A DNA stretch of 64,000 bases from Micromonospora sediminicola. GTDB lineage: Bacteria > Actinomycetota > Actinomycetes > Mycobacteriales > Micromonosporaceae. Of this stretch, positions 1 to 64,000 are shown in pieces. Numbering within the stretch: position 1 is the stretch's first letter; the number at the start of each line of letters is the position of its first letter. Location of the stretch: positions 2,308,501-2,372,500 of the forward strand of contig NZ_FLRH01000003.1 in assembly GCF_900089585.1 (NCBI RefSeq), written 5' to 3'. Under the pieces are notes generated by a model. It was not told the origin of the DNA. It ran no database searches and saw only the letters and a program-made list of their open reading frames with translations. Both the position numbers and the translations under genes were made by a program.

Positions 1-1357
1 CAGCACCGGCCTGCTGCTGCTGATCGGCCTCACCATGGTCTTCTCCGCGACCAGCGTGAAGGACTTCGCCGAGGGTGGCGACGCGTCGGCGTCGCTGACC
101 AAGCAGGCCGTCTTCGCGGTGATCGGCATCGGCGCGTTCTGGGCCTGTCAGCGGCTGCCCGCACGCACGTTCCGGGCGGTGAGCCGCCCGGCTCTCGGCG
201 TGGCGGTGGCGCTGATGCTGCTGCTCAACCTGCTCGTCGCGCTGGAATCGCTGTTCGGGGTGGCGTCCATCGGGCCGTTGAAGGCCGAACTCCTGTCGCT
301 CTCCCTCGGCCCGATCTCGCTGCAACCGGTCGAGGTGGCGAAGTTCGCGCTGGTGCTGTGGGCGGCGCACGTGCTGGCCCGCAAGGGCGCCGCGCTGGGC
401 TGGTGGCGGGAACTGGCCACGCCGCTGTTCCCGGTGGTCGGTCTGCTGTTCGTGCTGGTCGGCTTCAACGACCTGGGCAGCATGCTCTGCCTGCTGGCGC
501 TCGTGGTCGGGCTGCTGTGGGCGGCCGGCGTGCGGGGCCGGGTCTTCGCCGCGCTCTCCGCGATCGGGCTGGCCGGCATCGGCCTGCTGGTGGCCGCCGC
601 CTCGCTCGGCGCGGGCTCGGGCTCGCGGGACGCCGACAACTACCGGCTCGGCCGGCTCACCATGTGGCTCGACCCGCCGTCCCCGAAGACCTGCTTCGAG
701 CAGGAGCTGGACTACTGCTACCAGCTCGTGCAGGCCCGCTACGCGATCGGCAACGGCGGCTGGTTCGGCGTCGGCCTGGGCCAGAGCTCACTGAAGTGGA
801 ACTACCTGCCCGAGGCGCACAACGACTTCATCTTCGCCATCGTCGCCGAGGAGCTGGGCGTGGTGGGCTGCACCGTGATCCTGGCGCTGTTCGCCGTGCT
901 CGCGTACACCGGGATGCGGATCGCCCGCCGGGTCGAGGACCCGTTCCGCCGGCTCGCCGCCGCCGGCGTGACCGCCTGGCTGGTCGGCCAGGCCGTGATC
1001 AACATCGGCGGCGTGACCGGCCTGCTGCCGCTGACCGGCGTACCCCTGCCGTTCATCTCCGACGGCGGCAGCGCCCTGGTGGTGACGTTGGCTGCGATCG
1101 GCATGCTCGCCTCCTTCGCCCGCGCCGAGCCGGACGCGGCCCGCGCCCTGCATGCCCGTCCACCGGCCCGATGGGTCCGACTAGTGTGGGCCCCGTTGCC
1201 GCCGCTTCCCGGCCGGCGCCGTCGACCGGCGCCGCCCCCGGCGGACCGTGGGTCCGTGCCCCGGTCCCGGCAGCGACGGCAGGACGACCAGGCCGCGCCG
1301 CGCGGCGCCCGGCCCGACCGGGCGCGCGCCGGCTCGGCGAGCGAGAGGAGACGCTGA
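1..1357 (+). CDS. ftsW: FtsW, septal peptidoglycan glycosyltransferase (5' end cut off by window)
   Basis: SEDS-family membrane glycosyltransferase that polymerises lipid II at the division septum with its cognate class B PBP. The reading frame is already open at base 2 and encodes a hydrophobic segment before the first internal ATG at 35, so the true start lies upstream. About ten membrane helices are visible. The family motif EAHNDFIF (Asp equivalent to the essential Asp of E. coli FtsW) is encoded near 810-840, and PLPFISDGGSAL near 1045-1075. An Arg/Pro-rich cytoplasmic tail of roughly 70 residues follows the last helix. The TGA stop shares one base with the murG ATG (TGATG), indicating translational coupling. 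Confidence 0.95.
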   Translation, partial: STGLLLLIGLTMVFSATSVKDFAEGGDASASLTKQAVFAVIGIGAFWACQRLPARTFRAVSRPALGVAVALMLLLNLLVALESLFGVASIGPLKAELLSLSLGPISLQPVEVAKFALVLWAAHVLARKGAALGWWRELATPLFPVVGLLFVLVGFNDLGSMLCLLALVVGLLWAAGVRGRVFAALSAIGLAGIGLLVAAASLGAGSGSRDADNYRLGRLTMWLDPPSPKTCFEQELDYCYQLVQARYAIGNGGWFGVGLGQSSLKWNYLPEAHNDFIFAIVAEELGVVGCTVILALFAVLAYTGMRIARRVEDPFRRLAAAGVTAWLVGQAVINIGGVTGLLPLTGVPLPFISDGGSALVVTLAAIGMLASFARAEPDAARALHARPPARWVRLVWAPLPPLPGRRRRPAPPPADRGSVPRSRQRRQDDQAAPRGARPDRARAGSASERRR

Positions 1358-2463
1358 TGGGTCCGCTGCGTTCGGTGGTGCTCTGCGGAGGGGGTACGGG
1401 CGGGCACATCTACCCGCTGCTCGCCTTCGCCGACTGCCTGCGCCGACACGACCCGAGCGTCCGGATCACGTGTCTGGGCACACCCAAGGGCCTGGAGAAC
1501 GAGCTGATCCCGCCGGCCGGCTACGACCTGCGCCAGATCCCGGCCTACCAACTGCCCCGGTCGGTCAACATGAGCCTGGTGCGCACGCCGGACCGGATGT
1601 GGAAGGCGGCCCGCGCGGCGGGCAAGGTGATCGACGAGGTCCAGGCCGACGTGGTGATCGGCTTCGGCGGATACGTCTCGGTGCCCGGCTACCTGGCCGC
1701 GTGGCGCCGCGACCTGCCGATCGTCATCCACGAGGTCAACGTGCCGCCGGGTGTGGCGAACCGGCTCGGCATGAAGTTCACCAAGAACGTCGCGGTGGGC
1801 TTCCCGCACCAGCCGGCCCAGGCCGAGGCCCTGCGCGACGCCCGGGTGGTCGGCGTACCGCTGCGCCGTGGGATCGCCGGGCTGGACCGGGCCGCCCTGC
1901 GCGACGCCGCCCGCGCCCACTTCGGGCTCCGCCCCGACCTGCCGGTGCTCTTCGTGGCCGGTGGCTCGCAGGGCGCCCGTTCGATCAACCTGGCGGTGTC
2001 CGGCGCGGCGAAGGAGCTGGCCCGCAACGGCGTGCAGGTGCTGCACGTGATCGGCGCCCGCAACGAGCCGGTCTCCGTCCCCACCGACCTGCCGGTGCCG
2101 TACGTGACGCTGCCCTACCTGTCCGAGATGGAGCTGGGCTACGCGGCGGCCGACCTGATGCTGGGTCGGGGCGGCGCGATGACCTGCGCCGAGGTCGCCG
2201 CGATCGGCCTGCCCACGATCTACGTGCCCTACCCGCACAGCAACCAGGAGCAGAAGCGCAACGCGCTGCCCGTGGTGGAGGCCGGCGGCGGTCTGCTGGT
2301 CGACGACGCCGAGGTGACCCCGGCCTGGGTGGAGCGCACGGTGATCCCGCTGATCCGGGACCCGCAGCGGCTCTGGACGATGAGCCACGCCGCGGCCGCG
2401 TACGGCCGGCGTGACGGGGACGTGGCGTTGCTGAACTTCGTCTACGAGGCGGTGGGCCGGTAA
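1357..2463 (+). CDS. murG: MurG, UDP-GlcNAc:lipid I N-acetylglucosaminyltransferase
   Basis: Converts lipid I to lipid II on the inner face of the membrane; GT-B fold, 368 aa, normal family length. The N-terminal glycine-rich loop GGGTGGH is at residues 11-17, GGSQGARS near residue 202, and the donor-binding LGRGGAMTCAE near 269 followed by PYPHSNQEQKRNA. The same frame stays open far upstream, but the start is set by ATG 1357, preceded by GAGAGGAG and overlapping the ftsW stop by one base. It sits between ftsW and murC as in other actinobacterial dcw clusters. Confidence 0.97.
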   Translation: MGPLRSVVLCGGGTGGHIYPLLAFADCLRRHDPSVRITCLGTPKGLENELIPPAGYDLRQIPAYQLPRSVNMSLVRTPDRMWKAARAAGKVIDEVQADVVIGFGGYVSVPGYLAAWRRDLPIVIHEVNVPPGVANRLGMKFTKNVAVGFPHQPAQAEALRDARVVGVPLRRGIAGLDRAALRDAARAHFGLRPDLPVLFVAGGSQGARSINLAVSGAAKELARNGVQVLHVIGARNEPVSVPTDLPVPYVTLPYLSEMELGYAAADLMLGRGGAMTCAEVAAIGLPTIYVPYPHSNQEQKRNALPVVEAGGGLLVDDAEVTPAWVERTVIPLIRDPQRLWTMSHAAAAYGRRDGDVALLNFVYEAVGR

Positions 2464-2494
2464 TGGGCCGCGCCGCGACGGGAAGGTACCTCTC

Positions 2495-3976
2495 ATGAAC
2501 ACCGCGCAGTTCACGCCCGCCGGCACGACGACCGCGGAGGACCTGGGCCGGATCCACCTGATCGGGGTGGGCGGGGTCGGGATGGCCGGCCTGGCCCGGC
2601 TCTTCCTCACCCGGGGCCTGCCGGTCTCCGGCAGCGAGCTGCGGGAGTGGCCGTCCCTGGCCGGCCTGCGGGCGCTGGGCGGGACGATCCACTCCACGCA
2701 CGAGGCGGCCAACCTGGACGGGGTGGACACGGTCGTCTACTCCTCGGCGATCCCGCAGGACCACCTGGAGATGGTCGAGGCGCGCCGGCGGGGCCTGCGG
2801 GTGCTGCACCGCTCCGAGGCGCTGGCGGCGGCGATGACCGGCCGGCGCACGGTGGCGGTCGCCGGCACGCACGGCAAGACCTCCACCACGTCGATGGTCA
2901 CCATGGTGCTCCAGCAGGCCGGCGCCGACCCGTCCTTCGTCATCGGCGGGGAGATCTCCGAGGTCGGCTCCGGCGCGCACCACGGCACCGGCGAGCACTT
3001 CGTGGTCGAGGCGGACGAGAGCGACCGTTCCTTCCTCATCTACCGCCCGTACGTGTCGATCATCACGAACATCGAGGCGGACCACCTCAACACGTACGGC
3101 GACCTGGCCAACCTGGAGGCCGCGTTCGCGGAGTTCGCCCGCCTCACCGACCCGGACGGGTTCGTCGTCACCTGCGCCGACGACGCGGGCGGCCGGCGGC
3201 TGGCCGAGACGCTGCGGGCGGAGGGGCGTCGGGTGTGGACGTACGGCGAGTCCGCCGACGCCGACCTGCGGATGAGCGACGTCACCTCCTCCGCCCAGGG
3301 GGTGCGCTACCTGGCCGAGGTCGAGGGCCGGTCGCTGGGCGAGATCCGGCTGCCGATGCCGGGGCGGCACATGGCGCTCAACAGCGCCGCCGCGGTGCTC
3401 GCGGCGTACCTGCTGGAGTTGCCGGTGGCGGCGGCGGAGGCCGCGCTCGGCGCGTTCCCCGGCGTGCGGCGGCGGTTCGAGCGCAAGGGCGTCGCGGACG
3501 GCGTGCTGGTCTACGACGAGTACGCCTACCACCCGACCTCGATGACGCTGGCCCTGCAGACGCTGCGCGAGGTGGCCGGCGACGGACGGCTGATCGTGGT
3601 GTTCCAGCCCTATCGGCTCTATCGCACCCGGGACCTGCAGGCGGAGATCGCCGCCGCCCTGGGCATCGCCGACGAGCTGGTGCTGCTGGAGGTGTTCGGC
3701 CCGGGCGAGATGCGCCGGCCCGGCGAGGGCTCGGCCGCGTTGATCGAGGCGGTGCCGCTGCCGGCCGGGCACAAGGTGTTCGTCGAGGCGTGGGACGACG
3801 TGCCGGCCGAGGTGGCCCGGCGGGCCCGCACCGGAGACGTGGTGGTGACCATGGGCGCGCCGCCGATCTCGCTGATGGGCGACCAGTTGCTGGACGCGTT
3901 GCTGGCGCGCACCGGAGGCGCCGCGGCGCTGGGCGCCGGCGTCGACCCGGACGGCGCGGCGGCCACCGCCGGATGA
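2495..3976 (+). CDS. murC: MurC, UDP-N-acetylmuramate--L-alanine ligase
   Basis: ATP-dependent ligase that adds L-Ala to UDP-MurNAc in the cytoplasm, the first step of stem-peptide synthesis. 493 aa. It has the N-terminal Rossmann-like GVGGVGMAGLARL, the P-loop GTHGKTSTT around residues 125-133, the central EADESDRSF, and a C-terminal domain beginning near GVRRRFERKG. The ATG lies 31 bp after murG, and its last four bases overlap the ftsQ start (ATGA). Confidence 0.97.
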   Translation: MNTAQFTPAGTTTAEDLGRIHLIGVGGVGMAGLARLFLTRGLPVSGSELREWPSLAGLRALGGTIHSTHEAANLDGVDTVVYSSAIPQDHLEMVEARRRGLRVLHRSEALAAAMTGRRTVAVAGTHGKTSTTSMVTMVLQQAGADPSFVIGGEISEVGSGAHHGTGEHFVVEADESDRSFLIYRPYVSIITNIEADHLNTYGDLANLEAAFAEFARLTDPDGFVVTCADDAGGRRLAETLRAEGRRVWTYGESADADLRMSDVTSSAQGVRYLAEVEGRSLGEIRLPMPGRHMALNSAAAVLAAYLLELPVAAAEAALGAFPGVRRRFERKGVADGVLVYDEYAYHPTSMTLALQTLREVAGDGRLIVVFQPYRLYRTRDLQAEIAAALGIADELVLLEVFGPGEMRRPGEGSAALIEAVPLPAGHKVFVEAWDDVPAEVARRARTGDVVVTMGAPPISLMGDQLLDALLARTGGAAALGAGVDPDGAAATAG

Positions 3977-4791
3977 GCCCGGGGCCGGCCCGCGGCCGCA
4001 CCTCCGGTCAGGACGGCGGGTCGGGGCGGCGCAGCCCGGTCCGGCGCTGGCAGCTGGTGCGCGCCGGCGCGGACGCGGTGCCGCCGTCCACCCGTCGCTT
4101 CATGGCCCGGGCCCGGCAGCGGCGGATGCGGGCGGCGCTGCCCTGGGCGGTCGCCGCCGCGGTGGCGGCCGTCGCCGGGCTGGTCGCCTGGACGGTGCTC
4201 GGCACCGGCCTGTTCGGCGTGCGCGACGTCCGGGTGGTCGGCGCCCGCACGGTCACGCCGGTGGAGATCCGGGACGCCGCGGCGGTGCCGGACAACGCGC
4301 CGCTGGCCCGGGTGGACCTGGCCGCGACCGCGCGCCGGGTGGGCGCGCTGCCGCCGGTGGCGCGGGCCACGGTGGAGCGGGACTGGCCGGGGACGCTGGT
4401 GATCCGGGTCGAGGAGCGGGTGCCGGTGGCGGCGGTGCCGCAGGGCGAGCGGTTCGCGGTGGTCGACAACTCCGGTGTGGTCTTCCAGCACCTGGACCAG
4501 GCGCCGGCGGGGCTGCCGCTGGTCCGGGTCGCGCGCCCGGGCCCGGACGACCCCGGCACCCGGGCCGGGCTGGCGGTGCTGGCCGCGCTCGGTCCGAAGC
4601 TGCGCGCGGAGCTGGTCGCGGTCGACGTGGCCGGGCTGGCCCGGATCACGTTGCTGCTGCGCGGCGACCGCGAGGTGTTCTGGGGGGACGCCTCGCGCGG
4701 CCCGGAGAAGTCCACGGTGGCCACCGCGTTGCTGGGGCGCCGGGCCGACCGGATCGACGTCAGCGCCCCGGACGTGGTCACGTTCCAGTAG
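3973..4791 (+). CDS. ftsQ: FtsQ/DivIB, divisome membrane protein
   Basis: Bitopic divisome scaffold (272 aa). About 53 basic cytoplasmic residues are followed by one membrane helix (approximately residues 54-76), then the POTRA domain beginning GVRDVRVVGARTVTP and the FtsQ beta domain (VIRVEERVPVAAV, later FAVVDNSGVVF). ATG 3973 overlaps the murC stop by four bases; the same frame is open further upstream inside murC but that stretch is shadow. A 245-bp gap follows, so ftsZ has its own promoter. Confidence 0.93.
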   Translation: MSPGPARGRTSGQDGGSGRRSPVRRWQLVRAGADAVPPSTRRFMARARQRRMRAALPWAVAAAVAAVAGLVAWTVLGTGLFGVRDVRVVGARTVTPVEIRDAAAVPDNAPLARVDLAATARRVGALPPVARATVERDWPGTLVIRVEERVPVAAVPQGERFAVVDNSGVVFQHLDQAPAGLPLVRVARPGPDDPGTRAGLAVLAALGPKLRAELVAVDVAGLARITLLLRGDREVFWGDASRGPEKSTVATALLGRRADRIDVSAPDVVTFQ

Positions 4792-4814
4792 CCCCGGTGC
4801 GGCGAGCGGCTCTT

Positions 4815-4842
4815 GTGTCCCGGGTCGCTCGGTCGGCGACAC
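4815..4842. promoter_or_regulatory. Inverted GTGTC/GACAC pair upstream of ftsZ (possible WhiA-type sites)
   Basis: GTGTC at 4815-4819 and GACAC at 4838-4842 form an inverted pair about 65-90 bp upstream of the ftsZ -35. GACAC is the core recognised by the sporulation/division regulator WhiA in Streptomyces, where ftsZ is a target. Five-base motifs are common, so this is only suggestive. Confidence 0.25.
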
Positions 4843-4903
4843 GCCGGAAGGGTCCTTGGCTCCTGGCGCGGCGGCGCATACGTTGCCCCGAAGAGATCAG
4901 TGG

Positions 4904-4939
4904 TTGACATAGCCCTAAGCCTCTAGTAGAGGGTGAGGG
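4904..4939 (+). promoter_or_regulatory. ftsZ promoter with dyad over the -10
   Basis: TTGACA (4904-4909), a 17-bp spacer and TAGAGG (4927-4932) form a strong sigma-70-like promoter in the ftsQ-ftsZ gap. An imperfect dyad spans 4913-4939: arms CCCT and CCTCT, three-base centre AGT, arms AGAGG and AGGG. It overlaps the spacer and -10, so it could be an operator. The resulting ftsZ leader is about 100 nt. Confidence 0.7.
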
Positions 4940-5036
4940 TTCAGCCGTCGGAGAGTTCAGGGCAGATGCTCCGCCGCTGGTCCGGCCAAGCCGTGTGGGG
5001 TCGGCCCATGCCAATCTCGAAGGGAAAGGACCGGAG

Positions 5037-6152
5037 ATGACACCTCCGCACAACTACCTGGCGGTCATCAAGGTCGTCGGCATCGGGGGTGGCGGCGTGA
5101 ACGCCGTCAACCGGATGATCGAGGTTGGGCTCAAGGGCGTCGAGTTCATCGCGATCAACACCGATGCGCAGGCGCTGCTGATGAGCGACGCCGACGTGAA
5201 GCTCGACGTGGGCCGGGAGCTGACCCGGGGGCTGGGTGCCGGCGCCAACCCGGACGTCGGCAAGAACGCCGCCGAGGACCACCGGGACGAGATCGAGGAG
5301 GTGCTCAAGGGCGCCGACATGGTCTTCGTGACCTGCGGCGAGGGCGGCGGCACCGGCACCGGCGGCGCGCCGGTGGTGGCGAACATCGCCCGCAAGCTCG
5401 GCGCGCTCACCATCGGCGTGGTCACCCGGCCGTTCTCGTTCGAGGGCAAGCGCCGCCAGGTGCAGGCCGAGGCGGGGATCGAGGAGCTGCGCAACCAGTG
5501 CGACACGCTCATCGTCATCCCGAACGACCGGCTGCTGGCCCTCGGCGACCGCAACATCTCCATGATGGACGCGTTCCGCACCGCGGACCAGGTGCTGCTC
5601 TCCGGTGTCCAGGGCATCACCGACCTGATCACCACGCCGGGTCTGATCAACCTGGACTTCGCCGACGTGAAGAGCGTGATGAGCGGCGCCGGCAGCGCGC
5701 TCATGGGCATCGGCAGCGCCCGGGGCGAGAACCGCGCCGTGGAGGCGGCCGAGGCGGCCATCTCCAGCCCGCTGCTGGAGCAGAGCATGGACGGCGCGCG
5801 GGGCGTGCTGCTCTCCATCGCCGGCGGCTCGGACCTCGGCCTGTTCGAGATCAACGACGCGGCGCAGCTGGTCACCGACGCGGCCCACCCGGACGCGAAC
5901 ATCATCTTCGGCGCGGTCATCGACGACGCGCTCGGCGACGAGGTGCGGGTGACCGTGATCGCGGCCGGCTTCGACGGGGGCGCTCCGGCGTACAAGGCGG
6001 TCGAGCCGCCGCGCAAGAGCAACCAGAACCCGCCGGCGCAGTCGAACGCGCCGGTGAGCCCGCCGGCCACCATGCCGGCCCCGCAGCAGCCGTCGCGCCG
6101 GGTGCTCTTCGACGATGTCGACGTGCCCGATTTCCTCAAGAACGGGTCCTGA
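5037..6152 (+). CDS. ftsZ: FtsZ, cell division GTPase
   Basis: Tubulin homologue that forms the Z-ring; 371 aa. The start is ATG 5037, after AGGGAAAGGA; it begins [20 protein letters not shown], matching the family N-terminus, whereas an in-frame GTG at 4995 would add 14 unlikely residues. The G-box [11 protein letters not shown] is near residues 103-113, the T7-loop region is present, and a Pro/Gln-rich linker leads to the conserved C-terminal peptide [12 protein letters not shown] that docks SepF and other partners. Confidence 0.98.
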
Positions 6153-6161
6153 GCCGCCCCG

Positions 6162-6908
6162 ATGACGGAGTCACCCCTGACGGTGCGGCCGGAGCGTCGC
6201 ACCGAGCTCGCGGCCGGGCTGGCCCGGGTCCGGTCCCGGATCGCGGACGCCTGCGCGGCGGCCGGCCGGTCCCCGGACTCGGTCACCCTGGTCGCGGTCA
6301 CCAAGACGTACCCGGCGGTCGACGTGCTCGCGCTGGCCGAGCTGGGGGTGCGCGACGTGGGGGAGAACCGGGACCAGGAGGCGGCGCCGAAGGCGGCGGC
6401 GGTGGCCGCCGCCGGGGCCGCGCCGCGCTGGCACTTCATCGGCCAGCTGCAACGCAACAAGGCCCGGTCGGTGGTCCGGTACGCCGACGTGGTCCAGTCG
6501 GTCGACAGCGTCCGGCTGGCCGCCGCGCTCGGCACCGCCGCGACCGCCGCCCGGGACCGGCCGTTGGACGTGTTGGTGCAGGTGAGCATCGACGGCGACG
6601 CGGCCCGGGGCGGGGCGCTGCCGGGCCTGGCCGACCCCGATCGGGGGCTCGACCCGGTGGCCGCGGCGGTGGCCGGCGCGGACGGGCTGCGGCTGGCCGG
6701 TCTGATGGCGGTGGCCCCGCTGGGCTGGGAGCCGGACCGGGCGTTCGCCCGGCTGGCCGAGGTGGCGGCGCGGCTGCGCGGCGACCATCCGGGCGCCACG
6801 GTGCTGTCGGCGGGGATGAGCGGCGACCTGGAGAGCGCTGTCGCGCACGGCGCGACACATGTCCGCGTCGGCAGCGCGTTGCTCGGAATGCGCCCCACGC
6901 TGGGGTAG
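6162..6908 (+). CDS. YggS/PROSC-family PLP homeostasis protein
   Basis: PLP-binding single-domain alanine-racemase-fold protein (248 aa) involved in vitamin B6 and amino-acid homeostasis. The PLP lysine is in the strand VTLVAVTKTYPA (about residue 45); the conserved VGENRDQE and WHFIGQLQRNKA follow, and the C-terminus has LSAGMSGDLESAVAHGATHVRVGSALLG. It starts only 9 bp after ftsZ. The pgeF/yfiH gene often found between ftsZ and yggS in actinobacteria is absent. Confidence 0.93.
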   Translation: MTESPLTVRPERRTELAAGLARVRSRIADACAAAGRSPDSVTLVAVTKTYPAVDVLALAELGVRDVGENRDQEAAPKAAAVAAAGAAPRWHFIGQLQRNKARSVVRYADVVQSVDSVRLAAALGTAATAARDRPLDVLVQVSIDGDAARGGALPGLADPDRGLDPVAAAVAGADGLRLAGLMAVAPLGWEPDRAFARLAEVAARLRGDHPGATVLSAGMSGDLESAVAHGATHVRVGSALLGMRPTLG

Positions 6909-7101
6909 CCTGACCACGACGGAAGCAAATTACATCAGTGTTGTTCAGGACGGCGTTCCCGTAGCCGGGGGCCGTGGCGGGCGGGCCGCGAACCGCACGT
7001 CAGGGGATTGCCGATCCGGTCCGGTGGGCATGATCGTCCACTCGTGATCAAGCGACACGGCACGGGGGCGCGTGCCGCACGGCGGACGGAAGGGCGCGGG
7101 G

Positions 7102-7800
7102 ATGGGTGCACTGCGCAAGGCGGGGGTCTGGCTCGGTCTCGTCGAGGAGGACGACGAGCGGGCGTACGAGGACGGTGGCTACGACAAGGGTGGCTACCGG
7201 GACTCGTCGCGCTACCGGTCGAGCCGGTACGCCGAGGAGTTCGCCGACGAGGACGACGACGAGGCCGACGAGCCGCCGACGACCCGGAGCCGGGTCGGCG
7301 AGCGGGGTCGGCTGAGCGAGCGCACCGGCCGCGCCGTCGACGCCGACCGGTCCGAGGTCGAGCGCCCGGAGCGGACCGAGCGGACCGAGCGCTCCAGCGT
7401 CCGGTCGATCACCCGCTCCTCCGACGGCTCCGGCGCGCTGAGCTACCACACCCGGGACAACCTCGCCCTCGCGCCGCAGGCCCAGCCGCGCGAGCGGGTG
7501 GTGGCTCCGGAGGAGGAGCAGCGCTACCAGATCACCACCCTGCACCCGACGACGTACCGCGAGGCGCGGACCATCGGCGAGCACTTCCGGGACGGGGTGC
7601 CGGTGATCATCAACCTCACCGAGATGGACGAGGCGGACGCCCGCCGGCTGGTGGACTTCGCCGCCGGGCTCGCGTTCGGCCTGCGCGGTACGATCGAGCG
7701 CGTGACCAACCGGGTGTTCCTGCTCTCACCGGCCAACGTCCAGGTCACCGCGGAGGACAAGGCCAAGATCGCTGAGGGCGGCTTTTTCAGCCTGAGCTAG
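7102..7800 (+). CDS. sepF: SepF, FtsZ membrane anchor
   Basis: Cytoplasmic divisome protein that tethers FtsZ to the membrane and bundles filaments; essential in actinobacteria that lack FtsA. 232 aa from ATG 7102, which gives the expected N-terminal helix [17 protein letters not shown]; an in-frame start 30 bp upstream is possible. Residues about 15-135 are highly charged and likely disordered (runs of Asp/Glu and Arg). The SepF domain runs from [15 protein letters not shown] to the end ([15 protein letters not shown]). About 190 bp separate it from yggS, enough for its own promoter. Confidence 0.96.
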
Positions 7801-7828
7801 CCCGCACGACCGAGGGACGTCGCCTGCC

Positions 7829-8134
7829 GTGTTGTCGATCCTGTTCCAGGTGCTCTACCTGCTGCTGTACTTCTTCCTGCTCGTCCTTCTTGCCCGATTT
7901 GTTCTCGGCGCGGTGCTGGCCTACGGTCGCCGCTGGCAGCCGGGGCGCGGCGCATCGGCGGGACTGGAAGTCGTGTGGAGCGTCACTGATCCGCCCCTGC
8001 GAGCGTTGAGGCGTGTGATCCCACCACTGCGAATTGGTACCGTGAGCATCGACCTGGCCTCCCTTGTGCTCCTGGTTATCCTGTTCGTGCTGATGGAGTT
8101 CGTGTTACAGCGCCTGATCGTGGCGTTCGCCTGA
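7829..8134 (+). CDS. YggT-family small membrane protein
   Basis: 101-aa integral membrane protein with two long hydrophobic segments (about residues 2-28 and 73-98) and the family signature [16 protein letters not shown] between them. YggT proteins lie between sepF and divIVA in most actinobacteria and are thought to help division or polar growth, but the molecular role is unsettled. GTG start 28 bp after sepF. Confidence 0.9.
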
Positions 8135-8175
8135 CCAGAGCGCTTTCGCGGCCGCAACTGACCCGAGGAGTTTCG

Positions 8176-8982
8176 ATGCCGCTGACCCCGGCCGACGTCC
8201 ACAACGTCGCCTTCAAAAAGCCGCCGATCGGCAAGCGGGGGTATGACGAGGAGGAGGTCGACGCCTTCCTGGACGAGGTCGAGCGTGAGCTGGCCCGTCT
8301 GATCGAGGAGAACAACGAGCTGCGCGCCCAGGTGGAGCGCGGCGGTCGGGGTGGCGCGCCCGCCGGCCCCGGCGGCGACGCCCGCCTCGCGGCGGAGCTC
8401 AACGACGTCAAGGCCCAGCTCGACCGGGTGCAGCGCGACAAGGCGGCCGCCGAGCAGGCGGCCCGGGCGATGCAGGCCGAGCTGGAGCAGGTCCGCACGC
8501 AGGGCGGCCCGGCAGGGGTGACCGGGGACGGCGAGCAGCAGGCGCTGCGCGTGCTGATGATGGCCCAGCGCACCGCGGACGACCACGTCTCCGACGCCCG
8601 GCGCGAGGCCGACAGCCTGCTCTCCGAGGCCCGGTCCAAGGCCGAGGAGGTCACCCGCGAGGCGCGGGCCAAGGCCGACGCCCTGGAGCGGGACGCCCGC
8701 CAGCGGCACCAGGAGGCCATGGGCGGCCTGGACGCCAAGCGGACCGCGCTGCAGAAGCACATCGAGGAGCTCAAGCAGTTCGAGCGGGAGTACCGCACCC
8801 GTCTCAAGGCCTACCTGGAGAGCCAGCTGCGTGACCTGGACGGTCGCGGGCAGGGCCTCGAGGTCGAGATGAACCGCGCCGAGGGCACCCGTGCCGCCGG
8901 CGGCAGCAACGGTCTCGCCACGGCCGGCCTCGCCGGCTCGTACGGCGGCGGCCGCGCCGGCTCGCTCGAGTCCGGCCGCTGA
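8176..8982 (+). CDS. divIVA: DivIVA/Wag31 polar growth protein
   Basis: Coiled-coil protein that marks the cell poles and recruits the elongation machinery. 268 aa, ATG preceded by GAGGAG. The N-terminal lipid-binding domain is typical ([17 protein letters not shown] then [15 protein letters not shown]). Two long heptad-rich regions follow (about residues 38-110 and 130-225), separated by a Gly/Pro-rich linker, and there is a Gly/Ala/Ser-rich tail. It is the last gene of the division block and is followed by a strong hairpin. Confidence 0.96.
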
Positions 8983-8989
8983 TCCCGCG

Positions 8990-9018
8990 TCGGTGGCCGT
9001 CCCCGGGACGGCCACCGA
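8990..9018 (+). terminator. Hairpin terminator after divIVA
   Basis: Perfect inverted repeat beginning 8 bp after the divIVA stop: arms TCGGTGGCCGTCCC and GGGACGGCCACCGA with a one-base centre. There is no U-tract, as is common for high-GC actinobacteria. Confidence 0.75.
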
Positions 9019-9054
9019 CCGCCCAGACCGACACGACGCGGCCGGGGGTGAGCT

Positions 9055-9702
9055 GTGATAGCCGCGAGCGTCCTGCTCATCCTCGTCGCGGTCGTGCTGC
9101 TGGTGGTGGGCCTGGCCGGTGGGTCGAGCCCGCTGCTGATCGTGTCGATCGCGGCCAGCCTGCTGTCCGCCGTCGCCTTCGTCGCGTTCGCCCGCCAGGC
9201 GGCCGCCGCGAGGGCCACGGCGGGTCGGGAAGCCGGCCCGCGCACCCGGACCGCGCGCTCCGCCCCGTCCCCGGACGAGCCGGTGAGCCCGGTCCCGCAC
9301 CACACGTCGACGGTCGGCGCCGGCGGATCCGGGTGGCGGCAACCGCCCGGGTCGCCGGTGGCCGAGCCGTACGACCCGCCGGCCGACGCCTGGGCGCCCC
9401 CGGTGCCCCGCGCCGCCGGCCGCGCCGAGGTGACACCGACCTCGCCCGCGCCGGGCGACCTGTCCGAGGGTGAGCCCCCGGCCGAACACCTCACCGCCGG
9501 CGAACTGGCCCGGCTGGTGCGGCTGCCGGAGGAGGTCCGGGTCGTCGACGGCCACCCGCGCTTCCACCTGACCGACTGCCCGCACCTGGTGGGCCGGGCG
9601 GACGAACCACTGCCGGTCGCCGAGGCCGTCGAGCTCGGCTTCACCCCGTGCGCCCACTGCGCCGCGGGCACCACGTTGCTGGCCGACGCCCGGCCGTACT
9701 GA
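9055..9702 (+). CDS. Membrane-anchored hypothetical protein with C-terminal Cys/His module
   Basis: 215 aa, family not recognised. Two adjacent hydrophobic segments fill residues 1-48, then about 90 residues of low-complexity Pro/Ala/Arg sequence, then a compact C-terminal domain (about 140-215) with HPRFHLTDCPHLVG and FTPCAHCAAG. The CxH and CxxC spacing suggests metal binding. GTG 9055 is preceded by a GGGGGTGAG ribosome-binding site, and the next gene starts 2 bp after the stop. It follows divIVA, so an envelope role is possible but unproven. Confidence 0.7.
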   Translation: MIAASVLLILVAVVLLVVGLAGGSSPLLIVSIAASLLSAVAFVAFARQAAAARATAGREAGPRTRTARSAPSPDEPVSPVPHHTSTVGAGGSGWRQPPGSPVAEPYDPPADAWAPPVPRAAGRAEVTPTSPAPGDLSEGEPPAEHLTAGELARLVRLPEEVRVVDGHPRFHLTDCPHLVGRADEPLPVAEAVELGFTPCAHCAAGTTLLADARPY

Positions 9703-9704
9703 CC

Positions 9705-10013
9705 ATGACGATCGCGGACACCCCGCTCACCGTCGCGGTGCGCGTGAAGCCCGGCGCGTCCCGGGCCCGGGTGGGCGGTCGCCACGACGGGCCGCACGGT
9801 CCCGCGCTCGTCGTCGCCGTGCACGCGCCGGCGGTCGACGGCCGGGCCACCGAGGCGGTCCGGCGGGCGCTGGCGGACGCGCTGGGCGTCCGGCCCGCCG
9901 CGGTGTCGCTGCGGTCCGGCGCGACCAGCCGGGACAAGATCTTCCTGGTGGCGCACCCGCCCGACGGGTTGCCCGAGGTGCTGCGTCGGCTGCGCGACGG
10001 CAGCGCCGGGTGA
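9705..10013 (+). CDS. DUF167 (YggU) family protein
   Basis: Small cytoplasmic protein (102 aa) of the YggU/DUF167 family, whose function is unknown. Diagnostic features are the opening strand LTVAVRVKPGASRARV, the central VVAVHAPAVDGRATEAVRRALADALG and GATSRDKIFLV. ATG 9705 is 2 bp from the preceding stop; an in-frame ORF upstream reads through the previous gene and is rejected. Members often sit near yggS/yggT in bacteria, and here all are in the same neighbourhood. Confidence 0.88.
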   Translation: MTIADTPLTVAVRVKPGASRARVGGRHDGPHGPALVVAVHAPAVDGRATEAVRRALADALGVRPAAVSLRSGATSRDKIFLVAHPPDGLPEVLRRLRDGSAG

Positions 10014-10035
10014 GGAACCGTCGGGCCGGTCGGCG

Positions 10036-11541
10036 ATGACCCCGGGGCTGAACCTCGCGCTGCTGGTGGGCGCGGCCGTGCTGCTGGTCGCGGTGGGCGC
10101 GGTGCGCTTCTCCACCCGCCTCGGCGTGCCCAGCCTGCTGGTCTACCTGGCGCTGGGCGTGCTGATCGGCGAGGCGGGCCTGGGCATCGAATTCGACGAC
10201 GTCGAGCTGACCCGGGTGCTCGGGTTCTGCGCGCTCATCGTGATCATCGCCGAGGGCGGGCTGAGCGCCCGGTGGAGCACGCTGCGCCCGGTGCTCGGCC
10301 TGGCCTCGGCGTTGTCCACGGTCGGCGTGGTGGTCAGCATCGTGGTGGTCGGCGTGGTGGTGCACCTGCTGCTGGACCTGGACTGGCGGCTGGCCCTGCT
10401 CTACGGCGCGGTGCTGTCGTCCACCGACGCGGCGGCGGTCTTCGCCACCCTGCGCCGGCTGCGCCTGCCACCGCGACTGGTGGCCACGCTGGAGGCCGAG
10501 TCCGGGATGAACGACGCCCCGGTGGTCCTGCTGGTGCTGCTGCTGTCGCGGGCCGGGGCCGAGGCGGCCCACCCCTGGTGGTACGAGGCGCTGGTGCTCG
10601 GCTACGAGCTGGGGGCGGGCGCGGCGGTCGGGGTGGGCGCCGGCCTGGCCGGGCGGTACGCGTTGCGGCGCGCCGCGCTGCCCTCGTCCGGGCTCTACCC
10701 GATCGCGGTGGTCGGCTTCACGGTGCTGGCGTACGCGGCCGGCTCGGTGCTGCACGCCTCCGGCTTCCTGGCCGTCTACGTGGCCGGGGTGCTGCTCGGC
10801 AACTCCCGGCTGCCGCACCGGCAGGCGATCCTCGGCTTCGCCGACGGGCTGGCCTGGCTGGCCCAGATCGGCCTGTTCGTGCTGCTCGGTCTGCTGGTGT
10901 CGCCGAGCCGGCTGGACGCCGCGGTGCTGCCGGCGGTGATCACCGGGCTGGCCCTGCTGCTGCTCGCCCGGCCGCTGTCGGTGGCGGTGTCCGCGCTGCC
11001 GTTCCGGGTGAACCTGCGCGAGCAGCTCTTCCTGTCCTGGGCCGGCCTGCGCGGGGCGGTGCCGATCGTGCTGGCCACCATCCCGCTCTCGCTGCGGGTG
11101 CCCGGCGCGGACCGGCTCTTCGACGCGGTGTTCGTGCTGGTGGTGATCTTCACGCTGCTCCAGGCCGGGACGCTGGCCCGGGCGGCCCGCCGGTTGGGCG
11201 TGACCGCGCCCGCGGAGGCGAGCGAGATCCTGCTGGAGACCGCGCCGCTGGAGCGGATGCGGGCCGACCTGCTCCAGCTGGAGGTGCCGGCCGGCTCCCG
11301 GCTGGCCGGGGTGCACGTGGACGAGCTGCGGCTGCCGGTGGGCGCCGCGGTCACGCTGGTGCTGCGGGACGGGGTCGGCTTCGTGCCCGGTCCGGACACC
11401 CGGCTGAAGGTGGCGGACAGCCTGCTCATCGTCGCCACCGCCGGGGTGCGGGACGCCACCGAGCGGCGGTTGCGGGCGGTCAGTCGACGGGGCCGGTTGG
11501 CCCGCTGGTTTGGCGAGTACGGGGAGGACCGGACCGGCTGA
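10036..11541 (+). CDS. CPA1-type cation/proton antiporter with RCK_C-like domain
   Basis: 501-aa NhaP2/CvrA-like K+(Na+)/H+ antiporter. About 12-13 membrane helices occupy residues 1-385, with the transport-core motifs YGAVLSSTDAAAVFATL and ESGMNDAPVVLLV (membrane acidic residues). The soluble C-terminus from about residue 410 (LLQLEVPAGSRLAGVHVDEL, then DTRLKVADSLLIVAT) matches a TrkA-C/RCK_C regulatory domain that senses nucleotides or ions. It starts 22 bp after the DUF167 gene and probably shares its transcript. Confidence 0.88.
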   Translation: MTPGLNLALLVGAAVLLVAVGAVRFSTRLGVPSLLVYLALGVLIGEAGLGIEFDDVELTRVLGFCALIVIIAEGGLSARWSTLRPVLGLASALSTVGVVVSIVVVGVVVHLLLDLDWRLALLYGAVLSSTDAAAVFATLRRLRLPPRLVATLEAESGMNDAPVVLLVLLLSRAGAEAAHPWWYEALVLGYELGAGAAVGVGAGLAGRYALRRAALPSSGLYPIAVVGFTVLAYAAGSVLHASGFLAVYVAGVLLGNSRLPHRQAILGFADGLAWLAQIGLFVLLGLLVSPSRLDAAVLPAVITGLALLLLARPLSVAVSALPFRVNLREQLFLSWAGLRGAVPIVLATIPLSLRVPGADRLFDAVFVLVVIFTLLQAGTLARAARRLGVTAPAEASEILLETAPLERMRADLLQLEVPAGSRLAGVHVDELRLPVGAAVTLVLRDGVGFVPGPDTRLKVADSLLIVATAGVRDATERRLRAVSRRGRLARWFGEYGEDRTG

Positions 11542-11764
11542 TCTGCTAGCGTTCCTTTTGCCCCGGTTAGTGGCATTCCGGGGCGGAAAAGCGGAGCGAC
11601 GGTGCGGCACGTTGTCGGACGCCTGTACGTTCCGTATTCTTGCCAACCTCCGGAGTGCGCGGCGCGGTCGCCGTGCGCCCGTCTGTTCGTGGGGGACGCC
11701 GGCGCCGGTGACCCCTGCCCACGTACCGCTGAGCGCCGCGCCCACGCGGCTGAGGGAGCTGACG

Positions 11765-12184
11765 ATGGCGAAGCCAGCCGAGACCAGGACCGCCGGCCGC
11801 AAGCCGGTGGCGAAGGCCACCCGCAGCGCGGCGGAGACCGAGAAGATCCGGGCCGCCCTGGCGGCACGGCGGGACGAGCTCAACACCGAGTACGATCAGA
11901 CGCTGAGCGAGATCACCGAGCTGCAGCGCGACCGGCTGACCGACTCGGCCGGGGACGACCAGGCCGACACCGGCACCAAGACGTTCGAGCGCGAGCAGGA
12001 GATCTCACTCGCCAACAGCATCAAGGAGCGGATCACGCAGGTCGAGCGCGCGCTGGAGCGGCTCGACGAGGGTGGCTACGGCTGGTGCGAGCGGTGCGGC
12101 AACCCGATCCCGGTGGAGCGGCTCGCCGCGTTCCCGTCGGCCACCCTCTGCGTGAGCTGCAAGCAGCTGGAGGAGCGGCGCTGA
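11765..12184 (+). CDS. DksA/TraR-family zinc-finger protein
   Basis: 139-aa C4 zinc-finger protein. The coiled-coil hairpin (about residues 25-100) ends with ERALERLDEGGYGWCERCG, and the finger is CERCG, 17 residues, then CVSCK. DksA/TraR proteins bind the RNA polymerase secondary channel; actinobacterial members such as RbpA-unrelated CarD/DksA-like proteins vary in effect, so the target genes are unknown. ATG 11765 has GGGAG upstream; the longer in-frame extension from 11510 is rejected. A 223-bp gap precedes it, with TAGCGT at 11547-11552 as a candidate -10. Confidence 0.88.
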   Translation: MAKPAETRTAGRKPVAKATRSAAETEKIRAALAARRDELNTEYDQTLSEITELQRDRLTDSAGDDQADTGTKTFEREQEISLANSIKERITQVERALERLDEGGYGWCERCGNPIPVERLAAFPSATLCVSCKQLEERR

Positions 12185-12251
12185 CGTCCGCTCCCCGGCG
12201 GCCGTACGGCAGACGGTGACCGCCACCGTCGCGAGCGTCGATGGGGAGCAG

Positions 12252-12857
12252 ATGACCGCAGCACCGCCCGCCGGTTCCGGCACCACCGAGACAGGCGCCG
12301 GCGCGCCCCGCCGAAAGGCGGTCGGCCTGCTGCTCGGCGTGTCCCTGGTCTCGCTCCTGGCGGACCTCGGCACGAAGCAGCTCGCGCTCAGCGAGCTGCC
12401 CGGCCGGGAGGAGCCGGTGTCGGTGCTCGGCGGCGCCGTCTACTTCACCCTCACCCGCAACAGCGGCGCGGCCTGGAGCATCGGCTCCGACCACACCTGG
12501 GTCTTCCCGCTGATCACGTTCGGCGTGATCGGCTGGATCGCCTGGATGGCGCTGCGGCTGCGCTCGCTGCCCTGGGCGGTGTCGCTGGGTCTGGTGCTGG
12601 GCGGCGCGCTGGGCAACCTGGCCGACCGGATCTTCCGCGCGCCGGGGCACTTCGTCGGCCACGTGGTCGACATGATCAGCGTGTTCGGCCCGTACGGTGA
12701 GTTCTTCCCGGTGTTCAACCTGGCCGACAGCTCGCTGTTCTGCGGCGTGGTGCTGGCGGTCTTCCTGGAGCTGACCGGCCGGCAGCGCGACGGCTCCCGG
12801 GCCGCCGCGAAACCCGCCACCGAGGACGCCCCGGCCGACCAGAAGGAGCGCGCGTGA
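12252..12857 (+). CDS. lspA: LspA, lipoprotein signal peptidase (signal peptidase II)
   Basis: Aspartyl membrane protease that removes signal peptides from prolipoproteins after Lgt acts (lgt is also in this window at 49.7 kb). About 201 aa with four membrane helices. The catalytic aspartates lie in [11 protein letters not shown] and FNLADSSLF; the conserved TRNSGAAWS is present. ATG 12252 is preceded by GGGGAG at good spacing; GTG 12216 in frame would add 12 residues and is the alternative. The stop overlaps the next gene (GTGA). Confidence 0.94.
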
Positions 12858-13798
12858 CCGCCGCGTTCGCCACCGGCGGCGACCACCGGTCCCTGCCCGT
12901 CCCGGACGGGCTCGACGGCATGCGGCTGGACCAGGCCGTGTCCCGACTGTTCGGGCTGTCCCGCACCGCCGCGGCGGCGCTGGTGGACGCCGGGGACGCG
13001 CTGGTCGACGGCGCGGTCCGGGCCAACTCGCACAAGGTCCGGGCCGGCTCCTGGCTGGAGGTCACGCTGCCCGCGCCGGCCGCGCCGCCGACCGTGGTGC
13101 CGCAGGCCGTGCCCGGGCTGACCGTCGTCTACGCCGACGACGACATCGTGGTGGTGGACAAGCCGGTCGGGGTGGCCGCCCACCCGAGCCCCGGCTGGAC
13201 CGGCCCGACCGTGATCGGCGGGCTCGCCGGCATCGGTCACCGGATCTCCACCAGCGGCGCCGCCGAGCGGCAGGGCGTGGTGCACCGGCTCGACGTGGGC
13301 ACCACCGGAATCATGACGGTGGCCAAGAGCGAGCTGGCCTACACCGCGTTGAAGCGCGCGTTCAAGGAACGCGAGGTGGAGAAGCGCTACCACGCCGTGG
13401 TGCAGGGCCACCCGGACCCGCTGCGCGGCACCATCGACGCGCCGATCGACCGGCACCCCCACCACGACTACCGCTGGGCGGTCGTCTCCGGGGGCAAGCC
13501 GAGCATCACCCACTACGACACGCTGGAGGCGTTCCCCTCCGCCAGCCTGCTCGACGTGCGGCTGGAGACCGGGCGTACGCACCAGATCCGGGTGCACTTC
13601 TCCAGCATGCGGCACCCCTGCGTCGGTGACCTGACCTACGGCGCCGACCCGACGCTGTCCGCCCGGCTCGGCCTGGCCCGGCAGTGGCTGCACGCCCGCT
13701 CGTTGAGCTTCGCGCACCCGCGCACCGGCGACGAGGTCACCTTCGTCAGCGACTACCCGGACGACCTGGCCCGGGCGCTGGAGATCCTGCGCGACTGA
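12854..13798 (+). CDS. RluD-type 23S rRNA pseudouridine synthase
   Basis: 314 aa. The N-terminal S4 RNA-binding domain is [18 protein letters not shown]..., and the catalytic domain has the motif [13 protein letters not shown] with the nucleophilic Asp, plus GRTHQIRVH. RluD-class enzymes modify helix 69 of 23S rRNA. The GTG start overlaps lspA by four bases, the usual lspA-rluD pairing. Confidence 0.93.
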
Positions 13799-13799
13799 C

Positions 13800-14654
13800 G
13801 TGACCGACCGTCCCGCGCCGCCGCGCCGGTCGCGTGCCGCCGCGCTGACCTGGCTCGCCCTCGCCTGTGCGCTGATCGTGCTGGTCGTGGGCGTGGCACA
13901 GCGGCGGGACCGGCCGGTGGGCGACCGCACGGTGGGCGAGGTGACCCGGGTCGGCGTGGCCGACGGCGACGCGGTGCCGGCGTACCTGCGCGCCGCCGGG
14001 GACGAGCTGGCCCGGCTCGACGCGCCCGACGGCTACGCCCTGGTCTCGTTCAGCGCCTACCTGACGCCGGCCCGGGTGGCGTCCACGCTGGGCGGCACGC
14101 CGGTGTCGGCCGTGGTCGCCCGGGTGCCGCTGCCGGGCCGGCAGACCGAGATCGTGCGCATCGCCGCGCTGCGCCTGCCCGACGACGTGGCCGGCGGGAT
14201 GGCCGAGGTCGCCGCGCGCAAGGACCGCGAGGCGGCGGACTACCGGGCCCGCGCCGCCGCCCCGGCGGCCACCGCCGACCCCGAGGCGCGCCGGGTGTAC
14301 GCCACCGGGGCCGAGGTGGCGGCCCGGGAGGCGGACGCCTACCGGGCCGGGTGCGCCTGCGTCTACGCCGCCGTGGTGCGGGGCGGGCCGGACGCGCTGC
14401 GCACGCTCGCCGCCCGTCCCGGCGTACGCGGGGTCGACCCGGCGCCGGAGGTGACCCGCCTGGACCGCACGGTGTTCACCCCGCCGCTGCCGGAGCAGCG
14501 CGACGTGGCCCGGCCGCCGGCCGACACCGGGTTGGCGTCCGGCGACGGTATGGGTGATTCGTCGGAAGCCGCACCGACGGTGAGCGGACCCTCACCCGTC
14601 GCCCGCCCGGCCGCCACCGGGTCCGGGTCGCCCAATCCCGCTCCCACCTCCTGA
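13800..14654 (+). CDS. Hypothetical protein with N-terminal membrane anchor
   Basis: 284 aa, family not recognised. A short basic stretch is followed by one membrane helix (about residues 13-32), placing the rest outside the membrane. A mixed alpha/beta region (about 50-220) contains two cysteines in CACVYAAVVRGG, and the last 60 residues are Pro/Ser/Thr-rich. The GTG start follows the rluD stop by one base, so it is probably cotranscribed. Nothing in the sequence fixes a function. Confidence 0.65.
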   Translation: MTDRPAPPRRSRAAALTWLALACALIVLVVGVAQRRDRPVGDRTVGEVTRVGVADGDAVPAYLRAAGDELARLDAPDGYALVSFSAYLTPARVASTLGGTPVSAVVARVPLPGRQTEIVRIAALRLPDDVAGGMAEVAARKDREAADYRARAAAPAATADPEARRVYATGAEVAAREADAYRAGCACVYAAVVRGGPDALRTLAARPGVRGVDPAPEVTRLDRTVFTPPLPEQRDVARPPADTGLASGDGMGDSSEAAPTVSGPSPVARPAATGSGSPNPAPTS

Positions 14655-14794
14655 GACACCCCGGTGCGCGACGGCGCGACGGGTGACACGGTGAGGAGGG
14701 CCACCGGGCGATGTGCGGAGCGGGGAGTGGTCCGAATAGGGTTTCGTTCGTAGCCTGTCAGGCGGAGATCGATGGGCTGGGGGAGGGCGAATCC

Positions 14795-16318
14795 TTGGAC
14801 GGCAGCGAGACCGGCTGGGGTCGGCAGGGTGAGCCGGCACCGCGGTGGCGGGCGCTGCTCGACCGGGCCCGCCTGGGCGGTCGCGGCGCGGAGCACACCG
14901 ACGCCGAGCGGCGCGCCGAGGAGAACCCGGCACCACCACCCGAGCCGTTGCCGCGTCGCGGCGCGGGCAACGGGTGGACCGGCCGTGCCGCCGCCGTCGG
15001 CCGCGCCGCCGACGGGTCGTACGGCGCCGAGCCCGGCTACCGCGCCGAGGCCACGTTCCGGGTCGATCCCGCCTTCCGCGCCGACCCCCGCCTCGACGGC
15101 GAGCCGGCCTACCGCGCGGAGCCCGCGTACCGCGCCGACCCGGAGCCGGCCGCGCCGAGCTGGCGGGCCGAGCCGACGTACGCCCCCGAGCCGTCCTGGC
15201 GCGCCGAGGCGCCCCTCGCCCCGGAACCACGCGCCGAACCGTCGTGGGGCGGCGAGCCGGTCCCCGAGCCCCGTGGGCGGGCCGAGGCGCCGGTCGAGTC
15301 CCGCTACGCGCTGCTCGACGGCGGCTACCGGCCCGCGCCGCCCCCGGCGGAGTCCCGCTACGCGCTGTTGGACCGGGGCCGCTACCGCCCGGAGACCCCG
15401 CCCGCCCCGGAGCCGGTGCTGCCCGCCCCGCGACGGCCGGTGGAGGCCCGGCCCGGCCCGGTCGAGCCGGCGCCGGCGCGGTGGCGGGCCCGCGCCCCGC
15501 AGCAGGACCCCGAGCTGGAGCGGGCGACCGGGGTGCTCCGCCGCGAGCTGGGCACGCCCCGGGTGCTCGCGTTCGCCAACCCCAAGGGCGGCGTGCACAA
15601 GACCACCGCGACCGTGCTCGCCGCGGCCACCGTGGGCAGCGTGCGCGGGCGCGGCGTGCTCGCCTGGGACGACAACGAGCTGCGCGGCACGCTCGGTCTG
15701 CGGGCCGGCAGCGCCCGCCACGCCCGCACCATCCGCCACCTGGTCCACGACCTGGCGCAGATCGAGATCCTGGAGGGTGACACGCTGCTGTCGCACCTCG
15801 ACGACTACCTGCGGCACGCCTCCGACGGCTCCTACGACGTGCTGGCCGGCGAGGAGAGCCCACGGTTCGCCCAGCGCCTCGACCAGTTCACCGTCAAGCG
15901 GGTGCTGGAGCTGCTGCGCCGGACCCACGAGGTGGTCTGCGTGGACACCGGCAACAACGTGGAGAGCCCGAACTGGCGCACCGTCATGCAGGCCGCCGAC
16001 CAGCTCGTGGTGACCACCGTGCCGCGCGAGGACGCCGCCTTCAGCGCCGACTGGATGCTCGACCTGCTGCACGAGGTCGGCATGGGTGAGCTGGCCGACA
16101 ACGCGGTCACGCTGATCTCCTGCCCGACCCCGGGTCGCACCTCCCTGCAGGACGACCTGGAGCGGCACTTCGCCACCCGCACCCGGGCGGTCGCCGTGGT
16201 GCCCTACGACCCGGCGCTGGAGACCGGCTCCTCGATCGAATACCACCAGCTCCAGGCGGAGACCCGGGACGCCTGGCTCAAGGCGGCCGCGGTGATGGTG
16301 GAGCCGTTCGCGCGCTGA
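14795..16318 (+). CDS. MinD/ParA-like P-loop ATPase with long disordered N-terminus
   Basis: About 507 aa. Residues 1-250 are low-complexity, with recurring YRAEP/SWRAEP and ESRYALLD units. The C-terminal half is a ParA/MinD (SIMIBI) fold: deviant Walker A NPKGGVHKTT (about 263-272), in which His replaces the usual Gly before Lys, then LAWDDNELRGTLGLR and VVCVDTGNNVESPNW where DxxPP is expected. TTG 14795 fits best because GGGGGAGGG lies just upstream; ATG 14711 would add 28 residues. Related proteins position chromosomes, division sites or secretion systems, but no partner gene is adjacent. Confidence 0.75.
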   Translation: MDGSETGWGRQGEPAPRWRALLDRARLGGRGAEHTDAERRAEENPAPPPEPLPRRGAGNGWTGRAAAVGRAADGSYGAEPGYRAEATFRVDPAFRADPRLDGEPAYRAEPAYRADPEPAAPSWRAEPTYAPEPSWRAEAPLAPEPRAEPSWGGEPVPEPRGRAEAPVESRYALLDGGYRPAPPPAESRYALLDRGRYRPETPPAPEPVLPAPRRPVEARPGPVEPAPARWRARAPQQDPELERATGVLRRELGTPRVLAFANPKGGVHKTTATVLAAATVGSVRGRGVLAWDDNELRGTLGLRAGSARHARTIRHLVHDLAQIEILEGDTLLSHLDDYLRHASDGSYDVLAGEESPRFAQRLDQFTVKRVLELLRRTHEVVCVDTGNNVESPNWRTVMQAADQLVVTTVPREDAAFSADWMLDLLHEVGMGELADNAVTLISCPTPGRTSLQDDLERHFATRTRAVAVVPYDPALETGSSIEYHQLQAETRDAWLKAAAVMVEPFAR

Positions 16319-16366
16319 CCGCCCACCACCGCCCCGCGCCGGGCCCCGGCCTGAGAGGATCACCGG

Positions 16367-17293
16367 GTGAGTCCGGACACCCCTGATCCCGAGCGTCCCG
16401 GCGGCGGACCGACCGACCGGCAGGCGCCCGAGGCGGCGCAGTCCGCCGGCGCCCGCGCGACCGACGGGCGGTCGCCCGAGGGCGCGCGCGCGGCCGACGC
16501 GCAACCGCCCGCCTGGCCGAGCGGCCTGCCGGTGCCCGCCGGCACCCCGGTCACCGCGCCCGGCGCGGACCCGCTCGCCGGCCATCCGGGCGTCGTGGGG
16601 CAGCTGCCCGGAGCGGCCCCGGCCGCCCGGCGCGCCGTCCGCCGCCCGGTCGCGACCGTCCTCGGCCTGGCCGCGCTGCTGACCGCGCTCGGCGCGCCGC
16701 TGGGGTTGCTGTGGGCGTGGCTGGCGCCGGACACACCGGTGCGGCAGACCCCGGACGGGGCGGTCTACGTCACCCCGCAGCCGGAGCAGCCGATCGCCGC
16801 CGACGGCTGGTTCAGCCTCCTGGCGCTCGGCTTCGGCGTGCTCGCCGCGGTCGCGCTCTGGGTGCTGCTGCGTCGTCGACGCGGCCCGGCCGGCCTGCTC
16901 GCGGTGACGCTGGGCGGGCTCGGCGCCGCCGTGGTGGCCTGGCAGGTGGGCCGCCGGATCGGGCTGGCCACGTTCCAGCGGCTGCTGGACACCGCGCCGC
17001 CGGGCACCGACTTCACCAAACCCGCCGACCTGCGCGCCGGCGGCGTCGACTGGTACGGACCGCTGCCCGTGCCGCACGGCAGCCTGCTGCTCGCCGCGTT
17101 CGGCGCGGCCGTGACATACACGCTGCTGGCCGGGTGGTCCCGCTGGCCGTCGCTGCGCCCGGAACCGGAGCCCGGCGGCCACTGGCCGCCCCCCACGGGT
17201 CAGGCGGGCGACTGGCCGCCGTCGACGGGTCAGGCGGGCGACCGGCCGCCGCCCGGGATCAGTTCGGCGCCGGGAGACCCGCCAGCTCGCTGA
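16367..17293 (+). CDS. DUF2567-like membrane protein
   Basis: 308 aa. About 85 disordered Pro/Ala/Gly-rich residues are followed by four membrane helices (about residues 90-115, 145-167, 172-190 and 240-260) separated by a conserved-looking loop with TPDGAVYVTPQPEQPIAADGWF. This pattern resembles actinobacterial DUF2567 proteins of unknown role; the assignment is tentative. The tail holds a short repeat of WPPxTGQAGD. GTG start; its 3' end overlaps the convergent LON-domain gene by 35 bp. Confidence 0.65.
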   Translation: MSPDTPDPERPGGGPTDRQAPEAAQSAGARATDGRSPEGARAADAQPPAWPSGLPVPAGTPVTAPGADPLAGHPGVVGQLPGAAPAARRAVRRPVATVLGLAALLTALGAPLGLLWAWLAPDTPVRQTPDGAVYVTPQPEQPIAADGWFSLLALGFGVLAAVALWVLLRRRRGPAGLLAVTLGGLGAAVVAWQVGRRIGLATFQRLLDTAPPGTDFTKPADLRAGGVDWYGPLPVPHGSLLLAAFGAAVTYTLLAGWSRWPSLRPEPEPGGHWPPPTGQAGDWPPSTGQAGDRPPPGISSAPGDPPAR

Positions 17294-17963
17294 GCGGCAC
17301 CGGCACGGCCCGCACCTCGCGCAGCAGCGCCGTCTCCCGGTGCAGCAGGCGCAGCTCGGCGCGCAGCCGGCCGGGCGTGTCGTCGATGGCGAGCAGCCGC
17401 TGCCGGTCCGCGACGGTCAGCGCGGCGGTCGCGGCGACCAGGTGCGACAGCACGGTCGGGTCCTCGGGCAGCTGCTCGGAGATGTCCTCCGGGTCCGGCC
17501 GGATCAGGCCCAGATAGTGCCGGAACACCGAGATCACCCGGGCGGCCAGCAGATCGGCCGTCTCGTCCGGGCCGGTCGGCTCGGGCAGCCACTCCACCTC
17601 GGCGGTGAGGTAGGGCTCGGCGGCGTCGTCGACCTCGGCGATGCGGAACCTCCGCCGCCCCACGGTGACGATGTCGAAACCGCCGTCGGCCAGCTCGGTG
17701 ACCTGCCGCAGCTCGGCGGTGCAGCCCACCTCGTGCAGGGTGACCGGGCCGCCGGCCAGCCCGGACCGCCCCGGCGGCCCGGCGGGCGCGACCTCCCACC
17801 CGGCCTGGATCGCCACCACCCCGAACTCGCGGGGCGCGCCCTCGGGCAGCCCGACCAGGTGGCGGACCAACGCCCGGTAGCGCTCCTCGAAGATGTGCAG
17901 CGGAAGGACCAGCCCGGGGAAGAGGACGGTCCCGAGGGGGAACACCGGCAGCCGTGCGCTCAC
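17259..17963 (-). CDS. LON substrate-binding domain protein
   Basis: 234-aa protein made almost entirely of a LON N-terminal (substrate-binding) domain without AAA+ or protease domains. It opens with [20 protein letters not shown] and [10 protein letters not shown], then [35 protein letters not shown], the classic family core. Such stand-alone domains are common in actinobacteria and their function is unknown. GTG 17963 gives the family N-terminus. It faces away from hisD, whose start is 107 bp away, so the two promoters share this gap. Confidence 0.88.
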
Positions 17964-18056
17964 TGATCGAGCGTATCCCCCGTACGCCCGTCCGGCGTGT
18001 CCCGGCTCACCGTCCCGGCGTGCGGGCGGCCCCGACCGGTCCGCGCGGTGGCGGCC

Positions 18057-18062
18057 TAGACT
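18057..18062 (+). promoter_or_regulatory. -10 element for leaderless hisD transcript
   Basis: TAGACT lies 7 bp upstream of the hisD GTG, the spacing at which transcription begins at or next to the start codon. There is no ribosome-binding site upstream of the GTG, which agrees with a leaderless mRNA. No clear -35 is seen. Confidence 0.5.
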
Positions 18063-18069
18063 CGCAGAC

Positions 18070-19395
18070 GTGCTGAATCGGATCGACCTGCGCGGCGGAG
18101 TACGCGACCCGCGCCGCCTGCTGCCCCGTGCCCAGCTCGACGTCTCCGTGGCGGTCGAGCGGATCCGCCCGCTCGTCGAGGCGGTCCGCGAGCATGGATA
18201 CCCGGCGATCCGGGAGGCCAGCGAGCGGTTCGACGGCGTCTCGCCGGAGCGTCTGCGGGTGCCGGTGGAGGTGATCCGCGCCGCCGAGGACGAGCTGGAC
18301 CCGCAGGTCCGGGCCGCGCTGCTGGAGTCGATCACCCGGGCCCGCAAGGTCCACGACGACCAGCGTCGCACCGACCACACCACTCAGGTCGTGCCGGGCG
18401 GCACGGTGACCGAGCGGTGGGTGCCGGTCGACCGGGTCGGCCTCTACGTCCCCGGCGGCCTGGCCATGTACCCGTCGACCGTGGTGATGAACGTCGTCCC
18501 GGCCCAGGCGGCCGGGGTCCGCTCGCTGGTGGTGGCCAGCCCGCCGCAGAAGGACAACGACGGCCTGCCCGACCGGCGCGTCCTCGCCGCCTGCGCGCTG
18601 CTCGGCGTCGACGAGGTCTACGCCGTCGGCGGCGCCCAGGCGGTGGCGATGCTGGCGTACGGCGCCACCGTCGACCCGGCCGGCGCGGAGCGCTGCGAGC
18701 CGGTCGACATGATCACCGGGCCGGGCAACATCTGGGTCACCGCGGCCAAGCGGCTGCTGCGCGGCGTGGTCGGCATCGACGCCGAGGCCGGCCCGACCGA
18801 GATCGCCATCCTGGCCGACCACACCGCCGACCCGGCGCACGTGGCCGCCGACCTGATCAGCCAGGCCGAGCACGACCCCCTCGCGGCCAGCGTGCTGGTC
18901 ACCCCGTCCACCGAGCTGGCCGACGCGGTCGACGCCGAGCTGGCCCGGCAGGCGCCGGCCGCCAAGCACGCCGAGCGGATCGGCACCGCGCTGCGCGGCG
19001 AGCAGAGCGGCGTGGTCCTCGTCGACGACCTGGAGGCGGGGCTGCGGGTGGTCGACGCGTACGCGGCCGAGCACCTCGAGATCCAGACCGAGAACGCCCG
19101 CGAGTGGGCGCTGCGGGTACGCAACGCCGGCGCGGTCTTCGTCGGCGCGTGGTCGCCGGTCTCGCTGGGCGACTACTGCGCCGGCTCCAACCACGTGCTG
19201 CCCACCGGCGGGTGCGCGCGGCACTCGTCCGGCCTGTCGGTGCAGTCCTTCCTGCGCGGCATCCACCTGGTCGAATACACGCAGGACGCGCTGCGCGACG
19301 TGGCCCCGCACGTGGTCACGCTGGCCACGGTGGAGGACCTGCCGGCGCACGGCCAGGCGGTCAGCGTCCGGTTCCCCGAGGGCGGCACCTCGTGA
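18070..19395 (+). CDS. hisD: HisD, histidinol dehydrogenase
   Basis: Zn- and NAD-dependent enzyme that oxidises L-histidinol to L-histidine, the last two steps of the pathway. 441 aa. Family motifs include [22 protein letters not shown] (split here for length), [27 protein letters not shown] and the metal/substrate-binding [12 protein letters not shown] 18070 is chosen because the family N-terminus begins here; the same frame is open upstream across the opposite-strand gene. It is first in the his operon and overlaps hisC by four bases (GTGA). Confidence 0.97.
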
Positions 19396-20465
19396 CCACG
19401 CTCGACGACCTTCCGATCCGGGACGACCTGCGCGGGCGGACGCCGTACGGCGCGCCGCAGCTCGACGTGCCGGTGCGGCTGAACACCAACGAGAACTCCT
19501 ACCCGGTGCCCGAGCCGGTGGTCGAGGCGATCGGCAAGGCCGTCGCCGCCGAGCTGCGCGACCTCAACCGCTACCCGGACCGGGACGCCGTGGCGCTGCG
19601 CGCCGACCTGGCCGCCTACCTGGGGCACGGGCTCACCGCCGACCACGTCTGGGCGGCCAACGGCTCCAACGAGATCCAGCAGCAGCTGTTGCAGGCGTTC
19701 GGCGGACCCGGGCGCACGGCGCTCGGGTTCACCCCGGCCTACTCGATGCACCCGCTGCTGGCCCTCGGCACCGGCACCCGGTGGGTCCCGGGGGCCCGGG
19801 GCGCCGACTTCGGTCTCACCGCCGCCGACGCGGTGGCCCAGGTGCGCCGGCACCGGCCCGACGTGGTCTTCCTCTGCTCGCCGAACAACCCGACCGGCAC
19901 CGCGCTCGACCCGTCGGTGGTCGCCGCCGTGCTGGACGAGGCGCCCGGCATGGTGGTCGTGGACGAGGCGTACGCCGAGTTCGCCCGCCCCGGCACGGTC
20001 AGCGCGCTCGCGGTGCTGCCCGGCCACCCGCGGCTGGTGGTCACCCGCACCATGAGCAAGGCGTTCGGCTTCGCCGGTGGCCGGCTCGGCTACCTGGCGG
20101 CCGACCCGGCGGTGGTGGAGGCGGTGCAGCTGGTCCGGTTGCCCTACCACCTCTCCGCGCTCACCCAGGCCGCCGCGCGGGCGGCGCTGGCCCACCGGGA
20201 CGCGCTGCTCGGCACCGTCGCCGCGATCAAGGAGCAGCGCGACCGGATCGTCGCCGCGCTGCGCGCCCGGGGCCACCGCGTCGCCGACAGCGACGCCAAC
20301 TTCGTGCTCTTCGCCGTCGACGGCGACCAGGGCGCCGCCTGGCGTACCCTGCTCGACGCCGGCGTGCTGGTCCGCGACGTCGGCCTGCCCGGCTGGCTGC
20401 GGGTCACCGCCGGGACGCCGGCCGAGACCGACGCCTTCCTCACCGCAACGGAGAAGCTGTCATGA
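19392..20465 (+). CDS. hisC: HisC, histidinol-phosphate aminotransferase
   Basis: PLP-dependent class I/II aminotransferase, 357 aa. The PLP lysine is in [15 protein letters not shown] (about residue 223); [14 protein letters not shown] near the N-terminus and [10 protein letters not shown] are also typical. The GTG start overlaps the hisD stop, and the stop overlaps the hisB ATG, so the operon is translationally coupled. Confidence 0.96.
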
Positions 20466-21073
20466 GCCGCACCGCCCGGATCGAGCGGGTCACCAACGAG
20501 ACCAAGGTACTGATCGAGATCGACCTCGACGGCACCGGCGAGGCCGACATCTCCACCGGCGTCGGCTTCTACGACCACATGCTGAATCAGATCGCCCGGC
20601 ACGGCGGCTTCGACCTGACCGTGCACACCGTGGGCGACCTGGAGATCGACGCGCACCACACGATGGAGGACACCGCGCTCGCGCTGGGCGCGGCGTTCGA
20701 CCGGGCGCTGGGCGACAAGGCGGGCATCCGCCGGTACGGCTCGGCCACCGTGCCGATGGACGAGGTGCTGGTCCGGGCCGCGGTCGACCTGTCCGGCCGG
20801 CCGTACGTGGTGCACGACGAGCCGGCGCTCGCCCCGTACATCGGGCCGGTCTACCCGACCAGCATGACCCGGCACATCTGGGAGTCGTTCGGTCAGGCGG
20901 CCCGGATCACGCTGCACGTGGACGTGCTGCGGGCGGCCCGTCCCGGTGGCCACCCGGACGCGCACCACGTGGTCGAGGCCCAGTTCAAGGCGGTCTCCCG
21001 CGCGCTGCGCGAGGCCACCGCGCTCGACCCGCGCAACGCGGGCGTGGTGCCGAGCACGAAGGGCGCGCTCTGA
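20462..21073 (+). CDS. hisB: HisB, imidazoleglycerol-phosphate dehydratase
   Basis: Monofunctional Mn-dependent dehydratase (203 aa) without the phosphatase half found in enterobacteria. Metal-binding histidine motifs are [14 protein letters not shown] and [31 protein letters not shown] is also diagnostic. ATG overlaps the hisC stop, and the stop shares one base with the following small gene. Confidence 0.96.
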
Positions 21074-21240
21074 TGCGGGTGTGGCCGACGCTGCTGCTGA
21101 TCCTGGCCGGGGTGCTGGTCGGCGGGACCTGGTCGCTCTACAAGCAGGGCGCCAACCGGGCCGCCGTCGTGGTCACCGGCCTGCTGGCCGCGCTGGCCAC
21201 CGCCGGCGGGCTGCTCTGGCTGCTGCCGGGGGAGGGCTGA
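21073..21240 (+). CDS. Small two-helix membrane protein inside the his operon
   Basis: 55 aa with two hydrophobic segments (about residues 4-20 and 31-50) split by SLYKQGANRAA. ATG shares one base with the hisB stop and the TGA shares one base with the hisH ATG, so it is embedded in a coupled chain and is very likely translated. Comparable small membrane ORFs occur between hisB and hisH in other actinobacteria; the function is unknown. Confidence 0.75.
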   Translation: MRVWPTLLLILAGVLVGGTWSLYKQGANRAAVVVTGLLAALATAGGLLWLLPGEG

Positions 21241-21863
21241 TGGCGCGGGTGGTGGTGCTCGACTACGGCTCGGGCAACCTGCGCTCGGCCGAGCGCGCGC
21301 TGGAGCGGGCCGGCGCCGACGTGACGGTCACCGCCGACCTGGCCGCCGCCGCGTCCGCCGACGGCCTGGTGGTGCCGGGCGTGGGCGCGTTCGCCGCGTG
21401 CATGGCCGGGATCGAGGAGCTGGGCGCCGGTCCGGTCATCGCCGACCGGGTCGCCGCCGGCCGGCCGGTGCTCGGCATCTGCGTCGGCATGCAGGTGCTC
21501 TTCGGGCACGGCGAGGAACACGGCGTGGTCACCAAAGGGCTCGGGCTGCTGCCGGGCGGCGTGACCCGGCTGCCCGCGCCCCGGCTGCCGCACATGGGCT
21601 GGAACACGGTGGCGGCCCCGGACGGCTCGGTGCTCTTCGCCGGGCTCCCGGCCGACGCCCGGTTCTACTTCGTCCACTCCTACGGCGTCACCGACCCGGC
21701 CGCGTTGGCCGCCGCCGGTGCCACCGTGACCACCGCCCACCACGGTGCGGACTTCGTCGCGGCGGTGGAGCGGGGCCCGCTGTCGGCCGCCCAGTTCCAC
21801 CCGGAGAAGTCCGCCGACACGGGGGCCGCGTTGCTGCGCAACTGGCTCGGCACGCTTGAGTAA
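21240..21863 (+). CDS. hisH: HisH, imidazole glycerol phosphate synthase glutaminase subunit
   Basis: Class I glutamine amidotransferase that supplies ammonia to HisF. 207 aa. The nucleophile is Cys in GICVGMQ (about residue 81) and the His-Glu pair is in QFHPEKS. The N-terminal VVVLDYGSGNLRS is typical. Its partner hisF is not adjacent but 3.9 kb downstream, beyond priA, ridA, a repeat element and the ohr cassette. Confidence 0.96.
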   Translation: MARVVVLDYGSGNLRSAERALERAGADVTVTADLAAAASADGLVVPGVGAFAACMAGIEELGAGPVIADRVAAGRPVLGICVGMQVLFGHGEEHGVVTKGLGLLPGGVTRLPAPRLPHMGWNTVAAPDGSVLFAGLPADARFYFVHSYGVTDPAALAAAGATVTTAHHGADFVAAVERGPLSAAQFHPEKSADTGAALLRNWLGTLE

Positions 21864-22176
21864 GGAGCGGGCCCGGCGCCGGGCGGCCCGCGAGGCCGAG
21901 CAGGAGCGCGAGCGCGCCGCCCGCGCCCGCCGCACGGCCCGTCGCCAGTGGCGGCAGGCCCTCGTACGCCGACTGACGCCGCGCCTGCGCCGGGGGCGTA
22001 CCGGTCGGCTGCGCCGGCACACCCGTCGCGAGCGGGCGGCGATCGTGCTGTTCACCGCCGTCGCGGTGGTCGGCATCTGGAGTTTCGTCGACGACCTCGC
22101 CCTGCGTCTGGCGTTGGTCGTGTTGTTGCTGCTGGTCCTGCCGGCGATCGTGGTGATCGCGCTGGACCGTCGTTGA
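21856..22176 (+). CDS. Arg-rich small membrane protein between hisH and priA
   Basis: About 106 aa, family not recognised. The first 60 residues are strongly basic and partly helical (Arg/Ala/Glu-rich), followed by two hydrophobic segments (about residues 62-78 and 84-101). The start is uncertain: TTG 21856 overlaps the hisH end by eight bases and is the only suitable codon near the operon junction. The frame ends 19 bp before priA. Its position in the coupled his operon supports expression; role unknown. Confidence 0.6.
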
Positions 22177-22195
22177 GGATACGAGGAGAGAAGCG

Positions 22196-22924
22196 TTGAG
22201 CCTTGACCTGTTGCCCGCCGTGGACGTCGCCGACGGCCAGGCCGTCCGGCTCGTGCAGGGCGCCGCCGGCAGCGAGACCGCGTACGGCGATCCGCTGGAG
22301 GCGGCCCTCGCCTGGCAGTCCGACGGCGCCGAGTGGATCCACCTGGTGGACCTGGACGCGGCGTTCGGCCGTGGCTCGAACGCCGCGCTGCTCGCCGAGG
22401 TGGTCGGCAAGCTCGACGTCAAGGTGGAGCTCTCCGGCGGCATCCGTGACGACGAGTCGTTGCGGGCGGCGCTGGGCACCGGGGCGACCCGGGTCAACAT
22501 CGGCACCGCCGCGTTGGAGGACCCGCAATGGTGCGACCGGATCTGCGGCGAGTACGGCGACCGGGTGGCGATCGGGTTGGACGTGCGCGGCCGTACCCTG
22601 TCGGCGCGTGGCTGGACCCGCGACGGCGGCGACCTCTACGAGGTGCTGGCCCGGCTGGACGCCGCCGGCGCGGCGCGGTACGTGGTCACGGACATCACCA
22701 AGGACGGCACCATGCGGGGGCCGAACCTGGACCTGCTGCGCGAGGTGTGCGCCCGCACCGACGCGCCGGTGATCGCCTCCGGTGGCGTGTCCACGCTGGA
22801 CGACCTGCGGGCGCTGGCCACGTTGGAGCCGGTCGGGGTCGAGGGTGTGATCGCCGGCAAGGCGCTCTACGCCGGCGCGTTCACCGTCGCCGAGGCGCTC
22901 GCCACGCTGCGGGCCGGCGCGTGA
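22196..22924 (+). CDS. priA: PriA, bifunctional HisA/TrpF isomerase
   Basis: TIM-barrel isomerase (242 aa) that converts ProFAR to PRFAR for histidine; actinobacterial PriA also isomerises phosphoribosyl anthranilate for tryptophan. Seen: [15 protein letters not shown] with the first catalytic Asp (residue 10), [11 protein letters not shown], and [15 protein letters not shown] with the second catalytic Asp. The TTG start at 22196 has AGGAGAG just upstream. No trpF is found beside trpC, trpB and trpA in this window, which fits the dual role. Confidence 0.94.
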
Positions 22925-23346
22925 CGGCAGGCCCGGGCGAGCTGCCGGTCGACGACACGGCGGTGACCCGGCTCGGCTCGGGCGGCCCCTGGGAGGCGCT
23001 CTACGGCTACTCGCGGGTGGTCCGGGCCGGGTCCCTGGCGATCACGGCCGGCTGCACCTCGACGGTGGACGGCCGGGTGGCGCACGTGGGGGACGCGGCG
23101 GCGCAGACCGCGCAGGCGATCCGGATCGGCCTGGACGCCCTGGCCGAGGTGGGCGCCACCCCGGCCGACGTGGTGCGGACCCGGATGTACGTGACCGACC
23201 GGCTCTACGTCGACGAGGTCGGCCGGGCGCACAACGCGGTGTTCGGTCCGGTGCGTCCGGTGGCGACCATGGTGGTGGTGGCCGGGCTGATCGATCCGGA
23301 GCACCTGGTCGAGGTCGAGCTGGAGGCGTATCTCCCCGTCGGCTGA
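22921..23346 (+). CDS. RidA-family (YjgF/YER057c) protein
   Basis: 141 aa, trimeric RidA fold. Family features: [44 protein letters not shown], and RTRMYVTD, which carries the Arg that deaminates enamine/imine intermediates in true RidA enzymes. GTG overlaps the priA stop by four bases. Members often sit with amino-acid biosynthesis genes, where they remove reactive intermediates from PLP enzymes. It is the last gene of the hisD-priA transcript. Confidence 0.88.
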
Positions 23347-23394
23347 GCCGGCCCCCTCCCGGTTCCGCGGCCGGACGGGGGAGGGTCGCCTTTC

Positions 23395-23692
23395 CGGTGC
23401 CTTTCGAGCTGATATCGGAAACGACTCACCCACGCGGCCATGTCCGGCGGCGGGGCCCGACCCGCGGCGGCGGCGAGGGCTTAACCGCGGCGGCGGCGAG
23501 GGCTTAACCGCGGCGGCGGCGAGGGCTTAACCGCGGCGGCGAGGGCTGACCCGCGGCGGCGAGGGCTGCGGCGGCAGGCCGGGAAGAGCCGGGCCGCTCC
23601 GGATGTCCGGAGCTGCCGGCGGCGGGGCGCGGCCCGTCCGGATGCCCGGCGCGGTGCCTGAGTCGTTTCAGGTATCAGCTCGAAAGGCGGTG
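23395..23692. mobile_element. MITE-like element with 29-bp terminal inverted repeats and 5-bp target duplication
   Basis: The left end at 23400-23428 begins CCTTTCGAGCTGATATC and finishes AACGACTCA. The right end at 23659-23687 is its inverted copy, with 27 of 29 bases matching, finishing GCTCGAAAGG. The whole element is 288 bp. The five bases directly outside the left end (23395-23399) and right end (23688-23692) are both CGGTG, as expected for a target-site duplication. The interior is GC-rich and non-coding with 23-bp tandem repeats, so any movement would need a transposase in trans. A related, decayed copy lies at 48426-48645. Confidence 0.7.
23462..23568. repeat. 23-bp tandem repeat inside the MITE-like element
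   Basis: Three perfect 23-bp units (23462-23484, 23485-23507, 23508-23530), each beginning CCGCGGCGGCGGCG and ending GGGCTTAA, followed by two shortened variants (from 23531 and 23551) lacking one CGG triplet and ending in GCTGAC or GCTG. Confidence 0.9.
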
Positions 23693-23733
23693 CCCGGCGA
23701 TGGCCCGCCCCCGCCCGCGAACGGCACCGCCGA

Positions 23734-23772
23734 CGCAATCAAGTTGTGCGCAACTTGATTGCGCGCTACTGT
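23734..23772 (+). promoter_or_regulatory. ohrR promoter with perfect OhrR-type operator
   Basis: Perfect 13-bp inverted repeat 23734-23763: arms CGCAATCAAGTTG and CAACTTGATTGCG around TGCG. It covers a -35 TTGTGC (23744-23749) and the spacer; -10 TACTGT is at 23767-23772 with 17-bp spacing. OhrR represses itself and ohr by binding AT-rich palindromes of this kind, and releases them when its cysteine is oxidised by organic peroxide. Confidence 0.85.
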
Positions 23773-23779
23773 TCAACGC

Positions 23780-24226
23780 GTGACCGATGATCTGGTGCTG
23801 CGCCGGCAGGTGTGCTTCGCCCTCTACGCGGCGTCGCGCGCCCTGACCGACGTCTACCGGCCCATCCTCGACGCGCACGGACTGACCTACCCGCAGTACC
23901 TCGTGCTGCTGGTGCTCTGGGAGCGCGACGACGACGCCCCCACGGTCTCCGAGCTCGGCGCGTGGCTCCGGCTCGACTCCGGCACGCTCTCCCCGCTGCT
24001 CAAGCGGTTGGAGGCGGCCGGCCTGGTGGTGCGTACCCGCTCGGCGGCCGACGAGCGCCGGGTCGAGGTGGGCCTCACCGACCGGGGCCGGGCCCTGCGG
24101 GAGCGGATGGCGGAGGTGCCGATGCGGGTGGCGATGGCCACCGGACTCAGCGAGGCCGAGCTGATCGGCCTGCGCGACACCCTCACCCGGGTCACCGAGA
24201 CGATCCACTCACAGAAGGAGCAGTGA
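23780..24226 (+). CDS. ohrR: OhrR, organic-peroxide-sensing MarR regulator
   Basis: 148-aa MarR-family winged-helix repressor. The N-terminal redox cysteine is in VCFALYAASRA (residue 12 from GTG 23780), the OhrR hallmark. The recognition region reads TVSELGAWLRLDSGTLSPLLKRLEAAGLV and the wing RSAADERRVEVGLTD. GTG 23780 is preferred over TTG 23759, because the predicted -10 is 7 bp upstream of the GTG (leaderless) and TTG 23759 lies inside the operator. The next gene is its classic target, ohr, one base away. Confidence 0.92.
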   Translation: MTDDLVLRRQVCFALYAASRALTDVYRPILDAHGLTYPQYLVLLVLWERDDDAPTVSELGAWLRLDSGTLSPLLKRLEAAGLVVRTRSAADERRVEVGLTDRGRALRERMAEVPMRVAMATGLSEAELIGLRDTLTRVTETIHSQKEQ

Positions 24227-24227
24227 C

Positions 24228-24653
24228 ATGCAGGTGCTCTACACCGCGTCCGCCCGGGCCACCGGCGACGGCCGCGACGGCCACGTCCGCACCTCCGACG
24301 GCACCGTCGAGTTGGACCTCGCCGTGCCGAAGGAGATGGGCGGCGCCGGCGGCGCGGCCAACCCGGAGCAGCTCTTCGCGGCCGGCTACGCCGCCTGCTT
24401 CCACTCCGCGCTGCGCATCGTCGCGCGCCAGGCCAAGGCGGACGTCACCGGCTCCGTGGTCGAGGCCGAGGTGGGCATCGGCCCGAACGGCAGCGGCGGC
24501 TACGGCCTGACCGTCACGCTGGTGGTGGACCTGCCCGCCGTCGAGCGCTCGGCCGCCGAGCGGCTGGTCGACGCGGCGCACCAGGTCTGCCCCTACTCCA
24601 ACGCGACCCGCGGCAACATCGAGGTCGCCCTGACCGTCCGGGAGGCACTGTGA
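24228..24653 (+). CDS. ohr: Ohr, organic hydroperoxide resistance peroxidase
   Basis: 141-aa OsmC/Ohr-fold thiol peroxidase that reduces fatty-acid and other organic hydroperoxides with lipoylated or dihydrolipoamide partners. The peroxidatic cysteine is in GYAACFHSAL (residue 57) and the resolving cysteine in VCPYSNATRGN (residue 121). It is cotranscribed with ohrR and overlaps the following oxidoreductase by four bases. Confidence 0.95.
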   Translation: MQVLYTASARATGDGRDGHVRTSDGTVELDLAVPKEMGGAGGAANPEQLFAAGYAACFHSALRIVARQAKADVTGSVVEAEVGIGPNGSGGYGLTVTLVVDLPAVERSAAERLVDAAHQVCPYSNATRGNIEVALTVREAL

Positions 24654-25648
24654 CCGTGAACCGGGAGATCCACCTGGCGTCCCGCCCGCAGGGGTGGCCG
24701 ACCGCCGACAACTTCCGGCTGGTCACCACCGAGGTGCCGACGCCGGGTCCGGGCCAGGTCGTGGTCCGCAACCAGTTCATGTCGGTCGACCCGTACATGC
24801 GCGGCCGGATGAACGACGTCAAGTCGTACGTGCCACCGTTCGCGCTGGACGCCCCGCTCGACGGCGGCGCGATCGGTGAGGTGGTGGCCGGCGAGGCCGA
24901 GGGCGTCAAGCCCGGCGACGTCGTCCTGCACGGCTTCGGCTGGCGCGAGTACGCGCTCGTCGACGCCCGCGCCGTGCGCAGGGTCGACCCCGGCCTCGCC
25001 CCGGTCAGCGCCTACCTGAGCGTGCTCGGCATGACCGGGCTGACCGCGTACGCCGGGCTGCTCGACGTGGCCGCGATGAAGCCGGGCGAGACCGTCTTCG
25101 TCTCCGGCGCGGCCGGCGCGGTGGGCAGCATGGTCGGCCAGATCGCGAAGCTGCGCGGCGCCGGCCGGGTGATCGGCAGCGCCGGCTCCCGGGCGAAGGT
25201 CGAGCGGCTCACCGCGCTCGGCTTCGACGCCGCCTTCGACTACCACGACGGACCGGTGTACGAGCAGCTCAAGGCCGCCGCCCCGGACGGCGTCGACGTC
25301 TACTTCGACAACGTCGGCGCCGACCACCTGGAGGCCGCGATCGGGGCCATGAACCTGCACGGCCGGGCCGCCATCTGCGGCATGATCGCCCAGTACAACG
25401 CGACCGAGCCGCCGGCCGCCCCGCGCAACCTGGCGCTGGTGATCGGCAAGCGGCTGACGCTGCGCGGCTTCCTGGTCGGCGACCACGGGCACCTGCGCGA
25501 GCAGTTCGTCCAGGAGATGGCCGGCTGGCTGCGCGACGGCCGGCTGTCCTACGACGAGACCGTGGTCGACGGCATCGAGCAGGCGCCCGAGGCGTTCCTC
25601 GGCCTGCTGCGCGGCGAGAACCTCGGCAAGATGCTCGTCCGGCTCTGA
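24650..25648 (+). CDS. NADP-dependent MDR-family oxidoreductase (CurA/alkenal reductase type)
   Basis: 332-aa zinc-independent medium-chain reductase. [11 protein letters not shown], the nucleotide-binding [22 protein letters not shown] and [17 protein letters not shown] are characteristic of leukotriene B4 dehydrogenase/alkenal reductase relatives that reduce activated double bonds. GTG 24650 overlaps the ohr stop. Next to Ohr it may detoxify unsaturated aldehydes produced from lipid peroxides; that link is inference from context. Confidence 0.85.
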
Positions 25649-25662
25649 CCGGCGGGCGACCC

Positions 25663-25698
25663 GGCGGCGGTGGCCGGCCTCACAGGCCGGTCGCCGCC
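25663..25698 (+). terminator. Hairpin terminator after the ohr operon
   Basis: GC-rich inverted repeat with core arms GGCCGGCCT and AGGCCGG around CAC (25672-25690) and imperfect outer pairing (GGCGGC with GCCGCC). It lies between the oxidoreductase stop and hisF. Confidence 0.5.
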
Positions 25699-25725
25699 GC
25701 CCGCGCGTTGGCTAGGCTTCGGGGC

Positions 25726-26493
25726 ATGACGGTGGCGGTACGGGTCATCCCGTGTCTGGACGTGGATGCCGGTCGGGTGGTCAAGGGGGTCAACTTCCTC
25801 GACCTGCGCGACGCCGGCGACCCGGTGGAACTGGCGGCGGCGTACGACCGGGCCGGCGCGGACGAGCTGACGTTCCTCGACGTGACCGCCTCGTCCAGCG
25901 ACCGGGGCACCATGCTCGACGTGGTGCGGCGCACCGCCGAGTCGGTGTTCATCCCGCTCACCGTCGGCGGCGGCGTCCGGCAGGTCGCCGACGTCGACAC
26001 GCTTCTGCGGGCCGGGGCGGACAAGGTCGGGGTGAACACCGCGGCGATCGCCCGGCCGGAGCTGATCGCCGAGATCGCCGACCGGTTCGGCCGGCAGGTA
26101 CTGGTGCTCTCGCTGGACGTCCGACGCGCGCCGGCGGGCACGACGCCGAGCGGCTTCGAGGTGACCACGCACGGTGGTCGTCGGGGCGCCGGCCTGGACG
26201 CCGTCGAGTGGGCCGCGCGCGGCGCCGAGCTGGGCGCGGGCGAGATCCTGCTCAACTCGATGGACGCCGACGGCACCAAGACGGGCTTCGACCTGCCATT
26301 GATCGAGGCGGTCCGCGCGGTGGTCGAGGTGCCGGTGATCGCCAGCGGTGGCGCGGGCGCGGTGGCGCACTTCCCCCCGGCGGTCGGCGCGGGCGCCGAC
26401 GCGGTGCTCGCGGCCAGCGTCTTCCACTTCGGCGAGCTGACCGTCGGCGAGGTCAAGGACGCGCTGCGCGGCGCCGGGCACCCGGTGCGCTGA
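25726..26493 (+). CDS. hisF: HisF, imidazole glycerol phosphate synthase cyclase subunit
   Basis: TIM-barrel cyclase (255 aa) that partners HisH to make IGP and AICAR. Catalytic Asp motifs are [15 protein letters not shown] and [12 protein letters not shown]; phosphate sites [11 protein letters not shown] and [15 protein letters not shown] 25726 starts the family N-terminus; TAGGCT at 25713-25718 is a -10 seven bases upstream, so the message may be leaderless. It is separated from hisH by 3.9 kb, unlike the usual hisH-hisA-hisF order. Confidence 0.96.
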
Positions 26494-26501
26494 CCGCGCG
26501 G

Positions 26502-26963
26502 TCAGGGCCGGCCGGAGTGCCCCTCGGGGGAGCGGCGCGGCATCGGGATCGACCGGACGACATATTCCTGGACGGCGGCGGCGTGGTCGTCCTCGTCCAG
26601 GTGCCACTCGGACTCGCCCGGCGGGTGCCGGCGGCTCAGCACGCCCTGCACGGTGTCGACGGTGGTGCCCAACCCGGCGCTGGGCCGGGTGCGCCAGAGC
26701 CGCTCACCGTCCGGGGTGACCCGGAACCAGCCGTCGGCGACGCTGACCAGCCCCGCGCCGACGAGCCGGCGGACCGCCCCCTCGACCTCGTGCCGCTCGG
26801 GAATGGCCTGGTTGAGGTGGTCGGCGGTGGAGAGGACGTCGGCGAGGCGCACCCCCTCGGGGCGGCGTGTCGCGGCGGCCCGGCGGTGCCGGCCGGCGCC
26901 GCTCGCGATGACCAACGCGACGAAGATCCAGGCGTCGCTCCAACGCCATCCGTTCTCCCCCAT
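26502..26963 (-). CDS. Hypothetical protein with winged-helix-like domain
   Basis: 153 aa, family not recognised. A short hydrophobic N-terminus (SDAWIFVALVIASG) may be a weak membrane segment. Residues about 40-95 (VRLADVLSTADHLNQAIP, then VEGAVRRLVGAGLVSVADGWFRVTPDG) read like a winged-helix module. The C-terminus is acidic and Arg-rich. ATG 26963 has GGGGGAG nearby. It converges on hisF with an 8-bp gap and begins the accessory block. Confidence 0.65.
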   Translation of the reverse strand: MGENGWRWSDAWIFVALVIASGAGRHRRAAATRRPEGVRLADVLSTADHLNQAIPERHEVEGAVRRLVGAGLVSVADGWFRVTPDGERLWRTRPSAGLGTTVDTVQGVLSRRHPPGESEWHLDEDDHAAAVQEYVVRSIPMPRRSPEGHSGRP

Positions 26964-27079
26964 GCACGAATGATGCCCGGCGACGGCGGCGGAGAAAACA
27001 CCTGGTTTCGGTGCCGTACGTCGTCGCAGCTCAGGGCCGTCCGGCTCGTCCCATCCCGTGGCGGTCGGCCCGGCGGCGG

Positions 27080-27712
27080 TCACGTAGCGTAAGCGTCCGC
27101 CGGTCGGGTGGGGATGGCGAAGATCGGGATGAACATCTGCGCGAGCGGTCCGATGGCCAGCGCGTAGGCCACGGTGCCGAGCCCGACCGTCCCGCCGAGC
27201 AGCCACCCCAGGGCCAGCACGGTGACCTCGATGACGGTCCGGACCAGCCGCACCGACCAGCGCGGGTGGCGGGCGACGAACCCGGTCATCAGACCGTCGC
27301 GGGGGCCGGGGCCGAGCCCGGCGCCCAGGTAGAGGCCGGTGGCGGCGCCGTTGGCGACGATGCCGACGACCAGCAGCGCGGCCCGCACCGGCAGGCCCTC
27401 GCCCGGCGGCAGGACGGCCAGGGTGGCGTCGACGACCAGCCCGATCACCACGACGTTGCTCACCGTGCCCAGGCCGGGGCGTTGCCGCAGCGGGATCCAG
27501 AGCAGCAGCACGAGCGCGCCGACGGCGATGGTGACGGTGCCGAAGGAGAGGCCGGTCTGCCGGGCGAGCCCCTGGTGGAACACGTCCCAGGGGTCCAGGC
27601 CGAGCCCGGAGCGGATCATCAGCGCCATGCTCACGCCGTAGAGGGCCAGACCGGCGTAGAGCTGGGTGAGCCGTCGCACCGGCCGGTGCCGGAGATTGCC
27701 AAGCTGAGCCAT
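27080..27712 (-). CDS. YczE/YitT-family membrane protein
   Basis: 210 aa with about five to six membrane helices. The family motif SGLGLDPWDVFHQGLARQTG lies in the first loop, and a second half-repeat GAGLGPGPRDGLMTG indicates internal duplication. YczE proteins are thought to be transporters of unknown substrate and are typically encoded next to a MocR-family regulator, as here, where the two are divergent with a 59-bp shared gap. ATG 27712; an ATG 21 bases upstream is less likely. Confidence 0.85.
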   Translation of the reverse strand: MAQLGNLRHRPVRRLTQLYAGLALYGVSMALMIRSGLGLDPWDVFHQGLARQTGLSFGTVTIAVGALVLLLWIPLRQRPGLGTVSNVVVIGLVVDATLAVLPPGEGLPVRAALLVVGIVANGAATGLYLGAGLGPGPRDGLMTGFVARHPRWSVRLVRTVIEVTVLALGWLLGGTVGLGTVAYALAIGPLAQMFIPIFAIPTRPADAYAT

Positions 27713-27725
27713 GCATGCCACCCTA

Positions 27726-27763
27726 GGGGCCAATTGCGGAGTGCAAGGGGGCCAATTCCGGAG
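27726..27763. promoter_or_regulatory. Direct-repeat operator in the yczE-yczR gap
   Basis: Two 16-bp direct repeats, GGGGCCAATT followed by GCGGAG (27726-27741) or CCGGAG (27748-27763), are 22 bp apart, i.e. about two helical turns, with one mismatch. A further CCAATT lies at 27795-27800 within the regulator gene. MocR regulators such as GabR and PdxR bind direct repeats, so this is a good candidate site controlling both divergent genes. Confidence 0.75.
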
Positions 27764-27771
27764 GTGTGGCC

Positions 27772-29223
27772 ATGACGACCCAGGTACGCGGTGTCCAATT
27801 GGCGCGTCTGCTCGGTCAGTGGCACGCTTTGCCCGGCCGCCGGCGCAGCCCCGACTACGCCGCGCTCGCCGGCGCCGTGCGGGGGCTGCTCGCCGACGGC
27901 CGGCTGCCGCTGGGGGTACGCCTGCCGGCCGAGCGCGAGCTGGCGGAGGCGCTGCGGATCAGCCGGACCACCGTCACCGCCGCCTACCGGGAGCTGCGGG
28001 AGACCGGCCACCTGGCCAGCCGCCGAGGCGCCGGGAGCTGGACCATGCTGCCGGGCACCCACCGGGTCGCCAGCACCGGCCTGTGGACCCCGCTCGACGA
28101 CCGGGACATGATCGACCTCGGGGTGGCCGCGCTCTCCGCGCCGGCCCAGCTCGTCCCGGCCGCCCGGGCGGCCGCCGAGGACCTGCCCCGCTACCTCGGC
28201 GGCGCCGGCTACCACCCCACCGGCATCATCGAGCTGCGTGAGGCGGTCGCCCGCGGCTACACCGAGCGCGGGCTGCCCACCAGCCCGGAGCAGATCATGG
28301 TCACCAGCGGCACCCAGCACGCGCTGGACCTGGTGCTGCGGCTGGCCCTGTCACCCGGAGGCGGGGTGCTGGTCGAGTCGCCCACCTACCCCAACGCGCT
28401 CGCCGCGCTCGCCGCCCGCCGGGCCCGGATCACCACCCACGGGCTCTCCGACGACGGCTGGGACGCCGACCTGCTGCTCGGCAGCATCCGGCAGACCCGG
28501 CCGAAGCTCGCGTACCTGATCCCGGAGTTCCACAACCCGACCGGTCACCTGATGGCCGCCGACCTGCGCGAGCGGCTGGTGGGCGCGGCGCACGCGGCCG
28601 GCACCGACCTGGTGGTGGACGAGTCCTTCGTCGACCTGCCGCTGGACGGCACCCCGCTGCCGCCCCCGGTGGCGGTCTTCGACCGGCACTCCCGGGTGAT
28701 CAGCATCGGCGGGATGAGCAAGCCCTACTGGGGCGGCCTGCGGATCGGCTGGGTGCGCGCCTCCGCGCCCCAGGTGCAGCGCCTGGCCGCGGCCCGGGTC
28801 GGGGTGGACATGGCCAGCCCGGTGCTCGACCAGCTCGTCGCCGTGCACCTGCTCGACCAGGCGCCGGCCATCGTGACCGCCCGCCGGGCGCAGCTCGCCG
28901 CCCAGCGGGACGCCCTGGTCGCGGCGCTCGCCGAGCGGCTCCCGGACTGGCGGGTCACCGTGCCGTGCGGCGGCGTCACGCTCTGGGCCGAGCTGGACGG
29001 CCCGATCTCCAGCGCGCTGGCCCGGGCCGCCGAGGAGGTCGGCGTACGGCTGGCGCCCGGTCCCCGGTTCGGCCTGGACGGGACGCTGGAGCGATTCCTC
29101 CGGCTGCCCTTCACGCTGCCGGCCGCCGAGCTGGTGGAGGCGGTCGGGCGGCTCGCCGCGGTCCGCTACGACCTGGACCGGGCCGGCCGGCCGCAGTGGC
29201 GGGAGCCGAGCGTCATCGCCTGA
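27772..29223 (+). CDS. MocR-family regulator (YczR type: GntR HTH fused to aminotransferase fold)
   Basis: 483 aa. The N-terminal GntR winged helix (about residues 10-85) contains LPAERELAEALRISRTTVTAAYRELRETG in adjoining segments; the C-terminal domain is a fold-type I PLP aminotransferase with the PLP lysine in IGGMSKPYWGGLRIGW. Such proteins sense PLP or related ligands and usually regulate a divergent neighbour. ATG 27772 follows GGAGG at a 7-base distance; GTG 27766 is the alternative. The divergent yczE-like gene and the direct-repeat operator identify the likely target. Confidence 0.9.
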   Translation: MTTQVRGVQLARLLGQWHALPGRRRSPDYAALAGAVRGLLADGRLPLGVRLPAERELAEALRISRTTVTAAYRELRETGHLASRRGAGSWTMLPGTHRVASTGLWTPLDDRDMIDLGVAALSAPAQLVPAARAAAEDLPRYLGGAGYHPTGIIELREAVARGYTERGLPTSPEQIMVTSGTQHALDLVLRLALSPGGGVLVESPTYPNALAALAARRARITTHGLSDDGWDADLLLGSIRQTRPKLAYLIPEFHNPTGHLMAADLRERLVGAAHAAGTDLVVDESFVDLPLDGTPLPPPVAVFDRHSRVISIGGMSKPYWGGLRIGWVRASAPQVQRLAAARVGVDMASPVLDQLVAVHLLDQAPAIVTARRAQLAAQRDALVAALAERLPDWRVTVPCGGVTLWAELDGPISSALARAAEEVGVRLAPGPRFGLDGTLERFLRLPFTLPAAELVEAVGRLAAVRYDLDRAGRPQWREPSVIA

Positions 29224-29294
29224 CCGGGCGCCCGTTCCGGTGGTCGGGACCGGAACCGGTCGCCGGGGCGGACGCGCGCCGACAGACTGCCCGG

Positions 29295-30602
29295 GTGGCA
29301 CACCGAAGCGTCGCGCGCTGGTCGTGGGGGCTGCGCGCGGCGGCACCCGGGTCCCGCACCACCCGGTTGGAGCTCTTCTACGACCTGGTCTTCGTCTTCG
29401 CGTTCCTCAGCGTCACCACGCTCACCGCCAGCGAACTCACCCCGGTGAACCTCTACCGCTTCGTGCTCGTGCTGGCGCTGCTCTGGTGGTCGTGGACCGG
29501 GTTCGTGCGGATGGGCAACGCCTGCCGCGCCGACCAGGGCTCGCTGCCGCTCGTCGGATTCGTCACCGTGGCGGCGACGTTCCTCCTGGTGCTCAGCGCG
29601 CCCAGCGCGTTCAACGACCGCCCGGGCGGCCTGCCCGGCCCGCTGGTCTTCGCCGGCTGCTACTTCGTCATCCGGATGGCCCAGCTCACCGTGTTCGGCC
29701 GGGTGGACCGCACGGACCCGGTGCGGCGATGGCGGTTCCTGCTGCGCCTGACGGTCCCGACGGTGGCCACCGTGCTGCTGGTGCTCGCCGGGGCCGTCCG
29801 CACCCACCTGCCCGACGGCCGGCTCACGGTGGTGCTGCAACTGACGCTCTGGACGCTGGCGGTGCTGATCGAGTACGTGGTGGGGACCACGGTGGCCTGG
29901 CGCTGGTGGGTGGTGACGTCGGCGGGGCACTGGGCGGAACGGCACGCCCTGATGGTGCTGGTCGCGCTCGGCGAGTCGATCATCGCGCTCGGGCTGGGCC
30001 CGAAGACCGGGCTCCCGCTGACCGGCCCGGTGGCGGTGGCCGCGCTGATCGGCATCCTCATCGTGGCGACGCTCTGGTGGGCGTACTTCGACACGTTGGC
30101 GTTCGCGCTGGAGCAGGCCCTGCACCACGCCCGCGACCGGGCCGCCCGGCTGCGGCTGGCCCGCTCGGTCTACACCTTCCTGCACCTGCCGATGGTCACC
30201 GGGACGATCCTCTACGCGCTCGGACTCAAGGACCTGTTGGCCGAGGTCGCCGACGACCGCACCCCGACCTGGGGGTGGGCGTTGGGCGGCTTCTGGGGCG
30301 GGGTCCTCTTCGGTGGCGTGGCCCTCTACCTGCTCAGCATCGCCGCCTGCTGGTGGTTGGCGGAGCGGGAGGTGCACCGACCCCTGCTGGTCACCGTGGC
30401 GGTACTGGCCGCGGTGTCCCCGCTCGCGTTCCGGGTGCCGGAGGTGGGCGCGCTGGCCCTCCTGGCGGTGGTCACCGCCGGCGGCGTCGGCTGGGAGACG
30501 CGCAGTGAGGACGGCAAGCGGCACCGGGTGCGCCAGCTCGCGCTGGAGGAGCAGCTCGCGTCGGAGGCCGAGCAGAGCCGGTGGCGGCGCGAGCACCTGT
30601 GA
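29295..30602 (+). CDS. LtrA-family membrane protein (low temperature requirement A)
   Basis: 435 aa with about ten membrane helices. Signature sequences are TTRLELFYDLVFVFAF at the N-terminus and LVALGESIIALGLGP mid-protein. The family is named from Listeria growth in the cold, but its biochemical role is unknown. GTG 29295 gives the family N-terminus; the longer in-frame extension runs inside the MocR gene. The C-terminus is a charged tail. It ends at a strong shared terminator. Confidence 0.88.
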   Translation: MAHRSVARWSWGLRAAAPGSRTTRLELFYDLVFVFAFLSVTTLTASELTPVNLYRFVLVLALLWWSWTGFVRMGNACRADQGSLPLVGFVTVAATFLLVLSAPSAFNDRPGGLPGPLVFAGCYFVIRMAQLTVFGRVDRTDPVRRWRFLLRLTVPTVATVLLVLAGAVRTHLPDGRLTVVLQLTLWTLAVLIEYVVGTTVAWRWWVVTSAGHWAERHALMVLVALGESIIALGLGPKTGLPLTGPVAVAALIGILIVATLWWAYFDTLAFALEQALHHARDRAARLRLARSVYTFLHLPMVTGTILYALGLKDLLAEVADDRTPTWGWALGGFWGGVLFGGVALYLLSIAACWWLAEREVHRPLLVTVAVLAAVSPLAFRVPEVGALALLAVVTAGGVGWETRSEDGKRHRVRQLALEEQLASEAEQSRWRREHL

Positions 30603-30609
30603 CCGGCGT

Positions 30610-30668
30610 ACGAGACGGGGCCGACCGGCCGTGCCCCGGGACGGTGGGGCGCGGCCGGTCGGCCTCGT
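30610..30668. terminator. Bidirectional hairpin terminator between ltrA-like and fadD15-like genes
   Basis: Nested perfect pairing: outer ACGAG/CTCGT, then GGCCGACCGGCCG (30619-30631) with CGGCCGGTCGGCC (30652-30664), then inner GCCCC/GGGGC around an 8-base loop. It lies between two convergent genes and could stop transcription in both directions. Confidence 0.85.
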
Positions 30669-30676
30669 GGGCGTCG

Positions 30677-32503
<1,827 letters not shown>

Positions 32504-32531
32504 CGCTGTAGCCGCCTTCAGGGTGGAGGGA

Positions 32532-32547
32532 CGTGACGGGGGTCACG
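32532..32547. promoter_or_regulatory. Crp-like palindrome upstream of the fadD15-like gene
   Basis: Perfect palindrome CGTGAC, GGGG, GTCACG located 29 bp upstream of the ATG. It fits the GTG-N6-GNCAC pattern I recall for Streptomyces Crp and the general TGTGA-N6-TCACA family. Position close to the start codon would suggest repression. A cyclic-AMP receptor link is inference. Confidence 0.5.
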
Positions 32548-32642
32548 CCGATCTGCGGTTACCGAAGGGTATTGCCTGCACCGGGGCAGCGGCTAGCCCC
32601 GGCCGGCGCGTACCATGCCGGTCCCGCGTCCTGGAACCCGGA

Positions 32643-33593
32643 TCAGGTGTAGCGGGCGGCCGCGCGGGACCAGTCGTACGTGGCCCGGATCCAGTCCCGC
32701 CGGGTGTCCAGGAACGCCCGCACCCCGTCGTCGGCCGCGCCCGCCAGCGCCGCGTCCCGCTCCGCGTAGGTGGCGAGGGCGGTGTTGAACCGGGCCGCCG
32801 CCGCGCGCAGCGCCGCCGGCTCGTCCTGCCCGTTCTCGCCCGCGATGGTGGTGACCAGGTTGTGCGCCTCCGGGGCGACGCCGCGCTCCTTGCCGTAGGA
32901 GAACAGGTCGTTGCACCAGCACACCAGGTCGGTGGCGAGGGCGTCCAGCGCGGCCAGCGCCGGCTCGGACCGCTGCGCCGCACCGGTCCGGGGCGTGCGC
33001 GCCAGGTCGGTCACGGTGAAGCTGGGGCGTACGCCGCCGGTGTGCCGGCGCATCTGCGTGTACTCGGCCACCCCGGGCACCCGCCGGTGCTCCCGGTTGG
33101 CCGCCTCCCACAGCAGCGCCAGCAGGTATTCCCGCAACTGGCTGACCAGGCGCAGCAGCAACGCCGGCTGACGCTGCCCACGGACCCGTCGGCACAGGTC
33201 GTCGAGCGCGACGGCGAGCGGCCCGGCGTCGCTCGGCGCGGGCGCGTCCGGGTCGCCGTGCCGGTCGAGCACGGCCAGCAGCGCCGCCACGGTCGGGGCG
33301 AGCCGGGTGGGATCCGCGCCCAGGCCGTCGTCGTCGCAGGCGTCGTCCATCACGAACAGCCAGTTGATCAGATCGGTCAGCAGGCGCAGGCCGTCCGGGG
33401 ACGCCTGCGGGGACGCCCGTCCGGCCAGTTCGGCGGCGTGCGCGCCGGCCAGTCGGCGTCGTCCCGCCGGGTCGTCGACCAGGCCCAGGTCACCCACCCA
33501 GCCGGCGCTCTCCCGCGCGATCCGCTCGACGTCGGGGTGCCGCCGCGCCGGGAAGGGCGGCTCGTGCAGCGCCGAGAGCGCGAAGCCACGCAT
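32643..33593 (-). CDS. Class I terpene synthase
   Basis: 316 aa, single alpha-domain size typical of bacterial sesquiterpene cyclases. The aspartate-rich motif DDACDDD (residues 83-89) and the NSE metal triad NDLFSYGKE (residues 228-236) are intact; Arg182/183 lies about 46 residues before the NSE motif as for the pyrophosphate sensor, and a C-terminal Arg-Tyr pair ends the protein. It should cyclise a prenyl diphosphate with three Mg2+ ions; the product cannot be read from sequence. ATG 33593 is chosen over open frame further upstream. No prenyl transferase or P450 is adjacent. Confidence 0.88.
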   Translation of the reverse strand: MRGFALSALHEPPFPARRHPDVERIARESAGWVGDLGLVDDPAGRRRLAGAHAAELAGRASPQASPDGLRLLTDLINWLFVMDDACDDDGLGADPTRLAPTVAALLAVLDRHGDPDAPAPSDAGPLAVALDDLCRRVRGQRQPALLLRLVSQLREYLLALLWEAANREHRRVPGVAEYTQMRRHTGGVRPSFTVTDLARTPRTGAAQRSEPALAALDALATDLVCWCNDLFSYGKERGVAPEAHNLVTTIAGENGQDEPAALRAAAARFNTALATYAERDAALAGAADDGVRAFLDTRRDWIRATYDWSRAAARYT

Positions 33594-33722
33594 CGGTTCT
33601 GTCCCCTGTCCGCCGCCGGCGGGGGTCGGGCGGCGGGCAGGAGCGTACGGCAGGCTCGATCGGTCACCGTCGTTGGGTTGTGCAATTTCCACCTGGCACG
33701 GTGACCCGCCGCGCACGCTCGG

Positions 33723-34352
33723 TCAGAACCCCAGTTCGGCCGCGCGCAGCCGGTCGGCCCGCTCGACCGGGCCGTCCACCTGGACCCGGGCCACCCGCTG
33801 CCGGCCGGTGAGGAACAGGACGAGTTCGCCCGGCGCGCCCACCACCCGCAGTCGTTCGCCGCCGCGCCCCGCCCGCAGCTCGCCGTGACCGGGCGCCTGC
33901 ACCAGCACCTCGGCCGGGAAGCGGCGCAACGCCATCCGGGCCAGCAGGCCGACCCGCTTCCAGAGCACCCGCTGCTGCCCCGCCGGCAGGTCGCGCGGGT
34001 GCCAGCCGGGCCGGGCCCGGCGGACGTCCTCGTGGTGGATGAAGAACTCCAGCCCGTTGGCCAGCTCGTCGGTGAGCGGATTGCTCACCGGGCTCCACAG
34101 CGGCGGGCGGCGCACCCGGGCCACCAGCTCCGGGTAGGGCCCGGCGGCGATCCGCCGGCGGACCGACTCGCCGTGTCCGCGCAGCGGCGGCAGCAGGATC
34201 CCACCGGCCGCGTCCGGCCGGCGCTCACGCACCAGCAGGTGCGCCGCCAGGTCACGGGTGGTCCACCCCTCGTTGACCGTCGGCGCGTCCGGTCCCAGTT
34301 CCAGCATCAGATCGGCGAGCGCCTCGCGCTCCGCCCGGGCGTACCGCGGCAT
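33723..34352 (-). CDS. TIGR03085-type maleylpyruvate-isomerase/DinB-like protein
   Basis: 209 aa. Actinobacterial family with an N-terminal four-helix DinB-like bundle (PRYARAEREALADLMLELGP, TTRDLAAHLLVRERRPDA) and family core EFFIHHEDVRRA, whose histidines suggest metal binding. Function unknown; some relatives use mycothiol. ATG 34352 fits the family N-terminus. It is divergent from the ABC exporter pair. Confidence 0.8.
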   Translation of the reverse strand: MPRYARAEREALADLMLELGPDAPTVNEGWTTRDLAAHLLVRERRPDAAGGILLPPLRGHGESVRRRIAAGPYPELVARVRRPPLWSPVSNPLTDELANGLEFFIHHEDVRRARPGWHPRDLPAGQQRVLWKRVGLLARMALRRFPAEVLVQAPGHGELRAGRGGERLRVVGAPGELVLFLTGRQRVARVQVDGPVERADRLRAAELGF

Positions 34353-34547
34353 GGCCCGATCGTAGGCCCGGGCGGACCGATCGGCGCGCCGTGGCCGGCG
34401 CGGCGGCGGCGACCGGCCGACCACGCGGCGTGGTCCGCCCAGGTCCGCCGAGGAACGTGACGGCGGACATATCCCCGGCGGGTCGGCGGACCTGGCGGGG
34501 TGCGGTAAGGATGGGGGAGAAACGGGCGGCTTACGGCGGGGGAGAGC

Positions 34548-36422
34548 GTGGCGAGCGGGACAAGTCGGGACGTGCTCGGCAGAGGGCTACGGGTGCTCGG
34601 CCGGGCGATCCGGGAGCAACCGCGCATCTTCGCGGTGGCGGTGACCGGCAGTGTGCTCTTCGGCCTCCTCGTGATCGCCAGCGCGTACGTGGTCGGCGGC
34701 GTGGTCGGCGAGGTGGTGGTGCCGGCGGTCGAGCGCGGCGAGGTGGGCGGCGGGGTCCTCGCGCTCGCCGCCGCGGCGCTGTTCGGCATCAGCGTGCTGC
34801 GGGTGGTCGGCATCTTCGGTCGGCGACTCGGCGCCGGCTACATGCAGTACCGGCTCCAGGCCGCCTACCGCCGCCGGGTCACCCGCCGCTACCTGGACCT
34901 GCCGCTGGCCTGGCACCACCGCAACTCCACCGGCACGTTGCTGTCCAACGCCAACTCCGATGTCGAAGCCGCCTGGTATCCGATCGCGCCGCTGCCGTTC
35001 GCGGTCGGCACGCTGGTGATGCTGGTCGGCGCGGTGGCCTCGCTCTTCGTCACCGACTGGGCGCTCGCGCTGGTCGGCCTCGCGGTCTTTCCCGCGCTGT
35101 TCGCGCTCAACGTGGTCTACTCCCGCCGGATGGCGCCCCGCCAGGCCCGGGCCCAGCGCCTGCGCGCCGAGGTCAGCGGCATCGCGCACGAGAGCTTCGA
35201 CGGCGCGCTGGTGGTCAAGACCATGGGCCGGGAGGCGCAGGAGACCGCCCGTTTCGCCGCCCGCGCCGGCGACCTGCGCGACGCGCTCATCTCGGTCGGT
35301 CGACTGCGCGGCGTCTTCGACCCGATGCTGGAGACGCTGCCCAGCCTCGGCACCCTCGCCGTGCTGGTGGTCGGCGCGATCCGGCTGCGGCAGGGCGCGA
35401 TCACGGTGACCGAGCTGGTCAGCGTGGCGTTCCTGTTCACCGTGCTGGCCTTCCCGGTGCGGGCCATCGGTTGGGTGCTGGCCGAGCTGCCGCGCAGCGT
35501 CGCCGGCTGGGACCGGGTCCGCCGGGTCCTCGACACCACCGGCGAGATGCCCTACGGCGAGGTCGCGTTCGACCCGGCCACCCGCACACCGGCCACGCTG
35601 GGCTTCGACGACGTGCACTTCGGGTACGAGCCGGCCGAGGCGCACCTGCCCGGCGCCGAGGTGCTCGGCGAGGTGACGTTCACCGTGCCGGCCGGGAAGA
35701 CCGTCGCGCTGGTCGGGCCGACCGGGGCCGGCAAGTCCACCATCGCGTCGCTGGCCGTGCGGCTGGTCGACCCGGGCTCCGGCCGGGTCACGCTCGACGG
35801 CGTCGACGTGCGGGAGTTGACCGCCGCATCGCTCGCCGCGACCGTGGCGCTGGTGGCCCAGGTGCCCTTCGTCTTCGACGACACGGTCCGGGCCAACATC
35901 ACGCTCGACCGCGACGGCATCGGCGACGACGAGGTGTGGGCGGCGCTGCGGCTGGCCGAGGCGGACGGTTTCGTCGCCGCCCTGCCGGACGGACTGGACA
36001 CCATGGTCGGCGAGCGCGGCACCTCGCTCTCCGGCGGCCAGCGGCAGCGGTTGACGCTGGCGCGGGCGCTGGCCGGGCGGCCCCGGCTGCTGGTGCTCGA
36101 CGACGCCACGAGCGCCGTCGACCCGCGGGTCGAGGCGGCCATCCTGGCCGGCCTGCGGACCCCCGGTGACGGCGGCGCGTCGGCGTCGATCCTGGTCGTG
36201 GCGTACCGGCGGGCCACCATCGCGCTGGCCGACGAGGTGATCTACGTGGAGCAGGGCCGGGTGGTGGCCCGGGGCACGCACAGCGAGCTGCTGGCCACCG
36301 TGCCCGGCTACGTCGACCTGGTCACCGCGTACGAGCAGGCCGAGCAGGAGCGCGAGCAGAAGCGCACGTACGACGAGGTCGCGCCGGTGCCCTCCGGCCT
36401 GGAGATGGAGGTGGACCGGTGA
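34548..36422 (+). CDS. ABC exporter subunit 1 (degenerate ATP site half)
   Basis: 624-aa fused membrane/ATPase exporter half. Six membrane helices lie in residues 1-320, the nucleotide-binding domain in 340-600. Walker A GPTGAGKST (about 388) and signature LSGGQRQ (about 494) are canonical, but after Walker B the catalytic Glu is Asp (LLVLDDATSAVD) and the switch His is Tyr (VVAYRRAT). GTG start with a GGGGGAGAG ribosome-binding site. Paired with the next gene, separated only by a 59-bp tandem element. Substrate unknown. Confidence 0.92.
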   Translation: MASGTSRDVLGRGLRVLGRAIREQPRIFAVAVTGSVLFGLLVIASAYVVGGVVGEVVVPAVERGEVGGGVLALAAAALFGISVLRVVGIFGRRLGAGYMQYRLQAAYRRRVTRRYLDLPLAWHHRNSTGTLLSNANSDVEAAWYPIAPLPFAVGTLVMLVGAVASLFVTDWALALVGLAVFPALFALNVVYSRRMAPRQARAQRLRAEVSGIAHESFDGALVVKTMGREAQETARFAARAGDLRDALISVGRLRGVFDPMLETLPSLGTLAVLVVGAIRLRQGAITVTELVSVAFLFTVLAFPVRAIGWVLAELPRSVAGWDRVRRVLDTTGEMPYGEVAFDPATRTPATLGFDDVHFGYEPAEAHLPGAEVLGEVTFTVPAGKTVALVGPTGAGKSTIASLAVRLVDPGSGRVTLDGVDVRELTAASLAATVALVAQVPFVFDDTVRANITLDRDGIGDDEVWAALRLAEADGFVAALPDGLDTMVGERGTSLSGGQRQRLTLARALAGRPRLLVLDDATSAVDPRVEAAILAGLRTPGDGGASASILVVAYRRATIALADEVIYVEQGRVVARGTHSELLATVPGYVDLVTAYEQAEQEREQKRTYDEVAPVPSGLEMEVDR

Positions 36423-36541
36423 GCGCGAGGAGTGCAGCGAAGCGGAGCCCCGCAGTCGCGAACGAAGGGCGGGCCCGGTGAGCGCGAGGAGTGCAGCGAA
36501 GCGGAGCCCCGCAGTCGCGAACGAAGGGCGGGCCCGGTGAG
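36419..36541 (+). repeat. 59-bp tandem element at the junction of two ABC exporter genes
   Basis: Two identical 59-bp units start at 36419 and 36478, and the first ten bases recur at 36537. Each begins GTGAGCGCGAGGAGTGCAGC and ends AAGGGCGGGCCCG. The GTGA of the first unit overlaps the stop of subunit 1; the third GTGA is the real start of subunit 2. As 59 is not a multiple of three, the three GTGs are in three different frames. I recognise this sequence type as a dispersed repeat in Micromonospora genomes; copy number here is not known. Confidence 0.95.
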
Positions 36542-38318
36542 CGCGAGCGCGACCACGGCCGAGGCACGGACCGAGTCGACCTGGCGGACGCTGCGGCGCG
36601 GGCTGGCGCTCTCCCCGGAGCTGAAGACCGGGCTCGCCGGCACGCTGGCGCTGGCCCTGGTCTACATGATCGGCCGGGTGGCCGTGCCGGTGGCGGTGCA
36701 GCGCGGCATCGACCACGGCATCGTCGGCGGGCTCGACCTGGACGTCATCTCGCTGACCGTGACGATCACGGCCGCCGTGCTGGTGGTGACGACCGCCTGC
36801 GGCTATCTGATGATGCGCCGGCTGTTCACGGTCAGCGAGACCGCGCTGGCCGGGGTGCGCACCCGGGCTTTCCGGCACGTGCACGACCTGTCCATGCTGC
36901 ACCAGCAGTCGGAGCGGCGTGGCTCGCTGGTCTCCCGGGTCACCAGCGACGTCGACCAGATCACCCAGTTCCTCCAGTGGGGCGGCGTGATCCTGATCGT
37001 GAACCTGGGGCAGCTGCTGGTCACCACCGCCGTGATGCTCGCGTACTCCTGGCAGTTGACGCTGGTGGTGCTCATCGCGTTCACGCCCGCGGTGCTGATC
37101 ATCCGGTCGTTGCAGCGCCGGCTGGCCGGCGCGTACGGGCTGGTCCGGCAGCGGACCGGCACGCTGCTCGGCGCGATCGGCGAGAGCGTGGTGGGCGCCC
37201 CGGTGATCCGGGCGTACGGGATCGCCGGGCGCACCGCGCGGCGGCTGGACGCGGCGATCGACGGGCAGCGGCTGGCCCAGCAGCGGGCGATCCGGATCAG
37301 CATCCTGGGCAGTTCGGTCGGCGAGCTGGCCGCCGGTCTGGCGCTGGCCGGGGTGGTGGTGGTCGGGGTCAACCTCGGCGTCGACCGGACGCTGTCGGTC
37401 GGCCAGCTCACCGCGTTCCTGTTCCTGGTCACGCTCTTCATCCAGCCGGTGCAGATCGCCACCGAGGTGCTCAACGAGGCGCAGAACGCGATCGCCGGCT
37501 GGCGTCGGGTGCTCGACGTGCTCGACGTCGCCCCGGACGTGGCCGACCCGGGCACGCAGGGGCGGGACCTGCCGGCCGGTCCGCTGGACGTCCGCTTCGC
37601 CGGCGTGACGTTCGCCTACCCGGGCGGCCCGCCGGTGCTGCACGACGTGACGCTGGACATCCCGGCGAAGAGCCGGGTGGCGGTGGTGGGCGAGACCGGC
37701 AGCGGCAAGACCACCTTCGCCAAGCTGCTCACCCGGCTGATGGACCCGAGCGAGGGGGAGGTGCTGCTCTCCGGCGTCGACCTGCGCCGGGTGCGCTTCG
37801 ACTCGCTGCGCACCCGGGTGGTGATGGTGCCGCAGGACGGCTTCCTGTTCGACGCCACGGTCGGGGAGAACGTCCGCTTCGCCCGCCCCGACCTGACCGA
37901 CGAGCGGCTCACCGCCGCCTTCACCGAGCTGGGCCTGGCCGACTGGCTGGCCGGCCTGCCGGCCGGGCTGGACACCCCGGTGGGGGAGCGCGGCGAGGCC
38001 CTCAGCGTGGGTGAGCGGCAGCTCGTGGCGCTGGCCCGCGCGTACGTCGCCGACCCGGACCTGCTGGTCCTCGACGAGGCGACCAGCGCCGTCGACCCGG
38101 CCACCGAGGTACGCCTGCAACGCACGTTGGACGCGGTCACCCGGGGCCGGACCACGCTGGCCATCGCGCACCGGCTCTCCACCGCGCAGGCCGCGGACGA
38201 GGTGATCGTGGTGGACCGGGGCCGGATCGTGCAGCGCGGCCCGCACGACGAGCTGGTCCGCGACACCGACTCGGTCTACGCCCTGCTCTACGCCTCCTGG
38301 CTGGAACAGACCCGCTGA
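36537..38318 (+). CDS. ABC exporter subunit 2 (catalytic half)
   Basis: 593 aa, membrane domain followed by ATPase. Walker A GETGSGKTT (about 385), Walker B with catalytic Glu LLVLDEATSAVD (about 513) and switch His IAHRLST are canonical, whereas the signature is LSVGERQ instead of LSGGQ. This is complementary to subunit 1, so together they form one good and one degenerate ATP site, as in heterodimeric exporters such as TM287/288. GTG 36537 follows two tandem copies of a 59-bp element; the open frame from 36432 is element sequence and is not used. Confidence 0.92.
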   Translation: MSASATTAEARTESTWRTLRRGLALSPELKTGLAGTLALALVYMIGRVAVPVAVQRGIDHGIVGGLDLDVISLTVTITAAVLVVTTACGYLMMRRLFTVSETALAGVRTRAFRHVHDLSMLHQQSERRGSLVSRVTSDVDQITQFLQWGGVILIVNLGQLLVTTAVMLAYSWQLTLVVLIAFTPAVLIIRSLQRRLAGAYGLVRQRTGTLLGAIGESVVGAPVIRAYGIAGRTARRLDAAIDGQRLAQQRAIRISILGSSVGELAAGLALAGVVVVGVNLGVDRTLSVGQLTAFLFLVTLFIQPVQIATEVLNEAQNAIAGWRRVLDVLDVAPDVADPGTQGRDLPAGPLDVRFAGVTFAYPGGPPVLHDVTLDIPAKSRVAVVGETGSGKTTFAKLLTRLMDPSEGEVLLSGVDLRRVRFDSLRTRVVMVPQDGFLFDATVGENVRFARPDLTDERLTAAFTELGLADWLAGLPAGLDTPVGERGEALSVGERQLVALARAYVADPDLLVLDEATSAVDPATEVRLQRTLDAVTRGRTTLAIAHRLSTAQAADEVIVVDRGRIVQRGPHDELVRDTDSVYALLYASWLEQTR

Positions 38319-38336
38319 CCCGTCACCCGGAACGCC

Positions 38337-38412
38337 CGCGATCTTGCATTTTCGGCCCCCGGTAGGGGTGGATCGTCCCCTTTCGTCCGGGCAGCAAGTG
38401 CAAGATCGGCGC
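38337..38412. terminator. Inverted-repeat terminator element between convergent genes
   Basis: CGATCTTGCA (38339-38348) and TGCAAGATCG (38399-38408) are perfect inverted copies around a 50-bp loop that has its own C-run/G-run pairing (GGCCCCCGG and GGGGT; GTCCCC). It sits between the convergent exporter and TetR genes. The same GATCTTGCA-type arms recur in Micromonospora intergenic regions as I recall. Confidence 0.6.
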
Positions 38413-38422
38413 GGGGGACGGG

Positions 38423-39025
38423 TCAGCCCCCGTCCAGCGGGCCGGTGAGGTAGCGCTGGACGGTCGGGCCGATCGTGGCGGCCAGGGTGTCCGGCGTCGC
38501 GGACGCGACCGGTTCCAGGCGGATCACGTAGCGCATCATGGCCAGGCCGGCGATCTGGGTGGCGACCAGCGCGCCCCGCAGCGGCACCTCGGCCGGGTCG
38601 AGGTCGAGCCGGTCGACGACCCGGCGCAGGATCTGCGTGGTCAGGAACTCGCGCAGCAGGCGGGCGGTCCACTGGTTGCTCACGGCGGAGCGGAGCAGGG
38701 CCACCGCGGCGGTCCCGGCCGGGGAGTCCCAGACGCCCAGGAACGTGCGGACCATTCGTTCGCCGACCTCGTCCCGGCCCCCCGCCAGCACCCGGGGCAC
38801 CAGCTCGGCCGGGTCGATCGGGATCGCCATCGCGGCCCGGAACAGGTCCTCCTTGGTGCCGAAGTAGTGGTGCACCAGCGCCGGGTCCACAGCGGCGGCG
38901 GCGGCGACCGCCCGGATCGGGGTGGCGTCGAAGCCGCGCTCGGCGAAGGCGGCCCGGGCGGCGGCCAGGATCGACTCCCGGGTGTCCGGGTTGCCGGGCC
39001 GCCGGCCGGTGCGACGTGGGCTCAT
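38423..39025 (-). CDS. TetR-family regulator of the ABC-2 exporter
   Basis: 200 aa. The HTH (about residues 14-60) contains RESILAAARAAFAERGFDATPIRAVA and VDPALVHHYFGTKEDLFRAAM in adjoining stretches, the classic TetR core. The ligand domain is of the TetR_C group. ATG 39025 overlaps the permease stop by four bases, so it is the third gene of the ATPase-permease-tetR operon and probably represses it. Confidence 0.9.
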   Translation of the reverse strand: MSPRRTGRRPGNPDTRESILAAARAAFAERGFDATPIRAVAAAAAVDPALVHHYFGTKEDLFRAAMAIPIDPAELVPRVLAGGRDEVGERMVRTFLGVWDSPAGTAAVALLRSAVSNQWTARLLREFLTTQILRRVVDRLDLDPAEVPLRGALVATQIAGLAMMRYVIRLEPVASATPDTLAATIGPTVQRYLTGPLDGG

Positions 39026-39777
39026 CCGCTGCGCCGGCGCAGCGTCGCGGCGGCCAGCACCAGCGCCGCCACCGCCGCGCCGGCCACGATCGCCACGTCG
39101 CGCCACATGGTGCCGGTCGGCTCGGCGTGCGCGCCGACCTCCTGCAAGGCCTCGACCGCGTACGACAGCGGCAGCGCGTCGCTGACCGCCTGGAGCCAGC
39201 CGGCCATCTGCCCGCGCGGCACGAACAGCCCGCACAGCAGCAGTTGCGGGGCGACCACCACCGGCATGAACTGCACGGCCTGGAACTCGGTGCGGGCGAA
39301 GGCCGAGCAGAACAGACCGAGCGCCACGGCCAGCACCGCGTTCACCCCGGCGATCAGGACCACCAGCCAAGGACTGCCGGCGGTGTCCAACCCGAACACC
39401 TGGTAGGCCACCAGCGAGGCGACGGTGGACTGCACCACCCCGGCCAGGCCGAACGCGATGCCGTAGCCGAAGAGCAGGTCGAGCTTGCCCAGCGGGGTGG
39501 TGAGCAGCCGTTCCAGCGTGCCGGTGGTGCGTTCGCGGAGCATGGCGATGCTGGTCACCAGGAACATGATGATGAACGGGAAGAAGCCCAGCATGATCAG
39601 CGCCACCCGGTCGAAGGTGCTCGGCGCACCGGGTGGGGTGGGCTGGTCGACGTACATGAAGTAGACCAGGGTGAGCAGCACGACCGGCACCACGACGAGC
39701 AGCGCCACGGTGCGCCGGTCGTGCCGCAGTTGGCGCAGGATCCGCGCGACGGTGGCGGTCAGGATCTTCGGGTTCAC
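39022..39777 (-). CDS. ABC-2-type permease
   Basis: 251 aa, six membrane helices. The cytoplasmic loop RERTTGTLERLLTTPLGKLDLLFGY is typical of ABC-2 drug/antibiotic exporters. Overlaps both the upstream ATPase gene and the downstream tetR gene by four bases, so all three are coupled. Substrate unknown, but TetR control suggests an efflux pump induced by its substrate. Confidence 0.9.
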   Translation of the reverse strand: MNPKILTATVARILRQLRHDRRTVALLVVVPVVLLTLVYFMYVDQPTPPGAPSTFDRVALIMLGFFPFIIMFLVTSIAMLRERTTGTLERLLTTPLGKLDLLFGYGIAFGLAGVVQSTVASLVAYQVFGLDTAGSPWLVVLIAGVNAVLAVALGLFCSAFARTEFQAVQFMPVVVAPQLLLCGLFVPRGQMAGWLQAVSDALPLSYAVEALQEVGAHAEPTGTMWRDVAIVAGAAVAALVLAAATLRRRSG

Positions 39778-40496
39778 GCGCCGGCCTCCTCGCTGCCGCG
39801 GATCAGGCGCAGGAACGCCTCCTCCAGGTCGTCCACGCCGGTGGCGGCGCGCACCGCGGCCGGGGTGTCGTCGGCGACCAGCCGCCCCTCGCGGATCAGC
39901 AGCAGCCGGTCGCAGCGTGCCGCCTCGTCCATCACGTGGCTGGAGACCAGCAGCGTGGTGCCGGCGGCGGCCATCGCGTGGAACCGGGCCCAGAGGTCGG
40001 CCCGCAGCACCGGGTCCTGGCCCACGGTGGGCTCGTCCAGCACCACCAGCTCCGGGTCCCCGACCAGGGCGCAGGCCAGCGAGGCGCGGCTGCGCTGACC
40101 GCCGGAGAGCGTGCCGACCAGTTGCCCGGCCGCCGCGGCCAGGCCGACGTCGGCCACCGCCCGGTCGGCCTCGGCGTGCCCCCGGCCGTGCAGCACGGCG
40201 AAGTAGCGGGCGTTCTCCCGCACGGTCAGGTCGGCGTAGACGCTGGGCGCCTGCGTCAGGTAGCCGACCCGGTGGCGCAGGTCGGCCGATCCGGCCGGAC
40301 GGCCGAGCACGTCGACCGCGCCGGAGCGCACGCTCTGCACCCCGACGACGGCGCGCATCAGCGTGGTCTTGCCACTGCCGCTGGGTCCCAGCAGCCCGGT
40401 GACCGTGCCCCGGGGCACGGCGCAGCTGATGCCGTGCAGCACCCGCCGTTTGCCGCGCTCGATCACCAGGTCACGGACCGACACCGCGTCGTCCAT
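39774..40496 (-). CDS. ABC-2-type exporter ATPase
   Basis: 240-aa ATPase: Walker A LLGPSGSGKTTLMRA, signature LSGGQRSRASLACAL, Walker B LVVLDEPTVGQDP. ATG 40496 is preceded by GGAGG on the minus strand; an in-frame start 36 bases upstream lies inside the predicted operator and is rejected. It opens the operon that continues with the permease and TetR. Confidence 0.92.
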   Translation of the reverse strand: MDDAVSVRDLVIERGKRRVLHGISCAVPRGTVTGLLGPSGSGKTTLMRAVVGVQSVRSGAVDVLGRPAGSADLRHRVGYLTQAPSVYADLTVRENARYFAVLHGRGHAEADRAVADVGLAAAAGQLVGTLSGGQRSRASLACALVGDPELVVLDEPTVGQDPVLRADLWARFHAMAAAGTTLLVSSHVMDEAARCDRLLLIREGRLVADDTPAAVRAATGVDDLEEAFLRLIRGSEEAGA

Positions 40497-40520
40497 GTCC
40501 GCCTCCGATAAGTCATCAAC

Positions 40521-40560
40521 CGTTGAAATCAACGCTAGATGAATTCTTCCGTCCGGTCAA
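40521..40560 (-). promoter_or_regulatory. Promoter and TetR-type operator for the ABC-2 exporter operon
   Basis: On the minus strand TTGACC (40560-40555), 17-bp spacer and TAGCGT (40537-40532) form a good promoter. A perfect palindrome CGTTGA, AA, TCAACG (40521-40534) overlaps the -10 and start site, where a TetR repressor would block transcription. Confidence 0.65.
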
Positions 40561-40565
40561 CGGGC

Positions 40566-40596
40566 TTGACTTCGAGCGGACTCGAACTGGAAGCCT
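40566..40596 (+). promoter_or_regulatory. merR promoter with MerR-type dyad in a 19-bp spacer
   Basis: TTGACT (40566-40571) is followed after 19 bp by the weak -10 AAGCCT (40591-40596). The spacer contains an almost perfect dyad ACTTCGAG, CGGA, CTCGAACT (40569-40588, one mismatch). MerR regulators twist such overlong promoters into an active form, which supports autoregulation by the adjacent gene. Expected start of transcription is at the GTG. Confidence 0.6.
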
Positions 40597-40602
40597 GGAC
40601 CG

Positions 40603-40992
40603 GTGGACATCGGTATCCGGGAGAAGAGCCTCAGCGTGGGCGAGGCGGCGGAGCGGGTCGGCCTGACCACCTACACGCTGCGCTGGTACGAGCAGGAGGG
40701 GCTGGTCGCCCCCGTCGGGCGGGACTCGGCGGGTCGGCGGCGCTACACCGACGACGACGTCAGTTGGCTGTTCCTGCTCACCCGGCTGCGCCGCACCGGG
40801 ATGCCGGTGCGGGACATGCGCCGCTACGCCGAGCTGGCCCGGCAGGGTGATCGCACGCTCGGCGCGCGGCGGGCGCTGTTCGAGGCGCACCGGGCCCGCG
40901 TGCTGGCCCGGATGGCCGAACTGACCGAGGACCTGACGGTCCTCGACCACAAGATCGACGCGTACCGGAGGGCGGAGGAGGAACTGGGCTGA
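40603..40992 (+). CDS. MerR-family regulator
   Basis: 129 aa. The N-terminal HTH is [30 protein letters not shown] in adjoining segments (residues about 11-40), then the wing RRYTDDDV and a dimerising coiled coil. The C-terminus has no cysteines, so it is not a metal sensor of the classic kind; it resembles the small YyaN/AdhR-like group. It is divergent from the ABC-2 exporter operon with a 106-bp shared gap. The effector is unknown. Confidence 0.88.
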
Positions 40993-41066
40993 AGTCGCCC
41001 AGTAGCGGACACCCGGTCCGCCATCGGGCATTGCGCCGAAGATCGGACTTCCGGCACCATGTCGCG

Positions 41067-42422
41067 GTGGGTCCCGCTTCGTTGCCCGAGTCCGGATTCC
41101 TCGACGAGTGGGCCGCCCGCCTGCGGCAGGCCGCGGACCGGCCGGTCGTCGGGATCATGCTGCGTGGCAGCCACGCCCGGCGGGCCGCCACCGAACACAG
41201 CGACGTCGACGTGGACGTGCTCGTCGCGGCCGACGACGACCGCGCGGTCCGCACCCCCGGAACCACCGCCCCGGCCCGCCCCGCCGGCCCGTACGCGGCC
41301 CGCCGCGCCTACCTGACCGAGTTCGACGGCCGGCTGGTGCACGTCTCGGTGGCCGCCCGGGACGTCCGCTCCTGGGTGCACCGGCTCGGTCAGCCCGCCG
41401 ACTGGGCCTTCGGGCTGCCCGTCACCGCGCCCGCCCGCCTGCTCTGGGCGGTGCCCGAGTGGCGTCGCCGGATCGACCTGCCGGTGCTCTGCCAGCCCGC
41501 CGACGAGCCGCGCCTGGAGGAGCTGATCGCCACGCTGGGCAAGGTGGCCGGCGCCCACTGGGCCGACGACCCGGTCGGCGTCCGGCTGGCCGCGGCCGAC
41601 CTGGCCCGGCTCTGCCCCTCGGTGCTGCGGCTGGCCAACCCGTCGGTGCGGGTGGTGTCCCGCCGGGCCGCCCTGACCGCCGCGCTGGACCTGCCGGTCG
41701 CGCCCCCCGGCTACCGCACGGACATGCTGCTCTGCCTCGGTCTGCGCCCCGCCGACCCGGCCGAGGTCGGCGCCGCCGCCGGCCGCCTGGTCCGCGGGAT
41801 CCTCCCGCTGGTCCGCCCGTACGCCGGGGAGATCGCCGAGGTGGCCGGCACGGACCTGGCCGAGGCCCTGGTCGACGGCCGGGTGGAGCGCTACCTGCGG
41901 CAGTTGGGCCGGGCGCTGGACCCGGTCGGGCCCGTCCCCCGGGACACGTCGGCGGTGCCGACGCCGCGTGCGGGAGAATGGTCAACCGTGCCCGCCTCTG
42001 ACGCGCCGGTGACCGGCGCCCCCGCCCGCTCCGGCGGCGCCGCGGCCCCCGGCCCGGCCCGCCCCTCCCGGCTCGACCCGGCCATCGCGGCCAAGCTGCG
42101 CCGCACCCCCGACGGCCTGGTCGCCGCCGTGGTCCGCGCGCACGACTCGGGTGAGGTGCTGATGGTCGCCTGGATGGACGACGAGGCGCTGCACCGCACG
42201 CTCACCACCGGCCGGGCCACCTACTGGTCGCGCAGCCGGGGGGAATACTGGGTCAAGGGCGCCACCTCCGGCCACCACCAGTACGTCCGCTCGGTGGCGC
42301 TCGACTGCGACGGCGACGCGCTGCTGGTCAGCGTGGAGCAGGTCGGCGCGGCCTGCCACACCGGGCACCGCACCTGCTTCTTCACCGACCTGCCGGTCAG
42401 CTCGCCGGAGTCGACCCCGTGA
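41067..42422 (+). CDS. hisI: Nucleotidyltransferase-HisI fusion (phosphoribosyl-AMP cyclohydrolase at C-terminus)
   Basis: One uninterrupted frame encodes two proteins' worth of sequence. Residues about 1-285 are a NTP_transf_2-type nucleotidyltransferase ([18 protein letters not shown], then VDVDVLV); a Pro/Ala/Ser-rich linker of about 45 residues follows; the last about 120 residues are a complete His[45 protein letters not shown], and the Zn/catalytic [11 protein letters not shown]. HisI opens the ring of PR-AMP. The start is uncertain (GTG 41067 used; TTG 41031 and TTG 41082 possible). An internal GTG at 41988 could also give separate HisI. The stop overlaps trpE. Confidence 0.75.
41988..42422 (+). 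CDS. hisI: HisI, alternative stand-alone start within the fusion frame
   Basis: Translation from GTG 41988 would give a 144-aa HisI with a short disordered N-terminus, close to the usual size. GAGAAT at 41977-41982 could serve as a weak -10 at leaderless spacing. Listed so the reader knows HisI may be made alone; because the upstream nucleotidyltransferase frame has no stop, that domain cannot be made without HisI. Confidence 0.5.
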
Positions 42423-43972
42423 CCGACGGCGCGCTCACCCCGGACCGGACCACCTTCGCCGAGCTGGCGGCCCGCTGGCGGGTCGTGCCGGTGACCCGGC
42501 GGCTGCTCGCCGACGCCGAGACCCCGGTCGGGGTCTACCGCAAGCTCGCCGGCGGGCCGGGCACGTTCCTGCTGGAGTCCGCCGAGCAGGGCGTCGGGGC
42601 GGCCGGGACCGCCTGGTCGCGCTACTCGTTCATCGGCGTACGCAGCGCCGCCACGCTCACCGAGCGGGACGGCGCGGCCCACTGGACCGGTACGCCGCCG
42701 GCCGGCGTGCCCACCACCGGCGACCCGGTCGCCGTGCTCCGGGAGACCGTCGCCGCGCTCGCCGGCCCGGCCTGGGACCCGGCCGGCGACATGCCGCCGC
42801 TCACCGGCGGCCTGGTCGGCTACCTCGGCTACGACCTGGTCCGCCGGTTCGAGCGGCTGCCCGCGCTGACCCGCGACGAGCTGGACGTGCCCGAGCTGGG
42901 CATGATGCTCGCCACCGACCTGGTGGTGCTCGACCACTACGAGGGCTCGGCGATCCTGGTCGCCAACGCGGTCCTTCCGCCGCCGGACGCGCCCGACCGG
43001 GACGAGCGGGTCACCGCCGCGTACCACCACGCGGTGGGCCGCCTCGACGCGATGACCACCGCGCTGTCCCGTCCGATTCCGCCCATGGTCGCCACGGTCG
43101 GCCGGCCCGGCGTGGGCGAGGTGGTGAGCCGGACACCGGAGGGCGGATACCCCAGGGCGGTGGAGGCGGCCAAGGAGGCGATCCGGGCCGGTGAGTGCTT
43201 CCAGATCGTGCTCAGCCAGCGTTTCGAGCGTCCCACCGACGCGGACCCGCTCGACGTCTACCGGGTGCTGCGCACCACCAACCCCAGCCCGTACATGTAC
43301 CTGCTGCGCTTCGACGGCTTCGACATCGTCGGCTCGTCCCCGGAGGCGCACCTCAAGGTCAGCGGCGGGCCGGGCGGGCGGCGCCGGGCCCTGCTGCACC
43401 CGATCGCGGGCACCCGCCCGCGCGGCGGCTCACCGGAGGGCGACGCCAAGTTCGCCACCGAGCTGCTGGCCGACCCGAAGGAGCGCGCCGAGCACGTCAT
43501 GCTCGTCGACCTGGGCCGCAACGACCTGGGCCGGGTCTGCCGGCCGGGCACCGTGGAGGTGCCGGAGTTCGCCACCATCGAGCGCTACAGCCACGTCATG
43601 CACATCGTCTCCACAGTGGTCGGCGAGCTGCGGGAGGACCGCACCGCGTTCGACGCGCTGGCCGCCACGTTCCCCGCCGGCACGCTCTCCGGCGCGCCCA
43701 AGGTCCGCGCCATGGAGATCATCGAAGAGCTGGAACCGGTCCGCCGTGGCGTCTACGGCGGCACCGTCGGCTACTTCGCCTTCGGCGGCGACCTGGACAT
43801 GGCGATCGCCATCCGCACCGCGCTGATCCGCGACGGCCGCGCCTACGTGCAGGCCGGCGCCGGGGTGGTGGCCGATTCCGACCCCGCCGCCGAGGAGCAG
43901 GAGACCCGGAGCAAGGCCGCCGCGGTGCTCGCCGCGATCGCCGCCGCCGAGACGTTGCGGCCGGCCCGATGA
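42419..43972 (+). CDS. trpE: TrpE, anthranilate synthase component I
   Basis: 517 aa. Converts chorismate to anthranilate with the glutaminase TrpG, which is not in this window. The N-terminal tryptophan-binding region contains [10 protein letters not shown]; catalytic-domain motifs are [24 protein letters not shown] and [25 protein letters not shown] overlaps the hisI stop; the stop overlaps the next gene (ATGA). Confidence 0.96.
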
Positions 43973-44547
43973 GCGCGTCCGGGACGCCCGCGACCGGCGC
44001 GCCCGCCGCCCGGGGCCGGCGCGAGCTGGCGTACGCGGTGCTGCTCTGCCTGGCCGGCGCGGGCCTGGCCTGCTGGGCGGTGACCCGGACCTGGTCGGTC
44101 GAGGTGACCACCCGCGGGTCGCTGCCGCCCGGGCGGCCGGGCCGCACCGGCGCGGAGCTGCTGCCGTGGGTGTCGGCGCTGGCCTGGGTCGGGCTGGCCG
44201 GCGGCGGCGCGCTGCTGGCGACCGGGGGGCGGCTGCGCCGGGTGCTGGGCGCGCTGTTGGCCGGCATCGGCCTGGCCGTGGCGCTGGGCGGTGGGATCGG
44301 GCTCGCCGAGTCGGGGGTGAGCCGGCACTGGCCGGCGCTGGTGCTGGCGGGCGGCCTGGCCCTGGCCGCCGGTGGCGCGTTCGCGGCGCTGCGGGGCGGC
44401 GGGTGGCCGGCGATGGGCGCCCGCTACGAGCGGCGGGCGGCGTCGTCGTCGGCCGCGCCGGGCGGCGCCGAGCGGCCGGCGGTCGAGCGGGGCGCCCGGG
44501 ACGCGTGGGACGCGCTGGACCGGGGCGAGGACCCGACGGTCAGCTGA
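43969..44547 (+). CDS. Trp-operon-associated membrane protein (TIGR02234 type)
   Basis: 192 aa with four membrane helices (about residues 20-40, 66-85, 92-112 and 120-142) and an Ala/Arg-rich cytoplasmic tail. The position between trpE and trpC matches Rv1610 of M. tuberculosis and its actinobacterial relatives. Function unknown; tryptophan transport or regulation has been suggested only from context. ATG overlaps the trpE stop. Confidence 0.85.
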   Translation: MSASGTPATGAPAARGRRELAYAVLLCLAGAGLACWAVTRTWSVEVTTRGSLPPGRPGRTGAELLPWVSALAWVGLAGGGALLATGGRLRRVLGALLAGIGLAVALGGGIGLAESGVSRHWPALVLAGGLALAAGGAFAALRGGGWPAMGARYERRAASSSAAPGGAERPAVERGARDAWDALDRGEDPTVS

Positions 44548-44815
44548 CCGGCTGGGCCTCGCGCGCGTCCCGGCGCTCACGGGCCGCGGCCCGGGCGGCG
44601 GCCAGCTCGGCCACCAGCCGCTCCAGCTCCCGACGCTGTGCGGCCCGGGCGCGATCGGCGCAGACCGCCTCCCAGGCGTTGCCCCGGGCGGTACGGGTGC
44701 GGCCGTCGCCCGCCACCGCGCGTTCCAGCGTGTGCACCACGCCGACGGCGAGGGAGGCGACGGTCCGGGAGATGGTGGTCAGGCCCATGGTCTGGTTCGG
44801 CCCGTTGACGCTCAC
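44540..44815 (-). CDS. Small hypothetical protein with C-terminal coiled coil
   Basis: About 91 aa, family not recognised. Residues 40-88 form a highly charged helix (RARAAQRRELERLVAELAAA and so on) predicted as a coiled coil; the N-terminus is neutral. GTG 44815 has GGGGTGAA upstream; ATG 44788 is possible. It overlaps the end of the membrane gene by 8 bp and points away from trpC. Moderate confidence that it is a real gene. Confidence 0.55.
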   Translation of the reverse strand: MSVNGPNQTMGLTTISRTVASLAVGVVHTLERAVAGDGRTRTARGNAWEAVCADRARAAQRRELERLVAELAAARAAARERRDAREAQPVS

Positions 44816-45201
44816 TGGTTCACCCCGCACGAGATCGTTGGTGACGGTCGGCAGCCGCCTCGTCGAGTCTGCCCGAGGACCATGCTGCCGGGCTCACGTT
44901 TCGGCGCCGTGAAGCCCAGGTCAACGGTCCGACAGAGGGAGCGACCAGGGCAGGGCCGGAGGTCCTTGAGCTTGGTCACAGTCGCGCGGGACCCGCCCCG
45001 CTGCGGCGCGGGAGCGGCCGTGGTGAGATAGGGCATGGGCGGCGATCGATACCCACGGTGGCGCTGCGTGACACCGCGTTCACCAGAAGTCGGCCATCAT
45101 GCCACAGCCCGTTTCGTGAGGTGCGCCATACCCCCCGGCACGTGTCGCCAGGTGGCGCCCCCTAGCATCGGCCCATGACACCCGGAGAGGGGAGTCCGTT
45201 G
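44816..45201. other. 386-bp gap upstream of trpC
   Basis: No strong gene. It contains the promoter region of the reverse-strand small gene, a GC-rich inverted repeat near 44990-45020, a 47-codon ORF (45035-45178) with a single Trp codon, and the trpC promoter/ribosome-binding site. No tRNA, T-box or Trp-rich leader was found. Confidence 0.6.
45163..45194 (+). promoter_or_regulatory. trpC -10 and ribosome-binding site
   Basis: TAGCAT at 45163-45168 is a good -10. Transcription from about 45175 would give a 27-nt leader containing GAGAGGGGAG (45185-45194), seven bases before GTG 45202. This arrangement is why 45202 is preferred over ATG 45175. Confidence 0.55.
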
Positions 45202-46065
45202 GTGACTGCTGAGCATGCGCACGCGGAGGGGGACGACGCCGCAGGGGCGCCGTCCGCAGGCGTGCTCGACGAGATCCTGGCCGGCGTCCGCGAGGACGTG
45301 GCCCGGCGCCAGGAGCAGGTTCCGCTGGAGCGGATCCGCGAGCTGGCCGCGGCCGCGCCGCCGCCGCTGGACGCGTACGCGGCGCTGCGCCGGCCCGGCG
45401 TGGCCGTGATCGCCGAGGTGAAGCGTTCGTCGCCGTCCAAGGGGCGGTTGGCCGAGATCGCCGACCCGGCCGACCTGGCCGGTGACTACGCGGCCGGTGG
45501 GGCGCGGGCGATCAGCGTGCTGACCGAGGGCCGCTGGTTCGGCGGGTCGCTGGACGACCTGGCCGCGGTCCGGGCCGCCGTGAACGTGCCGGTGCTGCGC
45601 AAGGACTTCGTGGTCTCCAGCTACCAGGTGCACGAGGCGCGGGCGCACGGCGCCGACCTGGTGCTGCTGATCGTCGCCGCGCTGGAGCAGAACGCGCTGG
45701 TCGGGCTGCTGGAGCGGATCGAGTCGCTGGGCATGACCGCGCTGGTCGAGGTGCACACCGAGGAGGAGGCGGACCGGGCCCTGGAGGCCGGCGCCCAGGT
45801 GATCGGTGTCAACGCCCGTGACCTGCGTACCCTGGAGGTCGACCGCTCGGTGTTCGAGCGGATCGCGCCCGGCCTGCCCAGCAACGTCGTCAAGATCGCC
45901 GAGTCCGGCGTGCGCGGCCCGCACGACCTGATCCGCTACGCCTCGGCCGGCGCCGACGCCGTCCTGGTGGGCGAGGGACTGGTCACCCAGAAGAGCCCCC
46001 GTGAGGCGGTCGCCGAGCTGGTCAACGCCGGTAACCACCCGGCCACGCCCCGCCCGGTGCGCTGA
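45202..46065 (+). CDS. trpC: TrpC, indole-3-glycerol-phosphate synthase
   Basis: 287-aa TIM-barrel enzyme that closes the indole ring. [15 protein letters not shown] (catalytic Lys), [13 protein letters not shown] and [12 protein letters not shown] are all present. No fused TrpF domain, in line with PriA taking that role. GTG 45202 has a strong ribosome-binding site; ATG 45175 would add nine residues. It is followed by trpB after 37 bp. Confidence 0.95.
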
Positions 46066-46102
46066 CCCGCGCCGGGCCACCCGATCCGAGAGGACGCCCG
46101 CG

Positions 46103-47329
46103 ATGAGCGTCGTACCCGCATCCGGCCAGGTCCCCGACGCCGCCGGCCACTTCGGCCGGTTCGGCGGCCGGTTCGTCCCCGAGGCGCTGGTCGCCGCGCT
46201 GGACGAGCTGGACGCGGCGTACCGCAAGGCGATGGGCGACGAGGAGTTCCTCGCCGAGTTCGACGCGCTGCTGCGCGACTACGCCGGCACCCCCTCGAAG
46301 CTGTACGAGGCCCGGCGGCTGTCCGCCCAGCTCGGCGCCCGGATCCTGCTCAAGCGGGAGGACCTCAACCACACCGGCGCGCACAAGGTCCGCAACGTCC
46401 TCGGCCAGGCGCTGCTCACCCGGCGGATGGGCAAGCGACGGGTGATCGCCGAGACCGGCGCCGGCCAGCACGGCGTGGCCACCGCGACCGCCGCCGCCCT
46501 GTTCGACCTCGAATGCGTCGTCTACATGGGCGAGGTGGACACCGAGCGGCAGGCGCTCAACGTGGCCCGGATGCGCATGCTCGGCGCCACCGTCGTCCCG
46601 GTCACCACCGGCTCGCGCACGCTCAAGGACGCGATGAACGAGGCGATGCGGGACTGGGTCGCCAACGTCGACACGACCCACTACCTGATCGGCACCGCCG
46701 CCGGGCCGCACCCGTTCCCGGAGATGGTCCGGGACTTCGTGCGCGGCATCGGTGTCGAGGCCCGCCAGCAGTGCCTGGACCTGACCGGCGCGCTGCCGGA
46801 CGCGGTCGCGGCCTGCGTCGGCGGCGGCTCCAACGCGCTGGGCATCTTCCACGCCTTCGTGCCCGACACCGGGGTCCGGCTCTACGGCTTCGAGGCCGGC
46901 GGCGAGGGCGTCGCCACCGGCCGGCACGCGGCCAGCATCACCGGCGGCTCGTCGGGCGTGCTGCACGGCACCCGCACGTACGTCCTGCAGAACGCCGACG
47001 GCCAGACCATCGAGTCGCACTCGATCTCGGCCGGCCTGGACTACCCGGGCGTCGGGCCGGAGCACGCCTGGCTGCACGACACCGGCCGGGCGACCTACCT
47101 GCCGGTCGACGACGCCGAGGCGATGGCCGCGTTCGAGCTGCTCTGCCGCACCGAGGGCGTGATCCCGGCGATCGAGAGCGCGCACGCGCTGGCCGGCGCC
47201 AAGCGGATCGCCCCGGAGCTCGCCGCCGAGCTGGGCCGCGAGCCGGTGATCGTGGTCAACCTCTCCGGTCGGGGCGACAAGGACGTCCACACCGCCGGGG
47301 CGTACTTCGGCATCCTCGACAAGGAGTGA
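46103..47329 (+). CDS. trpB: TrpB, tryptophan synthase beta chain
   Basis: 408-aa PLP enzyme that condenses indole with serine. PLP lysine 95 lies in [11 protein letters not shown], the phosphate-binding loop is [10 protein letters not shown], and [17 protein letters not shown] is conserved. ATG 46103 with GAGAGGA upstream; the in-frame extension from 46001 lies in trpC. Four bases separate it from trpA, its subunit partner. Confidence 0.97.
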
Positions 47330-47333
47330 CTGC

Positions 47334-48137
47334 GTGAGCCGCATCGGGGTCGCGTTCGACAAGGCCCGGGCCGACGGGCGGGCCGTGCTGATCGGCTGCA
47401 TGCCGGCCGGCTTCCCGACCGTCGAGGGCAGCATCGCCGCCATGACCGCCATGGTCGAGGCGGGTGTGGACGTCATCGAGGTGGAGATCCCCTACTCCGA
47501 CCCGGTGATGGACGGCCCGGTCATCCAGAAGGCCAGCGACATCGCCCTGGCCGGCGGCGTACGCACCGCCGACGCGCTGCGCGTGGTCGAGGCGGTCGCC
47601 GCGACCGGTGCGTCCGTGGTGACGATGACCTACTGGAACCCCATCGAGCAGTACGGCCCGGACGCGTTCGCCCGCGACATGGCCGCCGCCGGCGGCACCG
47701 GCCTCATCACGCCCGACCTGATCCCCGACGAGGCGGCCGAGTGGCTCGCCGCCTCCGACGCGCACGGCCTGGACCGGACGTTCCTGGTGTCGCCGTCCTC
47801 CACCGACGCGCGGCTGCGGATGACCGTCGAGCACTGCCGTGGCTTCGTCTACGCCACTGCGATCATGGGCGTCACCGGCGCCCGGTCGCAGACCTCCGAC
47901 GCCGCCCCGATCCTGGTCTCCCGGCTGCGCGAGGTCACCGACCTGCCGGTCGGGGTCGGGCTGGGTGTGGGCACCGGCGCGCAGGCCGCGACCGTCGCCG
48001 GCTACGCCGACGCGGTGATCGTGGGCAGCGCGCTGGTCCGGTGCGTGCTCGACGCCCCGGACCAGGCCGCCGGTCTCACCGCCCTGCGCACGCTCAGCGC
48101 CGAACTGGCCGAAGGCGTCCGCAACCCGGTCCGCTGA
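47334..48137 (+). CDS. trpA: TrpA, tryptophan synthase alpha chain
   Basis: 267-aa TIM barrel that cleaves indole-3-glycerol phosphate and channels indole to TrpB. The catalytic Glu is in VIEVEIPYSDPVMDGPVIQ and the Asp in SDPVMDGP; ATAIMGVTGARSQT matches the mobile loop 6. GTG start four bases after trpB. It ends the trp transcript; an unusual repeat-filled gap follows. Confidence 0.96.
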   Translation: MSRIGVAFDKARADGRAVLIGCMPAGFPTVEGSIAAMTAMVEAGVDVIEVEIPYSDPVMDGPVIQKASDIALAGGVRTADALRVVEAVAATGASVVTMTYWNPIEQYGPDAFARDMAAAGGTGLITPDLIPDEAAEWLAASDAHGLDRTFLVSPSSTDARLRMTVEHCRGFVYATAIMGVTGARSQTSDAAPILVSRLREVTDLPVGVGLGVGTGAQAATVAGYADAVIVGSALVRCVLDAPDQAAGLTALRTLSAELAEGVRNPVR

Positions 48138-48177
48138 CCCGTCTCCGCCAGCCGTCCGGCACTTGTCGGCTCGCATC

Positions 48178-48251
48178 GGGCGCCGTCAGGCCGGTGTCGG
48201 GTGCCGTCGGGCCGGTGTCGGGCCGGTGTCGGGCGCCGTCGGGCCGGTGTC
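48178..48251. repeat. 21-bp tandem repeat
   Basis: Units GGGCGCCGTC plus AGGCCGGTGTC (48178-48198), a variant with GGGTGCCGTC (48199-48219), an 11-bp partial unit (48220-48230) and a further full unit (48231-48251). It starts 40 bp after trpA. Confidence 0.8.
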
Positions 48252-48316
48252 GGGCGCCTGTCGGGTCTCCGCGCTCGCACCGGCACCGCTCAGACTCGCA
48301 CCGGGCACCGGGCGCT

Positions 48317-48375
48317 GGGCAGGCTCGGACCGGGTGCCGGGCAGGCTTGCGCCGGGTGCCGGGCAGGCCTCGCGC
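48317..48375. repeat. 22-bp tandem repeat
   Basis: Two full units starting GGGCAGGCT and ending CCGGGTGCC (48317-48338 and 48339-48360) and a partial third from 48361. Two internal bases vary between units. Confidence 0.7.
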
Positions 48376-48425
48376 CGAACCCGTCGGTTTCCCGCCGCCC
48401 GAGGTCGGGCCACCCCCGCCGCACG

Positions 48426-48645
48426 CCTTTCGAGCTGAGTCGTTTGTGATATCGCGCTGCCCCGAGGGACGCAGCGGGCCGCCTCCACGCGCAGTCGACA
48501 CCACGCCGCCGGGAATACGCTGCGTGGCTCACCCCGATACCGCCGGTCCGGCCGAGTGGCGTCCGGTCCTGCGCCCTCCCGGTGGTGACCGCCGTCCTGG
48601 CGAGATCCCCCGTGCGCTGAGTCGTTACTGATATCAGCTCGACAG
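48426..48645. mobile_element. Decayed second copy of the MITE-like element
   Basis: The right end 48617-48645 matches the right end of the 23.4-kb element (24 of 29 bases, opening TGAGTCGTT and ending GCTCGACAGG). The left end keeps the outer ten bases CCTTTCGAGC (48426-48435), but the next 18 bases (48436-48453, TGAGTCGTTT to GATATC) are in the opposite orientation to a normal left end, as if inverted in place. No target duplication is visible (GCACG versus CGTCG). Interior 163 bp is unrelated to the first copy. Confidence 0.55.
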
Positions 48646-48745
48646 GCGTCGGAAAGAGACCCAGCCCGGCCGAGCGAGTCGAGGCGGCCTTGTCCGGCTG
48701 ACGGTCCGCCCGAGGCCGCCCCCCGACACAGTCGCGGCTCGCCTC

Positions 48746-49000
48746 GCGTCGGTCGCCACCTCGCGTGGGCCGCGACTTCGCGTGGGCCGCGACTTCGCGT
48801 GGGCCGCGACTTCGCGTGGGCCGCGACTTCGCGTGGGCCGCGACTTCGCGTGGGCCGCGACTTCGCGTGGGCCGCGACTTCGCGTGGGCCGCGACTTCGC
48901 GTGGGCCGCGACTTCGCGTGGGCCGCGACTTCGCGTGGGCCGCGACTTCGCGTCGGCCCCTGCTCGGCGTCGGCCCTCGATCGGCGTCGGCCCGCTCAGC
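48746..49000. repeat. 17-bp tandem array (VNTR-like)
   Basis: GCGTGGGC recurs at exact 17-bp spacing at 48763, 48780, 48797 and so on to 48933: eleven copies of the unit GACTTCGCGTGGGCCGC, with only the first differing (CACC for GACT). Degenerate 17-bp units continue on both sides (48746 and 48950-49000, GCGTCGGCCC). Each unit contains the short inverted pair TCGCG and CGCGA. Confidence 0.95.
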
Positions 49001-49011
49001 GCCGATGCCGC

Positions 49012-49557
49012 TCAGCGCCGGCCGGTGTCGAAGCCACCTGGCGACCGCTGGCCGGGCGGCGTGCCGACGCCGTCGGACGGATGCGCGTCCGGCGGCGGCG
49101 GGTCGGCGGCGGGCGTGTTCCGGAGCACGCCGGAACGGCCGGCGAGCGCGTCCACGAGGGCGGCCCGGGTGGCGGGGGTGAGCGCGCGGGGCAGTGCGTC
49201 CGAGGGGTGCCACTCGGGATGGCAGCCGGGTGCCGATTCGCCGGCCGGAGCGCCACCCGTCGGCCGGGCGCGGAACACGTGCACCAGGACGTCCGGCGCG
49301 GGGCCGCAACGGCCGGCCGGGGGCACGGGAGCGCTCGGATCGGCGACCCGGTAGAGGCCGACCAGGTCGACCAGGTCGACGAGCCAGCCGGTCTCCGCGC
49401 GGATCGACCGGACGGCGGCGTCGGGCGGGTTCTCGTCGTGGCGCAGCCGCCCGCCCGGCAGGCCCCAGCGGGGTACGCCGCCGGAGCGCCGGCAGAGCAG
49501 CACCCGGCCGGACCCGTCGCTGACGACCGCGGCGACCGCCCAGGTGAGCGCGCTCAT
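49012..49557 (-). CDS. NUDIX-fold protein with degenerate Nudix box
   Basis: About 181 aa. The strand VLLCRRSGGVPRWGLPGGRL leads into the Nudix helix region GGRLRHDENPPDAAV then RSIRAETGW. Against GX5EX7REUXEEXGU, the first E after R is Ser and one of the EE pair is Ala, so two metal-binding glutamates are missing. The last 35 residues are Pro/Asp/Gly-rich. ATG 49557; TTG 49563 possible. Its 3' end abuts the tandem-repeat region. It may hydrolyse a nucleotide diphosphate weakly or be a binding protein. Confidence 0.75.
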   Translation of the reverse strand: MSALTWAVAAVVSDGSGRVLLCRRSGGVPRWGLPGGRLRHDENPPDAAVRSIRAETGWLVDLVDLVGLYRVADPSAPVPPAGRCGPAPDVLVHVFRARPTGGAPAGESAPGCHPEWHPSDALPRALTPATRAALVDALAGRSGVLRNTPAADPPPPDAHPSDGVGTPPGQRSPGGFDTGRR

Positions 49558-49645
49558 GGACAAAGAGCGTACGGCCGCGCAAACCAGAAGTCATGCGGCT
49601 CCACGACGCGGCGGACCGGGGTGCCGCACACACGGTCCGCACCGG

Positions 49646-49651
49646 TACCGT
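49646..49651 (+). promoter_or_regulatory. -10 element for leaderless lgt transcript
   Basis: TACCGT ends 8 bp upstream of the lgt GTG 49660, with no ribosome-binding site between, so a leaderless message is likely. No convincing -35. Confidence 0.4.
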
Positions 49652-49659
49652 GTGCACCC

Positions 49660-50919
49660 GTGACCCTCGCCCCGATGACCCCACTGGCGGCCATGCCCAG
49701 CCCCAGCACCGCCGTCTGGCAGCTCGGTCCCTTTCCGATCCGGGCGTACGCGCTCTGCATCATCGCCGGCATCGCGGTGGCCTGCGTGGTCACCGAGTAC
49801 CGGCTGCGCCGCCGTGGCGTTGCCCCGGGCGCCGTGCTCGACATCGCGGTCTGGGCGGTGCCGGCGGGCATCATCGGCGCCCGGATCTACCACGTGATCA
49901 CCTCGCCGGAGAAATACTTCGGCGCCGGCGGTGAGCCGATCAAGGCGCTCTACATCTGGGAGGGTGGCCTCGGCATCTGGGGCGCGGTGGCCGGCGGCGC
50001 GGTGGGCGCCTGGCTCGCCGCCCGGCAGTTGGGCATCCCGCTCACCGTGGTGGCCGACGCGCTGGCGCCGGGGATGCCGCTGGCCCAGGCGATCGGCCGG
50101 CTGGGCAACTGGTTCAACAACGAGCTGTACGGCGGGCGGACGACCCTGCCCTGGGGTCTCGAGGTGCACGTGATGGACCCGGACAACCCGGGTCACGCGT
50201 TGCGCGACGACGCCGGCAACCCGGTCCTGCAACCCGGGCTCTACCACCCGACGTTCCTCTACGAACTGCTCTGGAACGTCGGCGTCGCCGCGCTGGTGCT
50301 GATCCTGGACCGCCGGCTGCGGCTGGGCCGGGGGCGTGCCTTCGCGCTCTACGTGATGGGTTACACGGTGGGCCGGTTCTGGATCGAGCTGATGCGCACC
50401 GACGAGGCCAACCACATCCTCGGCGTGCGGCTCAACGTCTGGACCGCCGCGCTGGTCTTCCTCGGCGCGCTCGTCTACTTCGTGCGGGTCCGCGGTCCCC
50501 GGGAATACCTCGTCCCGGTGGGTGAGCCGGCCGCCCCGGTGGCGCCGGCCGGCGACGTGTCCCAGGTCGACCTCTCGGCCGGCGAGGCCGGCGCGCGGCC
50601 GGTCGCGCCGGAGGGCTACCGGGTGGTGACCGAGGACCAGTTCCGCGCGTACCGGGAGACCGGTGCGCTGCCCCCGACGGAACCGGCGGCGACCGGCGAC
50701 GCGGACCGTGCGGCGGCCGACGACGACGCGGACCGTGCGGTGATCGACGACGACGCGGTCCGGCCGGACCGCGCGGCGACCGACGGCCCGGACGACGCGT
50801 CAGCCGACCGGGCCGGGGCCGGCGACGATCCGGCCGGGTCGGACCACACGGGCGGGGTCGACCGCGCGGACGCCGGTCGGGCGGACGCCGGCGGGCGACC
50901 GACGGACCGGGACAGCTGA
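49660..50919 (+). CDS. lgt: Lgt, prolipoprotein diacylglyceryl transferase with acidic tail
   Basis: 419 aa. Transfers diacylglycerol from phosphatidylglycerol to the lipobox Cys, before LspA acts. Seven membrane helices in residues 15-285; the Lgt signature GRLGNWFNNELYGG (about 147-160) and HPTFLYELLWN are present. Residues from about 300 form a 120-residue hydrophilic, Asp/Ala/Arg-rich tail (DADRAAADDDADRAVIDDD and similar), an extension not needed for catalysis. GTG 49660 chosen; ATG 49675 possible. trp-lgt order matches M. tuberculosis. Confidence 0.93.
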   Translation: MTLAPMTPLAAMPSPSTAVWQLGPFPIRAYALCIIAGIAVACVVTEYRLRRRGVAPGAVLDIAVWAVPAGIIGARIYHVITSPEKYFGAGGEPIKALYIWEGGLGIWGAVAGGAVGAWLAARQLGIPLTVVADALAPGMPLAQAIGRLGNWFNNELYGGRTTLPWGLEVHVMDPDNPGHALRDDAGNPVLQPGLYHPTFLYELLWNVGVAALVLILDRRLRLGRGRAFALYVMGYTVGRFWIELMRTDEANHILGVRLNVWTAALVFLGALVYFVRVRGPREYLVPVGEPAAPVAPAGDVSQVDLSAGEAGARPVAPEGYRVVTEDQFRAYRETGALPPTEPAATGDADRAAADDDADRAVIDDDAVRPDRAATDGPDDASADRAGAGDDPAGSDHTGGVDRADAGRADAGGRPTDRDS

Positions 50920-50930
50920 GCGGGGGAGTC

Positions 50931-52118
50931 ATGCGCAGCGCGGTGGTGGTCGGCGCCGGCCTCGGCGGGATGGCGGTGGCCGGCGCGCTGGCCCGCTCCG
51001 GATGGCGGGTCACGCTGCTGGAACGCTCCGACCGGGTCCGGCCGGAGCCGACCGCCGTGGTGCTGTGGCCCAACGGGGTACGCGCGCTGCGCGCCCTCGG
51101 GCTCGGCGCCGGGCTGGACGCGATCGCCACGGCGTTGCCCGACGGCGGCATCCGTCGCCCGGACGGGCAGTGGCTGGTGCAGCCCCGGCCCACGCCGGCC
51201 GACCGGATGCCGGTGGTGGTGCACCGGGAGGACCTGCACGACGCGCTCATCGCCGGGCTGGGCGACCAGGTGGAGCTGCGCACCGGGGTGAGTGTGCGCA
51301 GCGTACGCACGGTGCCCGGCGAACGTCCCGCGGTGGGCGACGGCCGGCACACGGTCGAGGCCGATCTGGTGGTGGCCGCCGACGGCACCGACAGCGAGAT
51401 CCGCCGGCAGCTCTGCCCGGAGACGACGGTGGTGAGTTCCGGCTGCGCGGCCTGGCGGGCGGTGATCCCCTGGTACCGCGCGCCGCAGCTCCCCGCCGAC
51501 CAGCCGGTGCACGGCGAGACGCTGGGCGCCGGCTACCGGTTCGTGGCCGCCTCGCTCGGTGAGCGGGGCACCGCCGGAGCCTCCCGCCGGGGCGGCATCT
51601 ACTGGGTGGCCACCGCCGCGGGCGCGCCCCGCCCCGAGCCGCCGGAGATCCAGCTCGCCCTGCTCAAGCGCTGGTACGCGGGCTGGCCCGCGCCGATCGC
51701 CACGCTGCTCGAGGCGACCGACCCGGCGGACGTGGTGCAGCAGGAGATCCGCGAGTTGCGGCCGCTGCCCCGGGCGTACGGCTTCCCGGTCGGCCCGGGC
51801 GGTGTGGTGCTGCTCGGCGACGCCGCGCACGCGATGCCGCCGCACCTGGGGCAGGGCGCCTGCCTGGCGTTCGAGGACGCGGCCACGCTCGCCGGGCTGC
51901 TGCGCGAGTCGCGGCTGCCCGACGCGGTGACCGGCTACGACCGGTTGCGCCGGCCGCGCGCGGCCACCATGGTGCGGCAGACCCGCCGGATGTCGGCGGT
52001 GCTGCAGACCCGGGGCCGGCTGGCGCTGCGCGCCCGGGACGCGGCGCTCGGCACGATCAGCCCGAGGATGCGCAACACGGCCGCCGCGGCGGCCGCCGCC
52101 TGGCAGCCGCCGTCCTGA
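50931..52118 (+). CDS. FAD-dependent aromatic monooxygenase (PHBH class)
   Basis: 395-aa class A flavoprotein hydroxylase. FAD-binding GxGxxG VVVGAGLGGMAVAGALA at the N-terminus, the DG motif VVAADGTDSEIRR and the GD motif VLLGDAAHAMPPHLGQGA are intact. Substrate unknown; relatives include salicylate hydroxylases and zeaxanthin epoxidase-like enzymes. ATG follows CGGGGGAG and lies 11 bp after lgt, so the two may share a transcript. Confidence 0.88.
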   Translation: MRSAVVVGAGLGGMAVAGALARSGWRVTLLERSDRVRPEPTAVVLWPNGVRALRALGLGAGLDAIATALPDGGIRRPDGQWLVQPRPTPADRMPVVVHREDLHDALIAGLGDQVELRTGVSVRSVRTVPGERPAVGDGRHTVEADLVVAADGTDSEIRRQLCPETTVVSSGCAAWRAVIPWYRAPQLPADQPVHGETLGAGYRFVAASLGERGTAGASRRGGIYWVATAAGAPRPEPPEIQLALLKRWYAGWPAPIATLLEATDPADVVQQEIRELRPLPRAYGFPVGPGGVVLLGDAAHAMPPHLGQGACLAFEDAATLAGLLRESRLPDAVTGYDRLRRPRAATMVRQTRRMSAVLQTRGRLALRARDAALGTISPRMRNTAAAAAAAWQPPS

Positions 52119-52154
52119 CCGCCTCGCGCGTCCCCCGTCCGGTCGGCGCGCTGG

Positions 52155-52997
52155 TCAGATGACGGCGGCCGGCTCGGCGATGCAGGCGGTGCCGACCCGG
52201 CGGAAGCCGACCCGCAGGTAGACCCGGGCGATGTCCTCGCTGCCGGCGCTCAGGAAGACCAGGTCGGTGCCGGCGGCGCGCAGCTCCCGGGCCAGCGTGG
52301 CGGTGACCGCGGCGCCCAGGCCGCGTCGGCGGGCGGAGGGCAGCGTGGCCACGCCGGCGATCTCCGCCACGTCGTCCACCCGCATCGCCATGCCGCTGGC
52401 CAGCGCGCCCTCCTGCGGGGTGCCGGCGAGCACCGATACGCGCCGGCCGTCGGTCACCCGGGCGGCCTCCTCCTCCAGCGCCTCCACGTCGAGGCGGGCC
52501 ACCGCGGCGTCCCGCTCGGCCGGCCCGGCCTCGCCGCGTGCGGTGCCGCCGTTCGCGAAACCGACAGCGGCGACGGCCCGGCGCAGCGCGATGTCCGCGG
52601 CGAAGCCCGGGTCGCCGGGGTCCAGCACCCGCACCGGTACGTCGCTGAGCGTCCCCGGGTCGGGCAGCAGCTCGGGTTCGAGCAGCATGAGCGGCGCCTC
52701 CAGCACGCTCAGCCCTGCCGAGCGGGCCACCGCGAGCAGCTCCGGCTGGTGCTCGTGCACCCACTCGAACGCCTCCGGCAGGCCCAGCTCCCGCTGCCGG
52801 GCGCGGACGGCGGTCACCTCGGCCAGGGTGGGCGCCTCGGTGGCGTCGGGCCGGGGGCGGGCGTAGAACGGCCATCCGGCCCCGTCGCGGACGAAGAGCA
52901 CCAGGGAGTCGAACTCCTCGGTCCGGGCCCCGTCGCGGGGCACCGCGTCGTAGAAACGCTCCAACCGGTCGAGTGCGTCAGCTCGTACGACATCCAC
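52155..52997 (-). CDS. GNAT-family N-acetyltransferase
   Basis: 280 aa. The C-terminal GNAT domain has the acetyl-CoA loop ATLPSARRRGLGAAVTATLA and VFLSAGSEDIARVYLRVGFRRVG. The N-terminal half (VHEHQPELLAVARSAGLSV) is a diverged second GNAT-like domain. Substrate unknown. GTG 52997 has TAGTCT six bases upstream on the minus strand, suggesting leaderless expression. Divergent from gltB with a 145-bp gap. Confidence 0.85.
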   Translation of the reverse strand: MDVVRADALDRLERFYDAVPRDGARTEEFDSLVLFVRDGAGWPFYARPRPDATEAPTLAEVTAVRARQRELGLPEAFEWVHEHQPELLAVARSAGLSVLEAPLMLLEPELLPDPGTLSDVPVRVLDPGDPGFAADIALRRAVAAVGFANGGTARGEAGPAERDAAVARLDVEALEEEAARVTDGRRVSVLAGTPQEGALASGMAMRVDDVAEIAGVATLPSARRRGLGAAVTATLARELRAAGTDLVFLSAGSEDIARVYLRVGFRRVGTACIAEPAAVI

Positions 52998-53142
52998 CGC
53001 GCGAGACTACACGTCCCAGATTCTGGAAGTGTGATCAATCTGAACTGGCCTTGCGCCGGACGCCCTAACGTAGACTCAATAAACCCCAGAGGGCCGACGT
53101 CGTCCCCACCATGATCCAACCTGAGTGACGACAGGAGGCCCG

Positions 53143-56100
53143 GTGGCCTTTCCGTACCCTCTCAGCCCGCAGCCGGCCCCAGGGACGACGGGGCTCTACG
53201 ACCCCGCGTACGAGCACGACGCCTGCGGCGTGGCCTTCGTGGCCGACCTGCACGGGCGGCGCTCGCACCAGGTCGTCGCGAACGGCCTCGGGGCGCTCTG
53301 CCGGTTGGACCACCGGGGCGCCCGGGGCGCGGAGCACAACACCGGTGACGGCGCCGGCATCATGATCCAGGTGCCGGACGCGTTCCTGCGCGCCGTGGTC
53401 GACTTCCCGCTGCCCCCCGCCGGCCAGTACGCGACCGGACTGGTGTTCCTGCCCGACGACGACGCGGCCGAGGCGCGCGCCCGCCAGGTGGTGGACAAGT
53501 ACGCGCTGGTCGAGGGCGCCGACGTGCTCGGCTGGCGCGAGGTGCCGACCGACGCGTCCGGGCTGGGCGAGACCGCGCTCGCGGCCATGCCCCGGGTCCG
53601 GCAGTTGTTCGTGGCCGCGCACCGGCTGACCGACTCGCCGGCCGGGCCGGCCGGCTCCCCGCTGTCCGGGCTCGACCTGGACCGGGTGGCGTTCTGCCTG
53701 CGCAAGCAGGTCGAGCGGGAGACCACCGAGCGGGGCGTGCCGGCGTACTTCCCGTCGCTGTCCGGCCGCACGATGGTGTTCAAGGGCATGCTCACCCCGG
53801 ACCAGCTCCCGGCGTTCTACCCGGAGCTGACCGACGAGCGGGTGGTCAGCGCCATCGCGCTGGTGCACTCGCGCTTCTCCACCAACACGTTCCCGTCCTG
53901 GCCGCTGGCGCACCCGTACCGCTTCATCGCGCACAACGGCGAGATCAACACGATTCGCGGCAACCGCAACTGGATGCAGGCCCGGGAGGCGCTGCTGCGC
54001 AGCCCGAGCATCCCCGGCAACATCCGCCGCGTCTTCCCGGTGTGCACGCCGGCCGCGTCGGACTCGGCGAACTTCGACGAGGTGCTCGAACTGCTGCACC
54101 TGGCCGGGCGGAGCCTGCCGCACGCGGTGCTCATGATGATCCCCGAGGCCTGGGAGAACGACCCGGACATGCGCGCCGACAAGCGCGCGTTCTACCGCTT
54201 CCACGCCAGCCTGATGGAGCCGTGGGACGGCCCCGCCTCGGTCGCCTTCACCGACGGCGAGATCGTCGGCGCGGTGCTGGACCGCAACGGTCTGCGTCCG
54301 GGCCGCTGGTGGCACACCTCCGACGGCCTGGTGGTGCTGGGTAGCGAGGCGGGCGTGCTCGACCTCGACCCGACCACGGTGGTGGCCAAGGGCCGGCTCC
54401 AGCCCGGCCGGATGTTCCTGGTCGACACCGTCAACGGCCGGATCGTCTCCGACGACGAGATCAAGACCGAGCTGGCCGCCGCGCAGCCGTACCAGGAGTG
54501 GCTGCACGCCGGCCTGATCGAGCTGGACGACCTGCCCCCGCGCGAGCACACCGTCTACACCCACGACTCGGTACGCCGCCGCCAGCAGACGTTCGGCTAC
54601 ACCGAGGAGGAGCTGAAGATCCTGCTCGGCCCGATGGCCCGCAGCGGCGCGGAGCCGATCGGCTCGATGGGCACCGACACCCCGATCGCCCCGCTGTCCA
54701 CCCGGCCGCGGCTGCTCTACGACTACTTCCACCAGCTCTTCGCCCAGGTCACCAACCCGCCGCTGGACGCCATCCGGGAGGAGCTGGTGACCAGCCTGGC
54801 GTCCACCATCGGGCCGGAGGGCAACCTGCTCGACCCGGGCCCGGCGAGCTGCCGGCAGATCGTGCTGCCCTACCCGGTGATCGACAACGACGAGCTGGCC
54901 AAGATCCTCTCCATCGACGAGGACGGCGACCTGCCCGGCTTCAAGGCGGTCCGGGTCTCGGGTCTCTACCGGATCCGGGACGGCGGCGCCGGCATCAAGG
55001 CCCGGCTGACCGAGATCTGCCGGCACGTGTCCGAGGCGATCGAGGACGGCGTACGGATCCTGGTGCTCTCCGACCGGGACTCCAACGCCGACCTGGCGCC
55101 GATCCCGTCGCTGCTGCTCACCGCCGCGGTGCACCAGCACCTGGTGCGCGAGCAGACCCGGACCCAGGTGGCGCTGGTCGTCGAGTCCGGCGACTGCCGC
55201 GAGGTGCACCACGCGGCCGTGCTGATCGGCTACGGCGCGGCGGCGGTCAACCCGTACCTCGCCTTCGAGTCGGTCGAGGACATGATCTCCACCGGCGCGC
55301 TGGCCGGTGTGGAGCCGGTGAAGGCGGTCCGCAACTACGTCAAGGCGCTCGGCAAGGGCGTCCTGAAGATCATGTCCAAGATGGGCATCTCCACCGTGTC
55401 GTCGTACTGCGGGGCGCAGGTGTTCGAGGCGGTCGGCCTGGACACGCGCCTGGTCGACCGCTACTTCCGCGGCACGCCGAGCACGATCGGCGGGATCGGG
55501 CTGGCCGAGATCCACACCGAGGTGGCCGCCCGGCACGCGCGGGCCTGGCCGGCGCCGGGCGCACAGATCAGCGACCGGCTGGAGGTCGGCGGCGAGTACC
55601 AGTGGCGCCGCGAGGGCGAGCTGCACCTGTTCAACCCGGAGACGGTCTTCCTGCTCCAGCACGCCACCCGCAGCCGCCAGTACGACGTGTTCCGGCAGTA
55701 CACCGCCAAGGTCGACGAGTTGGCCGCGCAGGCGGGCTCGCTGCGCGGGCTGTTCACGCTGCGCACCGGCGTCCGCCCGGCGGTGCCGCTGGACGAGGTC
55801 GAGCCGGCCACCGAGATCGTCAAGCGCTTCGCCACCGGCGCCATGTCGTACGGGTCGATCTCCGCGGAGGCGCACGAGACGCTCGCGATCGCGATGAACC
55901 GGCTGGGCGGCAAGTCCAACACCGGCGAGGGCGGCGAGGACGTCGAGCGGCTGCACGACCCGGCGCGCCGCTCGGCGGTCAAGCAGATCGCCAGCGGTCG
56001 GTTCGGCGTGACCAGCGAATACCTGGTCAACGCGGACGACCTCCAGATCAAGATGGCGCAGGGCGCGAAGCCCGGCGAGGGCGGGCAGCTGCCCGGCAAC

Positions 56101-57793
56101 AAGGTCTGGCCGTGGATCGCGCGGACCCGGCACGCCACCCCGGGTGTCGGCCTGATCTCCCCGCCGCCGCACCACGACATCTACTCCATCGAGGACCTGG
56201 CCCAGCTCGTGCACGACCTGAAGTGCGTCAACCCGGCCGCCCGGGTGCACGTCAAGCTGGTCAGCGAGGTGGGTGTGGGCACGGTGGCGGCCGGCGTGGC
56301 CAAGCTGAAGGCCGACGTCATCCTCATCTCCGGGCACGACGGCGGCACCGGCGCGTCCCCGCTCAACTCACTCAAGCACGCCGGCACCCCGTGGGAGCTG
56401 GGCCTGGCCGAGGCGCAGCAGACGCTGCTGCTCAACAAGCTGCGCGACCGGGTCACCGTGCAGGTCGACGGCCAGCTCAAGACCGGCCGGGACGTGCTGG
56501 TCGCGGCGCTGCTCGGCGCCGAGGAGTTCGGCTTCGCCACCGCCCCGCTGATCGTCGAGGGCTGCGTGATGATGCGGGTCTGCCACCTGGACACCTGTCC
56601 GGTCGGCATCGCCACCCAGAACCCGGTGCTGCGCGAGCGGTTCACCGGCCGGCCCGAGTTCGTGGAGAACTTCTTCCTCTTCCTCGCCGAGGAGGTCCGG
56701 GGCTACCTGGCCGAGCTGGGCTTCCGCAGCATCGACGAGGCGATCGGGCACACCGAGCTGCTCGACGTGGCCGGCGCGATCGACCACTGGAAGGGCCACG
56801 GGCTCGACCTGGGCCGGGTGCTGCACCTGCCGGAGCTGCCCGAGGGCGCGGCCCGGCGCGGCGTCCGTGCCCAGGACCACGGCCTCGACGCGGCGCTGGA
56901 CAACCGGCTCATCGAGCTGGCCGGCCCGGCGCTGCGCGACGGCACCCCGGTCCGGGTCGAGGTCGAGGTGCGCAACGAGCACCGCAGCGTGGGCGCGATG
57001 CTGGGCGGCGAGGTGACCCGCCGGTTCGGCGGCGCCGGGCTGCCCGACGACACCGTCGAGTTCCTGCTGCGCGGCACCGCCGGGCAGTCGTTCGGCGCGT
57101 TCCTGCCACGCGGGGTCACGCTGCGCCTGCACGGCGACGCCAACGACTACGTCGGCAAGGGACTGTCCGGCGGGCGGATCGTGGTCCGGCCGGACGCCGA
57201 CGCGCCGTTCGTCGGCGCCGACGCCGAGCCGGGCCGCCGCGCCGAGGACCAGATCATCGCCGGCAACACGATCCTCTACGGCGCCACCGGCGGCGAGGTG
57301 TTCCTGCGCGGTCGGGTCGGCGAGCGGTTCGCGGTGCGCAACTCCGGCGCGGCCGCGGTGGTCGAGGGTCTCGGCGACCACGGTTGCGAGTACATGACCG
57401 GCGGCACGGTGGTGGTGCTCGGTCCGACCGGGCGCAACTTCGCCGCCGGTATGTCCGGCGGCACCGCGTTCGTGCACCGGCTCGACCGCCGGCTGGTCAA
57501 CGCCGAGCTGGTCGACCTGTCGCCGCTGCGCGACGAGGAGCGCGACCGGCTGCACGAGCTGGTCCAGCGGCACTTCGCCGAGACGGACTCGGCGGTCGCC
57601 GAGGACCTGCTCAAGCGCTGGCCGCAGGCGGTGGAGGAGTTCACCGCCGTGGTGCCCCGGGACTACCGCCGGGTCATGGAGATCATGCGGGCCGCCGAAG
57701 CCGCCGGCCGGAACGTCGACGACGCGGTGATGAGTGCCCTCTCTCCCGCCCCGGTACCACCCGCGCCCCGGGTGGTCGCCCAGGAGGTGGCTC

Positions 57794-57801
<8 letters not shown>
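53143..57801 (+). CDS. gltB: GltB, glutamate synthase large subunit
   Basis: 1552 aa. NADPH-GOGAT subunit that makes glutamate from glutamine and 2-oxoglutarate. The N-terminal amidotransferase nucleophile is Cys28 ([14 protein letters not shown]), freed by removal of a 27-residue propeptide. Central linker, FMN barrel ([20 protein letters not shown]) and the 3Fe-4S cysteines ([16 protein letters not shown]) are present; the C-terminal GXGXG beta-helix closes it. GTG 53143 sits just after AGGAGG; GTG 53125 would add six residues. It overlaps gltD by eight bases. Confidence 0.96.
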
Positions 57802-59299
<1,498 letters not shown>

Positions 59300-59300
59300 G

Positions 59301-59350
59301 GAGGGGCCCCCTGTTAACGCCTCCGGTAGAGCAGGGGGCCCCTCTTAACA
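59301..59350 (+). terminator. gltBD hairpin terminator (dispersed-element type)
   Basis: Perfect 13-bp stem GAGGGGCCCCCTG (59301-59313) and CAGGGGGCCCCTC (59332-59344), with TTAAC after each arm (TTAACGCCTCCG in the loop, TTAACACCTCCG outside). I recognise this GGGCCCC/TTAAC design as a recurrent intergenic terminator in Micromonospora. Confidence 0.8.
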
Positions 59351-59530
59351 CCTCCGTCAGGGTGGGACGCCCGGTATCGCACCGACCCGGACCGGGTGTC
59401 CGGGTCGCCCGGTGACACCTGCCACCAACTGTCGCCGCGACGTTTCCTCCGCCGCCAGACTTGGCGACCGGCCGGACCTCACGAGGGTCCGGCCTTCGTC
59501 ATGTCGCTGTCGTCAACGGGGGAGATCGTC

Positions 59531-61075
59531 GTGGCTCTCGGCGCCACGTTCGCCGCGCTGCGCCACCGGAACTACCGGATCTGGGCGGGCGCCGGCTTCG
59601 TGTCGGTCACCGGCACCTGGATGCAGGTGCTCGGCGTCAACTGGTTCGTGCTCGCGGAGACCGGCTCCGCCACCTCGATGGGCCTCACCGTCCTGCTCCA
59701 GGCGCTGCCCACGCTGCTGCTCAGCGTGTGGGGCGGCGCACTGGCCGACCGCCTGCCCGCCAAGCCGCTGCTGGTCACCGCGCAGGCGGCGCACGCGGTG
59801 CTGGCCGCCGGTCTGGCCGTGGTGGCGCTCACCGGCGCCGGAGGTCTGCCGGCCGTCTACGCGATCTCGCTGGCCACCGGCGCGGTGTCGGCGATCGAGG
59901 GGCCGGTGCTGGGCCGCTGGGCGTCCACCCTGGTGGACCGGGAGAGCCTCGGCAACGCGCTCGCGCTCGGTTCGTTGACCAACTCCGCCGGGCGGATCCT
60001 CGGCATGAGCGTGGGCGCCGTGGTGGTCGCCGCCGTCGGCCCGGCGCTGCTGTTCGCCGTCAACGCGGCCAGCTTCGTGGCGGTCGTGGTCGCGCTGCTG
60101 GCCGTACGCGAGGGGGAGCGGCACACCGGCGGGCCGGTGGCGGCCGACGCGGGCCCGGCGGACGGCGGGATCTGGGCCGGGTTCCGCTACCTGCGGGGTC
60201 AGCCGGTGGTGCTGGTCGCGCTGGCGCTGTCGTTCGTGCTGGGCAGTCTGGGCCGCAACTACCAGGTGACCATGGCGGCGATGAGCGACGGGCCGCTGGG
60301 CGGCGGCGCGTCCGGCTACGGCTTCCTGTCCACCGTCTTCGCCGTCGGCGCGGTGCTCGGCGCGCTGGTCGCGGCCCGCCGCGCCGAGCTGGGCTACGCG
60401 GTGCTGGTCGGCGCGGGGCTGCTCGCCAGCGCGCTGCAGATCGTGGCCGGGCTGGCCCCGGGCACGGCGAGCTTCGCCGCGGTGATCCTGCCGGTGGCGG
60501 CGGCGGCCGTGGTCATCGACACCACGGTCGGCGCCCGCGCGCAGCTGGACACCGACTACGCGATGCGCGGGCGGGTGCTGGCGGCGCTCGCGGTCACCGG
60601 CTCGGTCGCCGCCGCGGTGGGCGCGCCGTTGCTGGGTTGGTTGGCCGAGCACGCCGGCCCCCGCCAGACGCTGGTGCTGGCCGGCGCGGTCAGCGCCGTG
60701 GCGACGCTCGCGGCCGGGGTGGCGCTGGACCGGCTGCGCGAGCGCCGGCTGGTCCGGACGCCGGTCGCGGTGCGTCGTCCGGTCCGTCGGCTCGCACTCG
60801 TGCCGCCCGCGGTGCGGCGTCCGGTCCGTCGGCTCACGCTCGTGCTGCCCGCGGTGCGTCGTCCGGTCCGTCGGGTGGCGGCGAGCGCCGTCCGGGTGGT
60901 GCGGCCGGTCCGGCGTGCCGTGCCGGTCCCGTCCGGGCCGACTCCGACCGTCGCGGCGGGTGTCGCGCCGACCGTCATGGCCGGTCGGCCGGTCCCGGCG
61001 TCACGGCCCGGGGTCCGTCCCGGCACGGCCCGGCCGGCGTCGGCCGCCGCCCGGGTGGACGCGGGCCGCCGCTGA
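59531..61075 (+). CDS. MFS transporter with Arg-rich repetitive tail
   Basis: About 514 aa. Twelve membrane helices in residues 10-400, EntS-like (FAALRHRNYRIWAG, the loop GGALADRLPAKPLL, GRWASTLVDRESLGNALAL). From about residue 410 a tail carries three near-copies of a 14-residue unit starting VRRPVRRL, then VRVVRPVRRA, then a Pro/Ala/Val-rich end. GTG 59531 follows GGGGGAG; ATG 59501 would add ten residues and is possible. Substrate unknown. Confidence 0.85.
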   Translation: MALGATFAALRHRNYRIWAGAGFVSVTGTWMQVLGVNWFVLAETGSATSMGLTVLLQALPTLLLSVWGGALADRLPAKPLLVTAQAAHAVLAAGLAVVALTGAGGLPAVYAISLATGAVSAIEGPVLGRWASTLVDRESLGNALALGSLTNSAGRILGMSVGAVVVAAVGPALLFAVNAASFVAVVVALLAVREGERHTGGPVAADAGPADGGIWAGFRYLRGQPVVLVALALSFVLGSLGRNYQVTMAAMSDGPLGGGASGYGFLSTVFAVGAVLGALVAARRAELGYAVLVGAGLLASALQIVAGLAPGTASFAAVILPVAAAAVVIDTTVGARAQLDTDYAMRGRVLAALAVTGSVAAAVGAPLLGWLAEHAGPRQTLVLAGAVSAVATLAAGVALDRLRERRLVRTPVAVRRPVRRLALVPPAVRRPVRRLTLVLPAVRRPVRRVAASAVRVVRPVRRAVPVPSGPTPTVAAGVAPTVMAGRPVPASRPGVRPGTARPASAAARVDAGRR

Positions 61076-61137
61076 GGTGGGCCACGTCATGCCCGCCGGG
61101 GCCCCGCCGGCACGATGATCATCGTTACGCTGCGGGC

Positions 61138-61665
61138 ATGGACGTCGAGGTACGCCTGCGGCGCATCCGCCGCTGGCTCTGGGTCGTGGTGGTGGGGCTC
61201 TTCCTCAGCGGGGTGACCGCGTTCCCGCTGGAGATCGAGGTCCGGTGGTTGCTCGCGGCGCTCGACCCGCTCGCCGGGCGGCTCCCGGCGCTGGTCGGCT
61301 GGATCGAGCGGGTCCACGACGGGCTGGTGGCCGCCGACCGGGACTACCCGTTCCTGCTCTACGGCACCGACTGGCTGGCGTTCGCCCATCTGGTGCTGGC
61401 GGTGGCGTTCTGGGGGCCGCTGCGCGACCCGGTGCGCAACGTCTGGGTGGTCCAGGTCGGAATGATCGCCTGCGCCGGCATCGTGCCGCTGGCCCTGATC
61501 TGCGGCCCGATCCGGGGCATCCCGTGGTTCTGGACGCTCGTCGACCTCTCGTTCGCGGTCGGCGCGTTCCCGCCGCTCTGGTTCGCCTACCGGCACATCC
61601 GCGCGGTCGAGGCGGCCCGCACGCCGGCGACGCCGGTCGGGACGCCCGCGCCGGCGGCCGGCTGA
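61138..61665 (+). CDS. Conserved hypothetical membrane protein
   Basis: 175 aa with about four membrane helices (residues 12-35, 78-95, 103-128 and 135-155). The loop between helices 1 and 2 is long and acidic (VHDGLVAADRDYPFLLYGTD). Family not recognised. ATG 61138 is 6 bp after TACGCT, so the message is probably leaderless. Convergent with the M1 peptidase gene. Confidence 0.7.
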   Translation: MDVEVRLRRIRRWLWVVVVGLFLSGVTAFPLEIEVRWLLAALDPLAGRLPALVGWIERVHDGLVAADRDYPFLLYGTDWLAFAHLVLAVAFWGPLRDPVRNVWVVQVGMIACAGIVPLALICGPIRGIPWFWTLVDLSFAVGAFPPLWFAYRHIRAVEAARTPATPVGTPAPAAG

Positions 61666-61713
61666 CCGGGGCCGTACCCGGCCGCAGCGGGGACCACGGA
61701 CCCGGGGGCCGGC

Positions 61714-61756
61714 CCGGCCGGGCCCGCCCCGCCGGTGGGGGAGCGGGCCCGGCCGG
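61714..61756. terminator. Bidirectional hairpin terminator before the M1 peptidase gene
   Basis: Perfect 14-bp stem CCGGCCGGGCCCGC (61714-61727) and GCGGGCCCGGCCGG (61743-61756) around a 15-base loop, between convergent genes. Confidence 0.8.
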
Positions 61757-61762
61757 TGCCGG

Positions 61763-63298
61763 TCAGCGGCCGAGCAGGTCGTGCGCGGCCCGGATCTTCG
61801 CCCAGGAGGCGGGTCGGGCCGGGGCCGAGGTCGCCCGCGCGGTGGCGCCCACCTCGGGGCGACCGGCGGTGAACAGCCAGGTGGTGAACACCGCGTCCAG
61901 GTCGCGACCGGAGACGCGCTCCGCGAGCGCCTGGAACTGCTCGATGGTGCCGTTGCCGTACTGGCGCTGCGCGGTCCAGGCGCGCAGGATCCGGAAGAAC
62001 GCCGGATCGCCGACGGCCAACCGGATCTGGTGCAGCGCCATCGCGCCCCGGTCGTAGACGGCGTCGTCGAAGATCCGGTCGGCGCCCGGGTCACCGGGGA
62101 GCACCTGCCAGAACTCCGAGTCGGCCGGGTAGCTGGAGTAGGTGAAGTCGAACAGCTCCTGGGCGGTGCCCTCGTCCTGCTCCTCCGACCAGAGCCACTC
62201 GGCGTACGAGGCGAAGCCCTCGTTCAGCCAGATGTTGCGCCAGGCCGCCACCGAGACCGAGTCGCCGAACCACTGGTGCGCGTTCTCGTGCACCACCACG
62301 TACGGGTTCGCGCCGCGCCGCCAGAAGCCGGGGCCGTACACCGGTCGGGTCTGCGTCTCCAGCGCGAAGCCGATGCCGTCGATCGGCCCGGCCACGCCGC
62401 CCTGCGCCTCGAACGGGTACGGGCCGAACAGCCCGCTCTCCCAGTCGACGATCTCGGCGGTGCGTTCGATGCTGGCCCGGGCCGCCGGACCGCGCTCGCC
62501 CAGCGTGGTGCTGTACGCGTTCACCACCGGCTGCCCGTTCGGTGCGGTGTCGGTGACGATGTCGTACTGTCCGATGGCCAGGAACGCCTGGTAGGTGGCG
62601 CCGGGCTCCACGCTGCGCCAGCTCCACCGGGTGCGGTTGCCGGCTTCGGGCAGCGGGTCGCGCGGCTGCACGCCGTTGCTGACCACCTCGACACCGGTCG
62701 GCACCGAGACCGAGATGTCCCAGGTGGCCTTGTCCTTCGGGTGGTCGTTGCTCGGATACCACCACCAGGCCGACTCGGGTTCGTTGACCGCGAGCGCCCC
62801 GTCGGCGGTGCGGGTCCAGCCGGTGTAGCCGTAGACCGTCGTCTGCGAGGGGACGCCGGCGTACTTCACCACGACGGTGAGCTGCTGGCCCTTGGCCAGG
62901 GACCGGGCCGGGGTGACCACCAGCTCGTGGTCGCCGGCCCGGGCGAACGTGGCGACCCAGCCGTTGACCCGGACCGACTCGACGTCGAGCGCGAAGTCGA
63001 GGTTGAAGCGGGACAGGTCCTTCCTGGCGGTGGCCAGGATCGTGGTGGTGCCGCTGAGGCGGTCGGTGAACGGCTCGTAGCGCAGCCGGATGTCGTAGTG
63101 GTCGACGTCGTAGCCGCCGTTGCCGTAGTCGGGGAAGTAGCTGTCGCCCAGCCCGGGGCCGCCCGGCGTCGGGGTCGCCGCCGCGGGTTGCGGGCCGCCC
63201 CGTCCGGTCGGGGCGGCCAGGCCGGGGGCGCCGGTCACGGTGGTGCCGGCGGTGGTGAGGGTCAGGGCGGCGATCGCCGCCGTGAGTGCGCGTCGCAC
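61763..63298 (-). CDS. Secreted M1-family zinc metallopeptidase
   Basis: 511 aa. Signal peptide in residues 1-28 (RRALTAAIAALTLTTAG, cleavage near APGLAA). The M1 active site VVHENAHQWFG gives HExxH (about residue 336-340) and the third zinc ligand in LNEGFASYAEWLW. The usual GAMEN exopeptidase motif is replaced by GFALETQTR. Tyr in DDAVYDRGAMAL stabilises the transition state. Exported aminopeptidase; substrate preference cannot be read. ATG start, AT-rich shared promoter region upstream. Confidence 0.9.
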   Translation of the reverse strand: MRRALTAAIAALTLTTAGTTVTGAPGLAAPTGRGGPQPAAATPTPGGPGLGDSYFPDYGNGGYDVDHYDIRLRYEPFTDRLSGTTTILATARKDLSRFNLDFALDVESVRVNGWVATFARAGDHELVVTPARSLAKGQQLTVVVKYAGVPSQTTVYGYTGWTRTADGALAVNEPESAWWWYPSNDHPKDKATWDISVSVPTGVEVVSNGVQPRDPLPEAGNRTRWSWRSVEPGATYQAFLAIGQYDIVTDTAPNGQPVVNAYSTTLGERGPAARASIERTAEIVDWESGLFGPYPFEAQGGVAGPIDGIGFALETQTRPVYGPGFWRRGANPYVVVHENAHQWFGDSVSVAAWRNIWLNEGFASYAEWLWSEEQDEGTAQELFDFTYSSYPADSEFWQVLPGDPGADRIFDDAVYDRGAMALHQIRLAVGDPAFFRILRAWTAQRQYGNGTIEQFQALAERVSGRDLDAVFTTWLFTAGRPEVGATARATSAPARPASWAKIRAAHDLLGR

Positions 63299-63486
63299 GG
63301 GTGGGACTCCCTCCGTCGGGTGTACGCACCGGCCAACCTAATCGACGCATGTAAACGGATCTGGGTCGGCAGCTATTCAATTCTTGCGAATGTTTCGATA
63401 GCATTACCGACTAGTAACAAGCACGACCCCTCGGCCACGCGCGCGGTCAACGGGCTCCACCACCCCTGTCCCGTGGAGGTCCTGTC
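63299..63486. promoter_or_regulatory. AT-rich divergent promoter region
   Basis: 188 bp between the divergent M1 peptidase and SGNH hydrolase genes, clearly lower in GC than its surroundings near 63350-63420. Candidate -10 hexamers include TAGCAT (63400-63405) toward the hydrolase. No convincing full promoter or operator could be fixed. Confidence 0.4.
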
Positions 63487-64000
63487 ATGTCCCGTCGCGT
63501 CCGTACCGCCCTCGCCGCGGTGTTGGCGGCCGTCCTCGGCGCCGTGCTCCTGCCCGGCGCGGCCCGCGCCGCCACCGTCAACTACGTCGCCCTGGGCGAC
63601 TCCTACTCCTCCGGCGTCGGCGCCGGGCCGTACGACCTCTCCACCTGCCTGCGCAGCCAGAAGTCGTACGCCCCGCTCTGGGCCGCGGCGCACGCGGTCA
63701 CCAGCTTCCGGTTCCCGGCCTGCGGCGGCGCGGTCACCGCCGACGTCCGCAACAACCAGGTCGGGCAGCTCAGCGCGAGCACCACGCTGGTCACCATCAC
63801 CATCGGCGGCAACGACGCCGGCTTCGCCGACGTGATGACCAGCTGCCGCTTCGGCAGCACGTCGAGCTGTGAGAGCGCGGTGGCCGGGGCCAAGGCGTTC
63901 GCCACCGCCACGCTGCCCGGCCGGCTCGACGCCACCTACGCCGCGATCCGCGAGCGGGCCCCGAACGCCCGGCTGGTGGTGCTGGGCTACCCGCGGCTGT
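63487..64000 (+). CDS. Secreted SGNH-family lipase/esterase (3' end cut off by window)
   Basis: 171 residues visible. Signal peptide in residues 1-28 (RRVRTALAAVLAAVLGAVL, ends AARA). SGNH block I is VALGDSYSSGVGAG with the nucleophilic Ser39, and block III is ITIGGNDAGFAD (about residues 105-116). Cysteines at regular intervals suggest disulfides, as in the Streptomyces rimosus lipase and S. coelicolor esterase group. The catalytic His-Asp block lies beyond the window. ATG 63487 with GGAGG upstream. Confidence 0.92.
   Translation, partial: MSRRVRTALAAVLAAVLGAVLLPGAARAATVNYVALGDSYSSGVGAGPYDLSTCLRSQKSYAPLWAAAHAVTSFRFPACGGAVTADVRNNQVGQLSASTTLVTITIGGNDAGFADVMTSCRFGSTSSCESAVAGAKAFATATLPGRLDATYAAIRERAPNARLVVLGYPRL

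Follow-up and report, generated by a model that had tools for sequence, protein, structure and literature searches.

A dispersed intergenic repeat of Micromonospora with constant half-sites and a candidate role as a protein-recognition site

Bacterial MITEs, including types with 5-bp duplications such as those derived from Tn3, have terminal inverted repeats, contain no ORF, and occur in many copies. Dispersed chromosome-organising sites such as matS and parS consist of a short protein-binding motif that is repeated round the chromosome. We are not aware of any REP-like system in actinomycetes, and a non-exhaustive literature search (titles and abstract openings) returned no description of a Micromonospora repeat of the kind presented here. 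In the account of Nunvar et al. (2010, PMC2817692), REP/BIME sequences are proposed to be protein-binding sites, and repeat and trans-acting factor are said to coevolve. According to the same account, REP/BIME systems with a RAYT have more than 100 copies per genome, and the RAYT gene always lies between two inverted REPs.

The locus examined here lies in a 64,000-nucleotide stretch of the Micromonospora sediminicola genome (contig NZ_FLRH01000003.1, positions 2,308,501 to 2,372,500), which is referred to as the window. Based on our reading of the window translations, we assigned the names hisA, ridA, marR, ohr, and hisF to genes in the region. The element is located between the ridA stop codon at 23346 and the start of the marR-type gene at about 23780. 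An initial annotation had described a 288-bp MITE-like element with 29-bp inverted ends, and the ends were confirmed: 27 of 29 bases agreed between the left arm and the reverse complement of the right arm, and CGGTG was found directly outside both of them (Table 1). An alternative delimitation (23399 to 23433 and 23654 to 23688) yielded 35-nt arms that were 89% complementary. The element had also been described as lacking an ORF. This was borne out for ORFs of at least 100 amino acids, the shortest in the ORF list, and the gene caller predicted no gene between the ends. A tRNA-linked element was considered and rejected, as there was no tRNA within the window. When up to three mismatches were allowed, the end pattern had three matches in the window and none in 100 shuffles; the third match was an extra single copy downstream of trpA. 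Further copies were present elsewhere in the genome, and the ridA element belongs to a multicopy, non-coding family that is dispersed in the genome.

How this family compares with the systems described above depends on the feature. Terminal inverted repeats, the lack of an ORF, and many copies are shared with bacterial MITEs; unlike MITEs, the Micromonospora family has no family-wide duplication or common interior, and its ends are conserved at orthologous sites. As with matS and parS, a short motif is repeated round the chromosome, with protein binding being putative here, but the Micromonospora motif is often found in inverted pairs and its copy number differs among species. In being short, extragenic, and arranged in alternating or inverted orientation, the units resemble REP/BIME sequences as outlined in PMC2817692, whereas the apparent copy number of about 45, the lack of a Y1 gene in the genome, and interiors of up to about 380 bp differ from the REP/BIME systems with a RAYT outlined there. 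We give an even chance to the idea that the family is a REP/BIME-like dispersed element that was once mobile and whose ends are now kept as protein-recognition sites. The main rival is a classical MITE family, in which non-autonomous copies were moved by a trans-acting transposase that makes 5-bp duplications and are now old and decaying. The inverted ends, the absence of an ORF of 100 amino acids, the many copies, and the perfect CGGTG pair agree with such a family, which we nonetheless consider rather unlikely in view of the flank, interior, and orthologue data presented below.

Table 1. Coordinates of repeat features in the window
Feature	Position	Strand	Remarks
Left 29-bp motif of pair	23400..23428	+	Model R1, 31.5 bits, E 1e-8
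Right 29-bp motif of pair	23659..23687	-	Model R1, 24.9 bits, E 1.3e-6
Interior, 230 bp	23429..23658		Length not conserved: 96 bp in G023, 16 bp in G018
23-bp tandem array, 4.5 copies, within interior	23462..23561		
CGGTG outside left end	23395..23399		Candidate duplication; family-wide not above chance
CGGTG outside right end	23688..23692		
Single motif, second family site in window, about 480 bp downstream of trpA	48618..48646	-	
Compact copy, probably decayed, consisting of an outer box and one inner box; upstream of single motif	48426..48453		Model R1, 12.4 bits (E 0.012) and 9.2 bits (E 0.13)

The end motif was CCTKTCGAGCTGAT-N2-C-N4-ACGACTCA, and the 29-bp unit consisted of an outer box (CCTKTCGAGC) plus the constant half-sites GAGCTGAT and ACGACTCA, which were a fixed 7 bp apart. 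With up to three mismatches, the end motif had 44 matches in the M. sediminicola genome (G000) versus none for the reversed pattern; a looser pattern had 53 matches (three of them weak) versus one in the control, giving a copy number of 44 to 53 pattern matches. Using a pattern that allowed up to two mismatches, we gathered 45 distinct ends from the loci. These ends represented 27 mapped sites (a few looser-pattern matches, such as those near C3:1090870 and C4:328738, are left out), including 15 with inverted pairs, 11 with a single motif, and one with a direct pair. The 15 sites contained 16 inverted pairs that were 75 to 440 bp long, and the interiors between inverted units ranged from 17 to about 380 bp.

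Among the 45 ends, GAGCTGAT and CGACTC were 98 to 100% conserved per column, and C, T, and T were found at positions -5, -4, and -2 in every case. CCT, GAGCTGAT, C, and ACGACTC were near-invariant, and the six bases that surround the fixed C were variable. The interiors of different copies were unrelated, which argues against a MITE family; the exceptions were related loci such as L020/L021/L022 and L057/L076. L020, L021, and L022 were similar over about 1.4 kb (88 to 93% identity), and in each a motif pair was located upstream of a small secreted protein gene that is presumably C39-peptidase-like. L020 also contained another inverted repeat between genes, which was based on CGAGATCTTGG / CCAAGATCTCG (1942 to 1995), and the pair in L184 (G164) enclosed a CGAGATCTTGG stretch similar to this L020 repeat. 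A compact form of 39 bp, in which a single inner box stands between two outer boxes, was found in five loci; losing the interior that separates the two inner boxes could produce it.

Based on the gene caller, 25 of the 27 sites were wholly intergenic; L005 started inside a predicted gene, and L026 touched a stop codon. In the G023 orthologue of the L005 motif copy (1148 to 1169), the last half-site bases were changed. The sites were located in 9 convergent, 17 tandem, and 1 divergent gaps, compared to 4, 25, and 7, respectively, for window gaps larger than 20 bp. The convergent-to-divergent ratio at the sites therefore differed from that of the window gaps (9:1 versus 4:7, p 0.024), although neither the convergent excess (p 0.057) nor the divergent deficit (p 0.12) was significant separately. 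A minus-strand gene at about 49020 to 49557, which we take to be NUDIX-like, was missed by the gene caller; hence, the trpA gap of the window (L041), which was counted as tandem, would be convergent. No Pfam model matched more than two of the neighbor proteins (46 of 54 scanned).

The bias toward convergent over divergent gaps is one of two observations that favor a long-range RNA hairpin serving as a bidirectional terminator or a 3' end stabilizer; the other is that the 298-nt window stretch folded with a z of -5.8. We consider this explanation improbable, as 11 of the 27 sites had a single motif, the two single motifs that were folded were no better than shuffles, and no T run was found directly behind either window arm. 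Moreover, the arms did not co-vary in the M. sediminicola pairs (53 of 96 spacer bases versus 51.5, p 0.39). No compensated pairs were found inside the single motif, and Rfam yielded no matches. The lack of covariation within the motif or between the arms points to recognition as DNA, and the combination of constant half-sites, a free spacer, and no RNA covariation is consistent with a protein that recognizes double-stranded DNA. Strong hairpins located between a gene's stop and the motif (-25 kcal/mol or lower at 26 of 32 gene ends) were discounted because the window's own stretch was no better than shuffles (z -0.06).

Another explanation is that the units are REP/REPIN elements whose maintenance depends on a RAYT (Y1 tyrosine transposase). 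The units are short, mostly extragenic, and arranged in inverted pairs with a clade-specific consensus, and the genus consensus of GAGC plus TGAtGTCGTNNACGACTCA resembles a head followed by an imperfect palindrome. In addition, the compact 39-bp form folded as a hairpin with a bulge. Against this, G000 had no match to the Y1 transposase model (PF01797), and a hand count over 160 genomes revealed no association between Y1 and the motif, which was present in 36 of 45 genomes with Y1 and 85 of 115 genomes without it (p 0.54). The palindrome is also broken in this lineage, and compensation was seen in no pair. Overall, 78.6% of cells paired, which was no excess over shuffles. The link to a RAYT was rejected based on the Y1 results, and we find this explanation very doubtful.

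The initial annotation had viewed the CGGTG pair as a perfect 5-bp target duplication, and as evidence of transposition this did not withstand comparison with the rest of the family. Identical 5-bp flanks were found in 1 of the 16 M. sediminicola pairs, compared to 10 of 240 combinations of left and right flanks from different pairs. In a set of 52 pairs drawn from all loci examined, orthologues included, all five bases matched in two pairs (the window pair and its G023 orthologue) versus 30 of 2652 mismatched pairings, and 104 of 260 flank bases matched versus 101.1 in permutations (p 0.35). Equal 5-mers at the flanks are common because the ends have a weak flank consensus, namely C at -11 (69%) and G at -7 (78%). 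Given these statistics, CGGTG alone is not acceptable as a target duplication.

Other features of the flanks are easier to reconcile with a MITE family, since the consensus at -11 and -7 could be a target preference and direct matching was raised at some of the nine lengths tried. Specifically, the M. sediminicola pairs had 18 of 64 matches versus 11.5 at k=4 (p 0.017), with a tendency in the same direction at k=5 (45 of 80 versus 39.2, p 0.07). In the 52-pair set, the lengths with raised matching were k=4 and k=10 (p 0.04 and 0.009, respectively). An old, decayed target duplication may be behind this signal. However, inverted flank matching exceeded direct matching at k=5 in the 52 pairs (124 versus 102.9 in permutations, p 0.002), though no excess was seen in the M. 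sediminicola set (32 versus 39.8). A pairing of the outer flank with the spacer, which was prompted by L113 and other loci, was examined in 167 ends and rejected, as it showed no excess (z 0.4 to 0.8).

A MITE family moved in trans might also be expected to have an autonomous relative, and the initial annotation had proposed a transposase encoded elsewhere. No autonomous element with the same ends, and no transposase between such ends, was found among the matches listed in M. sediminicola and other genomes, and the M. sediminicola matches included no pair 1 to 3 kb apart. The sole long pair among the matches listed in other genomes was a 1.67-kb pair in G151, and the gene that it encloses is one we read as phosphotransferase-like.

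We used RidA as a query to collect the same gap from relatives. RidA had matches in 81 of 121 genomes; the best 30 of the 81 were taken as loci, and 28 gaps were readable. Because RidA was the query, these loci were unbiased by the motif. A pair was present at the same ridA site in M. maritima (G023; interior of 96 bp) and G018 (16 bp), and a pair at this site in G164 (L183) was reached through the motif. The ridA-gap copy is thus common to at least four species, which does not support a recent insertion. The bases of this copy have not changed evenly. When half-site and outer-box bases (42 conserved positions) were compared with spacer bases (12 positions), G000 and G023 differed at 0 of 42 versus 3 of 12 (Fisher p 0.009), and G000 and G018 differed at 1 of 42 versus 7 of 12 (Fisher p 3e-5).

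The element was absent from 25 of the 28 ridA gaps, as a MITE family would lead one to expect, and part of an empty site may survive in G083 and G019. None of the 25 gaps provided a clean empty site that was continuous with both flanks; specifically, none aligned the right flank plus more than three left-flank bases. In G083, G019, and G021, an alignment that continued into the right flank began at CGGTG or slightly ahead of it (uncorrected p values of about 0.01, 0.02, and 0.26, respectively), and CGGTG was found one base past the ridA stop codon in three genomes (G021, G083, and G121). These observations make an old insertion at CGGTG conceivable. An all-against-all locus comparison called 1116 highly redundant rows absent, and the ridA gap dominated the rows listed. 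A stricter run (at least 88% identity, flanks within 150 bp, and ridA loci excluded) produced one case, the trpA gap of L266 versus L261, which was not clean. In L468 and L467, an occupied and an empty gap followed a common hairpin, with no readable duplication. The MITE description held for dispersal, copy number, and lack of coding capacity, and it was not supported for the duplication, recency, a shared interior, or, among the matches listed, an enclosed transposase.

The ridA-marR gaps of G088 (L122), G126 (L123), G073 (L133), G069 (L135), and G034 (L144) contained other inverted repeats, which were of a CTCTTTCACGGAAAGAG type and a GAGCGCGATACCTCAGAG type. It is as if this gap tolerates or attracts inverted-repeat elements.

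The second site in the window allowed a similar comparison. TrpA was present in 159 of 160 Micromonospora genomes, and we read 70 trpA gaps, consisting of 30 returned loci and 40 genomes that were hand-picked and hence non-random. The anchor strand was verified for 30 of the 70, and five gaps were shorter than 1500 bp (39, 195, 533, 590, and 1178 bp). The motif was found downstream of trpA in 19 of the 70 genomes, with 26 matches in 100 kb versus none in the reversed sequence. Among 17 minus-strand copies (136 pairs), identity was 87% at conserved positions, 51% in the spacer, 34% in the flanks, and 31% in random segments; the conserved positions were picked from the motif itself. Gapped flank scores were 6.7 and 6.6 compared to 6.4 (sd 2.6) for random segments, indicating that the flanks no longer align, although G032, G181, and G009 have tccgcgagcg in common beside the motif. 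Since the trpA copies were detected with a matrix, which favors intact copies, the comparison at ridA is cleaner. At these fixed sites the motif bases outlasted the flanks, which is a further point against a MITE family.

Two additional observations concern the trpA gap. In G164 (L258) and G168 (L248), the 10-bp core found as CTGATATCAG in the M. sediminicola lineage appeared as CTGACGTCAG and CTGAGCTCAG, with both middle bases changed and the palindrome kept. In the window, a tandem array was identified by eye at about 48760 to 48955, with ggccgcgacttcgcgtgg as its 18-bp unit.

Within the Micromonosporaceae, the strict motif pattern appeared to be confined to the genus. The strict pattern was found in 52 of 354 Micromonosporaceae genomes, all of which were among the 160 Micromonospora genomes; the 194 genomes of other genera had no match, and no control match was present among the rows listed. 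A named scan of genome contigs yielded at least 120 stretches, and all 80 that were listed were from Micromonospora. Model R1, a sequence-only model built from 42 copies and used to score up to 46 candidates per genome, detected the motif in 121 of the 160 Micromonospora genomes, with per-genome counts that reached at least 46. The remaining 39 genomes had no match under the filters used, which means either that these genomes can do without the function or that their motif has diverged. Phage records contained no match, and plasmid records yielded one, which was weak, 53 bp long, and located in a record from Nocardia.

Of the 16 G023 loci examined, 14 shared their flanking sequence with a motif locus in G000. 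The consensus in G000 and M. maritima was ACGACTCA with GATATCAG-type spacers, and that of the copies read from G149, G132, G133, G002, G098, and G175 was ACGATTCA. Another clade had near-identical, mostly single copies (CCTTTGGAGCTGATGTCGYAAACGATTCA), which fits recent copying as well as selection. A variant motif, CNANNTTGATGNCGTNNANGACTCA, was found in 15 of 160 genomes at up to four copies apiece. In L187 (G119), three direct motif copies were observed at a 92-bp spacing.

In the REP/BIME-like explanation that we prefer, the units most likely spread first by copying, and two inverted units often flank a free interior. A putative sequence-specific DNA-binding protein would recognize both half-sites and keep the units in place, and the sites retained would be mostly those in gaps behind a gene end. 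The role of this protein might be to organize the chromosome or to isolate neighboring transcription units. A related idea, which we regard as possible but hold tentatively, is a genus-specific site system in which a putative protein reads the paired GAGCTGAT-N7-ACGACTCA in gene-end gaps, with the two co-changing clade by clade. Such a protein would loop or insulate neighboring transcription units or organize the chromosome, and it would change together with the motif, so that the consensus would move in concert among the copies of a genome.

The results indicated that, in a GC-rich genome, a flanking repeat of 5 bp may be perfect without necessarily being a target duplication. If the family is a fossil mobile element, then the sites that are fixed would serve as a useful clock for intergenic turnover. 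If the units are protein-bound, then they would offer about 45 mapped sites per genome at which to study chromosome organization or the isolation of transcription in Micromonospora, an antibiotic-producing genus.
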